Shown here: piece after piece, positions 1-64,000 of the stretch
Layout: every line of letters starts with the position of its first letter
Numbering within the stretch: the stretch's first letter is position 1
NCBI RefSeq assembly: GCF_001546455.1
Contig: NZ_KQ956813.1
Coordinates: 1 to 64,000, forward strand
DNA: 64,000 nucleotides
Direction: 5' to 3'
Source of the DNA: Gardnerella vaginalis
GTDB lineage: Bacteria > Actinomycetota > Actinomycetes > Actinomycetales > Bifidobacteriaceae
Notes under the pieces: generated by a model
Databases searched by the model: none
Told to the model about the DNA's origin: nothing
The model's input: only the letters and a program-made list of their open reading frames with translations
Made by a program: the position numbers and the translations under genes

Positions 1-153
1 TACCGCCGTTACCGCCGTTACCGCCGTTACCGACGTTGCCGACGTTGCCTTGACCGCCTGGGTTGCCGTTGCCGCCGTTACCGCCGTTGCCGCCGTTACC
101 GCCGTTGCCTTGGCCGCCGTTGCCTTGGCCGCCTGGGTTGCCGTTTCCACCGT
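1..153 (-). repeat. 9-bp-periodic Gly-Gly-Asn coding repeat
   Basis: Near-perfect 9-bp units (plus-strand taccgccgt or tgccgccgt) run from the window start, interrupted by ccttggccg and cctgggttg variants. They encode GGN/GNG and GNPGGQ stretches in the minus-strand gene. The 9-bp period preserves frame, so slippage would change protein length without knocking the gene out. Confidence 0.9.
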
Positions 154-937
154 TTTGCTGATTCTGGTTCTTCTTTTTCTCCTCTTCTGCTCTCGCCTTC
201 TCTAGCGCATCCTGAATCATTTTCTTGAGCTTTTTGTTTTGTTCCTCTTCTGCTTTCTTCTTTGCTTCATCGTCTGCTTTCTTCTTAGCAGCAGCGTCCT
301 CTTCTGCTTTCTTCTTAGCAGCAGCGTCCTCTTGAGCCTTCTTCTTTGCTTTTTCTACATCGTCAGGAGGAATGTTAGGAATATTAAGCTTTGGCCTACG
401 GTTTATTCTAGGAGCCTTACGAATAACAGGAGCAGTAATTTTTTGCAGCTGCTTTTGAGCTTCTTCGTCTTTCTTCTTTGCTTCTTGAGAAGCTTCATCG
501 CTTGCAGCTTTGTCTATCATAATAGATGTTATGCTGCGAATGCGTTGAGCGTTATCGGAATACCATTGCGCAGCAGCAATAGCCTGAGCGCTTTGCGAAC
601 CTAAAGCTTCTGGAGAATTTGCATTGCAAACAACTGTTTCTGGTATGCGCAGCTTCATAAGCTTGCTCAACAACTTGCCGTTTTCGGAATCTTCTTTAGC
701 AAAAGATACAAGCAGAGAATTTTTAATAAGCTTTTTCCAAGACTGGTTTGCTTTAGTTACTTGTGCAACCTGAACTTCGCACTGCTTGCGAGCCTCTTTT
801 ACGCGTGCATTATGCTGAATATTCCAACATACAGCGCCTACGCAAAGAACCAGCGCAAGAACTACAACGCCAGTTATAAGAATTATCATCTTCTTTTTGT
901 TGCCATGGTTAATGGCTTTGGAGATGTTTTCTAACAT
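1..937 (-). CDS. Membrane-anchored coiled-coil protein with Gly/Asn-rich tail (C terminus beyond window)
   Basis: The reading frame is open on the minus strand to the window edge, so the C terminus is missing. A short cytoplasmic N terminus (MLENISKAINHGNKKK) is followed by one hydrophobic segment (about residues 16-36). Next comes an extracytoplasmic helical part with two cysteines, a Lys/Glu/Ala-rich coiled coil with AAAKKKAEED repeats, and finally a low-complexity tail of GGN triplets. The first ATG at 943 abuts the Shine-Dalgarno AGAGGA. The second ATG at 937 is spaced correctly from it and is preferred. No catalytic family is recognised. The architecture resembles the protein at 35614-36594 (one TM, paired Cys, helical ectodomain), so the two may be paralogues. 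The function is unknown; a cell-envelope or surface role is inferred only from topology. The tail repeats make its length prone to change. Confidence 0.8.
   Translation of the reverse strand, partial: MLENISKAINHGNKKKMIILITGVVVLALVLCVGAVCWNIQHNARVKEARKQCEVQVAQVTKANQSWKKLIKNSLLVSFAKEDSENGKLLSKLMKLRIPETVVCNANSPEALGSQSAQAIAAAQWYSDNAQRIRSITSIMIDKAASDEASQEAKKKDEEAQKQLQKITAPVIRKAPRINRRPKLNIPNIPPDDVEKAKKKAQEDAAAKKKAEEDAAAKKKADDEAKKKAEEEQNKKLKKMIQDALEKARAEEEKKKNQNQQNGGNGNPGGQGNGGQGNGGNGGNGGNGGNGNPGGQGNVGNVGNGGNGGNGG
273..332 (-). repeat. Two perfect 30-bp tandem copies coding for a 10-residue coiled-coil unit
   Basis: Positions 273-302 and 303-332 are identical. Each encodes one 10-residue Glu-Asp-Ala3-Lys3-Ala unit of the coiled coil, and a diverged third copy lies beside them (about 243-272). 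This is in-frame tandem duplication inside the coding region. Confidence 0.88.
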
Positions 938-1077
938 ATTCATCCTCTGTTTTTCAATATTTGCCAAGATTTGCTTTGTGCAAACGACACTTATAGTCTA
1001 CGCCAAACTAAGTACGTAATGCCTTGGAACTTATAGGTTTTTGAGCGTTTGAGTTAGCTTTAACGCAAAACTTTTGT

Positions 1078-1110
1078 AAAACAAAAAACCACCAGGATTG
1101 CTGGTGGTTT
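1078..1110 (-). terminator. Rho-independent terminator of tRNA-Asn
   Basis: A perfect 10-bp stem (1086-1095 with 1101-1110, 5-nt loop) is followed on the minus strand by a T-rich run (TTTTTTGTTTT). It lies directly downstream of the tRNA gene. Confidence 0.88.
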
Positions 1111-1116
1111 ATCTTG

Positions 1117-1189
1117 CTCCTGCGGCTGGGCTTGAACCAGCGACCATTCGATTAACAGTCGAACGCTCTGCCAACTGAGCTACGCAGGA
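1117..1189 (-). tRNA. tRNA-Asn (anticodon GTT)
   Basis: A 73-nt cloverleaf on the minus strand. The acceptor arms TCCTGCG and CGCAGGA pair over 7 bp. The D arm is TAGCTCAGTTGGCAGAGC, the anticodon loop reads CTGTTAA (GTT, Asn), and the T arm is CTGGTTCAAGCCCAG. The discriminator base is G. The 3' CCA is not encoded (CAA follows), so it must be added after transcription. It appears to be a single-gene transcript closed by the terminator at 1078-1110. Confidence 0.97.
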
Positions 1190-1486
1190 ATATTTTCCAT
1201 GCTTGGCTTTGTGCCGTGCACAAGACATTTATATTACACGGAATTTGTGGATATGCAAATATGAGTCGATTTGGGCGTGTCGAAAATCGCTAACGCTGAA
1301 ATATTGGGAAATATTGGGGAAATATCAGGGATTTATAGCCTTTAACCACATTGTTAAAAAAATCTTTACTAAAAAAGAATCGTGTGAAACACTTTTAAAA
1401 AAATAATAAATGGAAAGTAAATAAAATCAATAAAACCCTTGAAATACGCCATTTTTTAGGAATTCTAAACAAAAAGGAGAGCAGTA
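1190..1486. other. Intergenic region without a convincing gene
   Basis: This stretch separates the minus-strand tRNA from the plus-strand M23-like gene. It is AT-rich towards the downstream gene. It contains a 19-nt segment (1335-1353) found again exactly at 10565-10583 after leuS. A 67-codon open frame at 1203-1406 has no ribosome binding site and no protein-like character. The Shine-Dalgarno AAGGAG of the next gene lies near 1470-1478. Confidence 0.6.
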
Positions 1487-2239
1487 ATGTGGAAAATATT
1501 TAACATAAAAGTTATTAATAAAAAACACGCAAAAATCAGAAAACAAATTAAAAAAATAAAAACATATGTTTTTAAGCATAAAATACTTTTTGCGTACTCA
1601 TTAGCGTTTTTTGCGTTGATTGCGTTTGTTTCAATAATCCAGGTTCTAGAAAATTCAAATGTGACTAAAAAGCTTGAATACGAATATGTTCAATTAAATA
1701 AGCCAGATTCTTATAAGCAGCCCGCAAATATATGCACGAATAATAATAAAACGCTTATTTTAGCTGCAAGCAAAATCGAAGAGATAAAAGAGCTAGAGTA
1801 TTGCAAATCTAGGATGATATATCCAGTAAAAGAAGCGAATATTATTAAAGATTTTGATAAAGATTTTGACGGCCCGACTAAGCCTTGGATTGCAGGACAC
1901 AGAGGTGTTGATTTACAAGCTTTAGAAGGCACAGAGCTCCGCGCTCCAGCAGATGGGGTAATCGCCTTTGCGGGGCTGGTTGCTGGAAAATCTGTTGTAA
2001 CAATAAGTCATGGTGTTTTAACATCTACTTTTGAGCCAGCGTATACGGATTTACCTGTTGGGTCAATTGTTAAAAAAGGGCAGAATTTTGCCTATGTAAC
2101 AGTTGGATCGGATCATTGCGATAATCTTTGCGTTCAATGGGGATTAAAACGAAGAAACAAAACATACGCAAACCCTAGAAAGATGGTTCAAAAGCAAAAA
2201 ATAGTTTTAAAACCAAAAGAAGATTTAAACGTAAAGTAG
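1487..2239 (+). CDS. Membrane-anchored M23-like (LytM-fold) protein, probably catalytically impaired
   Basis: A 250-residue protein: basic N terminus, one transmembrane segment (about 33-52), an extracytoplasmic linker, then an M23/LytM-type domain (about 111-235). The first zinc motif is present as HRGVD (H138, D142), and VTISHG and VGSIVKKGQ match the barrel core. In actinobacterial relatives the last motif usually reads CLHWG, whose His is a zinc ligand. Here it reads CVQWG (Q217), so a ligand is replaced. Active relatives cut peptidoglycan cross-bridges; this one may instead bind the wall or regulate another hydrolase, as degenerate LytM proteins such as EnvC do. The start has a strong AAGGAG site. 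It is a single gene with fadD downstream. The family call is firm; loss of activity is inference. Confidence 0.82.
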   Translation: MWKIFNIKVINKKHAKIRKQIKKIKTYVFKHKILFAYSLAFFALIAFVSIIQVLENSNVTKKLEYEYVQLNKPDSYKQPANICTNNNKTLILAASKIEEIKELEYCKSRMIYPVKEANIIKDFDKDFDGPTKPWIAGHRGVDLQALEGTELRAPADGVIAFAGLVAGKSVVTISHGVLTSTFEPAYTDLPVGSIVKKGQNFAYVTVGSDHCDNLCVQWGLKRRNKTYANPRKMVQKQKIVLKPKEDLNVK

Positions 2240-2327
2240 TAAAATGCGTATCGTATAGTGTATGTAGATTCTTGAATAAATAATAGAGTCATTAATTAAA
2301 CGAGTATACGCACTTTAAGGAGCAATT

Positions 2328-4151
2328 ATGCAAAAGTATTCTCGCAGTCTTAATGAGAAGATTGATTACGACGCAAATATTTTTTCGCTTCTTGAAAACC
2401 GCGTAGAGCGTAATCCTAATGGCTCTTTAATTGAGTATGCTTCGGGTAATGGAAAATGGGGCTCCTACAGCGCTAAAGAGTTTAGAGACTTAGTTATATC
2501 GGTTGCAAAAGGGTTTATAGCGCATGGAGTTATGCCAGGGGATTCAATATCTATAATTGCTCATACTTCTTGGCAGTGGACTTTACTAGACATGGCAATA
2601 ATGTCTATTGGGGCTTTAACTGTTCCAATCTACGAAACAAGCTCGCTAAGCCAAATAGAAAACATTATTAACGATTCCAACGTAAGCATGATTTTTGTTG
2701 AAGACCAGGCAATGAAAGAAAACGCTCAGACTGCAAAAAAATCATGCAAAAGCCTTGAAGAGATTTTTGTATTAAATGCAGACGCAATCGAAGCGTTTAT
2801 TGAATACGGAAAAACCGTTACAGATGCAGAATTCTACGAAAGAGAAAAAGCCGTTAGAGGCAAAGATTTGGCAACAATTGTTTATACTTCTGGATCTACT
2901 GGAGAGCCAAAGGGTATTGAGCTTTCGCACGGTAATTTTGTTTTTATAGCAAAATCTGGAATACTTTCTATGCCAGACATAGCATTAAGAAGCAAGAGTG
3001 GTACTCCAAAACTATTGTTATTCCTTCCACTAGCGCATGTTTTTGCGCGATACATGCAATTTTTCTGCTTTGCTGGAAACGTTACACTTGGATTATCGAG
3101 TAATCTTAAAACAATACTAAGTGATTTTGCTAGCTTTAAACCAACATTTGTGCTTGGTGTTCCTAGAATATTTGAAAAGATTTACAATGCGGCAAGTCAA
3201 AAGGCTGGTAGAGGGTTAAAAGGCGTTATATTTGCTTTAAGCGTAAAAGTTGCTAAGCAATGGTCAAAAGCGCAGCAAAGTGGTGCAATGGTTTCGCCAA
3301 TGATTGCAATAAGCCATGAATTCTTTAAAAAAACCGTATACAAGTCGATTCTGCAAGTTTTTGGAGGAAATGTTGATTACGGCGTTTCGGGCGGAGCGCC
3401 TTTAGACACATCAATATCTCACTTCTTTAATGGAATTGGGCTTCCAATCCTCGAAGGCTACGGAATGACGGAAACATGCGCTCCATCAATGGTAAACCCT
3501 ACAAAAGGGTACAGAATTGGAACAGTGGGGCTTCCTGTTAAAGGTGTGTCTGTAGCAATAGACAACGAGGGAGAACTTTGTATTAAAAGTCCTGCAGTAT
3601 GCGTTGGATACCATAATCACCCAGAAATAACAGAAAAGCAAATAGTAAACGGCTGGCTTCACACGGGAGATTTTGCATTACTAGAGCCAGATGGATTTGT
3701 TAGGATTACAGGCCGAAAGAAAGATTTAATAATAACAGCAGGCGGTAAAAACGTTTCTCCAGGTATTCTAGAAGCGTGTGTTATGACATGCCCAATTGTT
3801 TCTCAATGTGTTGTTTTAGGAGATAGAAAGCCGTTTATCTCGGCAATTATTGCACTTGATTTGGCAGAAGTAAACTCTTGGCTTATATCTAGGGGAGCAG
3901 GGCCTGTGCGCTCGCTGGATGAAGCTAGAAAGAATTCAATTGTTAAGTCCGAGATTGAACAAAGTGTTGTAAAAGCAAATTCCAAGGTTTCTAGAGCGCA
4001 GTCGATTAGAAAGTTTGAGATTGTTCCAGATGCCTTTACTCAAGAAAACGGATTGGTTACCCCAAGTCTTAAAGCAAAGAGAAGCGTTGTTTTAGAGCGT
4101 TACAAAGATCTTATTGAAAATAAGATTTATGCTCCAAAATCTAAAAGATAA
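2328..4151 (+). CDS. fadD: Long-chain fatty acid-CoA ligase (AMP-forming)
   Basis: A 607-residue ANL-superfamily enzyme of the FadD15/long-chain acyl-CoA synthetase type. It adenylates a fatty acid with ATP and transfers it to CoA, supplying acyl-CoA for lipid synthesis or recycling at the inner face of the membrane. Visible motifs are the P-loop YTSGSTGEPKG (about residue 186), GYGMTETCAPS (about 378), HTGDFALLEPDG and the hinge TGRKKDLIITAGGKN (about 461-475). The C-terminal domain lysine region is present, so the protein is full length. It starts at ATG after AAGGAGCAATT. It is convergent with the lipoprotein gene at 4218-5942. Substrate chain length cannot be read from sequence. Confidence 0.92.
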   Translation: MQKYSRSLNEKIDYDANIFSLLENRVERNPNGSLIEYASGNGKWGSYSAKEFRDLVISVAKGFIAHGVMPGDSISIIAHTSWQWTLLDMAIMSIGALTVPIYETSSLSQIENIINDSNVSMIFVEDQAMKENAQTAKKSCKSLEEIFVLNADAIEAFIEYGKTVTDAEFYEREKAVRGKDLATIVYTSGSTGEPKGIELSHGNFVFIAKSGILSMPDIALRSKSGTPKLLLFLPLAHVFARYMQFFCFAGNVTLGLSSNLKTILSDFASFKPTFVLGVPRIFEKIYNAASQKAGRGLKGVIFALSVKVAKQWSKAQQSGAMVSPMIAISHEFFKKTVYKSILQVFGGNVDYGVSGGAPLDTSISHFFNGIGLPILEGYGMTETCAPSMVNPTKGYRIGTVGLPVKGVSVAIDNEGELCIKSPAVCVGYHNHPEITEKQIVNGWLHTGDFALLEPDGFVRITGRKKDLIITAGGKNVSPGILEACVMTCPIVSQCVVLGDRKPFISAIIALDLAEVNSWLISRGAGPVRSLDEARKNSIVKSEIEQSVVKANSKVSRAQSIRKFEIVPDAFTQENGLVTPSLKAKRSVVLERYKDLIENKIYAPKSKR

Positions 4152-4217
4152 TCGCATTAATCTCTAGCTATAAGGCGTTAGATTAAGGTGCAAAAGTAAT
4201 GTGCTAGCCTAAGGCGA

Positions 4218-5942
4218 TTAAAGCCCTGCGTCTGCAAGAGTAACGTAGCCTGGGTCTATTAAAAGCGCCTTAAGATTTGTTGCACTAACTGCAAGAATAG
4301 TTTCAGTTGCCACTGGCACGTCTTTTTGAGGCCCATTATTGTTTACAAAAATGGTTACATCTTCTAGCTGTGTAATCTTTCCAGAAGTGTTTAACGAATT
4401 GCATTGTTCTGCAACATCTACAGAAATCTTTTGAATGTTTTCTATAGAAGTCATCCATTGTTTTCCGTTTACAAGATTAGGCAATGCATCTTTATATGCT
4501 CCGTAGCCAGTAATAATAGGCCATTTTGAATCGTTTACAACAGAGATTGCAGATTCGCTTTGACTATTCTGGCTGTTATCTTTGTTGCTATCTTGATTAT
4601 CTTTATTGTTTTTATTATTTTTACCGCTTTTGCCTGTTTTTTGGTTTGAAGAATTGTTATTTTTTGAATTAGAAGGAGCTGGAACTTTCTTTTTGCTTAA
4701 ATTACGCTTTCCAATAAAGTTTCCAATAATGTCTGGAAGGGTAAACGAAGGATTAATATCTGCAGAACTTCCTTTGTAACCAAGCTCTTCTAAAGCATTT
4801 TCTGCTTGCATAACAACTTGATCTTCTAGAGCAATAATGCCATCTACGTGTTTTGTTGAAGTTGCTTGATTGCTATTTTTTTCAATAAGTCTAAATTCAA
4901 GTTCTGCTTTAACAGAATCAGAATTATCCGCATCTATAGCAACGTTTTTCCAATCGTTTTCGGTGGAATTTTTGTTAAGCTTTCCAGAAGGAGAAAACAT
5001 TAGTCCAGATTCATAATATGGTTTTAAAACCTTCCAGATTCCTTCGAAGGCAAGTCTGGAAAATTCGTCATCAAAATCTGGAGTTTTGTACGAAGAATCT
5101 TCTGAATTTATTCCTCGTTTATTTATTCCAATGTGAAAATGAACATTTTGCTTTTGATTATGGCAAGGCAAAAGCACTTCTACACTTTTTGGATTATCTT
5201 TAGATGCTTGATTTAGAGCCAATTTTTGTACAAGAGTGTGAGCTTGAATCTCTCCGATTCTTTGAGCCGAAGAAAGGTTAAATAGAATATCTGGCTTAAA
5301 TCCATTGCTTAATCTAGAAAGCATAATAACGTGCATTCCAGCTTTTTTGGCAAGTTCTAAAGCGTTTGAAAGCCTATTTTCTGCTTCTTCTTGATTCTTT
5401 AAATCATCGTTCGATTGATTGGTGTTTGAATCTGGCTGTGTTACATAATCGCCATAATTATTATGTCCGTTTTTATTGCTCCAAGGTGCAACAACAATCG
5501 TTGTTTTTGAAAGTTGTTTTTTTACGCTATTTTGAAGGTTTTTAACGTTCGTTTTTGCGTTTTTACTTTTGAGCGATTTAGCAGAGTTATTGGAGTTTAG
5601 TGAAGTAATAGTGTTTACAACATAGTCTTGAATATCTTGACTTTGATTGTACAAGCTGTTAGAAGACTTGGTTGTGATTGCGTTGCTAGAAAATCCTCGC
5701 TTTTTTAGCGATTTTACTATTTCTGGAACAAGATTATCCCATGTGCTTAATGGCGTTTTTCTACTTAAATTTAGCCCGTCGGAAGGTGTGAAAATTATAA
5801 CGTTTCCGTGATTTACTTCAGACTTTGCGCTAGGCGACGCGTTTTGTACGCTAGATCCGCATGCGCAAATTGCAAAAAGCATTGTACTTGCTGCCAGAGC
5901 AGCAATAACTTTGCGCAAAATATGCTTATGCGTGCGAATCAT
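4218..5942 (-). CDS. Putative lipoprotein with a sugar-binding (type 1 periplasmic-binding) fold
   Basis: A 574-residue minus-strand protein. Its signal peptide ends in a lipobox-like LFAICAC followed by GSS, so lipidation at about Cys28 is likely. The remainder looks like a type 1 periplasmic sugar-binding protein: VIIFTPSDGLN at the start, AGMHVIMLSRL, RIGEIQAHTLVQKLAL, VDGIIALEDQVVMQAENAL and WPIITGYGAYKDAL are typical strand/helix elements of that fold. An Asn/Lys/Ser-rich low-complexity stretch (about residues 420-463) interrupts the second lobe. No permease or ATPase genes are adjacent, so if it serves an ABC transporter the partners are elsewhere. A receptor or adhesion role is also possible. 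The ligand is unknown. Confidence 0.72.
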   Translation of the reverse strand: MIRTHKHILRKVIAALAASTMLFAICACGSSVQNASPSAKSEVNHGNVIIFTPSDGLNLSRKTPLSTWDNLVPEIVKSLKKRGFSSNAITTKSSNSLYNQSQDIQDYVVNTITSLNSNNSAKSLKSKNAKTNVKNLQNSVKKQLSKTTIVVAPWSNKNGHNNYGDYVTQPDSNTNQSNDDLKNQEEAENRLSNALELAKKAGMHVIMLSRLSNGFKPDILFNLSSAQRIGEIQAHTLVQKLALNQASKDNPKSVEVLLPCHNQKQNVHFHIGINKRGINSEDSSYKTPDFDDEFSRLAFEGIWKVLKPYYESGLMFSPSGKLNKNSTENDWKNVAIDADNSDSVKAELEFRLIEKNSNQATSTKHVDGIIALEDQVVMQAENALEELGYKGSSADINPSFTLPDIIGNFIGKRNLSKKKVPAPSNSKNNNSSNQKTGKSGKNNKNNKDNQDSNKDNSQNSQSESAISVVNDSKWPIITGYGAYKDALPNLVNGKQWMTSIENIQKISVDVAEQCNSLNTSGKITQLEDVTIFVNNNGPQKDVPVATETILAVSATNLKALLIDPGYVTLADAGL

Positions 5943-5982
5943 AGTTAAAGCCTTTCGTAAATTTAGTTCTGTTTTTGCTTAT

Positions 5983-6012
5983 TTGTTAAAAAGTATTTAC
6001 TAAAAAGTATTT
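5983..6012. repeat. Short direct repeat in the fructosamine kinase-lipoprotein gap
   Basis: Two copies of a roughly 14-bp AT-rich unit (taaaaagtattt core) follow each other about 20-50 bp beyond the stop codon of the minus-strand gene at 6034-6840. It resembles the stop-proximal duplications elsewhere in the window but does not touch the stop codon. Confidence 0.6.
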
Positions 6013-6033
6013 GTTAAATTATCTAATACAAAT

Positions 6034-6840
6034 TCAGCGATTAAGCAAATCTAAGCACATGTCTCTATACTCGCTAACGTAGCCTCCACCAAAGAAAACA
6101 CAATGGCCAGCAATAGGGTAGAGTTGCCAAATTGTCATGCGATTTTCAAAACCAGATTTTAGTGGATGAACAGACTGGTAGCCGTCTAGAATCTGCTTAA
6201 AATAGCTGATTCCAAATAGGTGAAGCATTGATAAATCTTCTTCGCGGTGACCGCCGTGAGCTGCAGGGTCAATTAAAACAGCTTCTGTGTGTTCGCCATC
6301 TTCGCTTTTAGTCCAGAGTACGTTCCCGCTCCATAAGTCTCCGTGAACGCGCGCTGGTTTATCTTCAGCGGCTTTTCCAAGTAAATTTGGTAGAGCATCA
6401 ATAACTTTATTTGTAAGATCTAAATCGCTTTTTGTAAGGCTTCCCCTAGAAATACCAAGGTTTACCATTGGCAAAAGTCTGCCTTCTGCCAAATAGTCAA
6501 TAACGTTGTTCCAATCGCCGCAATCCATTTTTACTGGGTCACTTAGGGGGCCAAAATAGCATGTTCCATCATAGTCTGCTGGTGGTTCGCCAAAATATTT
6601 AGCGCCAAAATCGTGCATATGAGCCAAAGATGCTCCAAATTCAAACGCTGCTAGAGGAGTAGGGCTTGTAGTTTCAATGCGCTCAATGTTTAAATAGTCT
6701 TTTCCCCAGTCAAAGACCTTAGCAACTTTAGGCCCGCCGCAAGTATAAGCTTCACTAAGCCAATTAAGACCACGCCCCTCGCATTCAAAGAAGCGGTCTG
6801 GCGCATATGACCTGCTTTTTTTGTACACGTTATTACTCAT
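6034..6840 (-). CDS. Fructosamine kinase / aminoglycoside phosphotransferase-family protein
   Basis: A 268-residue cytoplasmic kinase-fold protein. The catalytic loop reads VHGDLWSGNVLW and the metal-binding motif IDPAAHGGHREEDLSML; both are diagnostic of the fructosamine-3-kinase/ketosamine kinase family, which phosphorylates protein- or amino-acid-bound ketosugars so that they can be removed. The N-terminal ATP lobe is short, as is usual in the family. A GTG 11 codons upstream keeps the frame open, but the ATG at 6840 has AGAGG at proper distance and gives the usual family start (MSNNVYKK). It lies between two other minus-strand genes with gaps of about 90 bp and may be co-transcribed with 6924-7352. 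The substrate is unknown. Confidence 0.87.
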   Translation of the reverse strand: MSNNVYKKSRSYAPDRFFECEGRGLNWLSEAYTCGGPKVAKVFDWGKDYLNIERIETTSPTPLAAFEFGASLAHMHDFGAKYFGEPPADYDGTCYFGPLSDPVKMDCGDWNNVIDYLAEGRLLPMVNLGISRGSLTKSDLDLTNKVIDALPNLLGKAAEDKPARVHGDLWSGNVLWTKSEDGEHTEAVLIDPAAHGGHREEDLSMLHLFGISYFKQILDGYQSVHPLKSGFENRMTIWQLYPIAGHCVFFGGGYVSEYRDMCLDLLNR

Positions 6841-6923
6841 AGCAACCTCTGTGCTTGTATTTATACCAATCACATTATTTTACTTAAGACTTTGCACAAT
6901 AATCATTTTTGTGTCTGATTTTT

Positions 6924-7352
6924 TTATTTTTTATTTTTAACTGTGCAAAGATTTTTAACAAACTGATATCCAAAAAGTAATCCTGCTAATGCTAGTGCGG
7001 AGCCTAATCCAGTATAAAACACTGCAATAAAGCGTTCTGGAGCAAGATTTGTTGCACGAATAGTAATGCCAAAAGTAATCATAAAAGCCATGATTATAAA
7101 TGATTTAACGTCAAAGAATTTAAGGAAAAATTGCTTGTTTTCTTTGTATGAGTTAATTCTGGCGGTATGTTTTTTTACGAGTTTTCCAAAAATAAACACT
7201 TGAAATATTGCAAAAACAACTAATGATAAAACAAAATTAATAGCAGATAAAAAGTTTGAGTATGCAATAATGCCAATGCGAAGAATATTGAATCCAGCGA
7301 ATCCCCATACAAGGCATGCAATTAGCAAAAGCGTGTTCTTTGATACTTTCAT
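6924..7352 (-). CDS. Small four-helix membrane protein, function unknown
   Basis: 142 residues with four hydrophobic segments (about 6-29, 34-54, 84-104 and 110-131) separated by a basic loop (KKHTARINSYKENKQ). There is no signal peptidase site and no catalytic motif. The ATG at 7352 is preceded by AGAGG (AAAGAGGTTGAGTT). It lies upstream of the fructosamine-kinase-family gene on the same strand. I do not recognise the family. The topology would fit a small integral membrane protein; nothing in the sequence suggests a substrate. Confidence 0.75.
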   Translation of the reverse strand: MKVSKNTLLLIACLVWGFAGFNILRIGIIAYSNFLSAINFVLSLVVFAIFQVFIFGKLVKKHTARINSYKENKQFFLKFFDVKSFIIMAFMITFGITIRATNLAPERFIAVFYTGLGSALALAGLLFGYQFVKNLCTVKNKK

Positions 7353-7519
7353 AACTCAACCTCTTTAAATCGTTATTTTTTAATCAATTCTTGTGTTGAA
7401 TGCGTAAAATAATTGTACTAATCATTTTTTAGCAAAACGCTAAATAATAGTATTTTGTGAATTATGCATTAAAACTTTCAGAAAATCTTTAAAATATACA
7501 AAAAAAGTTGTAAAAAGTG

Positions 7520-7549
7520 TTGCAAATTGACGATATGAGTCGCTATAGT
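7520..7549 (+). promoter_or_regulatory. Likely leuS promoter giving a leaderless transcript
   Basis: A -35-like TTGCAA (7520-7525), an 18-bp spacer and a -10-like TATAGT (7544-7549). Transcription would begin near 7556-7558, at the leuS ATG (7558). No Shine-Dalgarno sequence is visible upstream of that ATG. Leaderless transcripts are common in actinobacteria. Confidence 0.6.
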
Positions 7550-7557
7550 GCTTGTTT

Positions 7558-10542
7558 ATGGAAGACAACGATCAACAATATTCAACAGCTGACAATAATG
7601 CTACAATCGCTGAGCCAGCTTTTCGTTACAATGCGCAACTCGCACAAGATATTGAGCAGCGCTGGCAAAAAACTTGGGACGAGCAAGGCACGTTCTGGGC
7701 GGCAAATGTTAAGGGCAATTTAAAGGATGGAGACGGTAAGCTTGCAAATGGCCGCCCTTCTTTCTTTGCAATGGATATGTTCCCGTATCCTTCTGGCAAA
7801 GGCTTGCATGTTGGGCATCCTCTTGGATATTTGGCAACAGATGTTGTAAGCCGTTATCACCGCATGAAGGGCGAGAATGTTCTGCATGCTATGGGTTACG
7901 ACGCTTTTGGACTTCCAGCAGAACAGTATGCTGTGCAAACTGGCCAGCATCCACGCATTACTACCGAGGCGAATATTGCAAATATGCGTAGGCAGTTGCA
8001 TCGCATGGGCTTGAGTTTTGATGATCGTAGGTCTTTTGCAACTATTGATACAAATTACGTTCGTTGGACACAATGGATTTTCTCAAAGCTTTACGACGCT
8101 TGGTACAACCCTGATTTTGTGCGTAAAGATGGCGGCAAAGGTTCTGCTCGACCAATCTGCGAGCTGGTTGATGAGTTTAAGAGCGGCAAACGCGAAATCC
8201 CAGGTTTTGCAGGTAAAAAGTGGGAAGATCTTAACAAGGTAGAGCAAGCGGATGTATTAAACGATTTCCGTATTGCATATATTTCTAAGTCTCCTGTAAA
8301 TTGGTGCCCAGGATTGGGAACTGTGCTTGCAAACGAGGAAGTTACTGCAGAAGGCAAGTCTGAGCGTGGAAACTTCCCAGTATTCCAGCGCAATCTTCGT
8401 CAGTGGTCAATGCGAATCACCGCTTACGGTCACCGATTGGTTGAAGATTTAAATACTATTGATTGGCCAGAAAAAGTTAAGCTTATGCAGCGAAACTGGA
8501 TTGGCGAATCTCACGGTGCTTCTGTTCATTTTGATGTGCCATGTGCAGATGGTAAAACGCGTGATTTGGAAGTATACACAACTCGTCCAGATACGCTTTT
8601 TGGCGCTACTTTTGCGGTTGTTTCCGTTGATCACCCAATTCTTGAGCATGTTCCAGAAGCCTGGGATTCTAACGTTCCAGAAAGTTGGAAGGGTGGCTAC
8701 GCAAGTCTTAAAGAAGGCTTAGCTAAGTATCAAGCTCAAGCTAGAGCAAAGACTGCAAAAGATCGCACAGAAGACGCAGGAGCTAAAACTGGTTTGTTTA
8801 CTGGTCTTTATGCAATTAACCCTGTAACTGGAGCGAAGCTTCCTCTGTTTACTGCAGACTATGTGCTTATGGATTACGGCACGGGCGCAATTATGGCAGT
8901 TCCAGGCGGCGACCAGCGCGATTACGATTTTGCTAAGGCGTTTGGTTTGCCAGTAATCTACACGGTTGAACCACTTGCTGAATCTGGCGAAAAGTTGGCA
9001 GATTACGAAGGTAATGCTCCGTTTGTTTCGCATGACGGAATTGTTATTAACTCTTCTGTAGAAAAGACTTACAAGGGTGGCAATGCCTTATCTATCAACG
9101 GTTTGCGCGTAGATGAAGCTATTAAAAAAGTTACAACTTGGCTTGAAGCAGCTGGTGTAGGCAAAGGTAGAGTTTCTTACAGACTTCGCGACTGGCTGTT
9201 TTCTAGGCAGCGCTACTGGGGAGAGCCTTTCCCAATTGTTTACGATGAGGATGGTGTTGCTCACTTAGTTCCAGATAGTGAGCTTCCGATTGCTTTGCCA
9301 GATGTTCCAGACTACCAGCCAAAGACTTATGCTCCAGATGACGCAAATTCCGAGCCAGAAGCGCCATTGAGTAGAAATGAGGATTGGGTTAAAGTTCAGC
9401 TTGATCTTGGAGATGGCGTAAAAACCTACTATCGAGATACAAACACTATGCCAAACTGGGCTGGATCTTGCTGGTACTACATGCGCTACTTGGATCCAAA
9501 CGACGCTGAGCACATGGTTGACAGCGACGAATATGACTACTGGATGGGCACTAACCGTCCAGGTAAAGAGCATGTTTCTGGCGGTGTTGACCTTTATGTT
9601 GGTGGTGTAGAGCATGCAGTTTTGCATTTGCTTTACTCCAGGTTCTGGCACAAAGCGCTTTATGACTTGGGTTACGTGGATTCTGCTGAGCCATTCCATC
9701 GCCTATTTAACCAGGGCATGATTCAGGCTTATGCGTACACGGACGAGCGTGGACAGTATGTTCCAGCAGACGAAGTTGAAGAAGGCGCTAATAGCGGCGC
9801 TGGCGAGCCAACATTTACTTGGCATGGCGAGCCTGTTAATCGCGAGTTTGGCAAGATGGGCAAGAGCCTAAAGAATATTGTGACTCCAGACTACATGTAC
9901 GAAAACTACGGTGCAGATACATTCCGCCTGTACGAAATGAGCATGGGTCCGCTTTCTGAATCTCGCCCTTGGAATACGCGTAATGTTGTTGGCGGCATGC
10001 GATTCTTGCAGCGCTTGTGGCGTAACGTTGTTAACGAGGAAACTGGAGCTTGTGTAGTAACAGAAGATGCGTTGGACGAGAAGACGTTAAAGCTTCTTAA
10101 CAATACAATTGCAGAAGTGACTGTAGAGATGGAAGCAATGCGACCAAACACTGCAATCGCTAAGCTGATTGTGTTAAACAACCACTTGACTTCTCTGCCA
10201 CACGTACCTCGCGCTGCAGTTGAGCCGCTGGTTCTTATGCTTTCTCCTATTGCTCCGCATATTTGCGAAGAGATGTGGAGCAAGCTTGGGCATACTAAGT
10301 CGATTGCTCATGCAGATTGGCCAGTTGCAGATTCTCGCTACGTTGGCGCAGATACTGTTACGGCTGTTGTGCAAATCAAGGGCAAAGTTCGTGCAAAGCT
10401 TGAAGTTGATCCAAATATTGAGGCTAGCGAGCTAGAAAAACTCGCGTTGGAAGCTGTAGCTGATCGCTTGGGTGGTAAAGCTCCGCGCAAGGTGATTGTT
10501 AAGGCTCCAAAGATTGTGTCTATTGTGCCAGACGAAAGCTGA
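7558..10542 (+). CDS. leuS: Leucyl-tRNA synthetase
   Basis: A 994-residue class Ia aminoacyl-tRNA synthetase that charges tRNA-Leu in the cytoplasm. The HIGH-type motif is MFPYPSGKGLHVGHPLGY (about residues 73-90). The editing CP1 domain follows, with TTRPDTLFGATF and MDYGTGAIMAVPGGDQRD. The KMSKS motif is KMGKSLKN (about 766), followed by the anticodon-binding helical domain and a C-terminal domain. The length is normal for actinobacterial LeuRS. A TTG at 7552 is in frame, but ATG 7558 fits the inferred transcription start. It is divergent from the membrane-protein gene at 7352 and followed by a strong terminator. Confidence 0.97.
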   Translation: MEDNDQQYSTADNNATIAEPAFRYNAQLAQDIEQRWQKTWDEQGTFWAANVKGNLKDGDGKLANGRPSFFAMDMFPYPSGKGLHVGHPLGYLATDVVSRYHRMKGENVLHAMGYDAFGLPAEQYAVQTGQHPRITTEANIANMRRQLHRMGLSFDDRRSFATIDTNYVRWTQWIFSKLYDAWYNPDFVRKDGGKGSARPICELVDEFKSGKREIPGFAGKKWEDLNKVEQADVLNDFRIAYISKSPVNWCPGLGTVLANEEVTAEGKSERGNFPVFQRNLRQWSMRITAYGHRLVEDLNTIDWPEKVKLMQRNWIGESHGASVHFDVPCADGKTRDLEVYTTRPDTLFGATFAVVSVDHPILEHVPEAWDSNVPESWKGGYASLKEGLAKYQAQARAKTAKDRTEDAGAKTGLFTGLYAINPVTGAKLPLFTADYVLMDYGTGAIMAVPGGDQRDYDFAKAFGLPVIYTVEPLAESGEKLADYEGNAPFVSHDGIVINSSVEKTYKGGNALSINGLRVDEAIKKVTTWLEAAGVGKGRVSYRLRDWLFSRQRYWGEPFPIVYDEDGVAHLVPDSELPIALPDVPDYQPKTYAPDDANSEPEAPLSRNEDWVKVQLDLGDGVKTYYRDTNTMPNWAGSCWYYMRYLDPNDAEHMVDSDEYDYWMGTNRPGKEHVSGGVDLYVGGVEHAVLHLLYSRFWHKALYDLGYVDSAEPFHRLFNQGMIQAYAYTDERGQYVPADEVEEGANSGAGEPTFTWHGEPVNREFGKMGKSLKNIVTPDYMYENYGADTFRLYEMSMGPLSESRPWNTRNVVGGMRFLQRLWRNVVNEETGACVVTEDALDEKTLKLLNNTIAEVTVEMEAMRPNTAIAKLIVLNNHLTSLPHVPRAAVEPLVLMLSPIAPHICEEMWSKLGHTKSIAHADWPVADSRYVGADTVTAVVQIKGKVRAKLEVDPNIEASELEKLALEAVADRLGGKAPRKVIVKAPKIVSIVPDES

Positions 10543-10564
10543 AATCTAATGTTTTCTAGGCAAA

Positions 10565-10588
10565 ATAGCCTTTAACCACATTGGTTAA
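10565..10588. repeat. Intergenic repeat with palindrome TTAACCAcatTGGTTAA
   Basis: Positions 10565-10583 match 1335-1353 exactly over 19 nt. In this copy the sequence extends to a perfect 7+7 palindrome (10572-10588, 3-nt centre). The earlier copy lacks one G, which breaks the palindrome. It lies between leuS and its terminator. Confidence 0.75.
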
Positions 10589-10597
10589 TTTTACTTG

Positions 10598-10642
10598 AAA
10601 GATGCTTATCTTCATTTAATAGTGGAGGTAAGCATCTTTTTT
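10598..10642 (+). terminator. Rho-independent terminator after leuS
   Basis: A stem of up to 16 bp with two G-U pairs (AAAGATGCTTA pairs with TAAGCATCTTT, extended inward by TCTTC with GGAGG) and a 10-nt loop is followed by a T run (CTTTTTTATT). It ends the leuS transcript before comEA. Confidence 0.88.
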
Positions 10643-10681
10643 ATTAATGATTATTTAAACAATAAAAGGGGGTGATTAAAG

Positions 10682-11449
10682 ATGCATAAAACTAGTCGTA
10701 GCGTTCTAAGCAGGTTTGAAGCGATTGATGGATTGAGTCATAAAATTAACCAAGAAATTAAAGAGAATGCGTTGGATTTTAATAATCTTGCCACTAATGC
10801 CAATAAATCTTCACTAGATTTTAATGATTTTAATAAACGAAACGAAGCGAGAATAAAAAATAGCATAAGACTGGCTATAAAACCTGTTCATATTCTTGCA
10901 ATAATGCTGATTTTGGTTGTTTGCTTAGCTTGTAGTTTAACAATGCTAATAGGTCAATATGCAACGTATAGCAAGTTTTATGCTTATAACGCTAGTAAAG
11001 TCGCAAGCAAAACTGGCAGTAAATCTGTTAGCAAAATCGACGATAAAGTCGAAAATAAATCCTCCAAAATTCAATCTTCTAGCAAGAATTTTAAAGAGAG
11101 CAGTGTGAATGGCAAAAATAGCTCTAATGCGATTATTAAAGATAATGAGGGCAATGATTATAAAAAGCGCGATTCTAAAAGTGCTAATTCTAACAAAGAT
11201 TATGCAGCGAACAGCGAGAACAAAGATTTTGCTAATAATGCTTTAAATAAAAAAACTTGCATAAACATAAACACGGCTGGGGTAGAAGAATTACAAGAAA
11301 TAAAAGGCGTGGGGCCAAAAATGGCTCAAAGAATATTAGATATGCGTAAAAAAGTTCGTGTTTTTAAACGCGTTGAAGATTTGTTGCAAGTTAATGGGAT
11401 TGGCCCTAAAACCTTTGCAAAAATTAAACCAATGACTTGTGTTGGCTAA
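10682..11449 (+). CDS. comEA: ComEA-like DNA-binding protein, membrane-anchored helix-hairpin-helix
   Basis: 255 residues. A long N-terminal cytoplasmic segment precedes one transmembrane helix (about 63-88), then a Ser/Asn/Lys-rich linker, then a C-terminal double helix-hairpin-helix domain (about 193-255; NINTAGVEELQEIKGVGPKM and VNGIGPKTFAKIK). In competent bacteria ComEA binds incoming DNA outside the membrane and hands it to the ComEC channel, whose gene follows 51 bp downstream. The start follows a GGGGGTG site. The cytoplasmic extension of about 60 residues is longer than in Bacillus ComEA. DNA uptake by this organism is not demonstrated by the sequence. Confidence 0.9.
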   Translation: MHKTSRSVLSRFEAIDGLSHKINQEIKENALDFNNLATNANKSSLDFNDFNKRNEARIKNSIRLAIKPVHILAIMLILVVCLACSLTMLIGQYATYSKFYAYNASKVASKTGSKSVSKIDDKVENKSSKIQSSSKNFKESSVNGKNSSNAIIKDNEGNDYKKRDSKSANSNKDYAANSENKDFANNALNKKTCININTAGVEELQEIKGVGPKMAQRILDMRKKVRVFKRVEDLLQVNGIGPKTFAKIKPMTCVG

Positions 11450-11500
11450 AAATCGCCTATTTATAGGTTTGTTTTATAACTTTGTTCTTTAAGGTTTAAG

Positions 11501-13288
11501 ATGGAAGAATTTTATTGGAATTGTGAAACTGGTAACAAGGATTTTAGACTTGTTCCAATTGCTTTTGCAGTGTGGTTTGGCTGCTTATATGCAAGATTTG
11601 TATGCGAAGTAAATCATATTTTAGTGCATACAATAATTGCCACTTTTGCTTTTGCTTTTATATGTTTTTGCTGTGTATTTGCTAATGGCATGTTTAAAGT
11701 TAAATGTTTAGAACGATTGAAAATAATCAAATATAAACAAACTTTTTACGCGATTGTATGTGCGTTTTTAGCTTCCTTTATTATTTGCTCAATTACGCAA
11801 TGTTTAGAAGGGATGGATCCTGTTTTTTCTGTTATTAAAAGCAATGGCGTTAAAAATGAGCAAAATCATAATGTAAATAATGGCGCTAAAAATGGCGATT
11901 TTAAAAACGTTAAAGTGGTTATGAAAATAACATCTCCTTTAAGAACGTCTCCTTCTTTTAGAGGAGATTGTGTATCTAGCGTTAGAGTTAAAAGTGTTGA
12001 GGCAAAAGATAAAAACAATGCTGTGCAAAAATATGCGAGTTTTGTAGATGCAAAACTTTACGCTTTTAATCCAGTTTGCAAAGCAATAAATTATGGGTAT
12101 ACGATTAGCAGTTTTGCGAGGATTGGTATTTCTAAATTCGGCGCAAATGCTGTAGAAATCCAAATCCCTAAAGTTGGTAAAGAAGATAAATCTGGTAAAA
12201 ATCAAGTTCAATCGTTAAAAGTGATTGAAAAAGCTGGGTTTTTAGCAAGTGCTTTAAATAATCTTTATAAAGAATTTTACAATGTTACAAGCAATTTGAG
12301 CGAGCAAGGTAAAATGCTAGTTCCTGGTCTTACTGTAGGACTTTTAGGTCAAGAGCGTTTAAGTGATGATAGTGAAAATAAAAGTAGTCAAATTGACAGC
12401 ACGTACGCAAATACAATGAAGCAAAGATTTAAGATTTCGGGAATAATGCATTTAATGGCAGTATCTGGAGGCCACTTTTTGCTTATTGCTGCAATGATTC
12501 GTAAAGTTTGCTTATATTTTCTTGCTCCAAAATGGCTATGTGCTGTTCTTGAAACAGTTGGAAATATTTCTTTGGCGCTTATTGTTTACCCGTCGGCGTC
12601 TGTTTTGAGAGCGCTTATAATGGGCATTATTTGCTCAATTGCGTTTTTGCTTTCTAGAGCATATCAGTCTGCTAGTGCATTGAGTTTAACTGTTATAGGC
12701 GTTCTTTTTGTTTGCCCAAAATACGCATGGGATTATGCTTTTGCTCTTTCGGTTTGTGCAACTTTTGGAATAATCGTTTGCGCAATGCCGTTGAAAAGAA
12801 TCTTTTTAAGATACATGCCATCTTGTATTGCGAGCGCATTAAGTATTACATTGTGTGCGCAATGTTTTACACTTCCTGTTCAAATATTAATGCAACCTCA
12901 AGTGTCTTTTATATCTATTTTAACTAATTTGATTGTTACTCCTTTTGTTGACTTTGCAACGATTTTTGGACTTTTATCTCTTGTTTTTGCGTGTTGGAAT
13001 TATTCGATTTCGTTGTTTTTTGCTAGTTTTTCTTCGATTGGAACAAACATTATGGCATTTTGCGCTTGGAACCTTGGAGACTTGCAAATTGGCGTTTTTC
13101 CTTGGATTGCGGGGCCATTAGGTGCTTGGTTGGCGTGCATTGCTGAATTTAGTGTATTTTTCGCTATTCTTTTTGCAAATAAGTATCTTAAAAATAAAGA
13201 GTTTTACAACACGTTTAAGATTTATGCTCAAGCAAAGTCAAATCGTTTTAAGCATCTTATAGACGATTCAGTTAAGCTTTTTGAATAA
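11501..13288 (+). CDS. comEC: ComEC/Rec2-family DNA channel lacking the metallo-beta-lactamase domain
   Basis: A 595-residue polytopic membrane protein. An N-terminal hydrophobic part (DUF4131-like, about 15-95) and an extracytoplasmic OB-type region precede the Competence domain (about 265-550). That domain has the recognisable ISGIMHLMAVSGGHF motif and a series of transmembrane helices. Full-length ComEC proteins (about 750 residues) end with a metallo-beta-lactamase nuclease domain; here the protein stops after the last helices with no HxHxDH motif. The nuclease step would need another enzyme. The Shine-Dalgarno is weak (AAGGTTTAAG). It is in an operon with comEA and probably holA. Confidence 0.9.
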   Translation: MEEFYWNCETGNKDFRLVPIAFAVWFGCLYARFVCEVNHILVHTIIATFAFAFICFCCVFANGMFKVKCLERLKIIKYKQTFYAIVCAFLASFIICSITQCLEGMDPVFSVIKSNGVKNEQNHNVNNGAKNGDFKNVKVVMKITSPLRTSPSFRGDCVSSVRVKSVEAKDKNNAVQKYASFVDAKLYAFNPVCKAINYGYTISSFARIGISKFGANAVEIQIPKVGKEDKSGKNQVQSLKVIEKAGFLASALNNLYKEFYNVTSNLSEQGKMLVPGLTVGLLGQERLSDDSENKSSQIDSTYANTMKQRFKISGIMHLMAVSGGHFLLIAAMIRKVCLYFLAPKWLCAVLETVGNISLALIVYPSASVLRALIMGIICSIAFLLSRAYQSASALSLTVIGVLFVCPKYAWDYAFALSVCATFGIIVCAMPLKRIFLRYMPSCIASALSITLCAQCFTLPVQILMQPQVSFISILTNLIVTPFVDFATIFGLLSLVFACWNYSISLFFASFSSIGTNIMAFCAWNLGDLQIGVFPWIAGPLGAWLACIAEFSVFFAILFANKYLKNKEFYNTFKIYAQAKSNRFKHLIDDSVKLFE

Positions 13289-13428
13289 TTTGTCTAATTT
13301 TTTATCTAGGAATGTTTTAAGTTTTGCATAGTTTGTACAATTAATAAGGTGTTAAAAAGCTAAAATTAATCCTATTAATAGTAAATTCGATTGGTTAAGT
13401 TACAAAACATTGGCATTAAGGGGTACGC

Positions 13429-14403
13429 ATGCAAACGTTAAAAAACTTTGCGCCAGTTACGATTGTGGTTGGCGGGGATGCGTATTTAAATGATTTAAAC
13501 GCTCGCGATTTAAAAGCGCGCATAATAAGCGCGTATCCAGATGCGGATGTTGTAAATTTAGATGCTTTGATTGCCGATAAATACGCTTTTATAACAGCTA
13601 CAGGCCCGTCTTTGTTCTCTAGCGGAACGATTGTTGTTATTAGCAATCTTGAGCAGGCAGATGAAGACTTTGTGCAAGCGCTAGTTGATTTTTGTGCTAA
13701 TAATTCCAAGTCTAATGGCACTGATTGCTGGGTTATTGCCCGCCACGAAGGTGGTGTTAAAGGAAAATCAATAGTTACCAAGCTTGAAAAAGCTGGAGCA
13801 AACAAAATAACTGTTCCAGATCTTAAAAAAGACGATGCAAGGCTGAATTTTGTTATAAGTCTTTTTGAAAGACAAAATCGCAGCATAGAGCCTATGGCAG
13901 CTGGGCGTATTGTAGAAGTCTTAGGTGGAAAGACCGATCAGTTGGCGGCACTGTGCTCTCAGCTGTGTTTTGATTTTGACAATAATCCAATCACTTTAAA
14001 AATAGTTGACCAATATTTAACATCGGATCCTCAAGTTACTGGATTTTTTGTGGCAGATAAAGCTGCACAAGGAAATGCGCCTCAAGCTATTCTTGCGGCA
14101 AGAACTGCGATTTTGCAAGGCGTTGATCCTATAGCATTAATTGGCGCACTGGCTGTAAAAATGCGCATAATTACAAAGGCTATAGCAGTTAAAAACGGTC
14201 AGATTTCCACTCCTCAAGCAAAAGTGAACCCTTGGGCACTAAAAATGGCTATGAGAGATTTAGGTGGATGGAATGAAAATGGAATTCGTAGGTGTTTTAA
14301 GTGTTTAGCATGGGCAGACGAACAGTGTAAAGGTGGAGCAAGCAACGCTGATTATGCTTTAGAAAAATGTATTAGCATGATTGCTTGCCGTGGACGTTAT
14401 TAA
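13429..14403 (+). CDS. holA: DNA polymerase III delta subunit
   Basis: A 324-residue clamp-loader delta subunit (HolA). It binds and opens the beta sliding clamp within the delta-delta'-tau/gamma complex. The sequence has the family's poorly conserved AAA+-like N-terminal half (PVTIVVGGDAYLNDLNARDL), the central GRIVEVLGGKTDQLAALCSQL, and the C-terminal collar domain (RCFKCLAWADEQCKGG). It starts at ATG after AAGGGG. In many actinobacteria holA follows comEA/comEC, as here. The gap of 140 bp to comEC has no visible terminator. Confidence 0.92.
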   Translation: MQTLKNFAPVTIVVGGDAYLNDLNARDLKARIISAYPDADVVNLDALIADKYAFITATGPSLFSSGTIVVISNLEQADEDFVQALVDFCANNSKSNGTDCWVIARHEGGVKGKSIVTKLEKAGANKITVPDLKKDDARLNFVISLFERQNRSIEPMAAGRIVEVLGGKTDQLAALCSQLCFDFDNNPITLKIVDQYLTSDPQVTGFFVADKAAQGNAPQAILAARTAILQGVDPIALIGALAVKMRIITKAIAVKNGQISTPQAKVNPWALKMAMRDLGGWNENGIRRCFKCLAWADEQCKGGASNADYALEKCISMIACRGRY

Positions 14404-14419
14404 ATTAAGACGAAAGTGT

Positions 14420-15001
14420 GTGATTTTGGAAAATCAGAATAGCAAAAAGCTTGTAATTCCAACGGATTTGTGCATGCAGGAGCTTGGAAAATCCATTGCA
14501 AAAATAGTGCGTGAAACAGACGTTATTTTGCTTTCTGGCCCTCTTGGTGCTGGAAAAACAACGTTTGCAAAAGGATTTGGGCAAGGTCTAGGAATAAAAG
14601 AGCCGATTGTTTCCCCAACCTTTACTATTGCAAGAGAACTTAAAGGCACGTTTTCTAACGGAAAAGCGGCAAATCTAATTCACGTAGACGCATACAGGCT
14701 TGGTGGAAAAGATTACGCTCCAGGCCAAGATACGGTTTCTAGGCTTCTAGACGAGCTTGAATCGCTTGGATTAGATGAGGCTTTGGAAGAACCAGGTGAT
14801 GGAACTGTTGTGCTTATGGAGTGGGGAGAGCAGATGGCGGGCGTTCTTGCGGATGTTCGTCTTGAAGTTCATATTGATAGGCCGATTGAACAGTCTGGCA
14901 AAGATTCTAATTCAAACCAGCTAACAAGCGAAGGGAATCGCGTTGTAACACTTGTTCCAGTTGGAGGAGATTGGTGCGATCGACTAAAAATTCTTGATTA
15001 A
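14420..15001 (+). CDS. tsaE: tRNA N6-threonylcarbamoyladenosine biosynthesis ATPase TsaE
   Basis: A P-loop ATPase (193 residues from the chosen GTG) with Walker A SGPLGAGKTTFAKGFGQGLG, the switch PTFTIARE, the acidic HVDAYRLGG and a Trp-Glu motif LMEWGEQM. All are typical of TsaE (YjeE), which drives the TsaB-TsaD machine that makes t6A37 in ANN-decoding tRNAs. tsaB, rimI and tsaD follow directly. The start is uncertain. A TTG at 14381 overlaps the end of holA and adds 13 residues. GTG 14420 begins just after the holA stop; TTG 14426 is also possible. No start has a strong Shine-Dalgarno. Confidence 0.9.
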   Translation: MILENQNSKKLVIPTDLCMQELGKSIAKIVRETDVILLSGPLGAGKTTFAKGFGQGLGIKEPIVSPTFTIARELKGTFSNGKAANLIHVDAYRLGGKDYAPGQDTVSRLLDELESLGLDEALEEPGDGTVVLMEWGEQMAGVLADVRLEVHIDRPIEQSGKDSNSNQLTSEGNRVVTLVPVGGDWCDRLKILD

Positions 15002-15039
15002 GAGTAAGCTAAGTTGGTTGGTTAATTTAAGGAACAAAA

Positions 15040-15834
15040 ATGAGCAATACGCTGATTATAGATACGTCATACGGTTCAACAGTTGGAGTTGTAGGCTATA
15101 AGCCAATAGTGGAAACGGATTCGCGTACGCATGTTGAAAAGCTGCAAGTAAACATTGATTCTGCAGTAAAAAATGCTGGTCTAGAGCTTAATCAAATAGA
15201 CGAAATCGTAGTTGGAGTAGGCCCTGCTCCTTTTACAGGTTTACGAGCTGGATTAGTGGCAGCTAAGGCGATTGCTTTTGCAAATAACGCTAAGATTTTA
15301 GGTTGCAACAGTTTGATTGCGCAAAGCCTAATGATTCGTTCTGGAGCTTTTGAAGAATCGCTTGAAAATGGCGTTATTTCTAAAGATTTAATAGTCGAAA
15401 ATAATGAATCCTGCAATACTGAACGCAAATATGTTCTTTCGCTTAATGACGCTAGAAGACGCCAAGTTTATATGAGTTTATACGACGATAGTGGTTGCGA
15501 AGTAATAAAAATGGATATTGATTATCCTGCAAATATTGTTGAAAGAGTTAACCAATATTTTGAATCAAATAAAATTTGCGACTACTGTGTTTGTGTTGCG
15601 GGTCATGGCGCTAAAAAATATGTTGAAGATTGGAAGAAAATCAAAAGCATACGCTTAATTGCCGAAGTGAGCGCTCTTGATTTAGGCGTAAAAGGATTAG
15701 AAATATTTAAGCTTTGCGCAAGTCAAAAAGATGTTATTGAACCGCTTTATTTAAGAAGACCAGATGTATCGGTTCCAAATCCGTTGAAGTACGTTTTGGG
15801 TTCTGGGGCTGCTACAAAAGTGGCGGAAAAATAG
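15040..15834 (+). CDS. tsaB: tRNA t6A biosynthesis protein TsaB
   Basis: 264 residues of the ASKHA fold. The N-terminal TLIIDTSYGSTVGVVG and IVVGVGPAPFTGLRAGLVAAKAI are diagnostic of TsaB (YeaZ). It dimerises with TsaD and is needed for threonylcarbamoyl transfer to A37 of tRNA. The C-terminal lobe is less conserved (PLYLRRPDV is the family ending). The start is ATG after AAGGAACAAAA. It lies 38 bp after tsaE and 20 bp before rimI, in the classical tsaE-tsaB-rimI-tsaD order. Confidence 0.94.
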   Translation: MSNTLIIDTSYGSTVGVVGYKPIVETDSRTHVEKLQVNIDSAVKNAGLELNQIDEIVVGVGPAPFTGLRAGLVAAKAIAFANNAKILGCNSLIAQSLMIRSGAFEESLENGVISKDLIVENNESCNTERKYVLSLNDARRRQVYMSLYDDSGCEVIKMDIDYPANIVERVNQYFESNKICDYCVCVAGHGAKKYVEDWKKIKSIRLIAEVSALDLGVKGLEIFKLCASQKDVIEPLYLRRPDVSVPNPLKYVLGSGAATKVAEK

Positions 15835-15854
15835 GATTCAAGTAAAGTACGCAT

Positions 15855-16472
15855 ATGATTGTAGACATAACTTGCTCAAAATATCCAGCTTGTGCATCAA
15901 ATAGTAAAAGCTGCGCTATAGAGAAAATTGATTATTCAAAATGCGAAGCAATAGTTTCTCAAATTGCAAAAATCGAAGCAGACTTGTTTGGACCAGGCTG
16001 TTGGAACAAGAACATGATTTTGCAGGAATTGCAAGCGCCAATGCGTGCATATTATGCAGATATTGATTTAAACACAAATACGGTAGTAGGGTATGCAGGA
16101 TTTTGGTTTGATGGCGATGATGCGCAAATAATGACAATAGGCGTTGCAAAAGAATATCAAAAGCAAGGAATTGCAAGCAATCTTCTAAAGACAATGATTG
16201 AAAATGCAAAATCAATAGGCGCAAAACGAATGCTTTTAGAAGTTAGGGTAAACAACAATCCTGCGCTAAAACTGTATGAAAAATTCGGTTTTACAAAAAT
16301 GGGATTACGAAAAAGATACTACATGCCAGAAGGAATAGACGCATATACAATGTGCGCGCAAATAGAAGACTTAGAAGGCATAGAAGGCATAGAAAACTTA
16401 GAAGAATCTAGCGAAGCTTATAACAGTAACAGTGCTAAAAGTGAGGATAACAATGAGCGAAACAATGAATAA
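15855..16472 (+). CDS. rimI: Ribosomal-protein-alanine N-acetyltransferase RimI
   Basis: A 205-residue GNAT acetyltransferase. Motif A reads QIMTIGVAKEYQKQGIASNL (acetyl-CoA binding Q-x-x-G-I-A), followed by ARMLLEVRVNNNPALKLYEK-type motif B (EVRVNNNPALKLYEKFGF) and KRYYMPEGIDAYTM. These match RimI, which acetylates the N terminus of ribosomal protein S18. An N-terminal extension of about 30 residues and an acidic, low-complexity C terminus (about 172-205) are unusual. The C terminus overlaps the start of tsaD by 20 bp, implying translational coupling. Confidence 0.9.
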   Translation: MIVDITCSKYPACASNSKSCAIEKIDYSKCEAIVSQIAKIEADLFGPGCWNKNMILQELQAPMRAYYADIDLNTNTVVGYAGFWFDGDDAQIMTIGVAKEYQKQGIASNLLKTMIENAKSIGAKRMLLEVRVNNNPALKLYEKFGFTKMGLRKRYYMPEGIDAYTMCAQIEDLEGIEGIENLEESSEAYNSNSAKSEDNNERNNE

Positions 16473-17517
16473 AACAAGCGAGCCAATAGTTTTAGGCATT
16501 GAATCAACTTGCGACGAAACAGCAGCAGCAATCGTTAAGGGAAGAACATTAGTTTCTAACGTTGTAGCATCCTCAATGCAAGAACACGCGCGCTACGGTG
16601 GTGTTATACCAGAAATCGCCTCGCGCGCACACGCAGAAGCATTCGTGCCAGTGGTTTCAAAAGCGTTAGCAGATGCAAATATGGATTTAAGCGATATTGA
16701 CGCTATAGCAGTGAGCGCAGGTCCAGGCTTAGCGGGTTGCTTAGCTGTTGGCGTATCTGGAGCTAAAGCACTAGCAAGTGCTGCAAAAAAGCCGATTTAT
16801 GGAATAAATCACGTTATTGGCCACATTGCTGTAACGCAATTGCAATTTGGCGATGTGCCTAAAGACGTTTTAGCGCTTATAGTTTCTGGAGGTCACACTT
16901 CTCTTTTACACGTTAACAACATTGCGCGCAGCATAGACGTTGTTGGAACAACATTAGACGATGCTGCTGGCGAATGCTTTGACAAAGTAGCTAGATTGCT
17001 GGGATTCCCTTACCCAGGAGGTCCGCATATTGATAGGCATGGGCGCCTTGGAGATCCAAATACGTTGAAAGTTCCACAAGGACTTACGCAAGGCAGATCT
17101 GGCAAAGAGCACCCTTACGACTTTAGTTTTTCGGGAGTAAAAACAGCTGTTGCGCGTTGGGTAGAAGCTCGCCAAGCACAAGGCTTAGAAGTACCAGTTG
17201 ACGATGTTTGCGCATCTTTAGCAAACTCGGTTGCAGATGTTCTTTCGCGCAAAGCCATGATGGGCTGCGAACAGTATGGTTCTAAAACGCTGCTGATTGG
17301 TGGCGGATTCTCTGCAAACTCGCAACTTAGAGAGCATCTTTTAGAGCAAGGCAAAGAGCATGGAATCGAAGTTCGTTTGCCGGAATTGAAGCTTTGCACA
17401 GATAATGGAGCAATGGTGGCAATGCTTGGTGTGAATTTGGTGGAAGCAGGCGTTCGTCCATCTGCTCCAGATTTTGCAATCGATTCAGCAATGCCACTTA
17501 CAACCGTTAGCTTATAA
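16453..17517 (+). CDS. tsaD: tRNA N6-adenosine threonylcarbamoyltransferase TsaD
   Basis: A 354-residue Kae1/TsaD-family metalloenzyme that transfers the threonylcarbamoyl group to A37. It shows VLGIESTCDETAAAIV, the metal-binding HVIGH (in GINHVIGHIAVTQ), ALIVSGGHTSLLH, FPYPGGPHIDR, FSFSGVKTAV and the C-terminal ELKLCTDNGAMVAMLG. A GTG at 16432 is in frame, but ATG 16453 follows GAGGATAACA and gives the family N terminus. It overlaps the end of rimI, so the tsaE-tsaB-rimI-tsaD set is probably one transcript. Confidence 0.97.
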   Translation: MSETMNKTSEPIVLGIESTCDETAAAIVKGRTLVSNVVASSMQEHARYGGVIPEIASRAHAEAFVPVVSKALADANMDLSDIDAIAVSAGPGLAGCLAVGVSGAKALASAAKKPIYGINHVIGHIAVTQLQFGDVPKDVLALIVSGGHTSLLHVNNIARSIDVVGTTLDDAAGECFDKVARLLGFPYPGGPHIDRHGRLGDPNTLKVPQGLTQGRSGKEHPYDFSFSGVKTAVARWVEARQAQGLEVPVDDVCASLANSVADVLSRKAMMGCEQYGSKTLLIGGGFSANSQLREHLLEQGKEHGIEVRLPELKLCTDNGAMVAMLGVNLVEAGVRPSAPDFAIDSAMPLTTVSL

Positions 17518-17552
17518 TATAAAAGTCATATTAAAAACAAGCGAGGTGTTTT

Positions 17553-18653
17553 GTGTACGAAAGCTATACGCGTAGAGGAGCTTTGCAAGTTGGTGAAAAA
17601 ATCCAATTCACCGATAGAAAAGGCAAGCGAATCACAGCGCAGCTTACTAAAGGCGGAGTTACACAAACCGAGCATGGCATTATTTTGCACGATGATGTTA
17701 TTGGCAAAACTCAAGGCATTGTAGTAACAACAGTTAGCACAAAACGAGATTTTGAGCAGAGCAATAAGCCAGTTGATGCATCTAAAGAATCAAACAAGCC
17801 ATGGATGGCAGCGCGCGCAATAGGCGGATGGGATTATGTAGTTATGCGTCCGCGATTGACGGATTACGTTTTATCCATGCCAAGAGGCGCTCAAATCATG
17901 TATCCAAAAGATATTGCACAAGTGATTTCTTTAGGAGATATTCGCTCTGGAATGCGCGTTTTAGAGTCGGGAGCAGGCTCTGGGGCAATGAGCTTAAGTC
18001 TTTTAGATGCGGTTGGGCAAAGTGGTGAGCTTACAACAATAGAGCTTAGGCCTGATTTTGCCAGAATTGCGCAGCTAAACGCAACGATTTACTATGGTGA
18101 AAAACCAAAATGGTGGAATCTTTTAACTGGAGATTTTGATTCAGTGGCAAAATCTCTTCCAGAAGGCTATTTTGACCGCATTATGTTAGATATGCTTGAT
18201 CCTTGGAACAGGCTTGAACAAGCTTATAGAGTTATTGCTCCAGGTGGCGTATTGGTTGCGTACGTAACAACTACAACGCAAATGTCTAGAATGGCACAAA
18301 GTTTGCGTGCTTCGGGAGTTTGGACGGAGCCAGAGATTCAAGAAACGTTAGAAAGAACTTGGAAAGCTCAAGATTTAGCAGTTAGACCAGATCATGCAAT
18401 GATAGGTCATACTGGTTTTTTGGTTATTTCGCGCGCAATGGCACAAGGATTTAATGCGCTAAAAAAGCGCGAGCGTGCTACAAAAGATACTGTTAGCGAT
18501 ATTGATGCTTTAACACCCGAAGAGCGCGCAGAACAGTTAGAAGACTTATCTCTTAGAGATATATCCGATAGAAAACTTAGAAAAGTTTTAAAAGATTTAG
18601 ACTCGCAAATAGCACAGTTACCTAACCAAAATCCAAAGTCCAACAAGGCTTAA
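17553..18653 (+). CDS. trmI: tRNA (adenine-N1)-methyltransferase
   Basis: A 366-residue TrmI/Gcd14-type methyltransferase that makes m1A58 in the T loop of tRNA using S-adenosylmethionine. A small N-terminal OB-like domain (RRGALQVGEKIQFTDRKGKR) precedes the Rossmann domain, with motif I VLESGAGSGAMSLSLL and the catalytic MLDMLDPWNRL. The C terminus is a charged, probably disordered tail (KDLDSQIAQLPNQNPKSNKA). It starts with GTG after AGCGAGG and lies 35 bp downstream of tsaD. Confidence 0.93.
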   Translation: MYESYTRRGALQVGEKIQFTDRKGKRITAQLTKGGVTQTEHGIILHDDVIGKTQGIVVTTVSTKRDFEQSNKPVDASKESNKPWMAARAIGGWDYVVMRPRLTDYVLSMPRGAQIMYPKDIAQVISLGDIRSGMRVLESGAGSGAMSLSLLDAVGQSGELTTIELRPDFARIAQLNATIYYGEKPKWWNLLTGDFDSVAKSLPEGYFDRIMLDMLDPWNRLEQAYRVIAPGGVLVAYVTTTTQMSRMAQSLRASGVWTEPEIQETLERTWKAQDLAVRPDHAMIGHTGFLVISRAMAQGFNALKKRERATKDTVSDIDALTPEERAEQLEDLSLRDISDRKLRKVLKDLDSQIAQLPNQNPKSNKA

Positions 18654-18675
18654 CCGAAGACTGTAGGAGATTAAA

Positions 18676-19233
18676 ATGGCGGCGTCAATCAAGAAAATTG
18701 CTAAAAAAGTAAAGCACGCAAAATATGTGTTGTTACTAATGCGCCACGCAAAAGCACATCCGCCAACAATGGGAGACGATTGGGGAAGAGACCTTAGCGA
18801 TAAAGGCTTAAAACAAGCAAAAATAATGGCAAAAGGCTTGCAATCTTTAAAGCTTGTTCCAAATTATATTGTTTGTTCAAGCGCGAATCGCAGCGAACAA
18901 ACAATGCAAAAAATGCTTAAAAAATTTGGAGATTCGCCAATAGTTGCATCAAGAAAAAGCTTATATGATGGCGGAATGCAATCCGTAATGGATGAGCTTT
19001 GTGCTATTAGGAGTGAATCTAGAATAACAATGATTATAGGCCATGAGCCAACAATGTCGATGGCTGCACAATGGCTTTCTTCCGCCGATTCAGACCCAGA
19101 TGTTTTAGGAACAATGCGACTTGGACTTTCCAATGCTTCGATTGTTGTTCTAGTATCTGAAACGCCTTTTACAACCTGCGGACTTCGAGGAGCAAAAGCC
19201 CTGGGCGTTATAAGTCCAAAAGATTTTGAGTAA
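18676..19233 (+). CDS. sixA: Histidine phosphatase (SixA-like, phosphoglycerate-mutase superfamily)
   Basis: 185 residues. The N terminus is very basic (SIKKIAKKVKHAK), followed by the phospho-histidine motif LLMRHAKAHP (RHG type; catalytic His in MRH), RDLSDKGLKQA, ICSSANRSEQTMQK-type second arginine motif and the second catalytic His in IIGHEPTM. SixA-like enzymes remove phosphate from phosphohistidine proteins such as HPr-like or histidine-kinase relatives; the true substrate here is unknown. The start follows TAGGAGATTAAA and lies 22 bp after trmI. Its stop codon begins a tandem repeat array. Confidence 0.85.
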   Translation: MAASIKKIAKKVKHAKYVLLLMRHAKAHPPTMGDDWGRDLSDKGLKQAKIMAKGLQSLKLVPNYIVCSSANRSEQTMQKMLKKFGDSPIVASRKSLYDGGMQSVMDELCAIRSESRITMIIGHEPTMSMAAQWLSSADSDPDVLGTMRLGLSNASIVVLVSETPFTTCGLRGAKALGVISPKDFE

Positions 19234-19289
19234 AATACGCGGAAATCTGTATAAAATCTGCATAAAATCCGCATAAAATACGCATATAA
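19231..19289 (+). repeat. 11-bp tandem array starting at the sixA stop codon
   Basis: Four adjacent 11-bp units at 19246-19256, 19257-19267, 19268-19278 and 19279-19289 follow the pattern TMYGYATAAAA (the last ends in a variant). A further related TAAAATACGCG begins at the stop codon itself (19231). It lies about 100-150 bp upstream of metE, so it could be a cis element or only slippage debris. Confidence 0.82.
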
Positions 19290-19385
19290 ATTCAGGTTAT
19301 AACGACACCCCCAAATAGTTGATGACCCCATTAGGCCAAATGTTTGCTAGGCTGAATCAGGTTATTGATTTTTTTTGGAGGATAT

Positions 19386-21722
19386 ATGCATACCGTTCTA
19401 ACGTCCGTACAGGGTTTCCCAAGGATTGGCGCCAATCGCGAGCTTAAAAAAGTTATTGAACGCTATTGGAAAAAAGACGCAACGCTAGAAGAAGTAAGAC
19501 AAGTTGCAAAAGACTTGCGCAAAAAGCATTGGAAGATTCAGGCAGAAGCTGGAATAGAACTCATACCAAGCAATGATTTTAGCTACTACGATCAAATGTT
19601 AGATACGGCAATCCTGCTTGGCGCAGTGCCAGAAAGGTACAAAAAGCTAGAGTTTGAAAATGCAGAAGATACACTGTTTGCAATAGCGCGCGGATATCAA
19701 GGGAGCTTTGGAGACGTTACGGCTCTTCCAATGAAGAAGTGGTTTACAACCAACTATCACTACATTGTTCCAGAAGTTGAAAATCCACAAGATTTGCGTT
19801 TAGTTGGTACAAAGCCATTTGACGAGTTTAATGAAGCAAAAGATCTTGGAATTGAAACAAAGCCAGTGTTGATTGGCCCATACACCTTCTTAAAGCTTGC
19901 TCGCAATCCACAGGCTCAGGAATTAGAGCCAAACAAAGAAACGATTGAAGCATTAGCAGAAGCATATTGCAATATTGTAAAACGATTTGCAAGTCTTGGA
20001 GCAAAGTGGTTGCAATTTGACGAACCATACTTGTGCTTAGATAAAGAAGATGGCGATTTAAAGATTTTTAGCGATTTATATAAGCCGATTCTAGAAAGCA
20101 GGCTTGAAAACGCTGAAAACGCAAGCAGCGTTAAGATTTTGCTTAATACATACTTTGGCAATATTCTAGACTCCTATAAAACTGTAAACGATTTAGCGTT
20201 TGACGCAATTGGCTTGGATTTTGTAGAAGGCAAAGAGGAAAACCTTGAAGCTTTGCAAGAATATGGAGTAAACGAGAAAACCACTATTTTTGCAGGAATT
20301 GTTAATGGTAGAAACATTTGGAAAAATGATTACGCACAAAGTCTTGGCTTATTAGACGCTTTGCAAAAAAATGTTACTAATCGCATAGCTGTTTCTACTG
20401 CATGCTCTCTTTTGCACGTTCCATTTAGCACGAATGGAGAAGAGCTTGGTGAAGACGTATTAAAGCATTTTGCGTTTGCTGTAGAAAAATTGAAGGAAGT
20501 AAGCGAAATTGCTAAACTTTGCGTTTTGAATGATGATGAGCTTAAAAATAGCGAGGAATTAGCGCAAAATCAAGCATTATTCGACGGATCTAGAGTAAAG
20601 ACAGACGAAAGTGTTAAAGCGCGAATCTCAAGCCTTAAGCCAGAAGATTTTGAGCGAAAGCCAGCTCGCGCTGAGCGTCAAAAATTGCAAAAAGAAGCAT
20701 TGGGATTGCCTGATTTGCCTACAACAACTATCGGATCCTTCCCTCAAACAAAAGAGATAAGGTCGATTCGAGCGCTTTTTAGAAAAGGCGAAATTAGTAA
20801 AGAAGAATACAACGCATTTATTGGCAAGCAAATAGACGAGTGCATAGAACACCAGGAGAGCATTGGCCTAGACGTTCTTGTGCATGGCGAATTTGAGCGA
20901 AACGACATGGTGGAATACTTTGGCCAGCATTTGCACGGATTTAAGTTTACCAAGAATGCTTGGGTGCAGTCTTATGGAACTCGCTGCGTAAAGCCTCCAA
21001 TTGTTTGGAGTGATGTTTCTAGAGCACAGCCAATCACGGTAGAGTGGAGCGCGTATGCCCAAAGCCGCACAAATCATGTTATGAAAGGCATGCTAACGGG
21101 GCCTGTAACAATTCTTAACTGGTCTTGGCCTCGCGAAGATATTACCCACGAGCAGCAAACGCAGCAGCTGGCTCTTGCTATACGAGATGAAGTTTTAGAC
21201 TTAGAGCGTGCTGGAATTCGCGTAATTCAAATCGATGAGGCTGCTTTGCGTGAAAAGTTGCCGCTTAGGCGTTCGGATTGGCATAAGAAGTATTTGGACT
21301 GGGCTATTGCGGCTTTCCGTCTTGTACATTCTGCTGTGGCTGCTACTACGCAGATTCACACACATATGTGCTATTCGGAGTTTAACGACATTATTCAAGA
21401 TATTGACGCAATGGACGCAGACGTAATATCGTTTGAGGCTTCGCGTGGAGATTTAGTTGTTTTGGACGCTATTCATGACGCAAACTTTGAAACAGAAGCT
21501 GGCCCTGGTGTTTACGACATTCACTCTCCTCGTGTTCCTAGCGAAGAGGAGATTGTTAACAGAATTCACGAGATTTTGCGCAAAATGCCAGCCAATAAAC
21601 TGTGGATTAACCCAGATTGCGGCTTGAAAACACGAGGCAATGCAGAAACATGGGTTAGCTTGCAAAATCTGGTTTCTGCAGCCAAAAAGGTTAGAAGCGA
21701 ATTGGGTGGCGGTTTGAAATGA
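19386..21722 (+). CDS. metE: Cobalamin-independent methionine synthase
   Basis: A 778-residue MetE. It transfers methyl from 5-methyltetrahydrofolate polyglutamate to homocysteine in the last step of methionine synthesis. The N-terminal barrel starts [16 protein letters not shown]. The C-terminal barrel carries the catalytic zinc ligands [10 protein letters not shown] (His, Cys), a Glu and [10 protein letters not shown] (Cys). The chosen ATG follows TTTGGAGGATAT; an upstream in-frame codon at 19365 lacks a site. metF overlaps its stop, so the folate methyl donor is made from the same transcript. No SAM, cobalamin or T-box riboswitch is evident in the 152-bp leader. Confidence 0.97.
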
Positions 21723-22573
21723 CCTATAAACCAAAGTTTTCACTAGAAGTGTTTCCACCTAAAAGAACATCTCCAATAGGTACGATTTACGACACTTTAG
21801 ATGGCTTAAGGGGATTGGATCCAGATTTTATATCTGTAACTTATGGAACTGGAAAATCTTCGGATCGAACTGCTACTGCTAGAATTGCCAACACAATTCA
21901 ATCGGAATACGGTATTAAAGCTGTTGCACATTTAACAGCAAGATACCTAAATTATGATGATGTTGACGAAGCATTAGAGTTGTTCGACAAGGCAGGTGTT
22001 AGTGGCATTTTGGCTTTGCGTGGAGACGTTATTGAAGGTCAGGATGCTGCTGGCGTGTTTAACCATGCCAGCGATTTAGTTGCTTATATTCGCACGCAGC
22101 GCCCTGATTTGCCTATTTTTGGCGCATGCTACCCCGAAAAGCACCCCGAATCTGCTACTTTGCAAGAAGACATCGATAATCTAAAGAAAAAAGTTGATGC
22201 AGGAGTCACTCATTTGATTTCGCAACTTTTTTACAATAACGATGACTTCTTGCGATTTAGGGATTTAGCTAGAAAATCTGGAATTAACGTTCCGATTGAA
22301 GCTGGAGTAATGCCTGTTGTAAACGCAAATCAGGTTAAGAGAATGACAAAAATGTGTTCTTCTGCAATAACCGAGCCTGTTTTAGCAATGATGGAACGCT
22401 GGGGAAGCAACCCAGAAGTTTTGCAAGACGCTGGAAGCATATTTGCGTCTCAGCAGATTAACGATTTAGTTGCGCAAGGAGTAGACGGAATACACTTGTA
22501 TACAATGAATCGTCCTGGTGTTACTAGAAGCATTTGGTCAAACGTTAAGCCGCTTTTTACCAAAATTGTGTAA
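21719..22573 (+). CDS. metF: Methylenetetrahydrofolate reductase
   Basis: A 284-residue flavoprotein that reduces 5,10-methylene-THF to 5-methyl-THF, the methyl donor for Met[13 protein letters not shown] contains the catalytic Glu. [24 protein letters not shown] and [11 protein letters not shown] line the FAD/folate site, and [12 protein letters not shown] is near the C terminus. The start ATG overlaps the metE stop (ATGA), so translation is coupled. The length is normal. Confidence 0.96.
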
Positions 22574-22582
22574 TTTGTGCGT

Positions 22583-22617
22583 GTGGTGCTGTGCAAAATC
22601 TTATTGGACGGCACCAC
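22583..22617 (+). promoter_or_regulatory. Inverted repeat immediately upstream of glnE start
   Basis: GTGGTGC (22583-22589) and GCACCAC (22611-22617) form a perfect 7-bp stem whose 3' arm ends one base before the first plausible glnE ATG (22619). The only Shine-Dalgarno-like sequence (GGACGG) is at the foot of the loop. There is no T run, so it is not a normal terminator. Confidence 0.45.
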
Positions 22618-22618
22618 A

Positions 22619-25600
22619 ATGTACAGTGGCGTTATGAGCAATCAAACGGGCAATAGTGGCGCTGTGAGTGGAAACTTGATTGGTAGGTTTTCTGGCGCTT
22701 TAGCTGGCGATTCTACACAAAGTGAAAATCAAGATTCTAGTGACGATAAAAACTGCGATTTATCGTATAGAAGTTTAGTTAAAGCTGGATTTGCGCGCCC
22801 AGAATCTGCTCGTAAAACTATAGAAGATGTTTGCAAAAATTGTGAAGACGACTCGCTAAATGCTCTAAAAATTTTAGAAAGCATAAAAAGAGTAGAAGAT
22901 CCAGATTATGCAATTTTGGCTTTTAAAGACATTTGCCAAGACCAGCAAAAAGTTGTTCAAAAAATTGCTCAAAGCTCTAATAATTCGCTAATAACAAGCC
23001 CGCTTGCGTCTTTAATGCAGGTTATTGGAGCGTCTAAAGCATTTGCAATGCTAATGCGAACGCATCCTTGCTTAATAAACGCGGCAGCAAACGATCCAAA
23101 TCATCTATTGCACATGACTTTAGAAGAGCGTGTTTTAGATTTGTTAGAGGCTATTCAAGCTTATAGGGCAACTGTTGTTAGTGCTAAAGATGCCGATATT
23201 AAAGTAGCTGAATCTAAGGGGAATGATACAGCTAGTGGGAAGGCTACAGCTAATGAGGAAGATGCTGTAGAAAATGCTGATAAAAGCGGTGACTCGTGCA
23301 GTGTTCCTATAAGCTCAATGGGATTTGCGCAGGCAGTTTATGCTCTTAGAGAAAGATATCGTCAGCATGTTGCTGCGATTATGGCATACGATTTAGCGAG
23401 CGCAGATCCTGTAGAATTGCAGCCAGATATAAGTCGCAAGCTGTCCGATGCGGCTGATGCTGCTTTAGAGGCAGCGCTTGCTATTGCGCGCGGGCAGGTT
23501 TCGGGATCGTGTTGCTGCAGATTTGCAATAATCGCAATGGGAAAATTGGGAGCGCAAGAAATAAACTACGTTTCCGATATTGATCTAATTTACGTTGCTG
23601 AGCCATCTAAAGGTGTTAGTCAAGATGAGGCTATTAGAACAGCCTGCTCGATTGCAATGGTTCTACAAAAAGTTTGCCAATCTATTGTTATTGGTTGCAC
23701 GGAGCCGCCATTGTGGCAGATTGATACTGCACTTAGGCCAGAAGGCAAAGATGGCCCGCTTGTTAGGCGGTTAGAATCTCATAGAGAATACTACGAAAAG
23801 TGGGCAAGTAGCTGGGAGTTTCAGGCACTTTTAAAATCAAGACCAGCGGCTGGAGATGTGCAACTTGGAAACGAATACAGAAAAATGGCGGATTCTTTTA
23901 TTTGGAAGGCGTCTGGCCGCGAACATTTTGTTGCAGATTGCCAGCATATGCGTCAGCGTGTAGAATCCTTGATTCCAGCATCGCAGCGAGACCTGGATAT
24001 GAAGCTTGGGCGAGGTGGCTTGCGCGATGTTGAATTTACTGTGCAAATGCTGCAACTTGTGCATGGAAGTGAAGACCAGTCTCTTCGAGTTAAAGATACG
24101 CTTAGTGCGCTTAATGCTTTGTCTGCTGGAGGATACGTTTCTAGATCGCAAGCTGCAATTTTGGCAGAACATTACCGTTTTGAGCGTGTACTAGAACACC
24201 GCCAGCAAATGTGGAATATGCAGCGAACACATTTATTCCCCGATTTAGGCGCTCATGGCAATGGTGGTTTAGACCGCGCAAGAAGTATTAGTGCAGAAGA
24301 ACTTAACGATAATAGTCAAATAAGGCGTCTTGCTAGAGCCGTTAGGCTTACGCCAGAAGAGCTTGTTGCGCGATTTGACAAAGCGCGCAGGGAAATTAGG
24401 CACTTGCATAAAGATATTTACTACCGTCCAATGCTGCCTATTAATGCACAAACAGATGCGGATCCTATTGTTCTTTCTGCAAATGCTGCTAGAGCGCGTT
24501 TTGCGTCAATCGGTTTTGCAGACTCAAAGGCTGCACAAATGCATGTTGAGGCACTTACCGAAGGGCTTTCGCGTGCGGCTAAAATTCACAGGATTCTTCT
24601 TCCAGCAGTCTTAAAATGGCTTGGAGAGGGCCAAAACCCAGATATGGGTTTGCTTGCTTTTAGGCGACTTTCCGAACGTTTTGGTGGAAAAAACACGTAT
24701 TTGGGATTTTTACGTGATTCTCCTAGTGCAGCTCGTAGGCTTTGCCACGTTTTGTCTGATTCGCGTTATTTAGGCGACGCAATGATGCAATCAATGCAGT
24801 CGATTACGTGGCTTGGAGACGATTCTGCGCTTTCTGCACGAGATAGAGAAAGCTTAGATATGCAAACGCACGCAATGGTTGCAAGATATTCAAGCAGTAT
24901 TGCGGATTTTGCTCAGTCTCTGCGCGCTTTAAGACGGCAAGAAATCGAGCGAGTAGCTCTTGCTTGGATGTGTGGGCTTATTGATGATGATACTTCGATG
25001 CAAGCAATGAGTGATGTGTTTGATGCCGTGCTCGATGCTGCTTTGCAGTGGTCTATGAAAGATTCTGCTCACAAAATGGGCTTAGGTAGCAGTAAAGCTT
25101 CGATTGCAATTATTGCTTTGGGTCGTTACGGGGGCAGAGAAGTGAACTTCTGTTCGGACGCAGACATGATGGTTGTTTATAAGCCTACAGAAGATGATTG
25201 CAGTAGCGAAGTTGCCTCTGATTCTAGTTCTGATTTGTCTCATCGTTTTGCGCAGACAACCGTAGATGTATTGCGAAATATTTTGCAAGGTCCTCTTACT
25301 TTAGAGCCAAAAATCATGGTTGATCTAGATTTGCGCCCAGAAGGCAAAGATGGACCTCTTGTGCGCTCGCTAGAATCTTGCGAGCATTATTACAAAAAGT
25401 GGGCTAGTACGTGGGAGAATCAAGCGCTTTTACGTGCGCGTTTTGCTGCAGGATCCAAAGAGTTGGCGGATGCTTTGCTAAGTGGAGTGGTAAACGATTT
25501 GCGTTATTCGGCAGAGCCGCTTAGTGAATCGCAATTGGCGGAAATTCGTAAGCTTAAAGCTCGTATGGAAGCAGAGCGTTTGCCAAGAGGTGTTAGTAGA

Positions 25601-25996
25601 GATAGGCATTTAAAGCTTGGCCGCGGCGGTTTAAGCGATGTTGAGTGGACTGTTCAGCTTTTGCAATTGCAATATGCTGGAAAATACGAGTCTTTGCGTA
25701 CAGTTGGCACAATGCAAGCGTTGAAAGCGCTTAAAGAATCACATTTGATTGATTTAGAAGATGCAAATGTGCTGGAACGCTGCTGGCATATGTGTTCTGC
25801 GGTGCGAAATGCAAACTTCTTGTGGTCTGGTTCCTTAGAGCGCGCGGATATTATTCCAACGGACTCGTATTCTTTGGGTGGAATCGCCACTTATCTTGGC
25901 TACGATCCAAACCAGGGTAGGGTATTTGAAAACGATTTAATGGCGGTTATGCGTCAATGCCGAGATGTAATGTCTCGTATTTTCTATGGCCGATGA
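22619..25996 (+). CDS. glnE: Glutamine synthetase adenylyltransferase/adenylyl-removing enzyme
   Basis: A bifunctional GlnE of 1125 residues from the chosen ATG. It adenylylates glutamine synthetase when nitrogen is plentiful and deadenylylates it when nitrogen is scarce. Two nucleotidyltransferase domains are visible: GKLGAQEINYVSDIDLIYVA (removase half) and ALGRYGGREVNFCSDADMMV (transferase half). Each is followed by LRPEGKDGPLVR and a helical domain with KLGRGGLRDVEFTVQ and KLGRGGLSDVEWTVQ. The start is uncertain: GTG 22577, ATG 22619 and ATG 22634 are all possible, and none has a strong Shine-Dalgarno. It is 45 bp from metF, with no terminator between them. Confidence 0.93.
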   Translation: MYSGVMSNQTGNSGAVSGNLIGRFSGALAGDSTQSENQDSSDDKNCDLSYRSLVKAGFARPESARKTIEDVCKNCEDDSLNALKILESIKRVEDPDYAILAFKDICQDQQKVVQKIAQSSNNSLITSPLASLMQVIGASKAFAMLMRTHPCLINAAANDPNHLLHMTLEERVLDLLEAIQAYRATVVSAKDADIKVAESKGNDTASGKATANEEDAVENADKSGDSCSVPISSMGFAQAVYALRERYRQHVAAIMAYDLASADPVELQPDISRKLSDAADAALEAALAIARGQVSGSCCCRFAIIAMGKLGAQEINYVSDIDLIYVAEPSKGVSQDEAIRTACSIAMVLQKVCQSIVIGCTEPPLWQIDTALRPEGKDGPLVRRLESHREYYEKWASSWEFQALLKSRPAAGDVQLGNEYRKMADSFIWKASGREHFVADCQHMRQRVESLIPASQRDLDMKLGRGGLRDVEFTVQMLQLVHGSEDQSLRVKDTLSALNALSAGGYVSRSQAAILAEHYRFERVLEHRQQMWNMQRTHLFPDLGAHGNGGLDRARSISAEELNDNSQIRRLARAVRLTPEELVARFDKARREIRHLHKDIYYRPMLPINAQTDADPIVLSANAARARFASIGFADSKAAQMHVEALTEGLSRAAKIHRILLPAVLKWLGEGQNPDMGLLAFRRLSERFGGKNTYLGFLRDSPSAARRLCHVLSDSRYLGDAMMQSMQSITWLGDDSALSARDRESLDMQTHAMVARYSSSIADFAQSLRALRRQEIERVALAWMCGLIDDDTSMQAMSDVFDAVLDAALQWSMKDSAHKMGLGSSKASIAIIALGRYGGREVNFCSDADMMVVYKPTEDDCSSEVASDSSSDLSHRFAQTTVDVLRNILQGPLTLEPKIMVDLDLRPEGKDGPLVRSLESCEHYYKKWASTWENQALLRARFAAGSKELADALLSGVVNDLRYSAEPLSESQLAEIRKLKARMEAERLPRGVSRDRHLKLGRGGLSDVEWTVQLLQLQYAGKYESLRTVGTMQALKALKESHLIDLEDANVLERCWHMCSAVRNANFLWSGSLERADIIPTDSYSLGGIATYLGYDPNQGRVFENDLMAVMRQCRDVMSRIFYGR

Positions 25997-26126
25997 ATAA
26001 AATGATTTTTAATTTGATTTACTAATTTTTTGTTCAATTTTTGCATCTTATTGCTGCATTTTGTGGTAACAAATATACGCCACTCCGAATCGCATATTCG
26101 TCAATGATAATCAGTAAAATCGTGGA

Positions 26127-26180
26127 GGTCGCGCACAATCGCGGCCGTTTGCCAACTAGCGAAAGGTAAGCGGTTTTATT
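26127..26180 (+). promoter_or_regulatory. Structured pyrB leader: two overlapping hairpins before the start codon
   Basis: Hairpin 1 pairs GGTCGCG (26127-26133) with CGCGGCC (26140-26146). Hairpin 2 pairs CCGTTTGCC (26145-26153) with GGTAAGCGG (26165-26173) around loop AACTAGCGAAA and is followed by TTTTATT then the ATG. The two stems share CC at 26145-26146, so full forms exclude each other. The only Shine-Dalgarno-like bases near the start (AAAGG, 26162-26166) are partly inside hairpin 2. Control of pyrimidine synthesis at the RNA level is inferred. The architecture recalls PyrR translational repression described for mycobacteria, but no pyrR is in the window and the loop is not a clear PyrR consensus. 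Confidence 0.6.
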
Positions 26181-27407
26181 ATGACGAACGCATTTTCTGA
26201 TTCTTCCAATCAAGTTTTTTCTCGTTGCGCAATTGCTCAATCGTTAGCAGGCAAAAGCGTGGTTACTTTAGATGATATTTCCACGGCACAGATACGAATG
26301 CTTTTAGATAAAGCGCGATACATTGATTCGCACAGAAAAGAAGTGGCCCACACTTGCGATGGCAGAGTGTTGGCCACTCTTTTTTATGAGCCGAGTACGC
26401 GCACGCGATTAAGCTTTGAAACAGCAATGCTTCGCTTAGGCGGCAAGGTGATTGGTTTTGCAGGCGCTCAGCTTTCTAGCGCAAGCAAGGGAGAAACAGT
26501 TAGCGACACGTTAAGAGTGGTGTCAAACTATGTAGACGTTGTAGCAATGCGTCACCCTAAGGAAGGCGCCGCTTTTGTAGCAACGCAAGCTGTGAGCACG
26601 CCAGTAATTAATGCTGGAGACGGCGGCCACATGCATCCTACACAAACCCTTGCAGATTTGGCAACTATTCTTGCGCGATTTGGCAGGCTTAACAATTTAA
26701 CAGTTGGGCTTTGCGGAGACTTAACGTACGGCCGCACAGTTCACTCGCTTATTGAAACTTTGTGCCGTTTTGGAAACGTTCATTTTGTGCTGATTAGTCC
26801 AGACGAGCTTAAAACTCCGCAATATGTTATTGATCGCATAAATGCAACCGAATCGTGCTCTTACGAGGAAACTCGCGACTTAATGGAAGTGATTGGCAGC
26901 TTGGACGTGCTTTACATGACTCGCGTGCAAGAAGAGCGTTTTACAGACAGAGATCAATATTTGCGACTTAGAGATACTTACATTTTGACGGAAGAAAAAT
27001 TGCAGAAAGCAAAGCCTAATACGGCTGTTCTTCACCCACTTCCTAGAATTAATGAGATTGCGGTTGACGTTGACGCGGATCCTCGTGCGGCATACTTTGA
27101 GCAGGTTAAAAATGGTATGCTTATGCGAATGGCGTTAGAAAGCTCGGTTCTTGGAGATGAGCTTTTGGGCTATGAGCCAACAGATTTTGTGAACGTTCCT
27201 AAAGACGAATCGCAAGCTTACGATGCCAGTGGAATTTCGCTGGCTAATCCTCGTGTTCATAAAGAAGATAAGAATGCGCCTAAAGATCTTAAATGCCCTA
27301 ATATTCGTTGCATAACAAATAGCGAATTAACATTAGTCAAAAAGTTCTATAAGGATGATTCTGGCTCAAATGTGTATCGCTGCTTGTATTGTGACGAAGC
27401 GGCATAA
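26181..27407 (+). CDS. pyrB: Aspartate carbamoyltransferase catalytic chain fused to the PyrI zinc domain
   Basis: 408 residues instead of about 310. The catalytic part (about 20-330) is complete: FYEPSTRTRLSFETAM (carbamoyl phosphate site), MHPTQTLADLATI, MTRVQEERF and HPLPRINEIAVDVDADPRA. It condenses carbamoyl phosphate and aspartate. After a linker (about 330-370) comes KCPNIRCI and YRCLYCDEAA, i.e. Cys372, Cys377, Cys401 and Cys404. This matches in type and spacing (5, 24, 3) the zinc site of the E. coli regulatory chain PyrI (Cys109, 114, 138, 141), the part that contacts the catalytic chain. The nucleotide-binding domain of PyrI is absent and no separate pyrI lies in the operon. The start is ATG after the hairpin leader. 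First gene of pyrB-pyrC-pyrF-pyrK-pyrD-pyrE. Confidence 0.94.
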   Translation: MTNAFSDSSNQVFSRCAIAQSLAGKSVVTLDDISTAQIRMLLDKARYIDSHRKEVAHTCDGRVLATLFYEPSTRTRLSFETAMLRLGGKVIGFAGAQLSSASKGETVSDTLRVVSNYVDVVAMRHPKEGAAFVATQAVSTPVINAGDGGHMHPTQTLADLATILARFGRLNNLTVGLCGDLTYGRTVHSLIETLCRFGNVHFVLISPDELKTPQYVIDRINATESCSYEETRDLMEVIGSLDVLYMTRVQEERFTDRDQYLRLRDTYILTEEKLQKAKPNTAVLHPLPRINEIAVDVDADPRAAYFEQVKNGMLMRMALESSVLGDELLGYEPTDFVNVPKDESQAYDASGISLANPRVHKEDKNAPKDLKCPNIRCITNSELTLVKKFYKDDSGSNVYRCLYCDEAA

Positions 27408-27425
27408 GCTGATTAGAATTTGGCA

Positions 27426-27460
27426 TAAAATAATCTAAAATAATTTAAAATAACTTAAAA
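27426..27460 (+). repeat. 10-bp tandem array between pyrB and pyrC
   Basis: Three and a half units of TAAAATAAYY (27426-27435, 27436-27445, 27446-27455, then TAAAA). It begins about 18 bp after the pyrB stop. It lies upstream of the pyrC Shine-Dalgarno (TAGGAG). Confidence 0.8.
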
Positions 27461-27482
27461 CCTTGAGCGAACTAGGAGTAAC

Positions 27483-28895
27483 ATGAATAACTCTCGAACC
27501 TTAACTTTGCAAAATATTGCAGTTTGGGATACTAGCGAGCGCATCGATTTAATCGTAGATGGTGTGCGTCAAGATGCTTTAATAGAGCCAAATGCGCGGA
27601 TTGATGGCGAAATTGATGCAAGCGATTGGATTGTTGCTCCTGGTTTTGCCGATCCACACGTGCATTTTAGGGATCCTGGGCAAACAGATAAGGAGACGAT
27701 GACAACTGGCGGCAATGCGGCTGCTGCAGGTGGCTACACGCAGGTTTTGATTATGCCAAATACGATTCCTGCAGTTGACGGCGAGCCTTGGAATGATGCT
27801 CCTTTTGATGTAGAAAATGTGATTGATTACTTGCAAAGATACGGTTGTATCTACGGCGTAAAACTGCCAGTTCGCTACGATTTAAGCGTTTGCGCATCTG
27901 TTGGCAGAAGTGGACTTGAGCCTAGCAATGTTAATCTGTGGAAAAAGTATGTTCCTGGAGTCGAAGATAGTCAAAAAACGTCTCCAATGAAGAAGCATCC
28001 TGTAACTGCTATTAGCGACGATGGTGCTGCGGTTCCAGAGCCGATTTTGCAAGACGTTCTAAAAATCGCAAAGCAAACGGGCTTGCCTTTTGTTGAACAT
28101 TGCGAGCATCATGATTCTGGTTCTGTAAACGAAGGGCCAGTGGCTAAAATTTTAGGCGTTGGCGGAATTCCTGCTTCTACGGAACTTGCGATTGTTAAGC
28201 GAGATATTGATGCTGCAAGAGTTAGCGGCGTTCATGTTCACTTCCAGCATGTGAGTACTGCGGCTGCGTTTGAGGCAATTCGCAAAGCAAAGAAGGAAGG
28301 TTTGCCCATTACTTGCGAAACAGCTCCGCACTATGTTGCTCTTTGTGATGAAGATGTTTTAAAGTATGGCGCTAATGCAAAGATGAATCCTCCGCTTAGA
28401 TCTAAAGCAGATAGGCAGGCGACTCTTGCTGCAATCGCAGATGGAACTATAGACATGATTGCAACGGATCATGCTCCGCACACAGCTGCAGATAAGGCTG
28501 GCGATTTTGCGAGCGCACCTAATGGCATTATTGGCCTAGAATGTGCTTATGCGGTTTGTAGAAAAGTTCTTGTGGATGCAGGTTATACAGACGATAAGCA
28601 TTTAATTGAACTCATGTCTGTTAATCCTAGACAATTAATGAGTAGGCGTTCTACAGATATTTCGGCTTTGCTAAATGTGTCTTCAAAATGCGCGCTTCGT
28701 CGCACGTTGCGATTAAGCAACACGGAACACCCAGAAAACGTTGACTTAGTGCTGATTAACATGAGTGAAAAGTGGAGTGTAGATTCGAACTTGTTCCATT
28801 CGAAAGCTAGAAATACGCCATTTGACGGCTGGCAATTAAAGGGCAGGCCAGTGGCAACTATTATTGGATCGCAAATTGCGTTTTCTAGAATGTAG
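27483..28895 (+). CDS. pyrC: Dihydroorotase
   Basis: A 470-residue type I dihydroorotase of the amidohydrolase superfamily; it closes carbamoyl-aspartate to dihydroorotate. The metal motif ADPHVHFRDPGQTDKE is at about 57-72. VEHCEHH, HVHFQHVST and ATDHAPHTAADK supply the remaining His/Asp ligands, and GIIGLECAYAV follows. It starts at ATG after CTAGGAGTAAC. About 40 residues longer than many homologues because of an insert near 155-175 (PGVEDSQKTSPMKKHP). Second gene of the pyr operon. Confidence 0.95.
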   Translation: MNNSRTLTLQNIAVWDTSERIDLIVDGVRQDALIEPNARIDGEIDASDWIVAPGFADPHVHFRDPGQTDKETMTTGGNAAAAGGYTQVLIMPNTIPAVDGEPWNDAPFDVENVIDYLQRYGCIYGVKLPVRYDLSVCASVGRSGLEPSNVNLWKKYVPGVEDSQKTSPMKKHPVTAISDDGAAVPEPILQDVLKIAKQTGLPFVEHCEHHDSGSVNEGPVAKILGVGGIPASTELAIVKRDIDAARVSGVHVHFQHVSTAAAFEAIRKAKKEGLPITCETAPHYVALCDEDVLKYGANAKMNPPLRSKADRQATLAAIADGTIDMIATDHAPHTAADKAGDFASAPNGIIGLECAYAVCRKVLVDAGYTDDKHLIELMSVNPRQLMSRRSTDISALLNVSSKCALRRTLRLSNTEHPENVDLVLINMSEKWSVDSNLFHSKARNTPFDGWQLKGRPVATIIGSQIAFSRM

Positions 28896-28958
28896 TTGCG
28901 CATTTAATCAAGCATATTCGTAAGTTGTAGTTGTAAAAATATAGAAAATGGGAGCAAA

Positions 28959-29993
28959 ATGGACGAGTTAGTAGAAGCGATTGCAGCCAAGCAAAATCCT
29001 ACGGTTGTTGGCTTAGACCCAAAGCTTGGTATTTTGCCTGCACAAATTTTAAGCGGCTTAGCGGATGAAGTTTTGCAAGAGGTGGAAAGTGAAGAGGCTT
29101 TGCCAACTTTGCTTGCTGCCGCCTATTTTGAGTTTAATCGTGCAATTATTGATGCGATTTGCGATATTGTTCCAGCTGTTAAGCCACAAATTGCAATGTA
29201 CGAGGCGCTTGGCCCTGCTGGAATCGACACATACACAATGACTTGCGATTACGCTAAATCCAAAGGTTTAATCGTTATTGGAGATGCAAAGCGTGGAGAT
29301 ATTGGCTCTACTGCAGGCCAATACGCGGCACATTTGCGAGGTTTTGCTAATCTTGACTCGTATTTTAAAGATGATTCTTATAATTTTGACGAGTCTTTGG
29401 TTAATCTTCTTAAAACTGCTAGCGCCAAGGATTTTTGGCATGAGGATTCGCTTACCGTAAATCCATATATGGGTTCGGATGGCGTTGAGCCTTTTATAAA
29501 CGAAGCAATTGCGCGCAATAAAAGCATTTTTGTGCTTTTGCGCACATCTAATCCTTCTAGCAAAGAGTTGCAAGAGCTTGTTGTGGAAGACAATAGGCCA
29601 CTTTACGAGCATGTTGCTGAGTTGATTGAAAACTGGGGTGCTTCAAACGTTGGAAATCACGGATATTCTAGAGTTGGGGCAGTGGTCGGAGCAACGCATC
29701 CGCAAGAAGGCCAGCATTTGCGCGAAATTATGCCACATACTTTCTTTTTGGTCCCAGGCTACGGAGCGCAAGGCGGAACAGCTCAAGATGTTGCTGGAAT
29801 GTTTGATAAAGATGGAAGTGGTGCTATAGTAAACTCTTCTCGCGGGATTATTGGCTCTTGGAAGAATTGTGAATCGTATAAAAAGCATGAATCTTCGATT
29901 TCTTTAGATGACATTCTAGATATTGTTGCAGATTCTTCTGCTCGCGCGGCTATTAATATGCGAGATGATTTACGTCAGGCGGTTTATAGGTGA
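28959..29993 (+). CDS. pyrF: Orotidine 5'-phosphate decarboxylase, catalytically intact copy
   Basis: A 344-residue type 2 OMP decarboxylase that converts OMP to UMP. The catalytic D-x-K-x-x-D motif is intact in IGDAKRGDIGSTA (D109, K111, D114). GLDPKLG, VKPQIAMYEALGPAG, VNPYMGSDGVEPF and FLVPGYGAQGGTAQDV match the family. It is somewhat longer than typical (about 280-310). The start is ATG after GGGAGCAAA. It lies between pyrC and pyrK. A second, degenerate homologue is encoded at 42606-43505. The stop codon begins an imperfect 20-bp duplication. Confidence 0.95.
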   Translation: MDELVEAIAAKQNPTVVGLDPKLGILPAQILSGLADEVLQEVESEEALPTLLAAAYFEFNRAIIDAICDIVPAVKPQIAMYEALGPAGIDTYTMTCDYAKSKGLIVIGDAKRGDIGSTAGQYAAHLRGFANLDSYFKDDSYNFDESLVNLLKTASAKDFWHEDSLTVNPYMGSDGVEPFINEAIARNKSIFVLLRTSNPSSKELQELVVEDNRPLYEHVAELIENWGASNVGNHGYSRVGAVVGATHPQEGQHLREIMPHTFFLVPGYGAQGGTAQDVAGMFDKDGSGAIVNSSRGIIGSWKNCESYKKHESSISLDDILDIVADSSARAAINMRDDLRQAVYR

Positions 29994-30031
29994 ATATAGC
30001 TAAATAAATGTGAATATAATCTATAAATAAT
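29990..30031 (+). repeat. Imperfect 20-22 bp tandem duplication at the pyrF stop
   Basis: GTGAATATAGCTAAATAAAT (29990-30009) is followed by a diverged copy starting GTGAATATAATCTATAAATA (30010-30031). The first copy contains the pyrF stop TGA at 29991-29993. Confidence 0.75.
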
Positions 30032-30113
30032 AACAAGTTACAAATTACAAGCGAAAATACATAAATAAAGCTAAACAAATAAAGTTACACACTAAACAAG
30101 ATAGGGCAAATAC

Positions 30114-30998
30114 ATGAGAGATGGCATGTTTATTCAAACTCAAAAATCTTCCAGAAGCGTTACAACTACGCTGAGTGAAAGCTCTTTTGACTATTCGAAT
30201 GAGGAGTCCAGCAAGCCCAAATATAGCCGTCTTTTAGGAAGGCGCCCAATAGAAGTGCTTGATAATCAAAAGCTTGACGAAGGTGTGTACCGCTTAGTTT
30301 TACGCGATGATGCTATTGCTAAAACGGCAACTCCTGCGCAATTTGTTAACTTGTATTCCCCAGATTCTACAACTATGCTTCCTCGGCCATTTGGCGTTGC
30401 AAGCGTTGATGGAGATACATTTACTCTTATTTTTGCTGTGATTGGTAAGGGCACTGCCGAGTTTGCGCAGCTTAAAGCAGGAGATACTGTAGACGCTTTA
30501 GGACCATTAGGATTGGGCTTTGATATTTCTAAGCCGGCTCACTATGTTCTTGTAAGCGGAGGATTAGGTGTTCCTCCTTTGATTTGCGCGGCGCAGGCTA
30601 TTTCAAAGAATAAGAATTGCAAGGTTACGGCAGTTCTTGGATACAGAGATAATCATTTTGCTGACTCATTTATGAAGGAATACGTTGATAACGTTTATAG
30701 CATTAGCAATACGCAAGGTACGGTTATTACTTTGCTTAATGAGCTAGAGCAAGAAAATCATTTTGATTTTAATGGCGATTTGCCTACTGTTATTCTTTCT
30801 TGCGGGCCAATGCCAATGATGAAAGCTGTAGCTCATTGGGCACATGAGCGTAATGTTAAATGTCAGCTAAGCTTAGAAGCCAGAATGGGTTGCGGATATG
30901 GCACTTGTGTTGCTTGTGTTGTAGACACATTAGAAGGAAGACTTAAGGTTTGCAACGAAGGCCCAGTATTTGACTCACAGAGATTGGGATGGGAATAA
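30114..30998 (+). CDS. pyrK: Dihydroorotate dehydrogenase electron-transfer subunit
   Basis: A 294-residue PyrK. It carries FAD and a [2Fe-2S] cluster and passes electrons from PyrD's FMN to NAD+. The FAD motif is LPRPFGVAS, the NAD-binding core YVLVSGGLGVPPLICAAQ, and the cluster motif C-x4-C-x2-C-x11-C sits in ARMGCGYGTCVACVVD and KVCNEGPVF. Its presence shows that PyrD here is the class 1B, NAD-dependent type. The N terminus is about 40 residues longer than usual and the Shine-Dalgarno is modest (AGGGC), so a later start is possible. It is followed by pyrD 10 bp downstream. Confidence 0.94.
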   Translation: MRDGMFIQTQKSSRSVTTTLSESSFDYSNEESSKPKYSRLLGRRPIEVLDNQKLDEGVYRLVLRDDAIAKTATPAQFVNLYSPDSTTMLPRPFGVASVDGDTFTLIFAVIGKGTAEFAQLKAGDTVDALGPLGLGFDISKPAHYVLVSGGLGVPPLICAAQAISKNKNCKVTAVLGYRDNHFADSFMKEYVDNVYSISNTQGTVITLLNELEQENHFDFNGDLPTVILSCGPMPMMKAVAHWAHERNVKCQLSLEARMGCGYGTCVACVVDTLEGRLKVCNEGPVFDSQRLGWE

Positions 30999-31008
30999 AG
31001 GAAAGAAT

Positions 31009-31992
31009 ATGAGCAACGAAACAAATAACGCTTTAGAAAACGCGAAAAATAATGCGCAAAATCTTGGATTTGACACAAGCCACGTTTGGAAGCATTCAAC
31101 TAAAGTTGCAGGCGTTGAGTGGAAAAATATGGTTGGAACAGCGTCTGGAACGTTCCAGCTTGCAGCTTGCGCGCACTTTTACGATGTAAGCCAGCTTGGA
31201 GCAATTTGCACTAAGGGAGTTTCTCCAGTTCCATGGCAAGGAAATCCTGCTCCGCGCACTGCGGAATCGCCTTCTGGAATGGTAAATGCTGTTGGCTTGC
31301 AAAATCCTGGAGTTGACCACTATTTAGTAGACGAGCTTCCAAAGTTAAAAAAGCTGGGAGCGCTTGTGATTACTAACGTTGCAGGCCACAGTGACGATGA
31401 TTATGCTCAAGTTGTTGAAAAGCTTGCGGATTCCTCGGCAGACATGCTGGAGATTAATGTTAGCTGCCCGAATGTAACTCATGGTGGCATGAGTGTGGGA
31501 ACAGACCCTGTGGCTCTTCATCGCTTAATTAAGCGACTTCGCGCAATGACAAACAAGCCAATGATTGTAAAAATGACGCCAAATGTTACAGATATTGTAT
31601 CGATTTGCAAGGCTGCTGTTGACGCTGGAGCGGATGCTTTAAGTATGATTAATACGCTGGTTGGTTTGCGTATTGATATTAAAACGGGCGAGCCGATTAT
31701 TGCAAACCGAACGGGCGGTGTTTCTGGCCCTGCAATCTTCCCAATTGGGCTTGGATTTGTTTGGCGAGTTCGTCAAGCTATGCCAGATATTCCAATCATT
31801 GGTATTGGAGGCATTGATTCTGGAGAGAAAGCTTTGGAATACTTGTATGCTGGCGCTAATGCTGTAGAAGTAGGGGCTGCGGCTCTTGTGGATCCTACTG
31901 CTCCAATTCGCATTGCGCGCGAGTTGGATGATTTGCTTGATTCTAGGCCAAAGCTTGCGTCTTTGCTTAAAGAAGGCAAAACTTGGCGCTAA
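31009..31992 (+). CDS. pyrD: Dihydroorotate dehydrogenase, catalytic subunit (class 1B)
   Basis: A 327-residue FMN enzyme that oxidises dihydroorotate to orotate, paired with PyrK. Motifs are VGTASGTF, TKGVSPVPWQGNPAPR, NAVGLQNPGVDHY, EINVSCPNVTHGG (active-site Cys region), VKMTPNVTDI, ANRTGGVSGPAIFPIGL and IIGIGGIDSG. The chosen ATG 31009 follows AAAGGAAAGAAT; an in-frame TTG at 30970 overlaps pyrK and has no site. A 14-bp perfect duplication covers its last codons and stop. Confidence 0.95.
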   Translation: MSNETNNALENAKNNAQNLGFDTSHVWKHSTKVAGVEWKNMVGTASGTFQLAACAHFYDVSQLGAICTKGVSPVPWQGNPAPRTAESPSGMVNAVGLQNPGVDHYLVDELPKLKKLGALVITNVAGHSDDDYAQVVEKLADSSADMLEINVSCPNVTHGGMSVGTDPVALHRLIKRLRAMTNKPMIVKMTPNVTDIVSICKAAVDAGADALSMINTLVGLRIDIKTGEPIIANRTGGVSGPAIFPIGLGFVWRVRQAMPDIPIIGIGGIDSGEKALEYLYAGANAVEVGAAALVDPTAPIRIARELDDLLDSRPKLASLLKEGKTWR

Positions 31993-32008
31993 TAACTTGG
32001 CGCTAATA
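31981..32008 (+). repeat. Perfect 14-bp tandem duplication across the pyrD stop
   Basis: ACTTGGCGCTAATA occurs at 31981-31994 and again at 31995-32008. The first copy encodes the last three residues (Thr-Trp-Arg) and contains the stop TAA (31990-31992). The copies are identical. Confidence 0.95.
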
Positions 32009-32070
32009 AGTAAAAATAAGTAAATAGGATTTGCTAATAAGGTTTTACTAAATTTAATAAGGAGAATATT

Positions 32071-32763
32071 ATGGCACAATTACACGAGGATTTTACAAAG
32101 TTTTTGCTTGATTCAGGCGCACTTAAATTTGGTGATTTTACGCTTAAGTCTGGTCGCCAATCGCCTTACTTTATTAACGCTGGAGCTTTTGATGACGGCA
32201 GTAAAATCGCTTCTCTTGGCGATTATTACGCTCAAAGAATTGTTGCTGCAATCAAAGATGGTGTTCTTTCTAGCAATATCGATACGGTTTTTGGTCCTGC
32301 ATATAAAGGCATTCCTTTGGCTGTTTCTACGTCTATTGCTTTAACTAATAATTACAATATGCCAGTTGGTTTTACTTTTGACAGAAAAGAAAGAAAAGAC
32401 CATGGCGATGGCGGAATGATGGTTGGAAAGCCGCTAAAAGACGGTATGAAAGTGCTGCTAGTTGACGACGTTATGACTGCTGGAACCGCAGTTCGAGAAG
32501 TCTTGCCAAAGCTTAAAGCAGAAGCAGATGTGGAAGTTGTTGGCTTGATTTTGGCAGTGGATAGAATGGAGCGCACTAAAGATAGTGAGCTTTCTGCAGT
32601 AAAAGCAGTAGAGCAAGAGTTTGGATTCCCAGTGCTTCCAATTGCAAACGTTCGTGAGATTTTTGATGCTGCTAAGAGCATTAGTAATGCAAACGGCGAA
32701 GCTGTAATGAATCAGCAGTTGGCAGATCGCGCTGCTAAATATCTTCTTCAATATGGCGCTTAA
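32071..32763 (+). CDS. pyrE: Orotate phosphoribosyltransferase
   Basis: A 230-residue type I phosphoribosyltransferase that makes OMP from orotate and [18 protein letters not shown] is at the N terminus, [13 protein letters not shown] and [17 protein letters not shown] follow, and the PRPP loop is [17 protein letters not shown]. The start ATG follows AAGGAGAATATT. It is the last gene of the operon, which ends in a long inverted-repeat terminator. A 13-bp duplication spans its stop codon. Confidence 0.96.
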
Positions 32764-32777
32764 GTATGGCGCTTAAT
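32752..32777 (+). repeat. 13-bp tandem duplication across the pyrE stop
   Basis: TATGGCGCTTAAG (32752-32764) is followed by TATGGCGCTTAAT (32765-32777), 12 of 13 identical. The first copy holds the final Tyr-Gly-Ala codons and the stop TAA at 32761-32763. Confidence 0.92.
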
Positions 32778-32790
32778 AAAAAATCTTAAA

Positions 32791-32845
32791 ATTTTCCGCA
32801 AAATGTTGCAAAACACGGTGTGTAGTACAACATTTTGCGGAAAAT
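32791..32845. terminator. Bidirectional terminator between pyrE and the surface-protein gene
   Basis: A perfect 18-bp inverted repeat (32791-32808 with 32828-32845), with a 19-nt loop, begins ATTTTCCGC and ends GCGGAAAAT. T-rich flanks on both strands allow it to stop the pyr operon and the convergent gene at 32859-35417. Confidence 0.88.
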
Positions 32846-32858
32846 TATTGCAAATGTT

Positions 32859-35417
32859 TTAGTTTTTCTTTAAAACAAAGGTTGCAATTCCAGCAATTGC
32901 AACAACAAATACAGCTAATGCACCAATCATTAGTACATTCGTATTCTTATTTGAAGAAGCTGGTTTTGCACTAGAGCTGTTATTTTTTAGTGCGCTCTTC
33001 TTTTTGTTTACGCTTTTGCTTGAATCTTCATCTTTAGAATTGTCTTCCTTAGAATAATTTTCTTTAGAATCATTGCTTTGCAAATCTTTGGAATCAGCCT
33101 TATTGCTGCTTGAGTTGCTGCTTGGCTCGGTTTGCTTCTTATTTTCTGCAGTTTTATTGGCGATTTCTGCTTTGTAAGAAGTATCCTGATTTTCTTGTTG
33201 CGATTGAGCTGATTCTTCAGTCTTAGCTTCTACAGTCTTAGCTTCTGCAACTTTAGAAGGCTCTGCAGCATATGCCTTTGCAGCGTATGTTTTTGCAGCA
33301 GCACTAGCTTGATAATAACTGCTATAACTGTAGTCATTTTGATTGAACGCAGCTAATAATCTATATAACCTGAGCAAACTGTAACCAGAATCAGAATCCA
33401 AATTAGATTCAGAATCCGAATTAGAGTCCAAAGATTCATCTGCACTAGGCTCAACAACGTTTGAACTTTCCGTTTGAGTGCTTTGAGTTTTAACAGTTGT
33501 TTTAACAGTCAAATTAAAATCTTTATTTAAATCAAGACCTGTTAAATCTGAGTTAAAAGCAGATTCACCATTGTTCCAAGCTGTAACTATTTCATCTTGT
33601 AAGCCAAGTAGTGTAGCTAATTTTTTGTTTGCATTTTCTTTATCTAGATTTCGGAAGTCAACTATTTTGCTGTCTTTATCTTGGCAATTAACAATTGCAT
33701 CAACAAAATTATTCTTTCCATTTGTATTAACCAAGCAACTAATACTAGCCTCGCCGTGCTTTATTGCAGCCATAAAGTATCCGCGTAAGAATCTTCTCGG
33801 GGCATTACTTTCGCTTGGGTTTGCGTTATTTTTTATTAATTCTTCTGCACTATTTGAGAATCCATCTTTTTTGATACGAAGATTTCCATCTTGTGCGCTT
33901 GCTTCTTTCCAAATATCAGTAAGTGCAGAAAGATTTGTTTGCGTAAGGTCAACTCCAGATGGAATAGTAATATCATCGATTTTGCTGCCGCCAAACATGT
34001 TCCTAACGCCGTTATTTGATGAACCAGTTTGACCATTAAGAGCCTGCGTTAAATCCCACTTAGAAATATCTAGCGAAGTTACCGAAGAGTTTGCAAACAT
34101 ATCGTTCATATCTGTTGCGCTAGAAGTGTTCCATTTTTCGATTCCTGGTATTTGCGTTAAATTAGTAGTATTTGAAAATGCTTTTCCCATATTCCAAACA
34201 TTTTTTGTATCCCAATTTTCTAAGCCAGTTATCTTTTTAACGCCACTGTTTTCAAAAAGGCCAACAATGTTTCCAACGTAGGAAGTTTTCCATTTTCCAA
34301 GATTAGCTTCTTTAAGTGAGGTTGTTCCAGTAAACATTCTGCCAATGTCGTTAGTGTTGCTAATATCCCAATTTTCAAGCGCTTTAATGTCTTCTAGCTT
34401 GTTGGCGTTCATAAACATTCTTCCCATTGAAGCAAGATGGTCGTTTGTAAACACTTCTAGGCCTTCGGTAGTTGTTAATCCGCTTTCTGCAAACATTCCA
34501 GTTGCTTCATCGCAGTAGGTGTTGTCCCAAGTAATTCCCTTAACGTTTGAAAGATTCTTTGCTTGGTAGAACATGTTGCTCATATGATGAACATTGCGAG
34601 TTTTAAAGTTTCTAATGCCGTCTGCAGATTCAATTGCGCCGCCTTCAAACATGCTAGTCATGTCTGTAACGTTGCTAGTGTTCCACTTTTCGTCTAATCC
34701 GTGAACTGTGCGCAAATTTTTTGTGTTTCTAAACATTAGTTGCATGTTTTCAACGTTGCTAACATCCCAGTTAGATATTGGATTTATGCTGCTTATTCCG
34801 CTATCTTCAAACAGGCTGCTCATATCTGTTACGCGGCTTGTATCCCAGTCTTTAGTTCCATTAATATTTTTTAACTTAGGATTTGAAGAAAACATTCCAG
34901 ACATATCTTCTACATTAGAAGTGTCAAATAAATCCAAATTATTTATTGTTTCTAGATTTGCAAAGTTTGAAAACAGTTTGCTAGCACCGTTTCCTAGTTG
35001 GATTTTTCCAGCATTTTCAGTTTGATCGCCTGATTGAACAATATTTATGACTTTGACTTTAGATGTATCAAGATTTACGCCATCTGGATTGTTATTATTA
35101 GACGAAATAATCTTTTCAATTGAGTTAGATGCAAAATCTGTTCCGTTAATTTTTGATATTTCAAGAGTATTGGTGGATTCGTCAAACTTCCACTTTAGCC
35201 CAGTAGGAGTTGGGTCAAAGAATCCCCGATATTTTGCTTCATGCCAAGTGTTTAGTGTATCGTCTTTGTTTTCTTTGTTTTCTGGATTAGTCGCAACAGA
35301 TTCCTTTTGCTGCGTTGACCCTGTGTTTAATTCTTCGCTAGCAATGGCTTGCTGAGTTGGTATTAATGAGCAAATCATTGCTGCACATGCGCAAGATGCG
35401 AATATATGTTTCTTCAT
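32859..35417 (-). CDS. BspA-like (DUF285) repeat surface protein
   Basis: 852 residues. A signal peptide (about 1-26, cleavage after QQAIA) precedes about 12 repeats of roughly 25 residues with the pattern W-D-T-S-N-V-T-D-M-S-x-M-F (about 95-440), the DUF285/BspA type found in mycoplasma and mucosal-bacterial surface proteins. A non-repeat domain (about 440-640) follows, then Asp/Ser-rich, Ala/Lys-rich and Ser/Lys/Glu-rich spacers and a C-terminal transmembrane helix (VLMIGALAVFVVAIAGIATF) ending KKN. No LPxTG is seen before the helix, so anchoring looks membrane-based rather than by sortase. BspA-like proteins bind host proteins; an adhesin role here is inferred. The start has AGAGGA. It is monocistronic and convergent with pyrE. 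Confidence 0.87.
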   Translation of the reverse strand: MKKHIFASCACAAMICSLIPTQQAIASEELNTGSTQQKESVATNPENKENKDDTLNTWHEAKYRGFFDPTPTGLKWKFDESTNTLEISKINGTDFASNSIEKIISSNNNNPDGVNLDTSKVKVINIVQSGDQTENAGKIQLGNGASKLFSNFANLETINNLDLFDTSNVEDMSGMFSSNPKLKNINGTKDWDTSRVTDMSSLFEDSGISSINPISNWDVSNVENMQLMFRNTKNLRTVHGLDEKWNTSNVTDMTSMFEGGAIESADGIRNFKTRNVHHMSNMFYQAKNLSNVKGITWDNTYCDEATGMFAESGLTTTEGLEVFTNDHLASMGRMFMNANKLEDIKALENWDISNTNDIGRMFTGTTSLKEANLGKWKTSYVGNIVGLFENSGVKKITGLENWDTKNVWNMGKAFSNTTNLTQIPGIEKWNTSSATDMNDMFANSSVTSLDISKWDLTQALNGQTGSSNNGVRNMFGGSKIDDITIPSGVDLTQTNLSALTDIWKEASAQDGNLRIKKDGFSNSAEELIKNNANPSESNAPRRFLRGYFMAAIKHGEASISCLVNTNGKNNFVDAIVNCQDKDSKIVDFRNLDKENANKKLATLLGLQDEIVTAWNNGESAFNSDLTGLDLNKDFNLTVKTTVKTQSTQTESSNVVEPSADESLDSNSDSESNLDSDSGYSLLRLYRLLAAFNQNDYSYSSYYQASAAAKTYAAKAYAAEPSKVAEAKTVEAKTEESAQSQQENQDTSYKAEIANKTAENKKQTEPSSNSSSNKADSKDLQSNDSKENYSKEDNSKDEDSSKSVNKKKSALKNNSSSAKPASSNKNTNVLMIGALAVFVVAIAGIATFVLKKN

Positions 35418-35613
35418 GGTTTTCCTCTGGGTTAATCATGTGTATGTTCGTTCTTGTTCGAACGTGTTCAGCATATCAACGCATATGAACAAAGAAAAGA
35501 AGTTATGTTAATTTATGTTCTTTTTTTGTAAATATAATTATAAATTGATGTTTTGTAATTATGCTTTTATATGTAACTAAAAAATATCAAAAGTTTGTAA
35601 TAATCTTCATAAT

Positions 35614-36594
35614 ATGGAAGACAATGATGATAGATATCAAACGACTAGCGATTTGGATTCTTTTAGCAATCCTACGCAATACGAGCAAGAAAATATTTTT
35701 GGATCGTCTGACAATGATTTAAATAGCTCGTTGCTAAGTGATAAAAAAGCTATTGTTGCTATTATCTGCGCATCTCTTATATCAATTGGGGTTATTGTTG
35801 GATTATGGTTCTTTTTATTTGCAAACAACGCTAAACCTAAGCTGAGCATAAGTGAGCCATCTAAAAATTGTGTGCAATTGCGCAAAAAAGTAATCTCCGC
35901 CAAAGAAAGTCTTAAAAAAGTTATATCTAGCCAAATTGTTAAAAACGCTTCCAACATAAAATCTTCCGACTTTGACGACGATTTTGACATTGCCAAAGAT
36001 GCGGTAGACGATTTTGAGTCTTCGCTAAATTACGCAAATGACGACTTAAATGAAGATATTCCACAATGCCCAGTTGGTGCGGATTCTTACGATTCTCCAA
36101 CTGTTGAAAATAAGCTTTCAGACAAATTGGATTCCTTGCGTAAAGATTCTAAATCTGTTAAGCAATCTGCCGAACATTTGATAAAAACTAGTAGAACTGC
36201 TTTTAGTGATCAATTGTTGAATCTTGTTAAAAAAGCTAGAGAGCTTGTAGAGAAAGCTAAAAAGTCGCCTATTTTAGCTGTTGCTTCTCAAAGTCTAGAA
36301 AATGCTATTAATGATGCTGGTAATGCTCTTGCTAAAAGCAGCAATAATTATAAAGAGTTAAAGCAGTCTTATCAAAAAATAAAAGCTGTTATAGGCCAGT
36401 GCGAAGAAAAAATTAAGAAAATAGCTGATAGTCTTTTAAATAGAGATGCAAATAAGAACGAGAATATAGATACAAGTAGAGATGGCAATGGATACCCATT
36501 AGATGCGCCTCATAATCAAGATGAAGATGGTGGATATGAGCCTATGGGCAGGGGAGAAAACCCAGAGTCTTCGCAACAAAACAATCAACAGTAA
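35614..36594 (+). CDS. Single-pass membrane protein with coiled-coil ectodomain, function unknown
   Basis: 326 residues: an Asp/Ser-rich cytoplasmic N terminus (about 1-45), one transmembrane helix (about 46-69, AIVAIICASLISIGVIVGLW) and a predicted helical ectodomain rich in Lys/Ser/Asp with Cys at CVQLRKK and QCPVGADS. It ends in a Gly/Asn/Gln tail. The arrangement of helix, paired Cys, and K-A-x-x-S-x-K-K-x-I helix after the first Cys is like the protein at 1-937, suggesting paralogy. There is no Shine-Dalgarno before ATG 35614; AT-rich TAATAAT lies about 10 nt upstream, compatible with a leaderless transcript. No enzymatic motif is present. The family is not recognised. Confidence 0.8.
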   Translation: MEDNDDRYQTTSDLDSFSNPTQYEQENIFGSSDNDLNSSLLSDKKAIVAIICASLISIGVIVGLWFFLFANNAKPKLSISEPSKNCVQLRKKVISAKESLKKVISSQIVKNASNIKSSDFDDDFDIAKDAVDDFESSLNYANDDLNEDIPQCPVGADSYDSPTVENKLSDKLDSLRKDSKSVKQSAEHLIKTSRTAFSDQLLNLVKKARELVEKAKKSPILAVASQSLENAINDAGNALAKSSNNYKELKQSYQKIKAVIGQCEEKIKKIADSLLNRDANKNENIDTSRDGNGYPLDAPHNQDEDGGYEPMGRGENPESSQQNNQQ

Positions 36595-36672
36595 TTGACT
36601 AATTGCATTAAATAAGCATCTATATTTTAATTAGTTGACGCTTTGTGGCATAATAGGCAAGGTTTATTTCTT

Positions 36673-36687
36673 AGCTGCATTGCAGCT
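36673..36687. promoter_or_regulatory. Palindrome AGCTGCA-T-TGCAGCT upstream of efp
   Basis: A perfect 7+7 bp palindrome with a single central T lies 28 bp upstream of the efp start and just downstream of a CATAAT (-10-like, 36649-36654). Its position over the presumed transcription start suits an operator or a small 5' hairpin. Confidence 0.4.
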
Positions 36688-36714
36688 TTAATTAGCGAAA
36701 GAAACGGATAACTC

Positions 36715-37278
36715 GTGGCACAGACTACCAATGATATTAAGAATGGATCGGTTTTGAACCTTGACGGTCAGCTTTGGACCGTTGTTAAGTTCCAGCACGT
36801 AAAGCCAGGCAAGGGTCCTGCTTTCGTTCGTACCACCATTAAAAACGTGCTCTCGGGCAAGATTGTCGACAAGACTTTTAACGCCGGCATGAAGATGGAG
36901 TTCGAGACCGTTGATAACCGCACTTTGCAGTATTCCTACGAAGACGGCGATAACTTCGTGTTTATGGATATGACCACCTACGATCAGGTGTATATTCCTA
37001 AGGTTTTGGTTGGCGAACAGAGCAAGTATCTTCTTGAAGGAACTGACTGCATTGTTAGCTTCCATGATGGCACTCCTTTGAGCGTAGAACTTCCAGCTTC
37101 CGTAATTTTGACCATTACTCACACTGAGCCAGGCTTGCAGGGCAACCGCTCTAATGCTGGTACTAAGCCTGCAACAGTTGAAACTGGTGCTGAAATTCAG
37201 GTTCCACTCTTTGTTGGCGAAGGCGAAAAAGTTAAGGTCGATACTCGTGACGGCTCTTACCTTGGTCGCGAAAACTAA
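36715..37278 (+). CDS. efp: Translation elongation factor P
   Basis: A 187-residue three-domain EF-P that rescues ribosomes stalled at consecutive prolines. The tip loop reads PGKGP with Lys33 at the position of the modified lysine of E. coli EF-P. This palindromic loop is typical of actinobacterial EF-P, which is reported to work with an unmodified lysine. The KOW-like N domain and the OB domains (ending [15 protein letters not shown]) are complete. It starts with GTG after AACGGA. nusB follows 29 bp downstream. Confidence 0.97.
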
Positions 37279-37307
37279 TAGAAACTTATAAAAAGAAGGA
37301 CGTTACT

Positions 37308-37802
37308 ATGGCACGCTCCACTGCTCGAAAGAGGGCATTGAACACCCTTTATGAGGCAGACGAGAAAAGTCAGAATATTCTTTCTTTACTCGACGAACGT
37401 TTGAAAGAGCCAGGCGCGCAAACTCCTCTTCCAGATTATGCAGTTGACATTATTCGCGGAGTAGGTGAGCGTAGAAACAGAATTGATAAAACCTTAAATC
37501 GCTATTCAACTGGTTGGAAAGTTGGAAGAATGGCGGTTATTGATCGCAATATTTTGCGCATTGCTGTTTGGGAGATTCTTCTAAACGATGAAGTGCCAGA
37601 TAAAGTTGCGATTGATGAGGCGCTTGCTCTTTCTAAAACATATAGTGACGATGAAGCAATCACCTTTATTCATGGTCTTTTGAGCGCAATTGTTTTAGAC
37701 AAAGACGCTTGCTTGGCTAAGTTTAATGGTGAATCTGGGGAATCTGACGATTCTAGTGAATCTAGTGAATCGCAAGAAAGTGATTCTTCTAGTTCTAACT
37801 AA
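37308..37802 (+). CDS. nusB: Transcription antitermination factor NusB
   Basis: A 164-residue NusB. It binds boxA RNA with S10 (NusE) during rRNA transcription. ARSTARKRALNTLYEAD is the Arg-rich RNA-binding N terminus; WKVGRMAVIDRNILRIAVWE and VAIDEALALSKTYSDDEA complete the helical bundle. A Ser/Asp/Glu-rich tail (about 145-164) is extra. The start is ATG after AAGAAGGACG. It is in an operon with efp and followed by a terminator. Confidence 0.96.
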   Translation: MARSTARKRALNTLYEADEKSQNILSLLDERLKEPGAQTPLPDYAVDIIRGVGERRNRIDKTLNRYSTGWKVGRMAVIDRNILRIAVWEILLNDEVPDKVAIDEALALSKTYSDDEAITFIHGLLSAIVLDKDACLAKFNGESGESDDSSESSESQESDSSSSN

Positions 37803-37848
37803 AACTTAGATTCGGCTTCAGTTCTACAAAGTAGTCGCAAAATGCGTT

Positions 37849-37884
37849 AATCCGCTTGCTTAAAAAGTAGGCGGATTTTTGTTT
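37849..37884 (+). terminator. Terminator after efp-nusB
   Basis: AATCCGC (37849-37855) pairs with GCGGATT (37871-37877), with a partly paired loop, followed by TTTTGTTTT. Confidence 0.82.
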
Positions 37885-37894
37885 TGCAATCTAT

Positions 37895-37960
37895 CGGCGC
37901 GTCGCCGTCCGCCAATCTGAGTAGACTTGCCACGAATAACCTAAAGCCATAAGGGGGTTA
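37895..37960 (+). promoter_or_regulatory. Structured carA leader resembling the pyrB leader
   Basis: A compact hairpin CGGCG-CGT-CGCCG (37895-37907) is followed by TCCGCCAATCTGAG. The pyrB leader has a hairpin followed by TTTGCCAACTAG in the same relation: GCCGTYYGCCAA is shared at 37904-37915 and 26144-26155. Further down, TAACC (37937-37941) can pair with GGTTA (37956-37960), which includes part of the GGGGG Shine-Dalgarno. Common control of carA and pyrB is inferred. Confidence 0.5.
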
Positions 37961-37962
37961 AG

Positions 37963-39177
37963 GTGGGCTATAACGACACCTTCGCCGGATTCGGCACTGA
38001 TGATGCAGTATTAGTATTGGAAGACGGGCAGGTTTACGTTGGTAAACCATTTGGCGCAAAAGGTTCTACACGCGCTGAAATCGTGTTTTCTACTGGAATG
38101 ACTGGTTACCAAGAAACACTTACCGATCCAAGTTATGATCAACAAATAGTGGTTCAAACGTTCCCACACATAGGAAACACTGGAATAAACAACGAAGACC
38201 CAGAATCTTCAAAAATATGGGTTGCGGGGTACGTGGTAAAAGCTCCAAGCCCTAATGTTAGCAATTGGAGAGCCACTGGTTCATTGGAAGATGATTTAGA
38301 AAAACAAGGTATTGTAGGAATCAGTGGTATTGATACAAGAATGCTGGTACGACATTTACGCTCAGTTGGCGTTATGCGTGCTGGCATTTTTTCTAATGAT
38401 GCACTTATAGATAAAACCACTGGCGCAATTCGTACGGTTGCATCTTTTGTAAATGAGATTAAACAGACTCCTCAAATGCAAGGCTTGCGACTAACCGACG
38501 AAGTTAGCACAAAAGAGACGTATACGATTGAGCCTTGTGGAGATTATGAAGGCAAAGAGCCGCTTTACACCGTCGTAGCAGTGGACTTTGGTATAAAAGC
38601 AATGACTCCTCATCGCTTGGCTCAGCGTGGCTGCCGAGTACACGTTGTAAGCTCCTCAATAAGCTTTGAGTCGCTTCAAGCGCTTAACGCAGATGGCGTG
38701 TTCTTCTCGAATGGCCCTGGAGACCCTGCTCAGGCAAATCGCGAAGTGGAATTATTGCGCAATGTGCTAGACGCTGGCTACCCGTTCTTTGGAATATGCT
38801 TTGGAAACCAGTTGCTTGGCCGAGCGCTTGGCTTTGGAACGTACAAGCTTAAGTTTGGTCACCGTGGCGTAAATCAGCCTGTAAAAGACGTGACCACTGG
38901 AAAAGTGGAAGTTACGGCTCACAATCATGGTTTTGCTGTAGATGCTCCTATTGGCGAGACTGTTGAATCGCCCTACGAAAATGGCCATTTTGGTCGCGTA
39001 ATAGTGTCTCACGTAGATCTTAACGACAATGTTGTAGAAGGATTGCAATGCCTTGATATTCCAGCTTTCTCTGTGCAATATCACCCAGAAGCAGCCGCAG
39101 GGCCTCACGATGCATCGTACTTGTTTGACCGCTTTGTAGAACTTATGCAAAATCACAAGAATAAGAGCGAAAAATAG
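37963..39177 (+). CDS. carA: Carbamoyl-phosphate synthase small (glutaminase) subunit
   Basis: A 404-residue CarA. It hydrolyses glutamine and channels ammonia to CarB. The N-terminal domain has the CarB-contacting [14 protein letters not shown]. The class I amidotransferase domain carries the nucleophile Cys in [12 protein letters not shown] and the His-Glu pair in [13 protein letters not shown]. It starts with GTG, spaced 7 nt from GGGGG. carB follows 29 bp later. Confidence 0.97.
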
Positions 39178-39206
39178 TAGGTATAAAGGGATAAAAGGAA
39201 TTTATA

Positions 39207-42200
39207 ATGCCAAAACGTGCTGATATTAAGTCTGTAATGGTGATTGGTTCTGGCCCAATTGTAATTGGTCAGGCTGCAGAATTCGATTATTCGGGAACGC
39301 AGGCTTGCCGAGTGCTTCACGAAGAGGGAATCCGCGTAATCCTTGTAAACTCTAATCCAGCTACGATTATGACGGATCCAGAACTTGCGGATGCAACATA
39401 CATTGAGCCAATAGACACAGCAATCTTAGAGCGCATTATTGCTAAAGAGAAGCCAGATGCGCTTCTTCCAACATTGGGCGGCCAGACGGCATTAAATGCT
39501 GCAATGGATTTAGGCAAAGCAGGAATACTAAAAAAGTACAATGTGGAGCTTATTGGCGCATCTCTTGAAGCAATTGACCGTGGCGAAGATCGCGAGCTTT
39601 TTAAGAAAGTCGTAGAAAAAGCTGGAGCGGAAAGCGCAAAATCTTTTATTGCTCACTCAATCGAAGAAGTAGATAAAATCGTTGAATCGCTTGGATACCC
39701 AGTAGTAGTACGCCCAAGCTTTACAATGGGCGGCCTCGGCTCTGGAATTGCGCATAATCAAGAAGAATTGCACCGCATTGCGGGAGCTGGAATCCATTAT
39801 TCTCCAACAGACGAAGTGCTTATTGAAGAAGGCATTGAAGGCTGGAAGGAATTTGAGCTGGAGCTTATGCGAGACTCCAAAGACAACGTTGTTGTTGTTT
39901 GCCCAATCGAAAATGTTGACCCTGTAGGCGTTCACACGGGCGACTCGATTACAGTTGCACCTTGCTTTACGCTAACAGATCGCGAGTATCAAAAGATGCG
40001 CGATATTGGCATTGCGATTATTCGAGGCGTAGGCGTTGATACAGGCGGATGCAATATTCAGTTTGCAATCAACCCTAAGACTGGTCGCATAATCGTAATC
40101 GAAATGAATCCTAGAGTTTCGCGATCTTCGGCTCTGGCATCTAAAGCAACTGGATTCCCGATTGCAAAAATCGCAACAAAACTTGCGCTCGGCTACACTT
40201 TGGATGAAATTCAAAACGATATTACGCGTTCAACTCCTGCAAGCTTTGAGCCAACAATCGACTACGTTGTAACAAAGATTCCACGTTTTGCATTTGAAAA
40301 ATTCCCTGGAGCAGATACTACGCTTACAACGTCTATGAAGTCAGTTGGCGAAGCTATGGCTTTGGCTGGAAACTTCCAGGAGTCTCTTGGAAAAGCAATG
40401 CGCTCAATCGACAAGCGCCACGCGTGCTTTAACTGGGATGGCGAGCGCCCGAGCAAAGAAGAAGTTAATAGACTTCTTGAAGAAATGCATACGCCAACAG
40501 AGCATCGCTACTTGCAAATTCAGCGAGCTCTTTGGGGTGGAGCAACTCCAGAGCAGATTTTTGCGGCAACAAAGATTGACCCGTGGTTTGTTGAGCAGCT
40601 TTCGTTAATTAACAAAACGGCATTAGAGGTTCGTGAAGCAGAAAATTTGACACCAAAAGTCTTGAAGAGCGCTAAGCTTGCAGGCCTTTCGGATGTTCAG
40701 ATTGCGCATTTGCGTAACCTTGGCGACGAAGGCGAGAACATGGTTCGCGAGCTTCGTTGGGCGTATGGATTGCATCCTGTTTACAAAACGGTTGACACTT
40801 GCGCTGCAGAGTTCGATGCTGTAACGCCTTACTACTATTCTTGCTACGCTCAAGAAAGTGAACTTAAGCCGCGCAATCGCGAAGCTGTGATTATTCTTGG
40901 ATCTGGTCCAAACAGAATTGGCCAGGGTATTGAGTTTGACTACACGTGCGTGCACGCTGTGCAGGAATTGGGCAAGGATTACGACACCATTATGGTTAAT
41001 TGCAATCCTGAAACGGTTTCTACAGACTACGATATGTCGGATCGTCTTTACTTTGAGCCTCTTACTTTCGAAGACGTGCTTGAGATTTATCAAGCAGAAA
41101 AGAAGCTTGGCCCAGTTAAAGGTGTGATTGTGCAGCTTGGTGGTCAAACTCCACTTTCGCTTGCGGCTCGTCTTAAAGCTGCTGGAGTTCCAATTTTGGG
41201 TACTACGCCTGAGGCCATTGATTTGGCGGAAAATCGTGAGCTTTTTGGCGAGGTTCTTCGCCAAGAAGGCATGAACGCTCCGCGATACGGCACGGCTTTA
41301 AGCCTTGAAGAAGCTAAAGATGCTGCTCACGCAATCGGTTACCCTGTTCTTGTGCGACCAAGCTACGTGCTTGGTGGGCGAGGAATGGAAATCGTGTATG
41401 ACGATGCTCAGCTTGCAAAATACGTGGATCGCGCTTTGCAAGAAGCTCGAGCAGATACCGTTGTGTCTGGCCGCTTGCCTTCGCCTCTTTTGATTGATAA
41501 GTTCCTGCAAGACGCTATTGAGATTGACGTTGATGCTCTTTACGACGGCAATGAGCTTTATATTGGCGGCATTATGGAGCATGTTGAAGAGGCTGGTGTG
41601 CACTCTGGCGATGCTGCTTGCACGCTTCCTCCAAGCACGCTTTCCGACGATCAAATTCGCCGTCTTAGGGAGGGCACGCTTTCGATTGCTCAAGGCTGCT
41701 CGGTTCGCGGTCTTATTAACGTGCAATACGCTTTTATGGCAAACACTTTGTATGTAATTGAGGCAAATCCTAGAGCGTCTAGAACTGTTCCGTTTGCTTC
41801 TAAAGCTACAGGTGTTGCTCTTGCTAAAGCTGCTGCTCGAATTATGGCTGGAGAGACAATTGCACAGCAGCGAAAGCGCGGGCTGCTTCTTCCAAAGGGA
41901 GATGGTGGAGATATTCACCCAGGCCAGCAAGTTGCGATTAAGGCTTCTGTACTTCCATTTAAGCGTTTCCGCACGCCTGTTGGTCGCACAGTTGACATTT
42001 TGCTTGGCCCAGAAATGCGCTCTACTGGAGAAGTTATGGGCTTTGACCGTGACTTCCCGCATGCTTTTGCCAAGAGTCAGCTTGCTGCATACAAGGGCGG
42101 TTTGCCTACAAGCGGCAACGTGTTTGTGTCGGTAAGCGATGCGGATAAAAGGCAATTGCCTCTTCTTGCAGTGCGTCTTGTGGAGCTTGGATTTACAATT

Positions 42201-42602
42201 TGGGCTACAGAAGGTACAGCATCTGTGCTTCGCCGCTACGGCATTGATTCCGTGATTGTTGACAAGCTTTCAAGCCAAGGCGACACGGCGAAGGATGTAC
42301 GAAATGCTGAGACTGCTCACGAAAGAATCGGCAAAAACGTGGTTGAGCTGATTGAAAATGGTAAGATTGACATGGTGTTAAACACGCCGAATTCCAGAGG
42401 GTCGCGTACGGATGGTTATGCTATTCGTGCAGCTGCTGTTGCAGCAGACCTTCCGCAGTTCACTACGATTACGGAGTTTGCACCAGTTCTTATGGCTATA
42501 GAAGCCGTTAAGAACAACGATTACCAGGTGATGAGCATTCAGGAGCATGCCAAGCAACTGTTTGCAATCGAAAAGGCAGAAAACGAAGAAAGTCGGGCTT
42601 AA
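39207..42602 (+). CDS. carB: Carbamoyl-phosphate synthase large subunit
   Basis: A 1131-residue CarB with two homologous ATP-grasp halves that make carbamoyl phosphate from bicarbonate, ammonia and two ATP for pyrimidines and arginine. [19 protein letters not shown] and [20 protein letters not shown] begin each half. [14 protein letters not shown] and [17 protein letters not shown] are the phosphate loops, and [20 protein letters not shown] and [20 protein letters not shown] bind metal. The C-terminal MGS-like allosteric domain ([20 protein letters not shown]) is intact. The start ATG follows AAAGGAATTTATA. Confidence 0.98.
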
Positions 42603-42605
42603 TAC

Positions 42606-43505
42606 ATGACCGAAAGCATACGAGAGCAGGAACTGCAGGCGCAAAGATCTGATTTTGGATTGCGTCTAAAAAACGCTATGGCAAAGTATGGGCCATTATG
42701 CGTTGGCATAGATCCACACCGCAAAATGCTGCTTAATTGGGGATACAATATGGACGCTCAAGGAGCAGAATTGTTCTCCATGCGTATGCTTCAAGCCATG
42801 AATGGCAGGGCTGCTGCCGTAAAATTCCAATCAAGCATGTTCGAGCGCTACGGGTCTAAGGGATTTGCGGCGCTCGAGCGAGTGCTTTATGCTGCAAGGC
42901 AAATGGACGTAATCACTATTGTTGATTGCGGTCACGGCGGGTTGTCTACAACAATTTCTGCTCTAGCAGACGCTTATTTTAAGCCTGGAGCACCTCTTCT
43001 TACAGATGCAATTACACTTCTTCCGTATTACGGCGCTAGGTCTATGGGCGGGCTTATTAATGAAGCTCTTAATAATGGCAAGGGCGTATTTATTGCTTCT
43101 TTAACGTCTAATCGAGAAGGCGCAAGCTTGCAAACAGCAATTCGCCAAACGGGTTCCTATCGAGGCACAACTGTTGCTCACGGTATTGCTCAAACTGCGC
43201 AAACTTTTAACAACAATACAAAAGGCATGGGTTCTGTTGGATTGATTGTTGGAGCAACTATTGGCGATTGGATGAATGGCGGTGGAATAGACTTAACAAG
43301 TTTTACTGGCCCTATTCTTTCGCCAGGCTACGGCTGGCAAGGTGCGGAGGCTAACGACTTAAAAACCGTTTTTGCAGGCACTCACGGAAACGTTTTGGTA
43401 ACAGTTTCTAGATCCATTGCTTCGCATGGACCAGATATTGGAGCATTATCTGCTGCAACCGAACGAATTGCGTGGGATATTCGTCAAGCTTTGATGGATT
43501 CTTAA
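42606..43505 (+). CDS. Degenerate orotidine 5'-phosphate decarboxylase homologue
   Basis: 299 residues, 3 bp after carB. Clear type 2 OMP decarboxylase fold: LCVGIDPHRKML, AAVKFQSSMFERYGSKGFAA, GVFIASLTSNREGAS, GLIVGATIGDW and ILSPGYGWQGAEANDLK match the family and the intact PyrF at 28959-29993. The catalytic D-x-K-x-x-D motif, however, reads IVDCGHGGLS: the Asp (D107) stays, but the catalytic Lys is Gly109 and the second Asp is Gly112. Decarboxylation is therefore unlikely. The position (carB-pyrF-gmk) is the normal actinobacterial pyrF locus. The reading frame is full length and the rest is conserved, so it is not simply decaying; a binding or regulatory role is possible but unproven. Confidence 0.88.
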   Translation: MTESIREQELQAQRSDFGLRLKNAMAKYGPLCVGIDPHRKMLLNWGYNMDAQGAELFSMRMLQAMNGRAAAVKFQSSMFERYGSKGFAALERVLYAARQMDVITIVDCGHGGLSTTISALADAYFKPGAPLLTDAITLLPYYGARSMGGLINEALNNGKGVFIASLTSNREGASLQTAIRQTGSYRGTTVAHGIAQTAQTFNNNTKGMGSVGLIVGATIGDWMNGGGIDLTSFTGPILSPGYGWQGAEANDLKTVFAGTHGNVLVTVSRSIASHGPDIGALSAATERIAWDIRQALMDS

Positions 43506-43617
43506 ACTGTTAAAACTGTTTATGGGTATCTTATAATGCTTTTATAAAGTTTTTTCGATGTTAAAGTATTGTTAGAGCTTTAATAAAAATTGTAAGAACG
43601 ATTTAAGTGAGTCAGAT

Positions 43618-44232
43618 ATGATTAGTACAGACGAGAATCAGGGTGTAACCGCCAAAAAAAGGCGATTAATTGTTCTTACCGGCCCTACTGCTGCTGGAAA
43701 AGGAACAGTCGAGGGGTTTTTGCGCGAAAAACACCCTAATATCTGGCTTTCTGTTTCTGCAACTACTCGTAAGCCTCGCTATGACGAGTTTAATGGCATT
43801 CATTATTGGTTTATTGACGAAGAAGAGTTTGCTAGAAGGCAAAAGAACGGTGAATTCTTAGAGACGGCTCTTGTTCATGGAATGGCTCATTATGGCACTC
43901 TTCTTAAGCCTGTTTTAGATCACCTTGCGCAGAATGTTCCAACTCTTCTAGAGATTGATCTTCAGGGAGCTAGACGAGTAAAGCAGGAATCTTCTAGACT
44001 CGGCCTAGAAGTGGTATATGTATTTATTGCGCCTCCTAGCTTCGAGGAGCTTAAGCGTCGTCTTATTGGCAGGGGAACAGAAACACCACAGCAGCAAGCT
44101 AAGCGATTGCAAACCGCAAAAGTAGAAATGGCTGCTGCAAGTGAGTTTGATTTTGTTATTGTTAATGATGATGCTCAAAGAGCAGCGGATGAACTTTGGA
44201 AGATAATCGCTAAAGAATACGATTTAGATTAA
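43618..44232 (+). CDS. gmk: Guanylate kinase
   Basis: A 204-residue GMP kinase. P-loop VLTGPTAAGKGTVEG, the GMP-binding SVSATTRKPRYDEFNGIHYWF (two Arg, Tyr), LLEIDLQGARRV and RLIGRGTET (lid Arg) are present. It makes GDP for nucleic acids and (p)ppGpp. It starts with ATG after AAGTGAG. In Mycobacterium an mihF gene (integration host factor) lies between pyrF and gmk; the 112-bp gap here has no such frame. A 10-bp tandem array begins in its last codons. Confidence 0.96.
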   Translation: MISTDENQGVTAKKRRLIVLTGPTAAGKGTVEGFLREKHPNIWLSVSATTRKPRYDEFNGIHYWFIDEEEFARRQKNGEFLETALVHGMAHYGTLLKPVLDHLAQNVPTLLEIDLQGARRVKQESSRLGLEVVYVFIAPPSFEELKRRLIGRGTETPQQQAKRLQTAKVEMAAASEFDFVIVNDDAQRAADELWKIIAKEYDLD

Positions 44233-44260
44233 TTTAGATTAATTTCGGTTAATTTAGATT
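44223..44260 (+). repeat. 10-bp tandem array across the gmk stop
   Basis: TTTAGATTAA occurs at 44223-44232 and 44233-44242. TTTCGGTTAA (44243-44252) and TTTAGATT (44253-44260) follow. The first unit encodes the last residues and holds the stop TAA (44230-44232). Confidence 0.93.
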
Positions 44261-44287
44261 TGCGTTTTAAATATCCGCGCAATGGCT

Positions 44288-44293
44288 TATAAT
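44288..44293 (+). promoter_or_regulatory. Consensus -10 box of the rpoZ promoter
   Basis: A perfect TATAAT in the context GGCTTATAATAGG, 46 bp upstream of the rpoZ start. The -35 is weak (TTTTAA near 44265-44270 at 17 bp). It suggests rpoZ has its own promoter besides readthrough from gmk. Confidence 0.6.
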
Positions 44294-44339
44294 AGGCTTT
44301 TTGGAAACTATTGTGGCACCATAGAATATGGAGAACATT

Positions 44340-44624
44340 ATGGCATTGGGCACTAAGCCAACACCTACTGGACTTGCAAATCCGCCTATTGATGATTTAA
44401 TGCAGCATGCGGATTCCAAGTATGCGCTTGCCTTGTTTGCCGCAAAACGAGCACGGCAGATTAATTCTTATTTCACACAGCTTAACGAGGGATTGTTGCA
44501 AAACGTTGGTCCTCTTGTTGAGTACAGAAACCAAGAAAAGCCTCTTTCTATTGCATTCCGTGAGATTAACAAAGGTTTGTTGGTAGAAAATCTTGGTGAA
44601 GATGATGTGAACGAAGGAAACTAA
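44340..44624 (+). CDS. rpoZ: RNA polymerase omega subunit
   Basis: A 94-residue omega subunit, which helps beta' fold and assemble. [28 protein letters not shown] is the conserved core (about 14-41), and [15 protein letters not shown] is the C-terminal part typical of actinobacteria. An ATG at 44328 is in frame, but ATG 44340 follows GGAGAACATT and is better. It lies downstream of gmk as in most actinobacteria. Confidence 0.95.
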
Positions 44625-44643
44625 GTTTTCTTTCTGTTTGATT

Positions 44644-44703
44644 GCAGCCGTATTATCCGTGCGCTTACGATTGCGTGTTGGGTATGCGGCTGCGATTGTT
44701 TTA
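44644..44703 (+). terminator. Terminator after rpoZ
   Basis: GCAGCCGTAT (44644-44653) pairs with ATGCGGCTGC (44684-44693, one G-T pair). An inner TGCGC/GCGTG hairpin sits in the loop, and GATTGTTTTAAT follows. The T run is modest, so partial readthrough to metK is possible. Confidence 0.68.
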
Positions 44704-44730
44704 ATGCACTTGATTTATTAAAGGGGAATT

Positions 44731-45957
44731 ATGGAAGAGTCTAAACTTATTTCTGCAGAATCAGTTACGGAAGGTCATCCAGATAAGCTTTGCGATCAGA
44801 TTGCAGATGCAATTTTAGACGATATGCTTCGTCAAGATTCTCATGCACATGTTGCGGTGGAAGTATGTGCCTGCGTAGGTCAATTTGTTGTTTTTGGTGA
44901 GGTTAGGGGAGAAGTCTACACAGATATTCCTGGAATCGTAAGAAAAGTTGTGCGCGAAGTTGGTTACAACAGTTCTTCGGTTGGCCTAGATGCTGATTCT
45001 TGCGGTGTAATGGTTTCGCTAACTGAGCAAAGCGCAGAGATAAATCAGGGTGTTTCTAGATTAGATTTAGAATCCGAAAGCTTAGCGTCTAAAGAAGAAC
45101 GCTATAAGAGCCAAGGAGCAGGCGACCAAGGCGTTATGTTTGGCTACGCTAGCGACGAGACAGACACTTATATGCCTCTTCCAATCTATCTTGCTCATCA
45201 GCTTGCTCAGCGATTGGCGTATGTTAGAAAATCTGGGATTGTGCCAAATCTTAGGCCAGATGGTAAAACGCAGGTAACAATCGAATATAACGAAAATCTA
45301 GAGCCTACTCGATTAGATACCGTTTTGATTTCCACTCAGCACAATCCAAGCGTAAGCGTTGATTGGCTTAGAGAACAGCTTGTTAAAAATGTTGTAGAGC
45401 CTGTTCTTAGTAAAGTCTTAGAAAATCGCGTTGATTATAGCGATTATAGAATGCTTGTAAATCCTACCGGGTCGTTTGTTTTAGGTGGGCCTGCTGCAGA
45501 TTCTGGTTTAACTGGCAGAAAGATTATTGTAGACACTTATGGCGGAGCTGCTCATCATGGCGGTGGAGCGTTTTCTGGAAAAGACCCAAGCAAGGTAGAT
45601 AGATCTGCAGCATACGCTGCGCGCTGGGTTGCTAAAAATCTTGTCGCTGCAGGTTTGGCTCATAAAGTAGAAGTGCAGGTCGCATACGCGATTGGAATGG
45701 CGGATCCTGTTAGCATAAACGTAGAAACATTTGGAACCGAAGCCAATGGAATCACACGTTCGGATATTTCTAAAATCGTTCGCAAAGTCTTTGATTTGCG
45801 CCCAGCTGCAATTATAGACGAGCTTGATTTGCTTCGCCCAATCTACTCAAAAACTTCTGCATATGGTCATTTTGGTAGAACCGATGTTGAGTTTCCTTGG
45901 GAAGAGTTGAATCGCGTTGAACAGATTAAAAATGAGGTAAAATCGTTAAAAAACTGA
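44731..45957 (+). CDS. metK: S-adenosylmethionine synthetase
   Basis: A 408-residue MetK. It makes AdoMet from methionine and ATP for the methylases. [18 protein letters not shown] (ATP), [12 protein letters not shown] (signature 1) and [20 protein letters not shown] (signature 2) are intact, and the length is normal. The start ATG follows AAAGGGGAATT. priA follows 16 bp downstream. coaBC (dfp), which sits between rpoZ and metK in mycobacteria, is missing here. Confidence 0.97.
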
Positions 45958-45973
45958 TTGAAAAGGTGTGTTA

Positions 45974-48430
45974 ATGCTTGATCAGCCAACACTTCAGCCA
46001 TCTTTAGATGGATTAGCGCAAAAGCCGCGTAGAAAAAAGAAAGCTGGCATAACGCCAACTCCAGCGGATAATTGTGCTATTGCACATGTTGTGTTAGACG
46101 TTCAAGCATTGCATCTAGGTAAAACATTCGACTACATTGTTAGCCAATCGCAAGACGAAGACGCAAAGCCTGGTGTTATGGTTCGCGTAAAGTTTGGGGC
46201 AAGACGCGTTAATGGAATCATTTGGAGTAGAAGCGATTCAAGCGAAACGCCAAAATCTTCCCTAAAATTTATTGAAAAGATTATCTCGGGCGAAAAAGTT
46301 GCGTCTAAATCTTTTATGCAAGATATTTCATCAATTGCAGAAGCTTATGGCGGAACTAGGGCGAATATTATTCGTCTGGCATTGCCAAAAAGAATTGCTG
46401 GCGTAGATAAAGAGAATTTTTTAGACGATATTCACATGTCTAAAAGGGAAAAATGGACTAATGATTTTTGTAAAAGTCTAAAATCTACAGATGACTACAA
46501 AGCTATGCAATATAGCGGATCGGAAAATCTTACAAAAACAACCGATGACCGTATGCTTGCGTCTTACAAAAACGCGGATTTATTAAAGCAAGCGCTAGAA
46601 AACGTTCAAAAACCTTATTATTTACATTCTAAAGATGATTTTACGCTAAATACAACGAATAATTGCAAAGCTTTTCTTGTAGATGCTTTACCAGGCGCGT
46701 TTCGCTGGGCTCAAGATTTAGCGTGGATTATTGCAACCGCTATAAGCGCAGGTCGTCAAGTTGCTGTTGTTTTGCCTACTATTCGAGAAGTAAGCGATGT
46801 TATGCGCTCGCTTATGGCTTATGGTCTTAAACCTTATAAAAAGTCACAAAATTCTAATGGCGCTTTAAGTGGTGATGTAGCTAGGCTTTGTGCTTATGAT
46901 TCTCCAGCAGATAGGTATAGAGCGTGGAGAGCTATAGAAAAGGGCATTGTTCCGTGCGTTTTAGGAACAAGATCTGCAATGTATGCGCCAGTTGAGCGGC
47001 AAGCGCTTTTTGTGATTGTAGAAGATAGCGCATATCAGTATGCAGACGGCATGATGCCTTATGCGCAAGCTAGAGGCGTTATGCGTTTGCGTGCAAAAAA
47101 TCATGGTGGCGTATTTGTTTCAATGTCTTTTGCAAGAAGCGTTATTAGTCAAAGCGAAGTTGAAAACAAAAAATTAGCGCCTACTGTTAGCGGATCTTTG
47201 GTAGAAGTTACGCCTTTTAAGTCTGTTGTTCAAAATGCAAGTCCGTGGGTTCGTCTTTTGAATTCAGATAATTTAACTAAAATAAACGACCCAAGTGTTG
47301 GCTCTAGAATTCCATACACAGCTTTAGCTGCCATAAGACGAGCATTAGACGCTAAAATGCCTGTTTTGCTTGCCACTTGCCAAGACAGCGCTATTCAAAA
47401 AGCTGCGTGTAAAAAGTGCCATTGCATTGCACGCTGTAGTCGTTGCACTGGCCCGCTTGACTTACCTTTAGATGGTTCAGCTCCTAAATGCGCTTGGTGT
47501 GGAAGCGTTGCAATAGGCTGGAAATGCCCAAATTGCTCGAGTGCTTCTGGAGCAATTGAAGCTGTTCGAATAGGCGTTAATTTTACAGCTAAAGAAGTGT
47601 TTAAGCATTTTAACAATGTTCCGATTATTGTTTCTTCCGCAAAGCAAAAAAGTGGTGTTGTTGAGTGGATTGAGCAAAAGCCAATGATTGTTATTAGCGC
47701 TCTTGGCTCGCAACCGCGTGTTTTAAGCAATTCTAAAGATTCTTGCGGGGAATATGGTCTGGTTGTAATTTTAGATGCTTGGGCAAGCCTTTACAGCACG
47801 GGATTGGATGCTCGAATAGACACTTTAAACGCATGGATGAAAGCGGCTGCTATGTGCGCTCCAAAAAACAGAGGTGGAAGCGTGCTTATTTTGGGAGAAA
47901 CTTACGATGTTCTTGCTAAATCGCTAGACGAGTGGGATTCTTCTATTCTTTCAAAGCAAGAGCTTAAAGAAAGATCGGATGCACTTTTGCCTCCTTGCGT
48001 TTGCGTTGCAAGAATATGGGGTTTTAGGAAGGCTGTTGTAGATACTCTTAATGCTATTGGAGCAATGGGTGATTATGCGGGTGAAGATATTGCAAAAGTC
48101 GAAAGCAAAAATGGCGATTTATTGGGCGAAAGTCTTCCAATGTTAAAAGTCGAAATTAAATCTAGTGAAGCTGTGGTTTCTAGCGATTCTAGCGAATCCG
48201 AATATCTTCCACCTTTGCTTGGCATTGTTCCAATCAAGCCTCCATCAACATTGCACGAGCAGAATTCACAGCGTTTTGAAGAACTAAACGATAGAGTTAA
48301 AGCAGTTGTAAGAGTGCCACTAGAATACAGAGGTGAATTAGTTAATCGTTTAAAAAAAGAATGTGCAAAGCATTTTGCAATGAGAAAAAGCGGTGAACTA
48401 AAATTTAGCGTAGATCCTAAGGATTTGTAA
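45974..48430 (+). CDS. priA: Primosomal protein N' (PriA), ATPase motifs lost
   Basis: 818 residues. The N-terminal 3'-DNA-binding domain (VVLDVQALHLGKTFDYIV, GVMVRVKFGARRVNGIIW) and the zinc-binding region (CKKCHCIARCSRC, CAWCG, WKCPNC) identify PriA, which restarts stalled replication forks. The Walker A lysine motif is absent (VDALPGAFRWAQ where GSGKT is expected), and the DEEH box reads VEDSAYQY. Helicase activity is therefore unlikely. Loss of these motifs is a known feature of actinobacterial PriA and suggests a structural primosome role. GTG 45968 is also in frame; ATG 45974 has AAAAGG at a suitable distance. Confidence 0.9.
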   Translation: MLDQPTLQPSLDGLAQKPRRKKKAGITPTPADNCAIAHVVLDVQALHLGKTFDYIVSQSQDEDAKPGVMVRVKFGARRVNGIIWSRSDSSETPKSSLKFIEKIISGEKVASKSFMQDISSIAEAYGGTRANIIRLALPKRIAGVDKENFLDDIHMSKREKWTNDFCKSLKSTDDYKAMQYSGSENLTKTTDDRMLASYKNADLLKQALENVQKPYYLHSKDDFTLNTTNNCKAFLVDALPGAFRWAQDLAWIIATAISAGRQVAVVLPTIREVSDVMRSLMAYGLKPYKKSQNSNGALSGDVARLCAYDSPADRYRAWRAIEKGIVPCVLGTRSAMYAPVERQALFVIVEDSAYQYADGMMPYAQARGVMRLRAKNHGGVFVSMSFARSVISQSEVENKKLAPTVSGSLVEVTPFKSVVQNASPWVRLLNSDNLTKINDPSVGSRIPYTALAAIRRALDAKMPVLLATCQDSAIQKAACKKCHCIARCSRCTGPLDLPLDGSAPKCAWCGSVAIGWKCPNCSSASGAIEAVRIGVNFTAKEVFKHFNNVPIIVSSAKQKSGVVEWIEQKPMIVISALGSQPRVLSNSKDSCGEYGLVVILDAWASLYSTGLDARIDTLNAWMKAAAMCAPKNRGGSVLILGETYDVLAKSLDEWDSSILSKQELKERSDALLPPCVCVARIWGFRKAVVDTLNAIGAMGDYAGEDIAKVESKNGDLLGESLPMLKVEIKSSEAVVSSDSSESEYLPPLLGIVPIKPPSTLHEQNSQRFEELNDRVKAVVRVPLEYRGELVNRLKKECAKHFAMRKSGELKFSVDPKDL

Positions 48431-48473
48431 AATCGCATAAACTTATAAAAGACTTATAAATAAAGAGGTTAAA

Positions 48474-49610
48474 ATGGTTGAAAAATGCTACAATTGCGCG
48501 GTTTTGGGCAATCCCATATCGCACTCTTTGTCTCCAGTTTTGCACAACGCTGCCTACAAGGCGTTGGGCTTAAATAATTGGCATTATAGTAAAGAAAAAG
48601 TTAGCGAAGAAGACTTAAAAGATTTTATTGCGAATCTTGACGATTCTTGGAAAGGCTTAAGCCTTACAATGCCTCTTAAAAAAACGATTATGAGTCTAGG
48701 CGTAGCTTGCGATTATTGGGCAAAAACGCTTGGCGTTGCAAATACTGCTGTGTTTAGTAAAAAGCCATGCTTAGAAAACCCTGAGTCGATTGAGCTTTGC
48801 AACACAGATGTAAATGGAATTGTAGTGGCGTTAATACGCTCTTTAAAATCTAAAATATCAAATGCTAAAAGTGCGGTTATTATTGGCAGTGGAAACACTG
48901 CGTCTTCTGCAATGGCAGCTTTAATAGAAATTGCGCAAGGCTCAAAATTGAGCAAAGTTAGTGTTATTGCAAGATTACACAGCGATGGTAAAACCGTTAA
49001 AGGCGTTAGCAGGTTTAACGATTTAGTAGATAGATATAACTCGGATTTTCCAAATAGCAGAAGAATAGAGCCAGAGAATTTAGAGCTTAAAAATAAAAGC
49101 GACTACAAGCCTGTTTGCGGTATAGAATTCCCTGCGATTAATCTTTTGAGTATTGACAATTCACAAGATATAGAAAAATGTGATAAATCTCACATTCTAG
49201 AATCTATTCCTTCATTGGATGCAATTGAAGCAATTGCAAACGCAGATATTGTTATAAGCACTGTTCCAGCTCATGTAGCAGACGGATTGGCGCTCGCTTT
49301 GTGTGAATATTGCCAAGAAAAGTCAATAAACCATTTAGGAGCTTTGCTAGACGTTGTTTACAGCCCTCGGCCAAGCCAGATGCTTAAAGTCTGGAGAAAA
49401 TACGGCATTGGCATTGGCGGGGAAGAAATGCTTTTGTATCAGGCATTAGATCAAGTAAAACTCATGACTTTTGAGTATAGACATTCAAGTGATTATTCAA
49501 GTGATGATTCGAGTGAAGATTTATGCTTAAGCAAACAGCAATCTGACAAGGCTACAGATTACGATTACATATGTAGTTGCATGAAAAAAGCATTGCAGGA
49601 GGCATTATGA
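48474..49610 (+). CDS. aroE: Shikimate dehydrogenase
   Basis: A 378-residue AroE-type enzyme. It reduces 3-dehydroshikimate with NADPH in aromatic amino-acid synthesis. AVLGNPISHSLSPVLHNAAY binds shikimate, GLSLTMPLKKTI holds the catalytic Lys, AVIIGSGNTASSAMAALI is the NADP loop and GIGIGGEEMLLYQALDQVKL the C-terminal helix. It is longer than usual (about 270-300) because of inserts near 155-235 and a Ser/Asp-rich tail. The start ATG follows AAAGAGGTTAAA. Its stop overlaps the rapZ start. Confidence 0.92.
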   Translation: MVEKCYNCAVLGNPISHSLSPVLHNAAYKALGLNNWHYSKEKVSEEDLKDFIANLDDSWKGLSLTMPLKKTIMSLGVACDYWAKTLGVANTAVFSKKPCLENPESIELCNTDVNGIVVALIRSLKSKISNAKSAVIIGSGNTASSAMAALIEIAQGSKLSKVSVIARLHSDGKTVKGVSRFNDLVDRYNSDFPNSRRIEPENLELKNKSDYKPVCGIEFPAINLLSIDNSQDIEKCDKSHILESIPSLDAIEAIANADIVISTVPAHVADGLALALCEYCQEKSINHLGALLDVVYSPRPSQMLKVWRKYGIGIGGEEMLLYQALDQVKLMTFEYRHSSDYSSDDSSEDLCLSKQQSDKATDYDYICSCMKKALQEAL

Positions 49611-50572
49611 GCTCTGAGAATGATCTAGAAAAGATGGAATCTCATAATTCCGTTTTTAATTTGCACTCAAAAAATGCTTCATCAATTAATCAAGATACAC
49701 AAGTTTCAAGTGATTTTGAAGTAATGCTTATTACAGGTATGAGCGGTGCTGGCAGGTCTCATGCTGCAAATGCTTTGGAAGATATGGGTTGGTACGTTAT
49801 TGATAATCTTCCTCCAAAGCTGCTGATTCCGCTTGTAGATATGATGACATCTTCTGGCTCTAAAGTGCATAAGCTTGCAGCAGTGATTGATGTTCGTTCT
49901 AGAGGGTATTTTGACGACCTCTTTGTTGTTTTAGGTCATATAGATGATTTAGGCGTAAAAACTAGAATACTATTTTTAGATGCATCTGATTCTGTGCTTA
50001 TTAAGCGATATGAGTCTGTACGAAGGCCTCATCCTTTGCAGCGTGGCGGAAGACTTATTGATGGCATTTTAGAAGAGCGCGAGCTTTTAAGTCATCTAAA
50101 GGATTGTGCAGATATTATTATAGATACTTCTACTCTTAGCATTCATCAGCTTTCAACAAAACTTTACGAAGGCTTGCTTGGAAAAGGCTCTTCTACTGTA
50201 TCTGTTCACATTTTTAGCTTTGGATTTAAGTACGGAATGCCTATGGATGCCGACTTTGTGGCAGATATGCGATTTTTGCCAAATCCATTTTGGGTGCCAG
50301 AACTTAGAGATTTAACCGGCAAAGATAAAGCAGTTAGCGATTATGTTCTTAAAAATCCAGCTGCAATAGAATTCCTGGATTCCTACGAAAAAGCTCTTCT
50401 TACAGCAATCGATGGTTTTGCAAAAGAAGATAAGCATTATGTAACAATTGCAGTTGGATGCACGGGTGGTCAACATAGATCTGTTGCTATTAGCATAGAG
50501 CTTGCAAGACGATTGAGATTAAGAGGATTGCAGGTTACTGTTTCTGCTAGAGAGATGAGACCTAGAACATAA
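49607..50572 (+). CDS. rapZ: RNase adapter/nucleotide-binding protein RapZ
   Basis: A 321-residue RapZ (YvcJ-type). The Walker A is ITGMSGAGRSHAANAL, VIDNLPPKLLIPL and VIDVRSRGYF follow, and the C-terminal domain has DMRFLPNPFWVPELRDLTG and VGCTGGQHRSVAI. In E. coli it controls GlmS via small RNAs; in Gram-positives it forms a conserved pair with WhiA and its role is less clear. The start ATG overlaps the aroE stop (ATGA) and has an ideal AGGAGG site. whiA follows after 185 bp. Confidence 0.96.
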   Translation: MSSENDLEKMESHNSVFNLHSKNASSINQDTQVSSDFEVMLITGMSGAGRSHAANALEDMGWYVIDNLPPKLLIPLVDMMTSSGSKVHKLAAVIDVRSRGYFDDLFVVLGHIDDLGVKTRILFLDASDSVLIKRYESVRRPHPLQRGGRLIDGILEERELLSHLKDCADIIIDTSTLSIHQLSTKLYEGLLGKGSSTVSVHIFSFGFKYGMPMDADFVADMRFLPNPFWVPELRDLTGKDKAVSDYVLKNPAAIEFLDSYEKALLTAIDGFAKEDKHYVTIAVGCTGGQHRSVAISIELARRLRLRGLQVTVSAREMRPRT

Positions 50573-50586
50573 AATCCATGACTTAA

Positions 50587-50623
50587 TATAATTTCTCTTA
50601 TAGGCTTATGTAATATAAGAGAA
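50587..50623 (+). promoter_or_regulatory. -10 box with adjacent 10-bp inverted repeat upstream of whiA
   Basis: TATAAT (50587-50592) is immediately followed by TTCTCTTATA (50593-50602) and TATAAGAGAA (50614-50623), a perfect inverted repeat with an 11-nt centre. The repeat would cover the transcription start. It has no T run. It could be an operator or a 5' hairpin of the whiA mRNA. Confidence 0.5.
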
Positions 50624-50757
50624 GCGTTAAAAGGTAAAATGTCCAAGTCATTGGGTATCACAGAAAGCCGAGCATGTAGATGTTTTTAGCATCATGCAAT
50701 GGCATCGTGCAAGAATCCCAACGCATACTTTAAGAAGAACAAAATAGGAGGTTTCCC

Positions 50758-51696
50758 TTGGCTCTTCTTGACGACGTAAAGAACGAACTCGTCGCAAATA
50801 ATAGTGACCAACCAGCGGTTGTTATGGCTCAAGCGGCTGCGATGATGCGTTTTGCTGGCGGTTTAAGGCCAGTTAATAATCAAGCTGTAATTAGAGCGCA
50901 GTTTGACTCTCAAAACGCAGCACAGTGGCTTGTAGATACACTTGGGACTTATTTTCAAAGAGAAGCAAAGATTTCTCAAATTTCTCGCCAAACGCCTACT
51001 GGTGTTGTTACTCGTTATGAGGTTCTTGTTGATCGAGGAGCCGCAGCTTTGGCGCTGCAATCTGGTTTGCTAGATCGTCGTATGCATATTGTTGCAGGCT
51101 TAGCTCCAGAGATTGTTGGAGGAAGCATTGCCCAAATCAAAGCTGCATGGAGGGGAGCGTTTATAGCTCATGGTGCTATATCGGATCCTGGAAAGGCAAG
51201 TTATCTAGAGATTGTTTGCCCAACGCACGAAGCTGCAACCGCTTTACAGACTATGGCCGCTCGTTTGGGTGTTGGTGCAAAGGCTCGCAAGGTTAAAAGC
51301 TCTGAGCGCGTTACTTTGCGTGATTCAGACGCTATTGAGCGTATGCTTAATCTGATTGGTGCTCCTAGGTCTTCTAGAGAGTGGACAGGCAAGCGTTCAG
51401 ACGGTGAAGCGCGCGGTAAGGCAAATCGTTTAGCAAACTTCGACGATGCAAATATGCGTAGAAGCGCTAAGGCTGCTGCAGAAGCTTGCGAAAAGGTTCG
51501 TCACGCTTTCGACGTTCTTGGAGAAGATATTCCAGAAAATCTTTTGATGGCTGGCAAGTTGCGACTTAAGCACAGCGACGCAAGCTTAGAAGAGCTTGGC
51601 CACTTGGCAGATCCTCCAATCACAAAGGATGCTGTTGCAGGGCGAATTCGTAGACTTTTGCAACTTTGCGCTAAAGTAGAAAAATCTAGAATGTGA
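50758..51696 (+). CDS. whiA: DNA-binding protein WhiA
   Basis: A 312-residue WhiA with a LAGLIDADG-homing-endonuclease-like N-terminal part ([20 protein letters not shown]; catalytically dead in the family) and a C-terminal helix-turn-helix ([20 protein letters not shown]). It is a transcription factor controlling division genes in Streptomyces; non-sporulating actinobacteria also keep it. It starts with TTG after TAGGAGGTTTCCC. It forms the conserved rapZ-whiA pair. A 12-bp duplication begins in its stop codon. Confidence 0.95.
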
Positions 51697-51718
51697 ATTA
51701 ACTTTAGAATTAACTTTA
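51695..51718 (+). repeat. Perfect 12-bp tandem duplication from the whiA stop
   Basis: GAATTAACTTTA occurs at 51695-51706 and again at 51707-51718. The first copy starts with the last two bases of the stop TGA (51694-51696). Confidence 0.92.
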
Positions 51719-51739
51719 GTAGCGTTTAGCTTTAATCGT

Positions 51740-51773
51740 AAATGCCGTATACACAAAGTATGCGGCATTTTTG
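51740..51773 (+). terminator. Terminator after whiA
   Basis: AAATGCCGTATA (51740-51751) pairs with TATGCGGCATTT (51759-51770, one G-T pair) around a 7-nt loop and is followed by TTG/T-rich sequence. Confidence 0.85.
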
Positions 51774-51780
51774 TATCGTG

Positions 51781-51860
51781 CGATTTTTTGTTGATTTTTT
51801 GTTGATTTTGTTATTGATTTTGTTGTCGATTTTTTTGAGCATCTTTCTGTTGATTTTGTG
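51781..51860 (+). repeat. T-rich degenerate repeats upstream of pgk
   Basis: About six imperfect copies of GATTTTTTGTT or TGTTGATTTT follow each other downstream of the whiA terminator. The stretch has almost no C. It lies upstream of the pgk promoter. Confidence 0.75.
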
Positions 51861-51882
51861 CGTGCTTGTTGCGCATATGCGT

Positions 51883-51888
51883 TATAAT
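51883..51888 (+). promoter_or_regulatory. -10 box of the pgk promoter
   Basis: A perfect TATAAT about 100 bp upstream of pgk, with a weak -35 region. It follows the T-rich repeats, which could act as an UP-like element (inference). Confidence 0.5.
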
Positions 51889-51987
51889 TGTTGGTGGAAT
51901 TTATAGACGTTTTAGCTTTGCTTTCGTCTTTTTTCTTGTTAAATTCGCCATCATGATTGGTTGAATCATGGTTTGGAAAGGATACCA

Positions 51988-53193
51988 ATGAAGACACTTA
52001 AAGATTTGGGAGATTTGAGCGGCAAGCGCGTACTAGTTCGTGCTGATTTTAATGTTCCTCTCAAGGGCACGACTATCACAGATGACGGTCGTATTAAGGC
52101 TGCTTTGCCAACGATTAAAGCTTTGCGCGAGCAGGGCGCCAAGGTTATTTTAATGGCACATCTTGGTCGTCCAAAGGGTCAAGTTGTTCCAGAGCTTTCT
52201 TTGGCTCCAGTGGCGGCTCGTTTAGGTGAACTTCTTGGTGTAAATGTTGCTTTGGCTGCAGATACATATGGCGAAGATGCTCAAGCTAAGGTTGCTGCCA
52301 TGAATAATGGCGACGTTGTTTTGCTTGAAAACGTACGCTTTAACGCTGAAGAGACCAGCAAGGATGCTTCCGAGCGCGCAGCTTATGCTAAGAAGATTGC
52401 TGCTCTTGGAGAAGTTTTTGTTTCCGACGGCTTCGGTGTTGTTCACCGTGCTCAGGGCTCTAACTACGATGTTGCTGCAGATCTTCCAGCTGCTGCTGGC
52501 TTGCTTGTTGAGAAGGAAGTTAAGGCACTTTCTCGCGCAACCGAAAATCCAGAGCGTCCTTTGACTGTTGTTCTTGGTGGCTCTAAGGTTTCCGATAAGC
52601 TCGGCGTTATTGAAAACTTGCTTTCTAAGGCAGATCGTCTTGTTATTGGCGGCGGAATGGTGTTCACATTCCTTAAGGCTTTGGGTCACGAAGTTGGTAC
52701 TTCTTTGCTTGAGGAAGATCAGCTCGAGAAGGTTAAGGGCTACATTGAAACCGCTAAGAAGAATGGCGTTGAGCTTGTTCTTCCAACCGATATTGTTGTT
52801 AACGCTGGCTTCCCAGCGGGAGATACTCCTGTTGCTCCAGAAGTTGTTCCAGCGGATGCTATTCCAGCAGACAAGATGGGCTTAGATATTGGCCCTGATT
52901 CTCAGAAGCTGTTCCACGATAAGATTGTTGATTCCAAGACTGTTGTGTGGAATGGCCCTATGGGCGTATTTGAGGTTCCAGAGTTTGCTGCTGGCACTCG
53001 TGCTGTGGCTCAGGGCTTGGTTGACGCCACTAAGAACGGCACTTTCACTATTGTTGGCGGTGGTGATTCCGCTTCTGCAGTTCGTAATCTTGGATTTGCG
53101 GAAGATGGCTTCTCTCACATCTCCACTGGTGGTGGTGCTTCTCTCGAGTTCTTGGAAGGTAAGACTCTTCCAGGCTTGAGCGTGCTTGAGTAA
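51988..53193 (+). CDS. pgk: Phosphoglycerate kinase
   Basis: A 401-residue monomeric PGK of lower glycolysis, which makes ATP from 1,3-bisphosphoglycerate. [71 protein letters not shown] and [14 protein letters not shown] are all present. Codon use is more biased than in neighbours, as expected of a highly expressed gene. An in-frame ATG at 51961 is upstream; ATG 51988 has GGAAAGGATACCA. tpiA follows after a hairpin. Confidence 0.98.
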
Positions 53194-53213
53194 ATATCTT
53201 TAAAGTAATATTG

Positions 53214-53276
53214 TGCCGGCTTTCGATTTTATAAATTTATTTTGTAAATCGAAGTCGGCATAATTCTAGTTTTTAT
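53214..53276 (+). terminator. Hairpin between pgk and tpiA, possible terminator or processing signal
   Basis: TGCCGGCTTTCGATTT pairs with AAATCGAAGTCGGCA (ends 53260) with one bulged T. A T run (GTTTTTATCTTT) starts about 10 nt later, so termination may be partial. Confidence 0.6.
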
Positions 53277-53309
53277 CTTTATTCTTAATTTTAATTCTTA
53301 AGGGTGATT

Positions 53310-54107
53310 ATGGGCGTGAATAGAAAACCGCTAGTTGCAGGCAATTGGAAGATGAATTTCAATCACCTCGAAGCCACTCATTTTATTCAAAAATTCTGGT
53401 GGCAGCTTTGCGATTCTCACTTTGATTGCAAAAAATGCGATATTGCGCTTATGCCATCGTTTACGTCCTTAAGAAGCGTACAAGTTTTAGTTGAATCCAG
53501 CAATATTCCTATTCTTTACGGAGCTCAAGCGGTTTCTGTTACAACTCAAGGCGCGTTTACTGGAGATGTTTCGGCAGATATGCTAGCAAGCCTTGGCTGC
53601 TCAATGGTGATTGTTGGTCATTCCGAGCGTCGAAAGTATCACCCAGAAGATGATGCGAATATTGTTGACCAAGTGCGTGCTGTTCTTGCAGCTGGAATGC
53701 AGCCGATTTTATGCGTTGGAGAGAGCTTCGAGGAGCGCAAGCAGGGTATAGAGCTTGATTTTGCGGTTGGGCAAGTTCACGACGTTACTCGCGACTTAGA
53801 TTCTAAGCAGGCAGAGCGTTTGATTATTGCGTATGAACCAGTTTGGGCTATTGGAACTGGCATGGTTGCTACAGCGCAATCTGCTCAAGAGGCAGCTTTT
53901 GCTATTAGGGACGATTTGCGCAGTACTTTTGACAATAATGTTGCAAATTCCGTGCGTATTCTTTACGGAGGCTCTGTAACGTCTTCTAATGCGTCAAGCT
54001 TAATTAGCGAGCCAGATGTAGATGGATTCCTTATTGGAGGCGCGTCTTTAGACGTTGATGAGCTTGCTTCTATTGTTAAACTTGCGTCTTATAAAAATCG
54101 CGAATAA
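53310..54107 (+). CDS. tpiA: Triosephosphate isomerase
   Basis: A 265-residue TIM barrel. It interconverts dihydroxyacetone phosphate and glyceraldehyde 3-phosphate. AGNWKMN holds the catalytic Lys, IVGHSERRKYH the electrophilic His, IAYEPVWAIGTGMVAT the catalytic Glu plus loop 6, and ILYGGSV the phosphate site. GTG 53304 is in frame, but ATG 53310 has AAGGG at a better distance. It lies between pgk and secG. Confidence 0.97.
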   Translation: MGVNRKPLVAGNWKMNFNHLEATHFIQKFWWQLCDSHFDCKKCDIALMPSFTSLRSVQVLVESSNIPILYGAQAVSVTTQGAFTGDVSADMLASLGCSMVIVGHSERRKYHPEDDANIVDQVRAVLAAGMQPILCVGESFEERKQGIELDFAVGQVHDVTRDLDSKQAERLIIAYEPVWAIGTGMVATAQSAQEAAFAIRDDLRSTFDNNVANSVRILYGGSVTSSNASSLISEPDVDGFLIGGASLDVDELASIVKLASYKNRE

Positions 54108-54180
54108 TTTAGCCTGATTTAACGCATAGGTCAATGGCTTTTATTATGCTTTACAGAGTACTAAAAACAGGAGGTTACTT

Positions 54181-54429
54181 GTGTCCGCTGTGAAAATTGT
54201 TTTGCAAGTGTTGCTTGTGCTCACCAGCATTTTGTTAACATTGTTGATTTTGATGCACAAGGGCAAGGGCGGCGGCCTTTCCGACATGTTCGGCGGCGGT
54301 TTAACGAAGAACGCTGGTAGCTCTGGTGTTGCAGAAAAGAACTTGAATCGTTGGACTGTTATCATAGCTTTGATTTGGGTGGCTGTTATTGTTGCCTTGA
54401 ATCTTATGACTAAGTTCTCACTTATCTAA
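54181..54429 (+). CDS. secG: Protein translocase subunit SecG
   Basis: An 82-residue SecG with two transmembrane helices (about 3-22 and 55-76) joined by a Gly-rich loop (KGKGGGLSDMFGGGLTKNAG). It assists SecYE in export. It starts with GTG after ACAGGAGGTTACTT. The order pgk-tpiA-secG is typical of actinobacteria. A terminator follows. Confidence 0.96.
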   Translation: MSAVKIVLQVLLVLTSILLTLLILMHKGKGGGLSDMFGGGLTKNAGSSGVAEKNLNRWTVIIALIWVAVIVALNLMTKFSLI

Positions 54430-54439
54430 GTATTCTTTT

Positions 54440-54475
54440 AAGCGCGTAGTCGAAAGATTGCGCGCTTTTATTTTA
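54440..54475 (+). terminator. Terminator after secG
   Basis: AAGCGCG (54440-54446) pairs with CGCGCTT (54461-54467), followed by TTATTTTATT. Confidence 0.82.
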
Positions 54476-54525
54476 TTAAAACGCATTGTGTTGATTGCAT
54501 ACGCATTGTAAAAATTTGGGAATTT

Positions 54526-55353
54526 ATGCTTCGTTTTTCTCCATCGCTTGTTATTGCCGATCTTGATGGCACTATGCTTCATGATTCACAAACTTTTGAA
54601 GGCAGATATTTAAGCCAAGAAACTGTTAGCGCTGCTAAGCGTTTGAGCGAACGCGGAATACCGCTTGCGATTATTACGGCTCGCCCTGTTGGTAGTGCTT
54701 TTGATTTTATCCACGATTTGCAAGCTCAAGTTTGCGCATATCTTAATGGTGCTCTTATTGATTTTGATTGCGCACATAGTACTATTAGCAATCTTACTTC
54801 GCAAAGAAGCCTTGATACTCTTGTGCGCTTTGGCTTTGATTCTAAGCTTGCGTCTAGCGTGTGTTTGCGCTTGCTTAACGAGATTCCTACGCTTCGTATT
54901 GGCATTGTTATGAACGATGTTCGTTACACTAATTTTGATGTTCGTATGCTTTGGAGCAAGCAGGATTTTATTATTACAGATTTCTCCAATGTTCCAAGTG
55001 GCATTGCAGACAAAATTATTATTGTTCCTCGAGATAGTGAAAAGGAAAAACTTCAGAGCATTCTTCCAAGCGACTTTTCGCTACACATTAGCGAAGACGT
55101 GTTGTGGATGCTTACGAATCCTCTTGCAAACAAAGGTCATGCTTTGAACGTTATTTGCGATCGTTTGGGTGTAAAGCCTATTCGCACAGTTGTTTTTGGC
55201 GACGATATTATAGATATAGACATGTTCCGCGCAGGGGGATACGGTGTAGCGGTAGCGAATAGTAATCCTCGGTTGCTTGCGATTGCAGATGAGGTTTGTG
55301 ACTCCAACAACAACGATGGCGTTGCTGCCTGGCTTAAAAACGAATTGCTCTAG
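54526..55353 (+). CDS. HAD-superfamily (Cof-type) phosphatase
   Basis: A 275-residue Cof/YbiV-type HAD hydrolase. Motif I is IADLDGTMLHDS, motif II IITARPVG (Thr), motif III includes the Lys of NKGHALNVICDRLGV, and motif IV is VFGDDIIDIDMFRAGG. Such enzymes remove phosphate from sugar phosphates, nucleotides or cofactor precursors; the substrate is not readable. The ATG follows TTTGGGAATTT. It is convergent with tal. Confidence 0.88.
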   Translation: MLRFSPSLVIADLDGTMLHDSQTFEGRYLSQETVSAAKRLSERGIPLAIITARPVGSAFDFIHDLQAQVCAYLNGALIDFDCAHSTISNLTSQRSLDTLVRFGFDSKLASSVCLRLLNEIPTLRIGIVMNDVRYTNFDVRMLWSKQDFIITDFSNVPSGIADKIIIVPRDSEKEKLQSILPSDFSLHISEDVLWMLTNPLANKGHALNVICDRLGVKPIRTVVFGDDIIDIDMFRAGGYGVAVANSNPRLLAIADEVCDSNNNDGVAAWLKNELL

Positions 55354-55389
55354 CAGTTTATTCAATCATCAAAATCGGACGCAAACATA

Positions 55390-55436
55390 AAACAAAAACC
55401 GCACATGTGTGGAAATTAATCCACGTTCATGTGCGG
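55390..55436 (-). terminator. Terminator of tal (minus strand), also behind the HAD gene
   Basis: CCGCACATG (55399-55407) pairs with CATGTGCGG (55428-55436), with inner GTGGA/TCCAC pairing. On the minus strand it is followed by TTTTTGTTTTATG. It lies between two convergent genes and may act on both. Confidence 0.85.
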
Positions 55437-55466
55437 CTTATGTCTATTTATTACTGATTAATCAAA

Positions 55467-56570
55467 TCAGGCGTTTACGCGATCGATGCCAGACTGTACG
55501 TCTGCAATCACGGAATCCCAAGACTTGATGAAGGCGGCAACACCGTCAGCCTCAAGCTTGTCGGTAACGTCCTTGATGTTGATGCCAAGCTCAGCAAGCT
55601 TGTTCATAACAGCATGGCTCTCTTCGTAAGTGCCCTTAATGGAAGCAGCACCGTTGCCGTGATCAGCAAGAGCGTTCAAAGTCTTCTCTGGCATGGTGTT
55701 AACAACATGCTCAGCAACCAACTCGTCAACGTACTTGCAATCGGAGTAAGCTGCGTTCTTGGTGCCAGTAGAAGCCCAAAGTGGACGCTGCTTCTTAGCA
55801 CCCTTGGCCTCAAGCTCAGCCCAACGTGGGTCGGCAGCGAACTTCTTCTCGAAGAGTTCGTAAGCCAAGCGAGCGTTAGCAACAGCAGCCTTGCCTTCAA
55901 GAGCCTTAGCTTCAGCAGAACCGTTAGCTTCGAGGAGCTTGTCAACAGCGCTATCAACGCGGGAGACGAAGAAGGAAGCTACGGAACCAATGTGCTTCAA
56001 GTCGTGGCCGTTAGCAGCAGCCTGAGCAATACCTTCGATGAAGGCGTCGATAACCTGCTCGTAGCGCTCGAGGGAGAAGATCAAGGTTACGTTCACGGAG
56101 ATACCCTTAGCGAGGGTAGCGGTGATAGCTGGAAGACCTTCCAAAGTTGCAGGAATCTTGATCATAACGTTTGGACGATCAACCTTTGCCCAAAGCTCTT
56201 CCGCCTGCTTCTCGGTGTTAGCAGTATCGTGAGCCAAGCGTGGATCAACTTCGATGGAAACGCGGCCGTCAACGAAATCGGTCTTTTCTGCAATCTCACG
56301 GAAGATATCGGTTGCGTTACGAACGTCGGTGGTGGTCAACTCGCGAATAGCGGTCTCAACGTCAACCTTGCCGAGTTCCTTAAGCTGTGCGTCGTATGGG
56401 CCAACCTGGCTCAAAGCCTTCTGGAAGATAGATGGGTTGGTAGTAACACCAACAACATTCTTGTTAGCAATAAGATCCTGCAAAGAGCCAGACTCAATGC
56501 GGGTACGGGACAAATCGTCCAACCAAATAGAAACGCCGGAATCGCTAGTGCGCTGCGTTGCTTCAGTCAT
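55467..56570 (-). CDS. tal: Transaldolase
   Basis: A 367-residue type 2 transaldolase. It transfers a dihydroxyacetone unit between sugar phosphates; in bifidobacteria tal and tkt feed the fructose-6-phosphate shunt. VVGVTTNPSIFQKAL is the N-terminal signature, and NVMIKIPATLEG contains the Schiff-base Lys138. The start ATG follows TTAAGGAGATAAC, a strong site. Codon use is strongly biased, indicating high expression. It is downstream of tkt on the same strand with a 211-bp structured gap. Confidence 0.97.
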   Translation of the reverse strand: MTEATQRTSDSGVSIWLDDLSRTRIESGSLQDLIANKNVVGVTTNPSIFQKALSQVGPYDAQLKELGKVDVETAIRELTTTDVRNATDIFREIAEKTDFVDGRVSIEVDPRLAHDTANTEKQAEELWAKVDRPNVMIKIPATLEGLPAITATLAKGISVNVTLIFSLERYEQVIDAFIEGIAQAAANGHDLKHIGSVASFFVSRVDSAVDKLLEANGSAEAKALEGKAAVANARLAYELFEKKFAADPRWAELEAKGAKKQRPLWASTGTKNAAYSDCKYVDELVAEHVVNTMPEKTLNALADHGNGAASIKGTYEESHAVMNKLAELGINIKDVTDKLEADGVAAFIKSWDSVIADVQSGIDRVNA

Positions 56571-56631
56571 GTTATCTCCTTAACACTGTGCTCCACCAAT
56601 TGGAACACGTTGGTAGTGTTGGCGTTTTACA

Positions 56632-56754
56632 GGAAACAGCGGTTGATGCTAAACCAACTGTAGCTTAGCATCAACACGCCTTTGCTGTTTCCAGTGAAGT
56701 GTTAAACACTTCGAGTTTTATGATTCATATCTTTTTGTGATTACAAAAAGATAT
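56632..56754. other. Cluster of three inverted repeats between tkt and tal
   Basis: A composite stem has GGAAACAGC (56632-56640) with GCTGTTTCC (56684-56692) and, nested, GTTGATGCTAA (56642-56652) with TTAGCATCAAC (56665-56675). Next is a palindrome GAAGTGTT-A-AACACTTC (56696-56712). Last is ATATCTTTTTGT/ACAAAAAGATAT (56727-56754, 4-nt loop). On the minus (sense) strand none is followed by a good T run. They could pause, stabilise or process the tkt-tal mRNA. Confidence 0.85.
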
Positions 56755-56781
56755 TTGAACCAAGTTTTTTTTTATTATTAC

Positions 56782-58881
56782 TTAGGCGCGAGCTTCTTCG
56801 ATAGATGCCTTAGCGGCTTCTACTACATGCTCAGCAGTAATGCCCAAGTCGATCATGTTCTGACCGCCGTCACCCTGCAAGCCGTACTGTTCAATAGAAA
56901 CAGCCTTGCCGCAATCGCCAAGATACTTGTACCAAGGCAATGCCAAGCCAGCTTCGATGGAAACGCGAGCCTTAACAGACTTTGGAAGGATTGCTTCCTT
57001 GTACTCTTCGTCTTGCTCTTCGAACCATTCGAGAGATGGCATAGAAAGAACACGAGCCTTAATGCCTTCGCCAGCCAAAGTCTTGGCAGCAGCAACAGCC
57101 CACTGAACTTCGGAGCCAGTAGCCATAATGATTACGTCTGGAGTGCCTTCGCAATCAACCAAAACGTAAGCGCCATGCTTTACGCCTTCGCGAGCCTTCT
57201 TAGCAGTTTCTGCAAGAGTTGGAACGCCCTGGCGAGTCAAAATCATAGCGGTTGGGTAGTTGTTCTTCTTCTCGAAGAAGTAGCGGTAAGCTTCAGCAGT
57301 CTCGTACTCATCTGCAGGGCGCACAACCTCAAGCTGAGGAATAGCGCGGAAAGCAGCCAAGTGTTCGATTGGCTGGTGAGTTGGACCATCTTCACCCAAG
57401 GCTACGGAATCGTGAGTCCAAACGTAGAGGTTTGGAATCTCCATCAAAGCAGCCAAGCGAACTGCTGGGCGCTCGTAGTCGGAGAACTGGAAGAAGGTGC
57501 CGTTGAATGGGCGAGTGTTAGAACCAAGCAAAATACCGTTGGTAATTGCACCCATTGCAAACTCACGCACACCAAAGTGAAGCTGGCGGCCATACTCGGA
57601 AACGTTTGGCCAAGTGCGGGTTGCATCCTCGGATGGACCGAAGGAGTCAGCGCCCTTAATGTTGGTGTTGTTGGAGCCGCCCAAATCAGCGGAACCGCCC
57701 CAAAGTTCTGGCATAACAGCAGCAATTGCGTTAAGAACTGCGCCAGAAGCCTTACGGGTAGCAACCTTGGATCCAACTTCGAAGCCAGCAACCAAGTCGT
57801 CAATGGCCTTGTCGAAGCCTTCTGGAAGCTTGCCAGCCTTAAGACGATCGTAGAGAGCAGCCTTATCTGGGTTTGCAGCAGCCCACTTTGCAAGAGCTTC
57901 ATCCCAAGCCTTGTGAGCAGCCAAACCGCGCTCGGCAACCTTGCGAGCGTGAGCCAAAGCTTCTTCGTCGATTGGGAACGAAACTTCTGGATCGAAACCG
58001 CAAAGTTCCTTCAAGCCCTTAACAGCTTCTTCTCCAAGCTTAGAGCCGTGGGAAGCTTCGTTGTCGGTCTTACCTGGGGTTGGCCAAGCAATCAAAGTAT
58101 TAACCTTAATGAAGTGAGGCTTATCGGTAACTTCCTGAGCCTTTTCAATAGCAGCAGCCAAAGCCTGAACGTCTTCCTTGTAGGAGCCGTCTGGCTGAAT
58201 GAAGCTAACTTCATCGGTGTACCAACCGTATGCACGGTAGCGAGCAAGAATATCTTCAGAGAAGGTAAGCTTTGTATCGCCTTCAATCTGAATGTGGTTT
58301 GCATCGAAAATAACAGTCAAATTGCCAAGCTTCTGGTTTCCAGCCAAAGAAGCAGCTTCGGAAGAAACGCCTTCCTCAACGTCGCCTTCACCGCAAATAA
58401 CCCAAACCTTGTGGTCAAATGGGGAAGTGCCAGCTGGAGCTTCTGGGTCAAGAAGACCGCGCTCAAAGCGCTGACCATAAGCAAAGCCAACAGCAGAAGC
58501 AAGACCCTGACCAAGTGGGCCAGTAGTCATTTCGATACCTGGAGTTAAGCCATATTCTGGGTGGCCTGGAGTACGCGTGTCTGCACCGCCACGGAAATAC
58601 TTGAGATCGTCAAGAGTCAAGCCGTAACCAGAGAAGAACAATTGCACGTATTGCGTAAGCGAAGCGTGACCGCCAGAAAGAATAAAGCGATCGCGGCCAG
58701 CCCACTTTGGGTCGGCAGGATCGTGCTTAATAAAGTGCTGGTACAAGGTGTACGCAATTGGTGCCAATGAAACAGGGGAGCCAGGATGTCCGTGTCCTGC
58801 TCGCTCAACAGCATCAGCCGAGAGAACCTTCGCCATCTTTACGGCGCGCTCGTCTAATGCAGACCAGTTGAAATCGGTCAT
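56782..58881 (-). CDS. tkt: Transketolase
   Basis: A 699-residue thiamine-diphosphate enzyme. It moves two-carbon ketol units between sugar phosphates and works with tal in the bifid shunt/pentose pathway. GHPGSPVSLAPIAY, TGPLGQGLASAVG, the ThDP-binding GEGDVEEGVSSEAASLAGNQ ending in N, THDSVALGEDGPTHQPIEH and a C-terminal VSIEQYGLQGDGG are complete. The open frame extends 40 codons upstream to 59001, but the ATG at 58881 follows GGAAGGAAAG and gives the family N terminus MTDFNWSALDERAV. Codon use indicates high expression. Confidence 0.97.
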   Translation of the reverse strand: MTDFNWSALDERAVKMAKVLSADAVERAGHGHPGSPVSLAPIAYTLYQHFIKHDPADPKWAGRDRFILSGGHASLTQYVQLFFSGYGLTLDDLKYFRGGADTRTPGHPEYGLTPGIEMTTGPLGQGLASAVGFAYGQRFERGLLDPEAPAGTSPFDHKVWVICGEGDVEEGVSSEAASLAGNQKLGNLTVIFDANHIQIEGDTKLTFSEDILARYRAYGWYTDEVSFIQPDGSYKEDVQALAAAIEKAQEVTDKPHFIKVNTLIAWPTPGKTDNEASHGSKLGEEAVKGLKELCGFDPEVSFPIDEEALAHARKVAERGLAAHKAWDEALAKWAAANPDKAALYDRLKAGKLPEGFDKAIDDLVAGFEVGSKVATRKASGAVLNAIAAVMPELWGGSADLGGSNNTNIKGADSFGPSEDATRTWPNVSEYGRQLHFGVREFAMGAITNGILLGSNTRPFNGTFFQFSDYERPAVRLAALMEIPNLYVWTHDSVALGEDGPTHQPIEHLAAFRAIPQLEVVRPADEYETAEAYRYFFEKKNNYPTAMILTRQGVPTLAETAKKAREGVKHGAYVLVDCEGTPDVIIMATGSEVQWAVAAAKTLAGEGIKARVLSMPSLEWFEEQDEEYKEAILPKSVKARVSIEAGLALPWYKYLGDCGKAVSIEQYGLQGDGGQNMIDLGITAEHVVEAAKASIEEARA

Positions 58882-59190
58882 GTGATCTACTTTCCTTCCA
58901 ATAATTCGGGTTTTTGCGCACAGCTTGCGCTGGCCATTACCCTCACATTGCCCTTTAATCCTATCTTTTATATCAGACGAACTTTTAACAAAGTGTGTCA
59001 AAAGTTAACAAAAGTTTATATTTATAGTTAGCTGTTGTTCTGTAAAAGTGACTTATTAAAAGTGACTGATTAAAAAATACTTAATAATACTTAATCACAT
59101 ATTATTTTGACATATATAATGGTTAGCAGTGAATTAATAAACGATTAGTGTTGTTTAATCGGGTTTAAAGGTTTTAATAAAGGAGAATCA
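58882..59190. promoter_or_regulatory. Divergent promoter region of tkt (minus) and hrcA (plus)
   Basis: A 309-bp gap with no gene. For tkt a TTGACA (minus strand, 58996-59001) and TATAAA/GATATA boxes (about 58967-58974) are present at non-ideal spacing. For hrcA a consensus TATAAT (59115-59120) has a weak -35 TTAATC. Two tandem duplications lie between: 14 bp x2 (59044-59071) and a perfect 10 bp x2 (59076-59095). TTAGCAGTG after the hrcA -10 faintly resembles half a CIRCE element, but no matching GAGTGCTAA arm is seen. Confidence 0.6.
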
Positions 59191-60222
59191 ATGCAATCAC
59201 GGCGCATGATGATACTGCGTGCGGTTGTTGAAGATTATATTCGTTCACATGAGCCTGTTGGTTCTGCGTCTTTGGCTAAAAATCACAAATTGGGCGTCAG
59301 CTCTGCAACGATTCGCAACGATATGTCTCTTCTAGAAGAAGAAGGCTACTTGATTCAGCCGCATACTTCTGCTGGCAGGATTCCTACAGAAAAAGGATAC
59401 AGGTATTTTGTTGATGGCCTAGCCGCACTAATTCCACTTTCTAATGCGCAAAGACGAGGGATTCGCACGTTTTTAAGTGGATCTGTTAGTTTACAAGACA
59501 CTCTACAACGCTCAGCGCGACTTCTTGCAAGCATAACTGGTCAGGTTGCGCTAGTGGCATCTCCTGCGTTGTCGAAGTCAAAAGTAAAAAGAATTGAGAT
59601 TGTTCAAGTATCGTCTTCAACTCTTCTAGTTGTTGTAATTACAGACGCTGGAGGCGTTGCGCAACATATAATTCAAGCGTCAAACATAAATTCAGATGAT
59701 TTATTGCATCTAACTAATATGGTTAACGATGCTTGCATTGGATTATCTCTTCTTGATGCTGCAAAACGTGTTTATTCTCTAGCAAATCGCCAGGATTTGG
59801 CTTCTGCTTTGCAAATTATTAGTCAACTTGCTAACGCGTTAGAAGATATGCATAATGGCGAGCATTCTCACGATTTGTACATGGCTGGAGCTTCTCAACT
59901 TGCGCATAGACAAAATATTGGCGATTTTGCGTCTCTTTTCGATGCTCTAGAAGAGCAAGCTGTTATTATGCGACTTATGACTTCTCTAAGCGAAGAAGCA
60001 AACGATTGCGCAAGCGGCGTTAGTGTTGCAATAGGCTCGGAGACTCACACGCCTGGTCTTTTAAATGCTTCTGTTGTAACAAGCGCTTATGGCTACAATT
60101 CGGATTCCGATTCTGCGTTTATTGGGTCAATCGGCCCTACTCACATGGATTACGCGGCAACAATGACGGCTGTTAAAGCTGTAGCAAAGTATCTTAATGC
60201 GTTTATATCTGAAAATTCATAA
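59191..60222 (+). CDS. hrcA: Heat-inducible transcription repressor HrcA
   Basis: A 343-residue HrcA. It represses chaperone operons by binding CIRCE elements and is tuned by GroEL. The winged-helix N terminus reads MILRAVVEDYIRSHEPVGSA and SSATIRNDMSLLEEEGYLIQ, then PHTSAGRIPTEKGYRYFVD. The GAF-like C-terminal domain ends GPTHMDYAATMTAVKAVAKY. The start ATG follows AAAGGAGAATCA. It is upstream of dnaJ as in most Gram-positives. A 14-bp duplication spans its stop. Confidence 0.96.
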   Translation: MQSRRMMILRAVVEDYIRSHEPVGSASLAKNHKLGVSSATIRNDMSLLEEEGYLIQPHTSAGRIPTEKGYRYFVDGLAALIPLSNAQRRGIRTFLSGSVSLQDTLQRSARLLASITGQVALVASPALSKSKVKRIEIVQVSSSTLLVVVITDAGGVAQHIIQASNINSDDLLHLTNMVNDACIGLSLLDAAKRVYSLANRQDLASALQIISQLANALEDMHNGEHSHDLYMAGASQLAHRQNIGDFASLFDALEEQAVIMRLMTSLSEEANDCASGVSVAIGSETHTPGLLNASVVTSAYGYNSDSDSAFIGSIGPTHMDYAATMTAVKAVAKYLNAFISENS

Positions 60223-60240
60223 AAACAAATTCATAAAAAT
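60213..60240 (+). repeat. 14-bp tandem duplication across the hrcA stop
   Basis: AAATTCATAAAAAC (60213-60226) and AAATTCATAAAAAT (60227-60240), 13 of 14 identical. The first copy includes the stop TAA (60220-60222). Confidence 0.92.
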
Positions 60241-60293
60241 TGGCTGGCTGTGCCTTATGCAAAAATGATTTTAGAACATAAAAGGGGAGTTAA

Positions 60294-61451
60294 GTGACTG
60301 ACTATTACAAGATTTTAGGTGTTGACTCTAACGCTAGCGACGACGAGATTCGCAAGGCCTATAGAAAGTTAAGTAGAAAATATCATCCAGATATTGCAGG
60401 ACCTGAGTTTGAAGACAAGTTTAAGGAAGTTAATGCTGCCTACGACGTTTTATCTAATCCAGAAAAACGCAAAATGGTAGATATGGGCGTGGATCCAAAC
60501 AATCTATCGGCATCGGGCGCGGGTGCTGGCGCTGGCGCGTACGCCAATATGAATATGGATATGGGAGATATTCTAAACCAGTTCTTCTCTGGGTCTTTTG
60601 GTGCTAATGCTGGATCTCCTATTCCGCGCGTTAATCGTGGTGAAGATTCTCTAACAGAAGTTAAGGTTGATCTTAAAACTGTTGTTTTTGGCGGAAATGC
60701 TAAGGTTCATGTTGTTACTTTTGGTCTTTGCCAAGATTGTGCAGGAAAAGGTTCGGCAGATAAAACAGATCCTACACCTTGCCCAGAGTGTAAGGGCGCT
60801 GGCTTTGTACAGCGAGTTACGCACACAATGTTTGGTCAAATGATGTCTTCGGAGCCTTGCCGCGCGTGCGAAGGGCACGGAACAATCATTAAAAATGTTT
60901 GCCCAAATTGCCACGGTCACGGTCGCGTTCGTACTTCTAGAGAAGTTGGTATTAATATTCCTGCTGGAATTAAAGACAATTCTCGCTTGCGACTTGCATC
61001 TCAAGGAGCAATAGGCGAATGTGGCGGCCCTGCTGGCGATTTATATGTTGACGTTCGAGTTCGAAAAGATGAGCAATTTACCAGGGATCTGAACGATTTA
61101 CACTGCTGGATTAATGTTCCTATGAGCTGGGCTTGCCTTGGCCACAATGTGGATATTGATACTTTTGACGGAAAAAAGAGCGTTGAAATTCCTGCTGGAA
61201 CTCAAAACGAAGACACGATTCCTCTTTACGATTTGGGTGTTACTGTTTTTGGAAGCAAAGATCGCGGTAATCTTATTGTTCACGTTCTTGTTGATATTCC
61301 AACAAAGCTTAGCGAAGAAGAGCGTAGTTTGATTGAAAAGTTTGCAAACTTGCACGATGGAAAAGTTAGTGAAGTAAAGCAACATGCTATTGCAGAGTCA
61401 GCTAGTAATAAAAAAGGATTCTTTAGCAAACTAAAAGATGCTTTTTGCTAG
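60294..61451 (+). CDS. dnaJ: Chaperone protein DnaJ
   Basis: A 385-residue DnaJ co-chaperone for DnaK. The J domain has HPD in YHPDIAGPEF (about 31-40). A Gly/Ala/Met-rich linker follows (about 68-115). The zinc domain has four repeats (CQDCAGKG, CPECKGAG, CRACEGHG, CPNCHGHG), and the two C-terminal beta domains are complete. It starts with GTG after AAAGGGGAGTTAA. hrcA-dnaJ is an actinobacterial heat-shock pair; fmt follows. Confidence 0.95.
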   Translation: MTDYYKILGVDSNASDDEIRKAYRKLSRKYHPDIAGPEFEDKFKEVNAAYDVLSNPEKRKMVDMGVDPNNLSASGAGAGAGAYANMNMDMGDILNQFFSGSFGANAGSPIPRVNRGEDSLTEVKVDLKTVVFGGNAKVHVVTFGLCQDCAGKGSADKTDPTPCPECKGAGFVQRVTHTMFGQMMSSEPCRACEGHGTIIKNVCPNCHGHGRVRTSREVGINIPAGIKDNSRLRLASQGAIGECGGPAGDLYVDVRVRKDEQFTRDLNDLHCWINVPMSWACLGHNVDIDTFDGKKSVEIPAGTQNEDTIPLYDLGVTVFGSKDRGNLIVHVLVDIPTKLSEEERSLIEKFANLHDGKVSEVKQHAIAESASNKKGFFSKLKDAFC

Positions 61452-61494
61452 GATTTTAAAGGTTGCTAGATTTTAGGATTTTAGGATTTTAAGG
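61445..61494 (+). repeat. Nested tandem repeats from the dnaJ stop
   Basis: TTGCTAGGATTTTAAAGG (61445-61462) is echoed by TTGCTAGATTTTAGG (from 61463). Then ATTTTAGG repeats at 61470-61477 and 61478-61485, with ATTTTAAGG at 61486-61494. The dnaJ stop TAG (61449-61451) lies in the first unit. The last unit is part of the fmt ribosome-binding region (AAGGGG). Confidence 0.88.
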
Positions 61495-61503
61495 GGTTAG
61501 CTT

Positions 61504-62484
61504 ATGGTATTGCCTATTTTATTTGCTGGAACTCCAGATGTTGCTGTTGCTCCGTTGCGCGCTTTGGCTCAAGACAAAGAGCATTTTGATGTTCGAGCTG
61601 TTTTAACGCGTCCAGACGCTCCAACTGGTAGAGGCAGAAAGCTTGTTCCTAGTGCTGTTAAAAAAGCTGCGATTGAGCTTGGTATTCCTGTTTTAGAGGT
61701 TAATCCTAGTAACGAGCAAGAATGCATTAGTGCCCTAAAAGCTACTGGCGCAAGGGTTGCGGCCGTTGTTGCTTATGGAAAGATTCTTCGCCAATCTGTT
61801 TTAGATGCTCTTGATCTTGGATGGTACAACTTGCATTTTTCGATTCTTCCGCAATGGCGAGGGGCTGCTCCTGTTCAGCGCGCAATATGGGCTGGAGATG
61901 ACATTACTGGTGCTACGGTTTTTAAGATTACGCGCGGAATGGATGAAGGTCCTATTCTTGCACAAATGACTACCGAGATTGGCGAGCGCGAAACTGCTGG
62001 CGATTTGCTAACTAGATTAAGCAATGATGGTGCAAATCTTCTTTGTTCTGCTCTTATTGGAATGGAATCTGGCCAAATCGTTCCTGTTGAGCAAGATCCT
62101 ACACCTTGCCAAATCGCGCAAAAAATCACCGTTGAAGATGCTCATATTCGTTTTGATATTCCAGCATTTGCAATCGATAGGCAGATTCGTGCTTGCACGC
62201 CAAATCCTGGAGCTTGGTGCAATCTTCATGTTGATTCTGACGATTTAAAAACAAGCAGTTTGCACGTTCTTTCTTGCGCATTAGCAAAAGATGAAGATAT
62301 TGAATTGCATAGTCTAAATGAGCTTAAACCTGGGCAGATTCTTGCAAAAAAGCACAATGTTTGGGTTGGATGTTTAAGCGGAGCTATTGAGCTTTTAGAA
62401 GTTAAAGCGCAAGGTAAAAAAGCTATGAAGGCGGCGGACTGGGCAAGAGGAGCGCATTTAAATAGCGAATCCTACTTAAACTAA
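61504..62484 (+). CDS. fmt: Methionyl-tRNA formyltransferase
   Basis: A 326-residue Fmt. It formylates initiator Met-tRNA with 10-formyl-THF. FAGTPDVAVAPLRAL, VLTRPDAPTGRGRKL (tRNA-contacting loop), the catalytic Asn/His region LHFSILPQWRGAAPVQRAI and GDDITGATVFKITRGMDEGP are present, with the C-terminal OB-like domain. The start ATG follows AAGGGGTTAGCTT. It is probably co-transcribed with dnaJ. Convergent with serB. Confidence 0.96.
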   Translation: MVLPILFAGTPDVAVAPLRALAQDKEHFDVRAVLTRPDAPTGRGRKLVPSAVKKAAIELGIPVLEVNPSNEQECISALKATGARVAAVVAYGKILRQSVLDALDLGWYNLHFSILPQWRGAAPVQRAIWAGDDITGATVFKITRGMDEGPILAQMTTEIGERETAGDLLTRLSNDGANLLCSALIGMESGQIVPVEQDPTPCQIAQKITVEDAHIRFDIPAFAIDRQIRACTPNPGAWCNLHVDSDDLKTSSLHVLSCALAKDEDIELHSLNELKPGQILAKKHNVWVGCLSGAIELLEVKAQGKKAMKAADWARGAHLNSESYLN

Positions 62485-62507
62485 ATGTTAGTGACTAAAT
62501 GCTAGTT
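62480..62507 (+). repeat. 14-bp tandem duplication across the fmt stop
   Basis: ACTAAATGTTAGTG (62480-62493) and ACTAAATGCTAGTT (62494-62507), 12 of 14 identical. The first copy holds the fmt stop TAA (62482-62484). The second reaches the last codons of the convergent serB, so both genes end within the duplication. Confidence 0.85.
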
Positions 62508-63185
62508 TAGTAAATCTAAAACTAGGCTTAGGTCTCGCGTATCTATACTAGCTTTAGCTTGACTTTTTAATAACTGTTTTGCGCAAAATGCAACACCTAG
62601 CCTTGCCGTTTTAATCATGTCAATGTCGTTAGCGCCGTCTCCGATTGCAACGCTTTGGCTAATGTCAATATTGTTTTTGTGTGCCCAATTAATTAATGCT
62701 TTTGCTTTATATTGACGATTTACTATTGGATCAATAACTTTTCCGCTTAGTTTAGAATCCACGATTTCTAGATTGTTTGCAACCCAAAAGTCTATGTTTA
62801 ATTTTGGCAGAAAATCGTCTAAAACTTGCTTAAATCCGCCACTAACAGCTCCTACTTTCCACCCAAAAGAATGTAGTGTATCTATAAGTTTTTTAGCTCC
62901 ATTTGTTGTGTGAATATTTTGCGCAACTTGTTTAACGCAAGAATAGTCAAGACCTTTAAGCATAGAAACTCTTAGCTTTAGGGAAGTGTTAAAGTCCATT
63001 TTTCCTTGCATTGCTCTAGACGTTATGTATGCTAAATCAGAGCCGACGCCAGCAATATCTCCTAATAAATCTATAACCTCTTCTTCTATAAGAGTTGCGT
63101 CTACATCTAAAACAAGAATCCCTGGTTTTTTTAGCAAAGGAGCGTTAATTACGTTTTGTTTTTTTAAGTCTGGTACTTTAGTCAT
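62502..63185 (-). CDS. serB: Phosphoserine phosphatase
   Basis: A 227-residue HAD phosphatase that makes serine from phosphoserine. Motif I is LDVDATLIEEEVIDLLG, MDFNTSLKLRVSMLKGL binds substrate, AVSGGFKQVL is motif II, KAKALINWA has the motif III Lys and AIGDGANDIDMIKTARLGVAF is motif IV. It lacks an ACT domain, so it is the short form. The ribosome-binding site is weak. Its 3' end meets the fmt duplication at 62502. Confidence 0.94.
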   Translation of the reverse strand: MTKVPDLKKQNVINAPLLKKPGILVLDVDATLIEEEVIDLLGDIAGVGSDLAYITSRAMQGKMDFNTSLKLRVSMLKGLDYSCVKQVAQNIHTTNGAKKLIDTLHSFGWKVGAVSGGFKQVLDDFLPKLNIDFWVANNLEIVDSKLSGKVIDPIVNRQYKAKALINWAHKNNIDISQSVAIGDGANDIDMIKTARLGVAFCAKQLLKSQAKASIDTRDLSLVLDLLN

Positions 63186-63455
63186 GTTATAGTCTTCTAA
63201 GAGAGATGTTAGGTTTATTAATTAATTTTAAGGCTGGTTTAAGAATTTAGAAATTTGTTTTGCTATGCGTTTTTGCATGTGAATCTTTTCTATAAAACTT
63301 ATATTAAATATTAAATGTGAAAGTTTATTGATTTTATTGGAATATTTCGTGTAGAAGTTTGGTTTAATTAGATTAGTTGAGTAAAATAGTTGCAGATTTT
63401 ATGAATATGTTAAAGAACGTAAATACTGTGGAAAAAGCAAAGAGGTGAGAAAAGT

Positions 63456-64000
63456 ATGGCAGGTATGAATTTACGCGATGTTGCTCTTGAAGTCGCTAGA
63501 ATTTTGGAAGATGTTGGCAAGCACGCGTATCAAGACCAATTAAATCCTAGAGATATGGCAAGCATGATGGTTTTGGGGGATCCTAATCAGGCTGATTCAG
63601 GTTTTGGAGATAAACTTGTGCGATTCATTGAAAATCGTCTTACTTACATAAACCCCTTCCAAGGATTCTGGCGTAATCGTCCAGATGAATGTAATGTGGG
63701 AGACCGTTTTTGGTGCGTTGGCAATATTGACGGCGCTATTAACTTTAATAGAGATATGGCAGAGTGGACTCTAACTGTTTCGCTTTTTGAGTTTAACGAT
63801 CAAGGCTCTGCAAGGCCAGTTCTTGGAGTTGTTCATGCTCCTGCTCTTGGCCTTACCTATTTGGCTGCTAAGGGTCAGGGTGCTATTCGTATTCGCAAAA
63901 CTCCTAATGGAGAAAAGCGAGAGAAAATTACACCTTCTACAACATCAACTTTGCACGGTTCGGTTGTTTGCTATGGAATGTCTTATATTCCAGGCGAATC
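63456..64000 (+). CDS. Inositol monophosphatase-family protein (C terminus beyond window)
   Basis: A frame open to the window end (181 complete codons). The fold matches the IMPase/FIG superfamily: NIDGAINFNRDMAEWTLTVS aligns with the metal motif DPIDGTxNF plus the following helix, and PVLGVVHAPALGLTYLAAKG with the next strands. The first metal-binding Asp-Pro reads Gly-Asn (VGNIDGA) and no GEE motif is visible upstream, so metal binding may be altered. The second DxxG motif is outside the window. The start ATG follows AAAGAGGTGAGAAAAGT (site slightly distant; ATG 63465 possible). Substrate unknown. Confidence 0.8.
   Translation, partial: MAGMNLRDVALEVARILEDVGKHAYQDQLNPRDMASMMVLGDPNQADSGFGDKLVRFIENRLTYINPFQGFWRNRPDECNVGDRFWCVGNIDGAINFNRDMAEWTLTVSLFEFNDQGSARPVLGVVHAPALGLTYLAAKGQGAIRIRKTPNGEKREKITPSTTSTLHGSVVCYGMSYIPGE

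Follow-up and report, generated by a model that had tools for sequence, protein, structure and literature searches.

The stretch of DNA analysed here (the window) comprises 64,000 nucleotides of a Gardnerella vaginalis contig (NZ_KQ956813.1) and carries two homologues of the OMP decarboxylase (OMPDC) PyrF. One of them is intact and lies within a pyrimidine operon. The other, called pseudo-PyrF in the following, sits between carB and gmk. The features of the two loci are:

26181-32763, + strand: pyrB(I)-pyrC-pyrF-pyrK-pyrD-pyrE operon housing the intact pyrF, in which the identities of pyrC and pyrE are our assumption
28959-29993, + strand: intact operon pyrF, with DAKRGDI at 29283-29303; a separate PyrF lineage
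37963-39177, + strand: a gene that we take to be carA, its family being recognised from the translation
39207-42602, + strand: carB, immediately 5' of pseudo-PyrF (ORF list, synteny)
42606-43505, + strand: pseudo-PyrF, a class-2 PyrF homologue of 299 aa, predicted to be catalytically dead (ORF call, profile matches, alignment)
42822-42824, + strand: Lys73, the first Lys of the catalytic tetrad, kept (alignment)
42924-42944, + strand: altered catalytic motif DCGHGGL, residues 107-113, with G109 in place of Lys and G112 in place of the second Asp (alignment)
43335-43337, + strand: Trp244, beside the ligand-binding Gln245; aromatic in all pseudo copies (alignment)
43618-44232, + strand: gmk (guanylate kinase, Gmk), immediately 3' of pseudo-PyrF and fused to it in relatives

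The pseudo-PyrF reading frame opens with an ATG 3 nt past the carB stop and closes 112 nt before gmk, and its product in the window is a chain of its own, unfused to Gmk. There is no riboswitch at the locus, the sole RNA element in the window being one tRNA, and promoter-like sites near it are not above chance. A terminator-like hairpin with 13 pairs and a T run lies at 37849-37877, ~85 nt 5' of carA.

Pseudo-PyrF is a clear member of its family. It matches TIGR02127 (pyrF_sub2) with 205 bits (cut-off 110.6) and PF00215 (Pfam OMPdecase) with 48 bits (threshold 27), and its nearest solved structure is the S. avermitilis enzyme 3v75. The claim of a preliminary description of this DNA that the fold is kept agrees with the AlphaFold2 model (pLDDT 86, pTM 0.88), which is predicted to adopt the TIM-barrel OMPDC fold and, compared with the PDB, matches OMP decarboxylase structures, with 3v75 at the top (TM 0.87/0.91). 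Confidence drops at the altered loop, where pLDDT falls below 50 over residues 112-115.

OMP decarboxylase is a textbook case of catalytic power. The DxKxxD motif that serves as criterion for a functional enzyme has been reported for OMPDC from all organisms (PMC12874384). Pseudo-PyrF reads DCGHGGL at this point, against DAKRGDI in the 28959 copy; the difference had been pointed out in the preliminary description and is confirmed with one refinement, namely that the first Asp (D107) is kept and only the Lys and the second Asp have become Gly. In an alignment of 83 carB-locus sequences from 82 genomes (the window gene enters twice), both residues are missing from every sequence: the position of the catalytic Lys holds Leu (67), Gly (8), Met (5), Val (2) or Ser (1), and that of the second Asp is Gly in 83/83, which rules out chance or a sequencing error as the source of the change. 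Misalignment masking a Lys is also ruled out, since residues 101-121 are free of Lys in 105 distinct sequences and no realignment can therefore supply one. Could OMP decarboxylation persist through a rearranged site? The tetrad retains its first Asp and its first Lys, and the curated PyrF model accepts the protein. However, the yeast OMPDC mutants K93A and D96A have no detectable activity and K93C shows a >10^8-fold drop (PMC12874384), pseudo-PyrF offers no substitute Lys, and the operon copies have an intact motif in 56/56 cases, all of which makes persistence very improbable. By analogy with these mutants of other OMP decarboxylases, the loss of OMP decarboxylation by pseudo-PyrF is strongly supported.

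The gene is kept by Gardnerella and most bifidobacteria. A contig scan covered 77 named family members (Gardnerella, Bifidobacterium, Pseudoscardovia, Scardovia and other Bifidobacteriaceae), and the closest sequence to the pseudo-PyrF of the window is that of Gardnerella piotii (99%). No internal stop occurs in any of the carB-locus copies listed for 151 Bifidobacteriaceae genomes, and 82 copies were read full length. In these ~82 genomes with the gene, the order is carB-X-gmk in every case where the contig piece retrieved includes both neighbours, several of the pieces stopping short of a recognisable carB end. Each listed genome with a pseudo copy has two PyrF matches, and several genera have the operon copy while the pseudo copy is absent. 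In such genomes carB adjoins gmk, or unrelated genes sit between the two, which rules out an equivalent gene replacing pseudo-PyrF; in one of them (L300) the intervening ORF, at 5659-6684, is amidohydrolase-like by eye. In the genus g4, also of this family (L083-L086), the only PyrF is intact and is not located next to carB; in L083 its neighbours are presumably a trp/dapF-like block on one side and a trpA-like gene on the other.

Selection on the two copies was compared by dN/dS (Nei-Gojobori) in 22 species pairs. The median is 0.033 for the pseudo copy (range 0.01-0.1) and 0.084 for the operon copy, and the former is the lower in 19/22 pairs (Wilcoxon p 3e-5), some dS values above 1 being saturated, which adds uncertainty and leaves the direction in closer pairs unaffected. 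In 14 pairs picked to limit overlap, the same comparison gives p 0.0012. Compared with other Gardnerella, the pseudo copy of the window shows 94-99% identity and the operon copy 76-90%. Judged by the dN/dS ratios, purifying selection acts more strongly on pseudo-PyrF than on the intact PyrF of the operon, and together with the intact frames these ratios rule out decay into a pseudogene. A milder form of the same idea, in which a redundant relic decays slowly and is retained only by its translational coupling to gmk, might draw on the redundancy of its catalysis with the operon copy and on the clean deletion of the gene in some lineages. Translational coupling, however, would leave the amino-acid sequence unprotected, and the low ratios, the stop-free listed copies and the new invariant residues described below leave this relic hardly credible. 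Pseudo-PyrF is thus very probably a selectively retained pseudoenzyme, and the earlier proposal that it serves a role other than decarboxylation stands, on the strength of its low dN/dS.

The origin of the two copies can be traced through their relatives. In other Actinomycetales, 30/30 loci encode a single PyrF whose D-x-K-R-G-D motif is intact, in most cases next to carB and/or gmk. Pseudo-PyrF is therefore this PyrF, passed on by vertical descent and inactivated a single time. A tree of 89 sequences unites the pseudo copies in one clade (99), which falls within the carB-locus group of Actinomycetales and neighbours the intact PyrF of g4, a family member without an operon copy; the operon copies cluster with sequences from other classes of the phylum (100). 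The tree is a quick one and some of its branches are long (g4 and L082, the latter a carB-locus copy of another genus), which leaves the exact sister of the pseudo clade less secure than the main split. Since all pseudo copies fall into one clade, there is no need to invoke a separate loss of the motif in each species. The signs that the preliminary description had named as speaking against it are absent, as the locus shows no frame disruption, no alternative Lys and, inside the clade, no intact motif; intact relatives at the carB locus are found only outside the family, where they represent the ancestral state.

The operon copy is ~27% identical to the carB-locus copy and lies on a different branch, which rules out a recent duplication. 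Its best matches beyond the family are 41-54% identical in other classes and ~30-35% in Actinomycetales, a pattern consistent with horizontal gain of the operon pyrF. With its motif intact in every genome examined, it is the likely catalyst, as the preliminary description had held in stating that catalysis has passed to this copy. Relative to the carB-locus copy it bears a ~30-residue insertion at residues about 120-160. Elsewhere in the operon, pyrB (26181-27407) has a C-terminal PyrI metal-binding domain (PyrI_C, 37 bits) on the same chain, and the PyrI nucleotide-binding domain was not detected in it.

Pseudoenzymes often scaffold or heterodimerise with active partners. Every listed genome with a pseudo copy also has an operon copy, and OMPDC active sites are shared between two subunits (PMC12874384), both of which would suit a scaffold or heterodimer partner of the active operon PyrF. 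Such a pairing is nevertheless improbable, given the low identity of the copies, the separation of their lineages before the family arose and the several genera in which the operon copy does without a pseudo copy.

The ligand site is remodelled, not decaying. Apart from the lost pair, the pseudo copies keep the first Asp (83/83), the tetrad Lys, Thr, Gln and Arg (82/83 each) and Ser (78/83), and the phosphate, ribose and base contacts outside the motif (D36, K73, T116, S168, P240, Q245 and R269) are kept in 78-82 of the 83. Paired by motif and given in the numbering of the human enzyme (PMC12631982), the kept residues would equate to D259, K281, D312, T321', S372, Q430 and R451, while K314 and D317' would be the counterparts of the two that are lost. 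Because the residues kept include the phosphate contacts and most of those to ribose and base, pseudo-PyrF probably still binds a nucleoside 5'-monophosphate. Loss of the second Asp, a ribose contact in OMPDC, and the changed pocket residues may have altered the affinity for, or identity of, this ligand, or abolished its binding. Nor is ligand binding universal, for L082 has lost the tetrad Lys, Gln and Arg as well (K73 to Glu, Q245 to Asp, R269 to His) with its frame kept.

Within this pocket, position 244 is Trp in 81 and Tyr in 2 of the 83 pseudo copies, as against Ala in every intact enzyme aligned, and further positions have switched between the pseudo copies and the intact enzymes (F74, C108, G112, L113, T115, Y142 and A164). 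These distinct conserved positions, combined with the retained phosphate and ribose residues and very strong purifying selection, might point to a neofunctionalised enzyme, whose pocket (Lys changed to Leu or Gly, Asp to Gly, with new Trp, Tyr, Phe and Cys) runs another reaction on a nucleotide-like phosphate. However, no new conserved acid or base makes up for the lost pair, C108 being Ser or Gly in some pseudo copies and H110 varying among His, Arg and Gln, and the loop concerned is the poorly predicted one. A new catalytic activity is therefore unlikely.

An in-frame fusion of pseudo-PyrF to a complete Gmk, through a low-complexity linker, is present in 21/77 named genomes (among them B. 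goeldii, B. biavatii, B. callitrichos, B. reuteri and B. ramosum), the two genes being adjacent elsewhere. Mapped on the tree of the pseudo domain, the fusion state changes 5 times, and at least 3 of these changes (gain or loss) are forced by well-supported branches. In 78/78 scanned loci gmk lies inside the fetched flanks, and its P-loop is kept in 78/78. In the AlphaFold2 model of one fusion protein, the two domains are not confidently packed against each other, and with a low-confidence linker and a pTM of 0.59 the model predicts no domain interface. The recurrent fusion is suggestive of a functional link with Gmk, although it may also be read-through devoid of functional meaning, since neighbours fuse easily. 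Lineages without pseudo-PyrF keep gmk, so Gmk does not need it and any partner role is non-essential. On this genomic evidence Gmk can be named as the partner only tentatively, as a possibility somewhat short of an even chance.

The preliminary description had mentioned CarB as a possible partner. A regulatory or structural subunit of CarAB in place of Gmk, for example one passing UMP status to carbamoyl phosphate synthesis, would fit the position of the gene, directly behind carB in the window and close behind it in most relatives. But this adjacency is ancestral and common to active PyrF, carB is kept in lineages lacking pseudo-PyrF, and no fusion to carB was found, compared with 21 to gmk. 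CarB is thus less likely than Gmk as the partner, and a CarAB subunit is a rather improbable reading.

The explanation that best accommodates the whole, put forward with reserve and at somewhat less than even confidence, is a pseudoenzyme that has kept the ability to bind a nucleoside monophosphate and exerts its effect through guanylate kinase or on it. The ancestral actinobacterial order carB-pyrF-gmk was inherited vertically, and an ancestor of most Bifidobacteriaceae came to carry a second PyrF within a pyrBCFKDE operon, making the old copy at carB redundant. In the latter the catalytic Lys and the second Asp were lost a single time, turning it into a pseudoenzyme, which may bind UMP, OMP or a purine nucleotide (for instance XMP) and leave it unconverted. 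Gmk, as adjacent gene product or in the same polypeptide, could read the bound state, and the effect would be to tie the GMP-to-GDP step to the supply of pyrimidines. Human OMPDC binds XMP at ~200 nM and does not bind GMP, and a pyrimidine-purine crosstalk was suggested by the authors (PMC12631982). By analogy, a dead OMPDC tied to Gmk could exploit binding of the XMP type as a sensor. Taken to its full extent, the proposal would make the OMPDC barrel a nucleotide-sensing subunit or domain of Gmk across the family, with the new aromatic residues binding UMP, OMP or a purine monophosphate and tuning GDP formation. This broader form is doubtful; if true, it would constitute a direct switch of the pyrimidine-purine balance, not previously described.

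With class 2 OMPDC (TIGR02127; 3v75) pseudo-PyrF shares family, fold, the carB-pyrF-gmk locus and most ligand residues, and it differs in lacking the second Lys and second Asp of the tetrad and in its remodelled pocket with a new Trp at the Gln loop. It resembles metabolic pseudoenzymes in the loss of the motif, the kept fold, the presence of an active homologue and its conservation (reviews: PMC10211241, PMC5106787). Fusions of the UMP synthase type (OPRT-OMPDC, Leishmania 3qw4) likewise join an OMPDC fold to another nucleotide enzyme, whereas the partner here, guanylate kinase, belongs to purine metabolism and the motif marks the OMPDC domain as inactive. A search of the open-access literature returned no OMPDC-family pseudoenzyme, no pseudoenzyme joined to guanylate kinase and no earlier description of the Bifidobacterium pyrF-gmk fusion. 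The family thus offers a natural series of dead, retained OMPDCs tied to Gmk in major human gut and vaginal bacteria, in which to study the role left to the OMPDC fold once catalysis is gone, as well as a possible direct link between purine and pyrimidine synthesis.

In the B. breve TraDIS study most pyrimidine genes are essential, and its main text is silent on the pseudo-PyrF gene (PMC5514069). Databases probably mislabel pseudo-PyrF as active. Its score lies far over the curated PyrF cut-off, so that automatic annotation can misjudge which copy makes UMP, and metabolic models, essential-gene lists and pyrF/5-FOA selection schemes are liable to be misled in the same way.

Adjoining pyrE, at 32859-35417 on the - strand, lies the gene for a probable surface protein of 852 aa, which carries DUF285 repeats and has a hydrophobic stretch at the C-terminal end.
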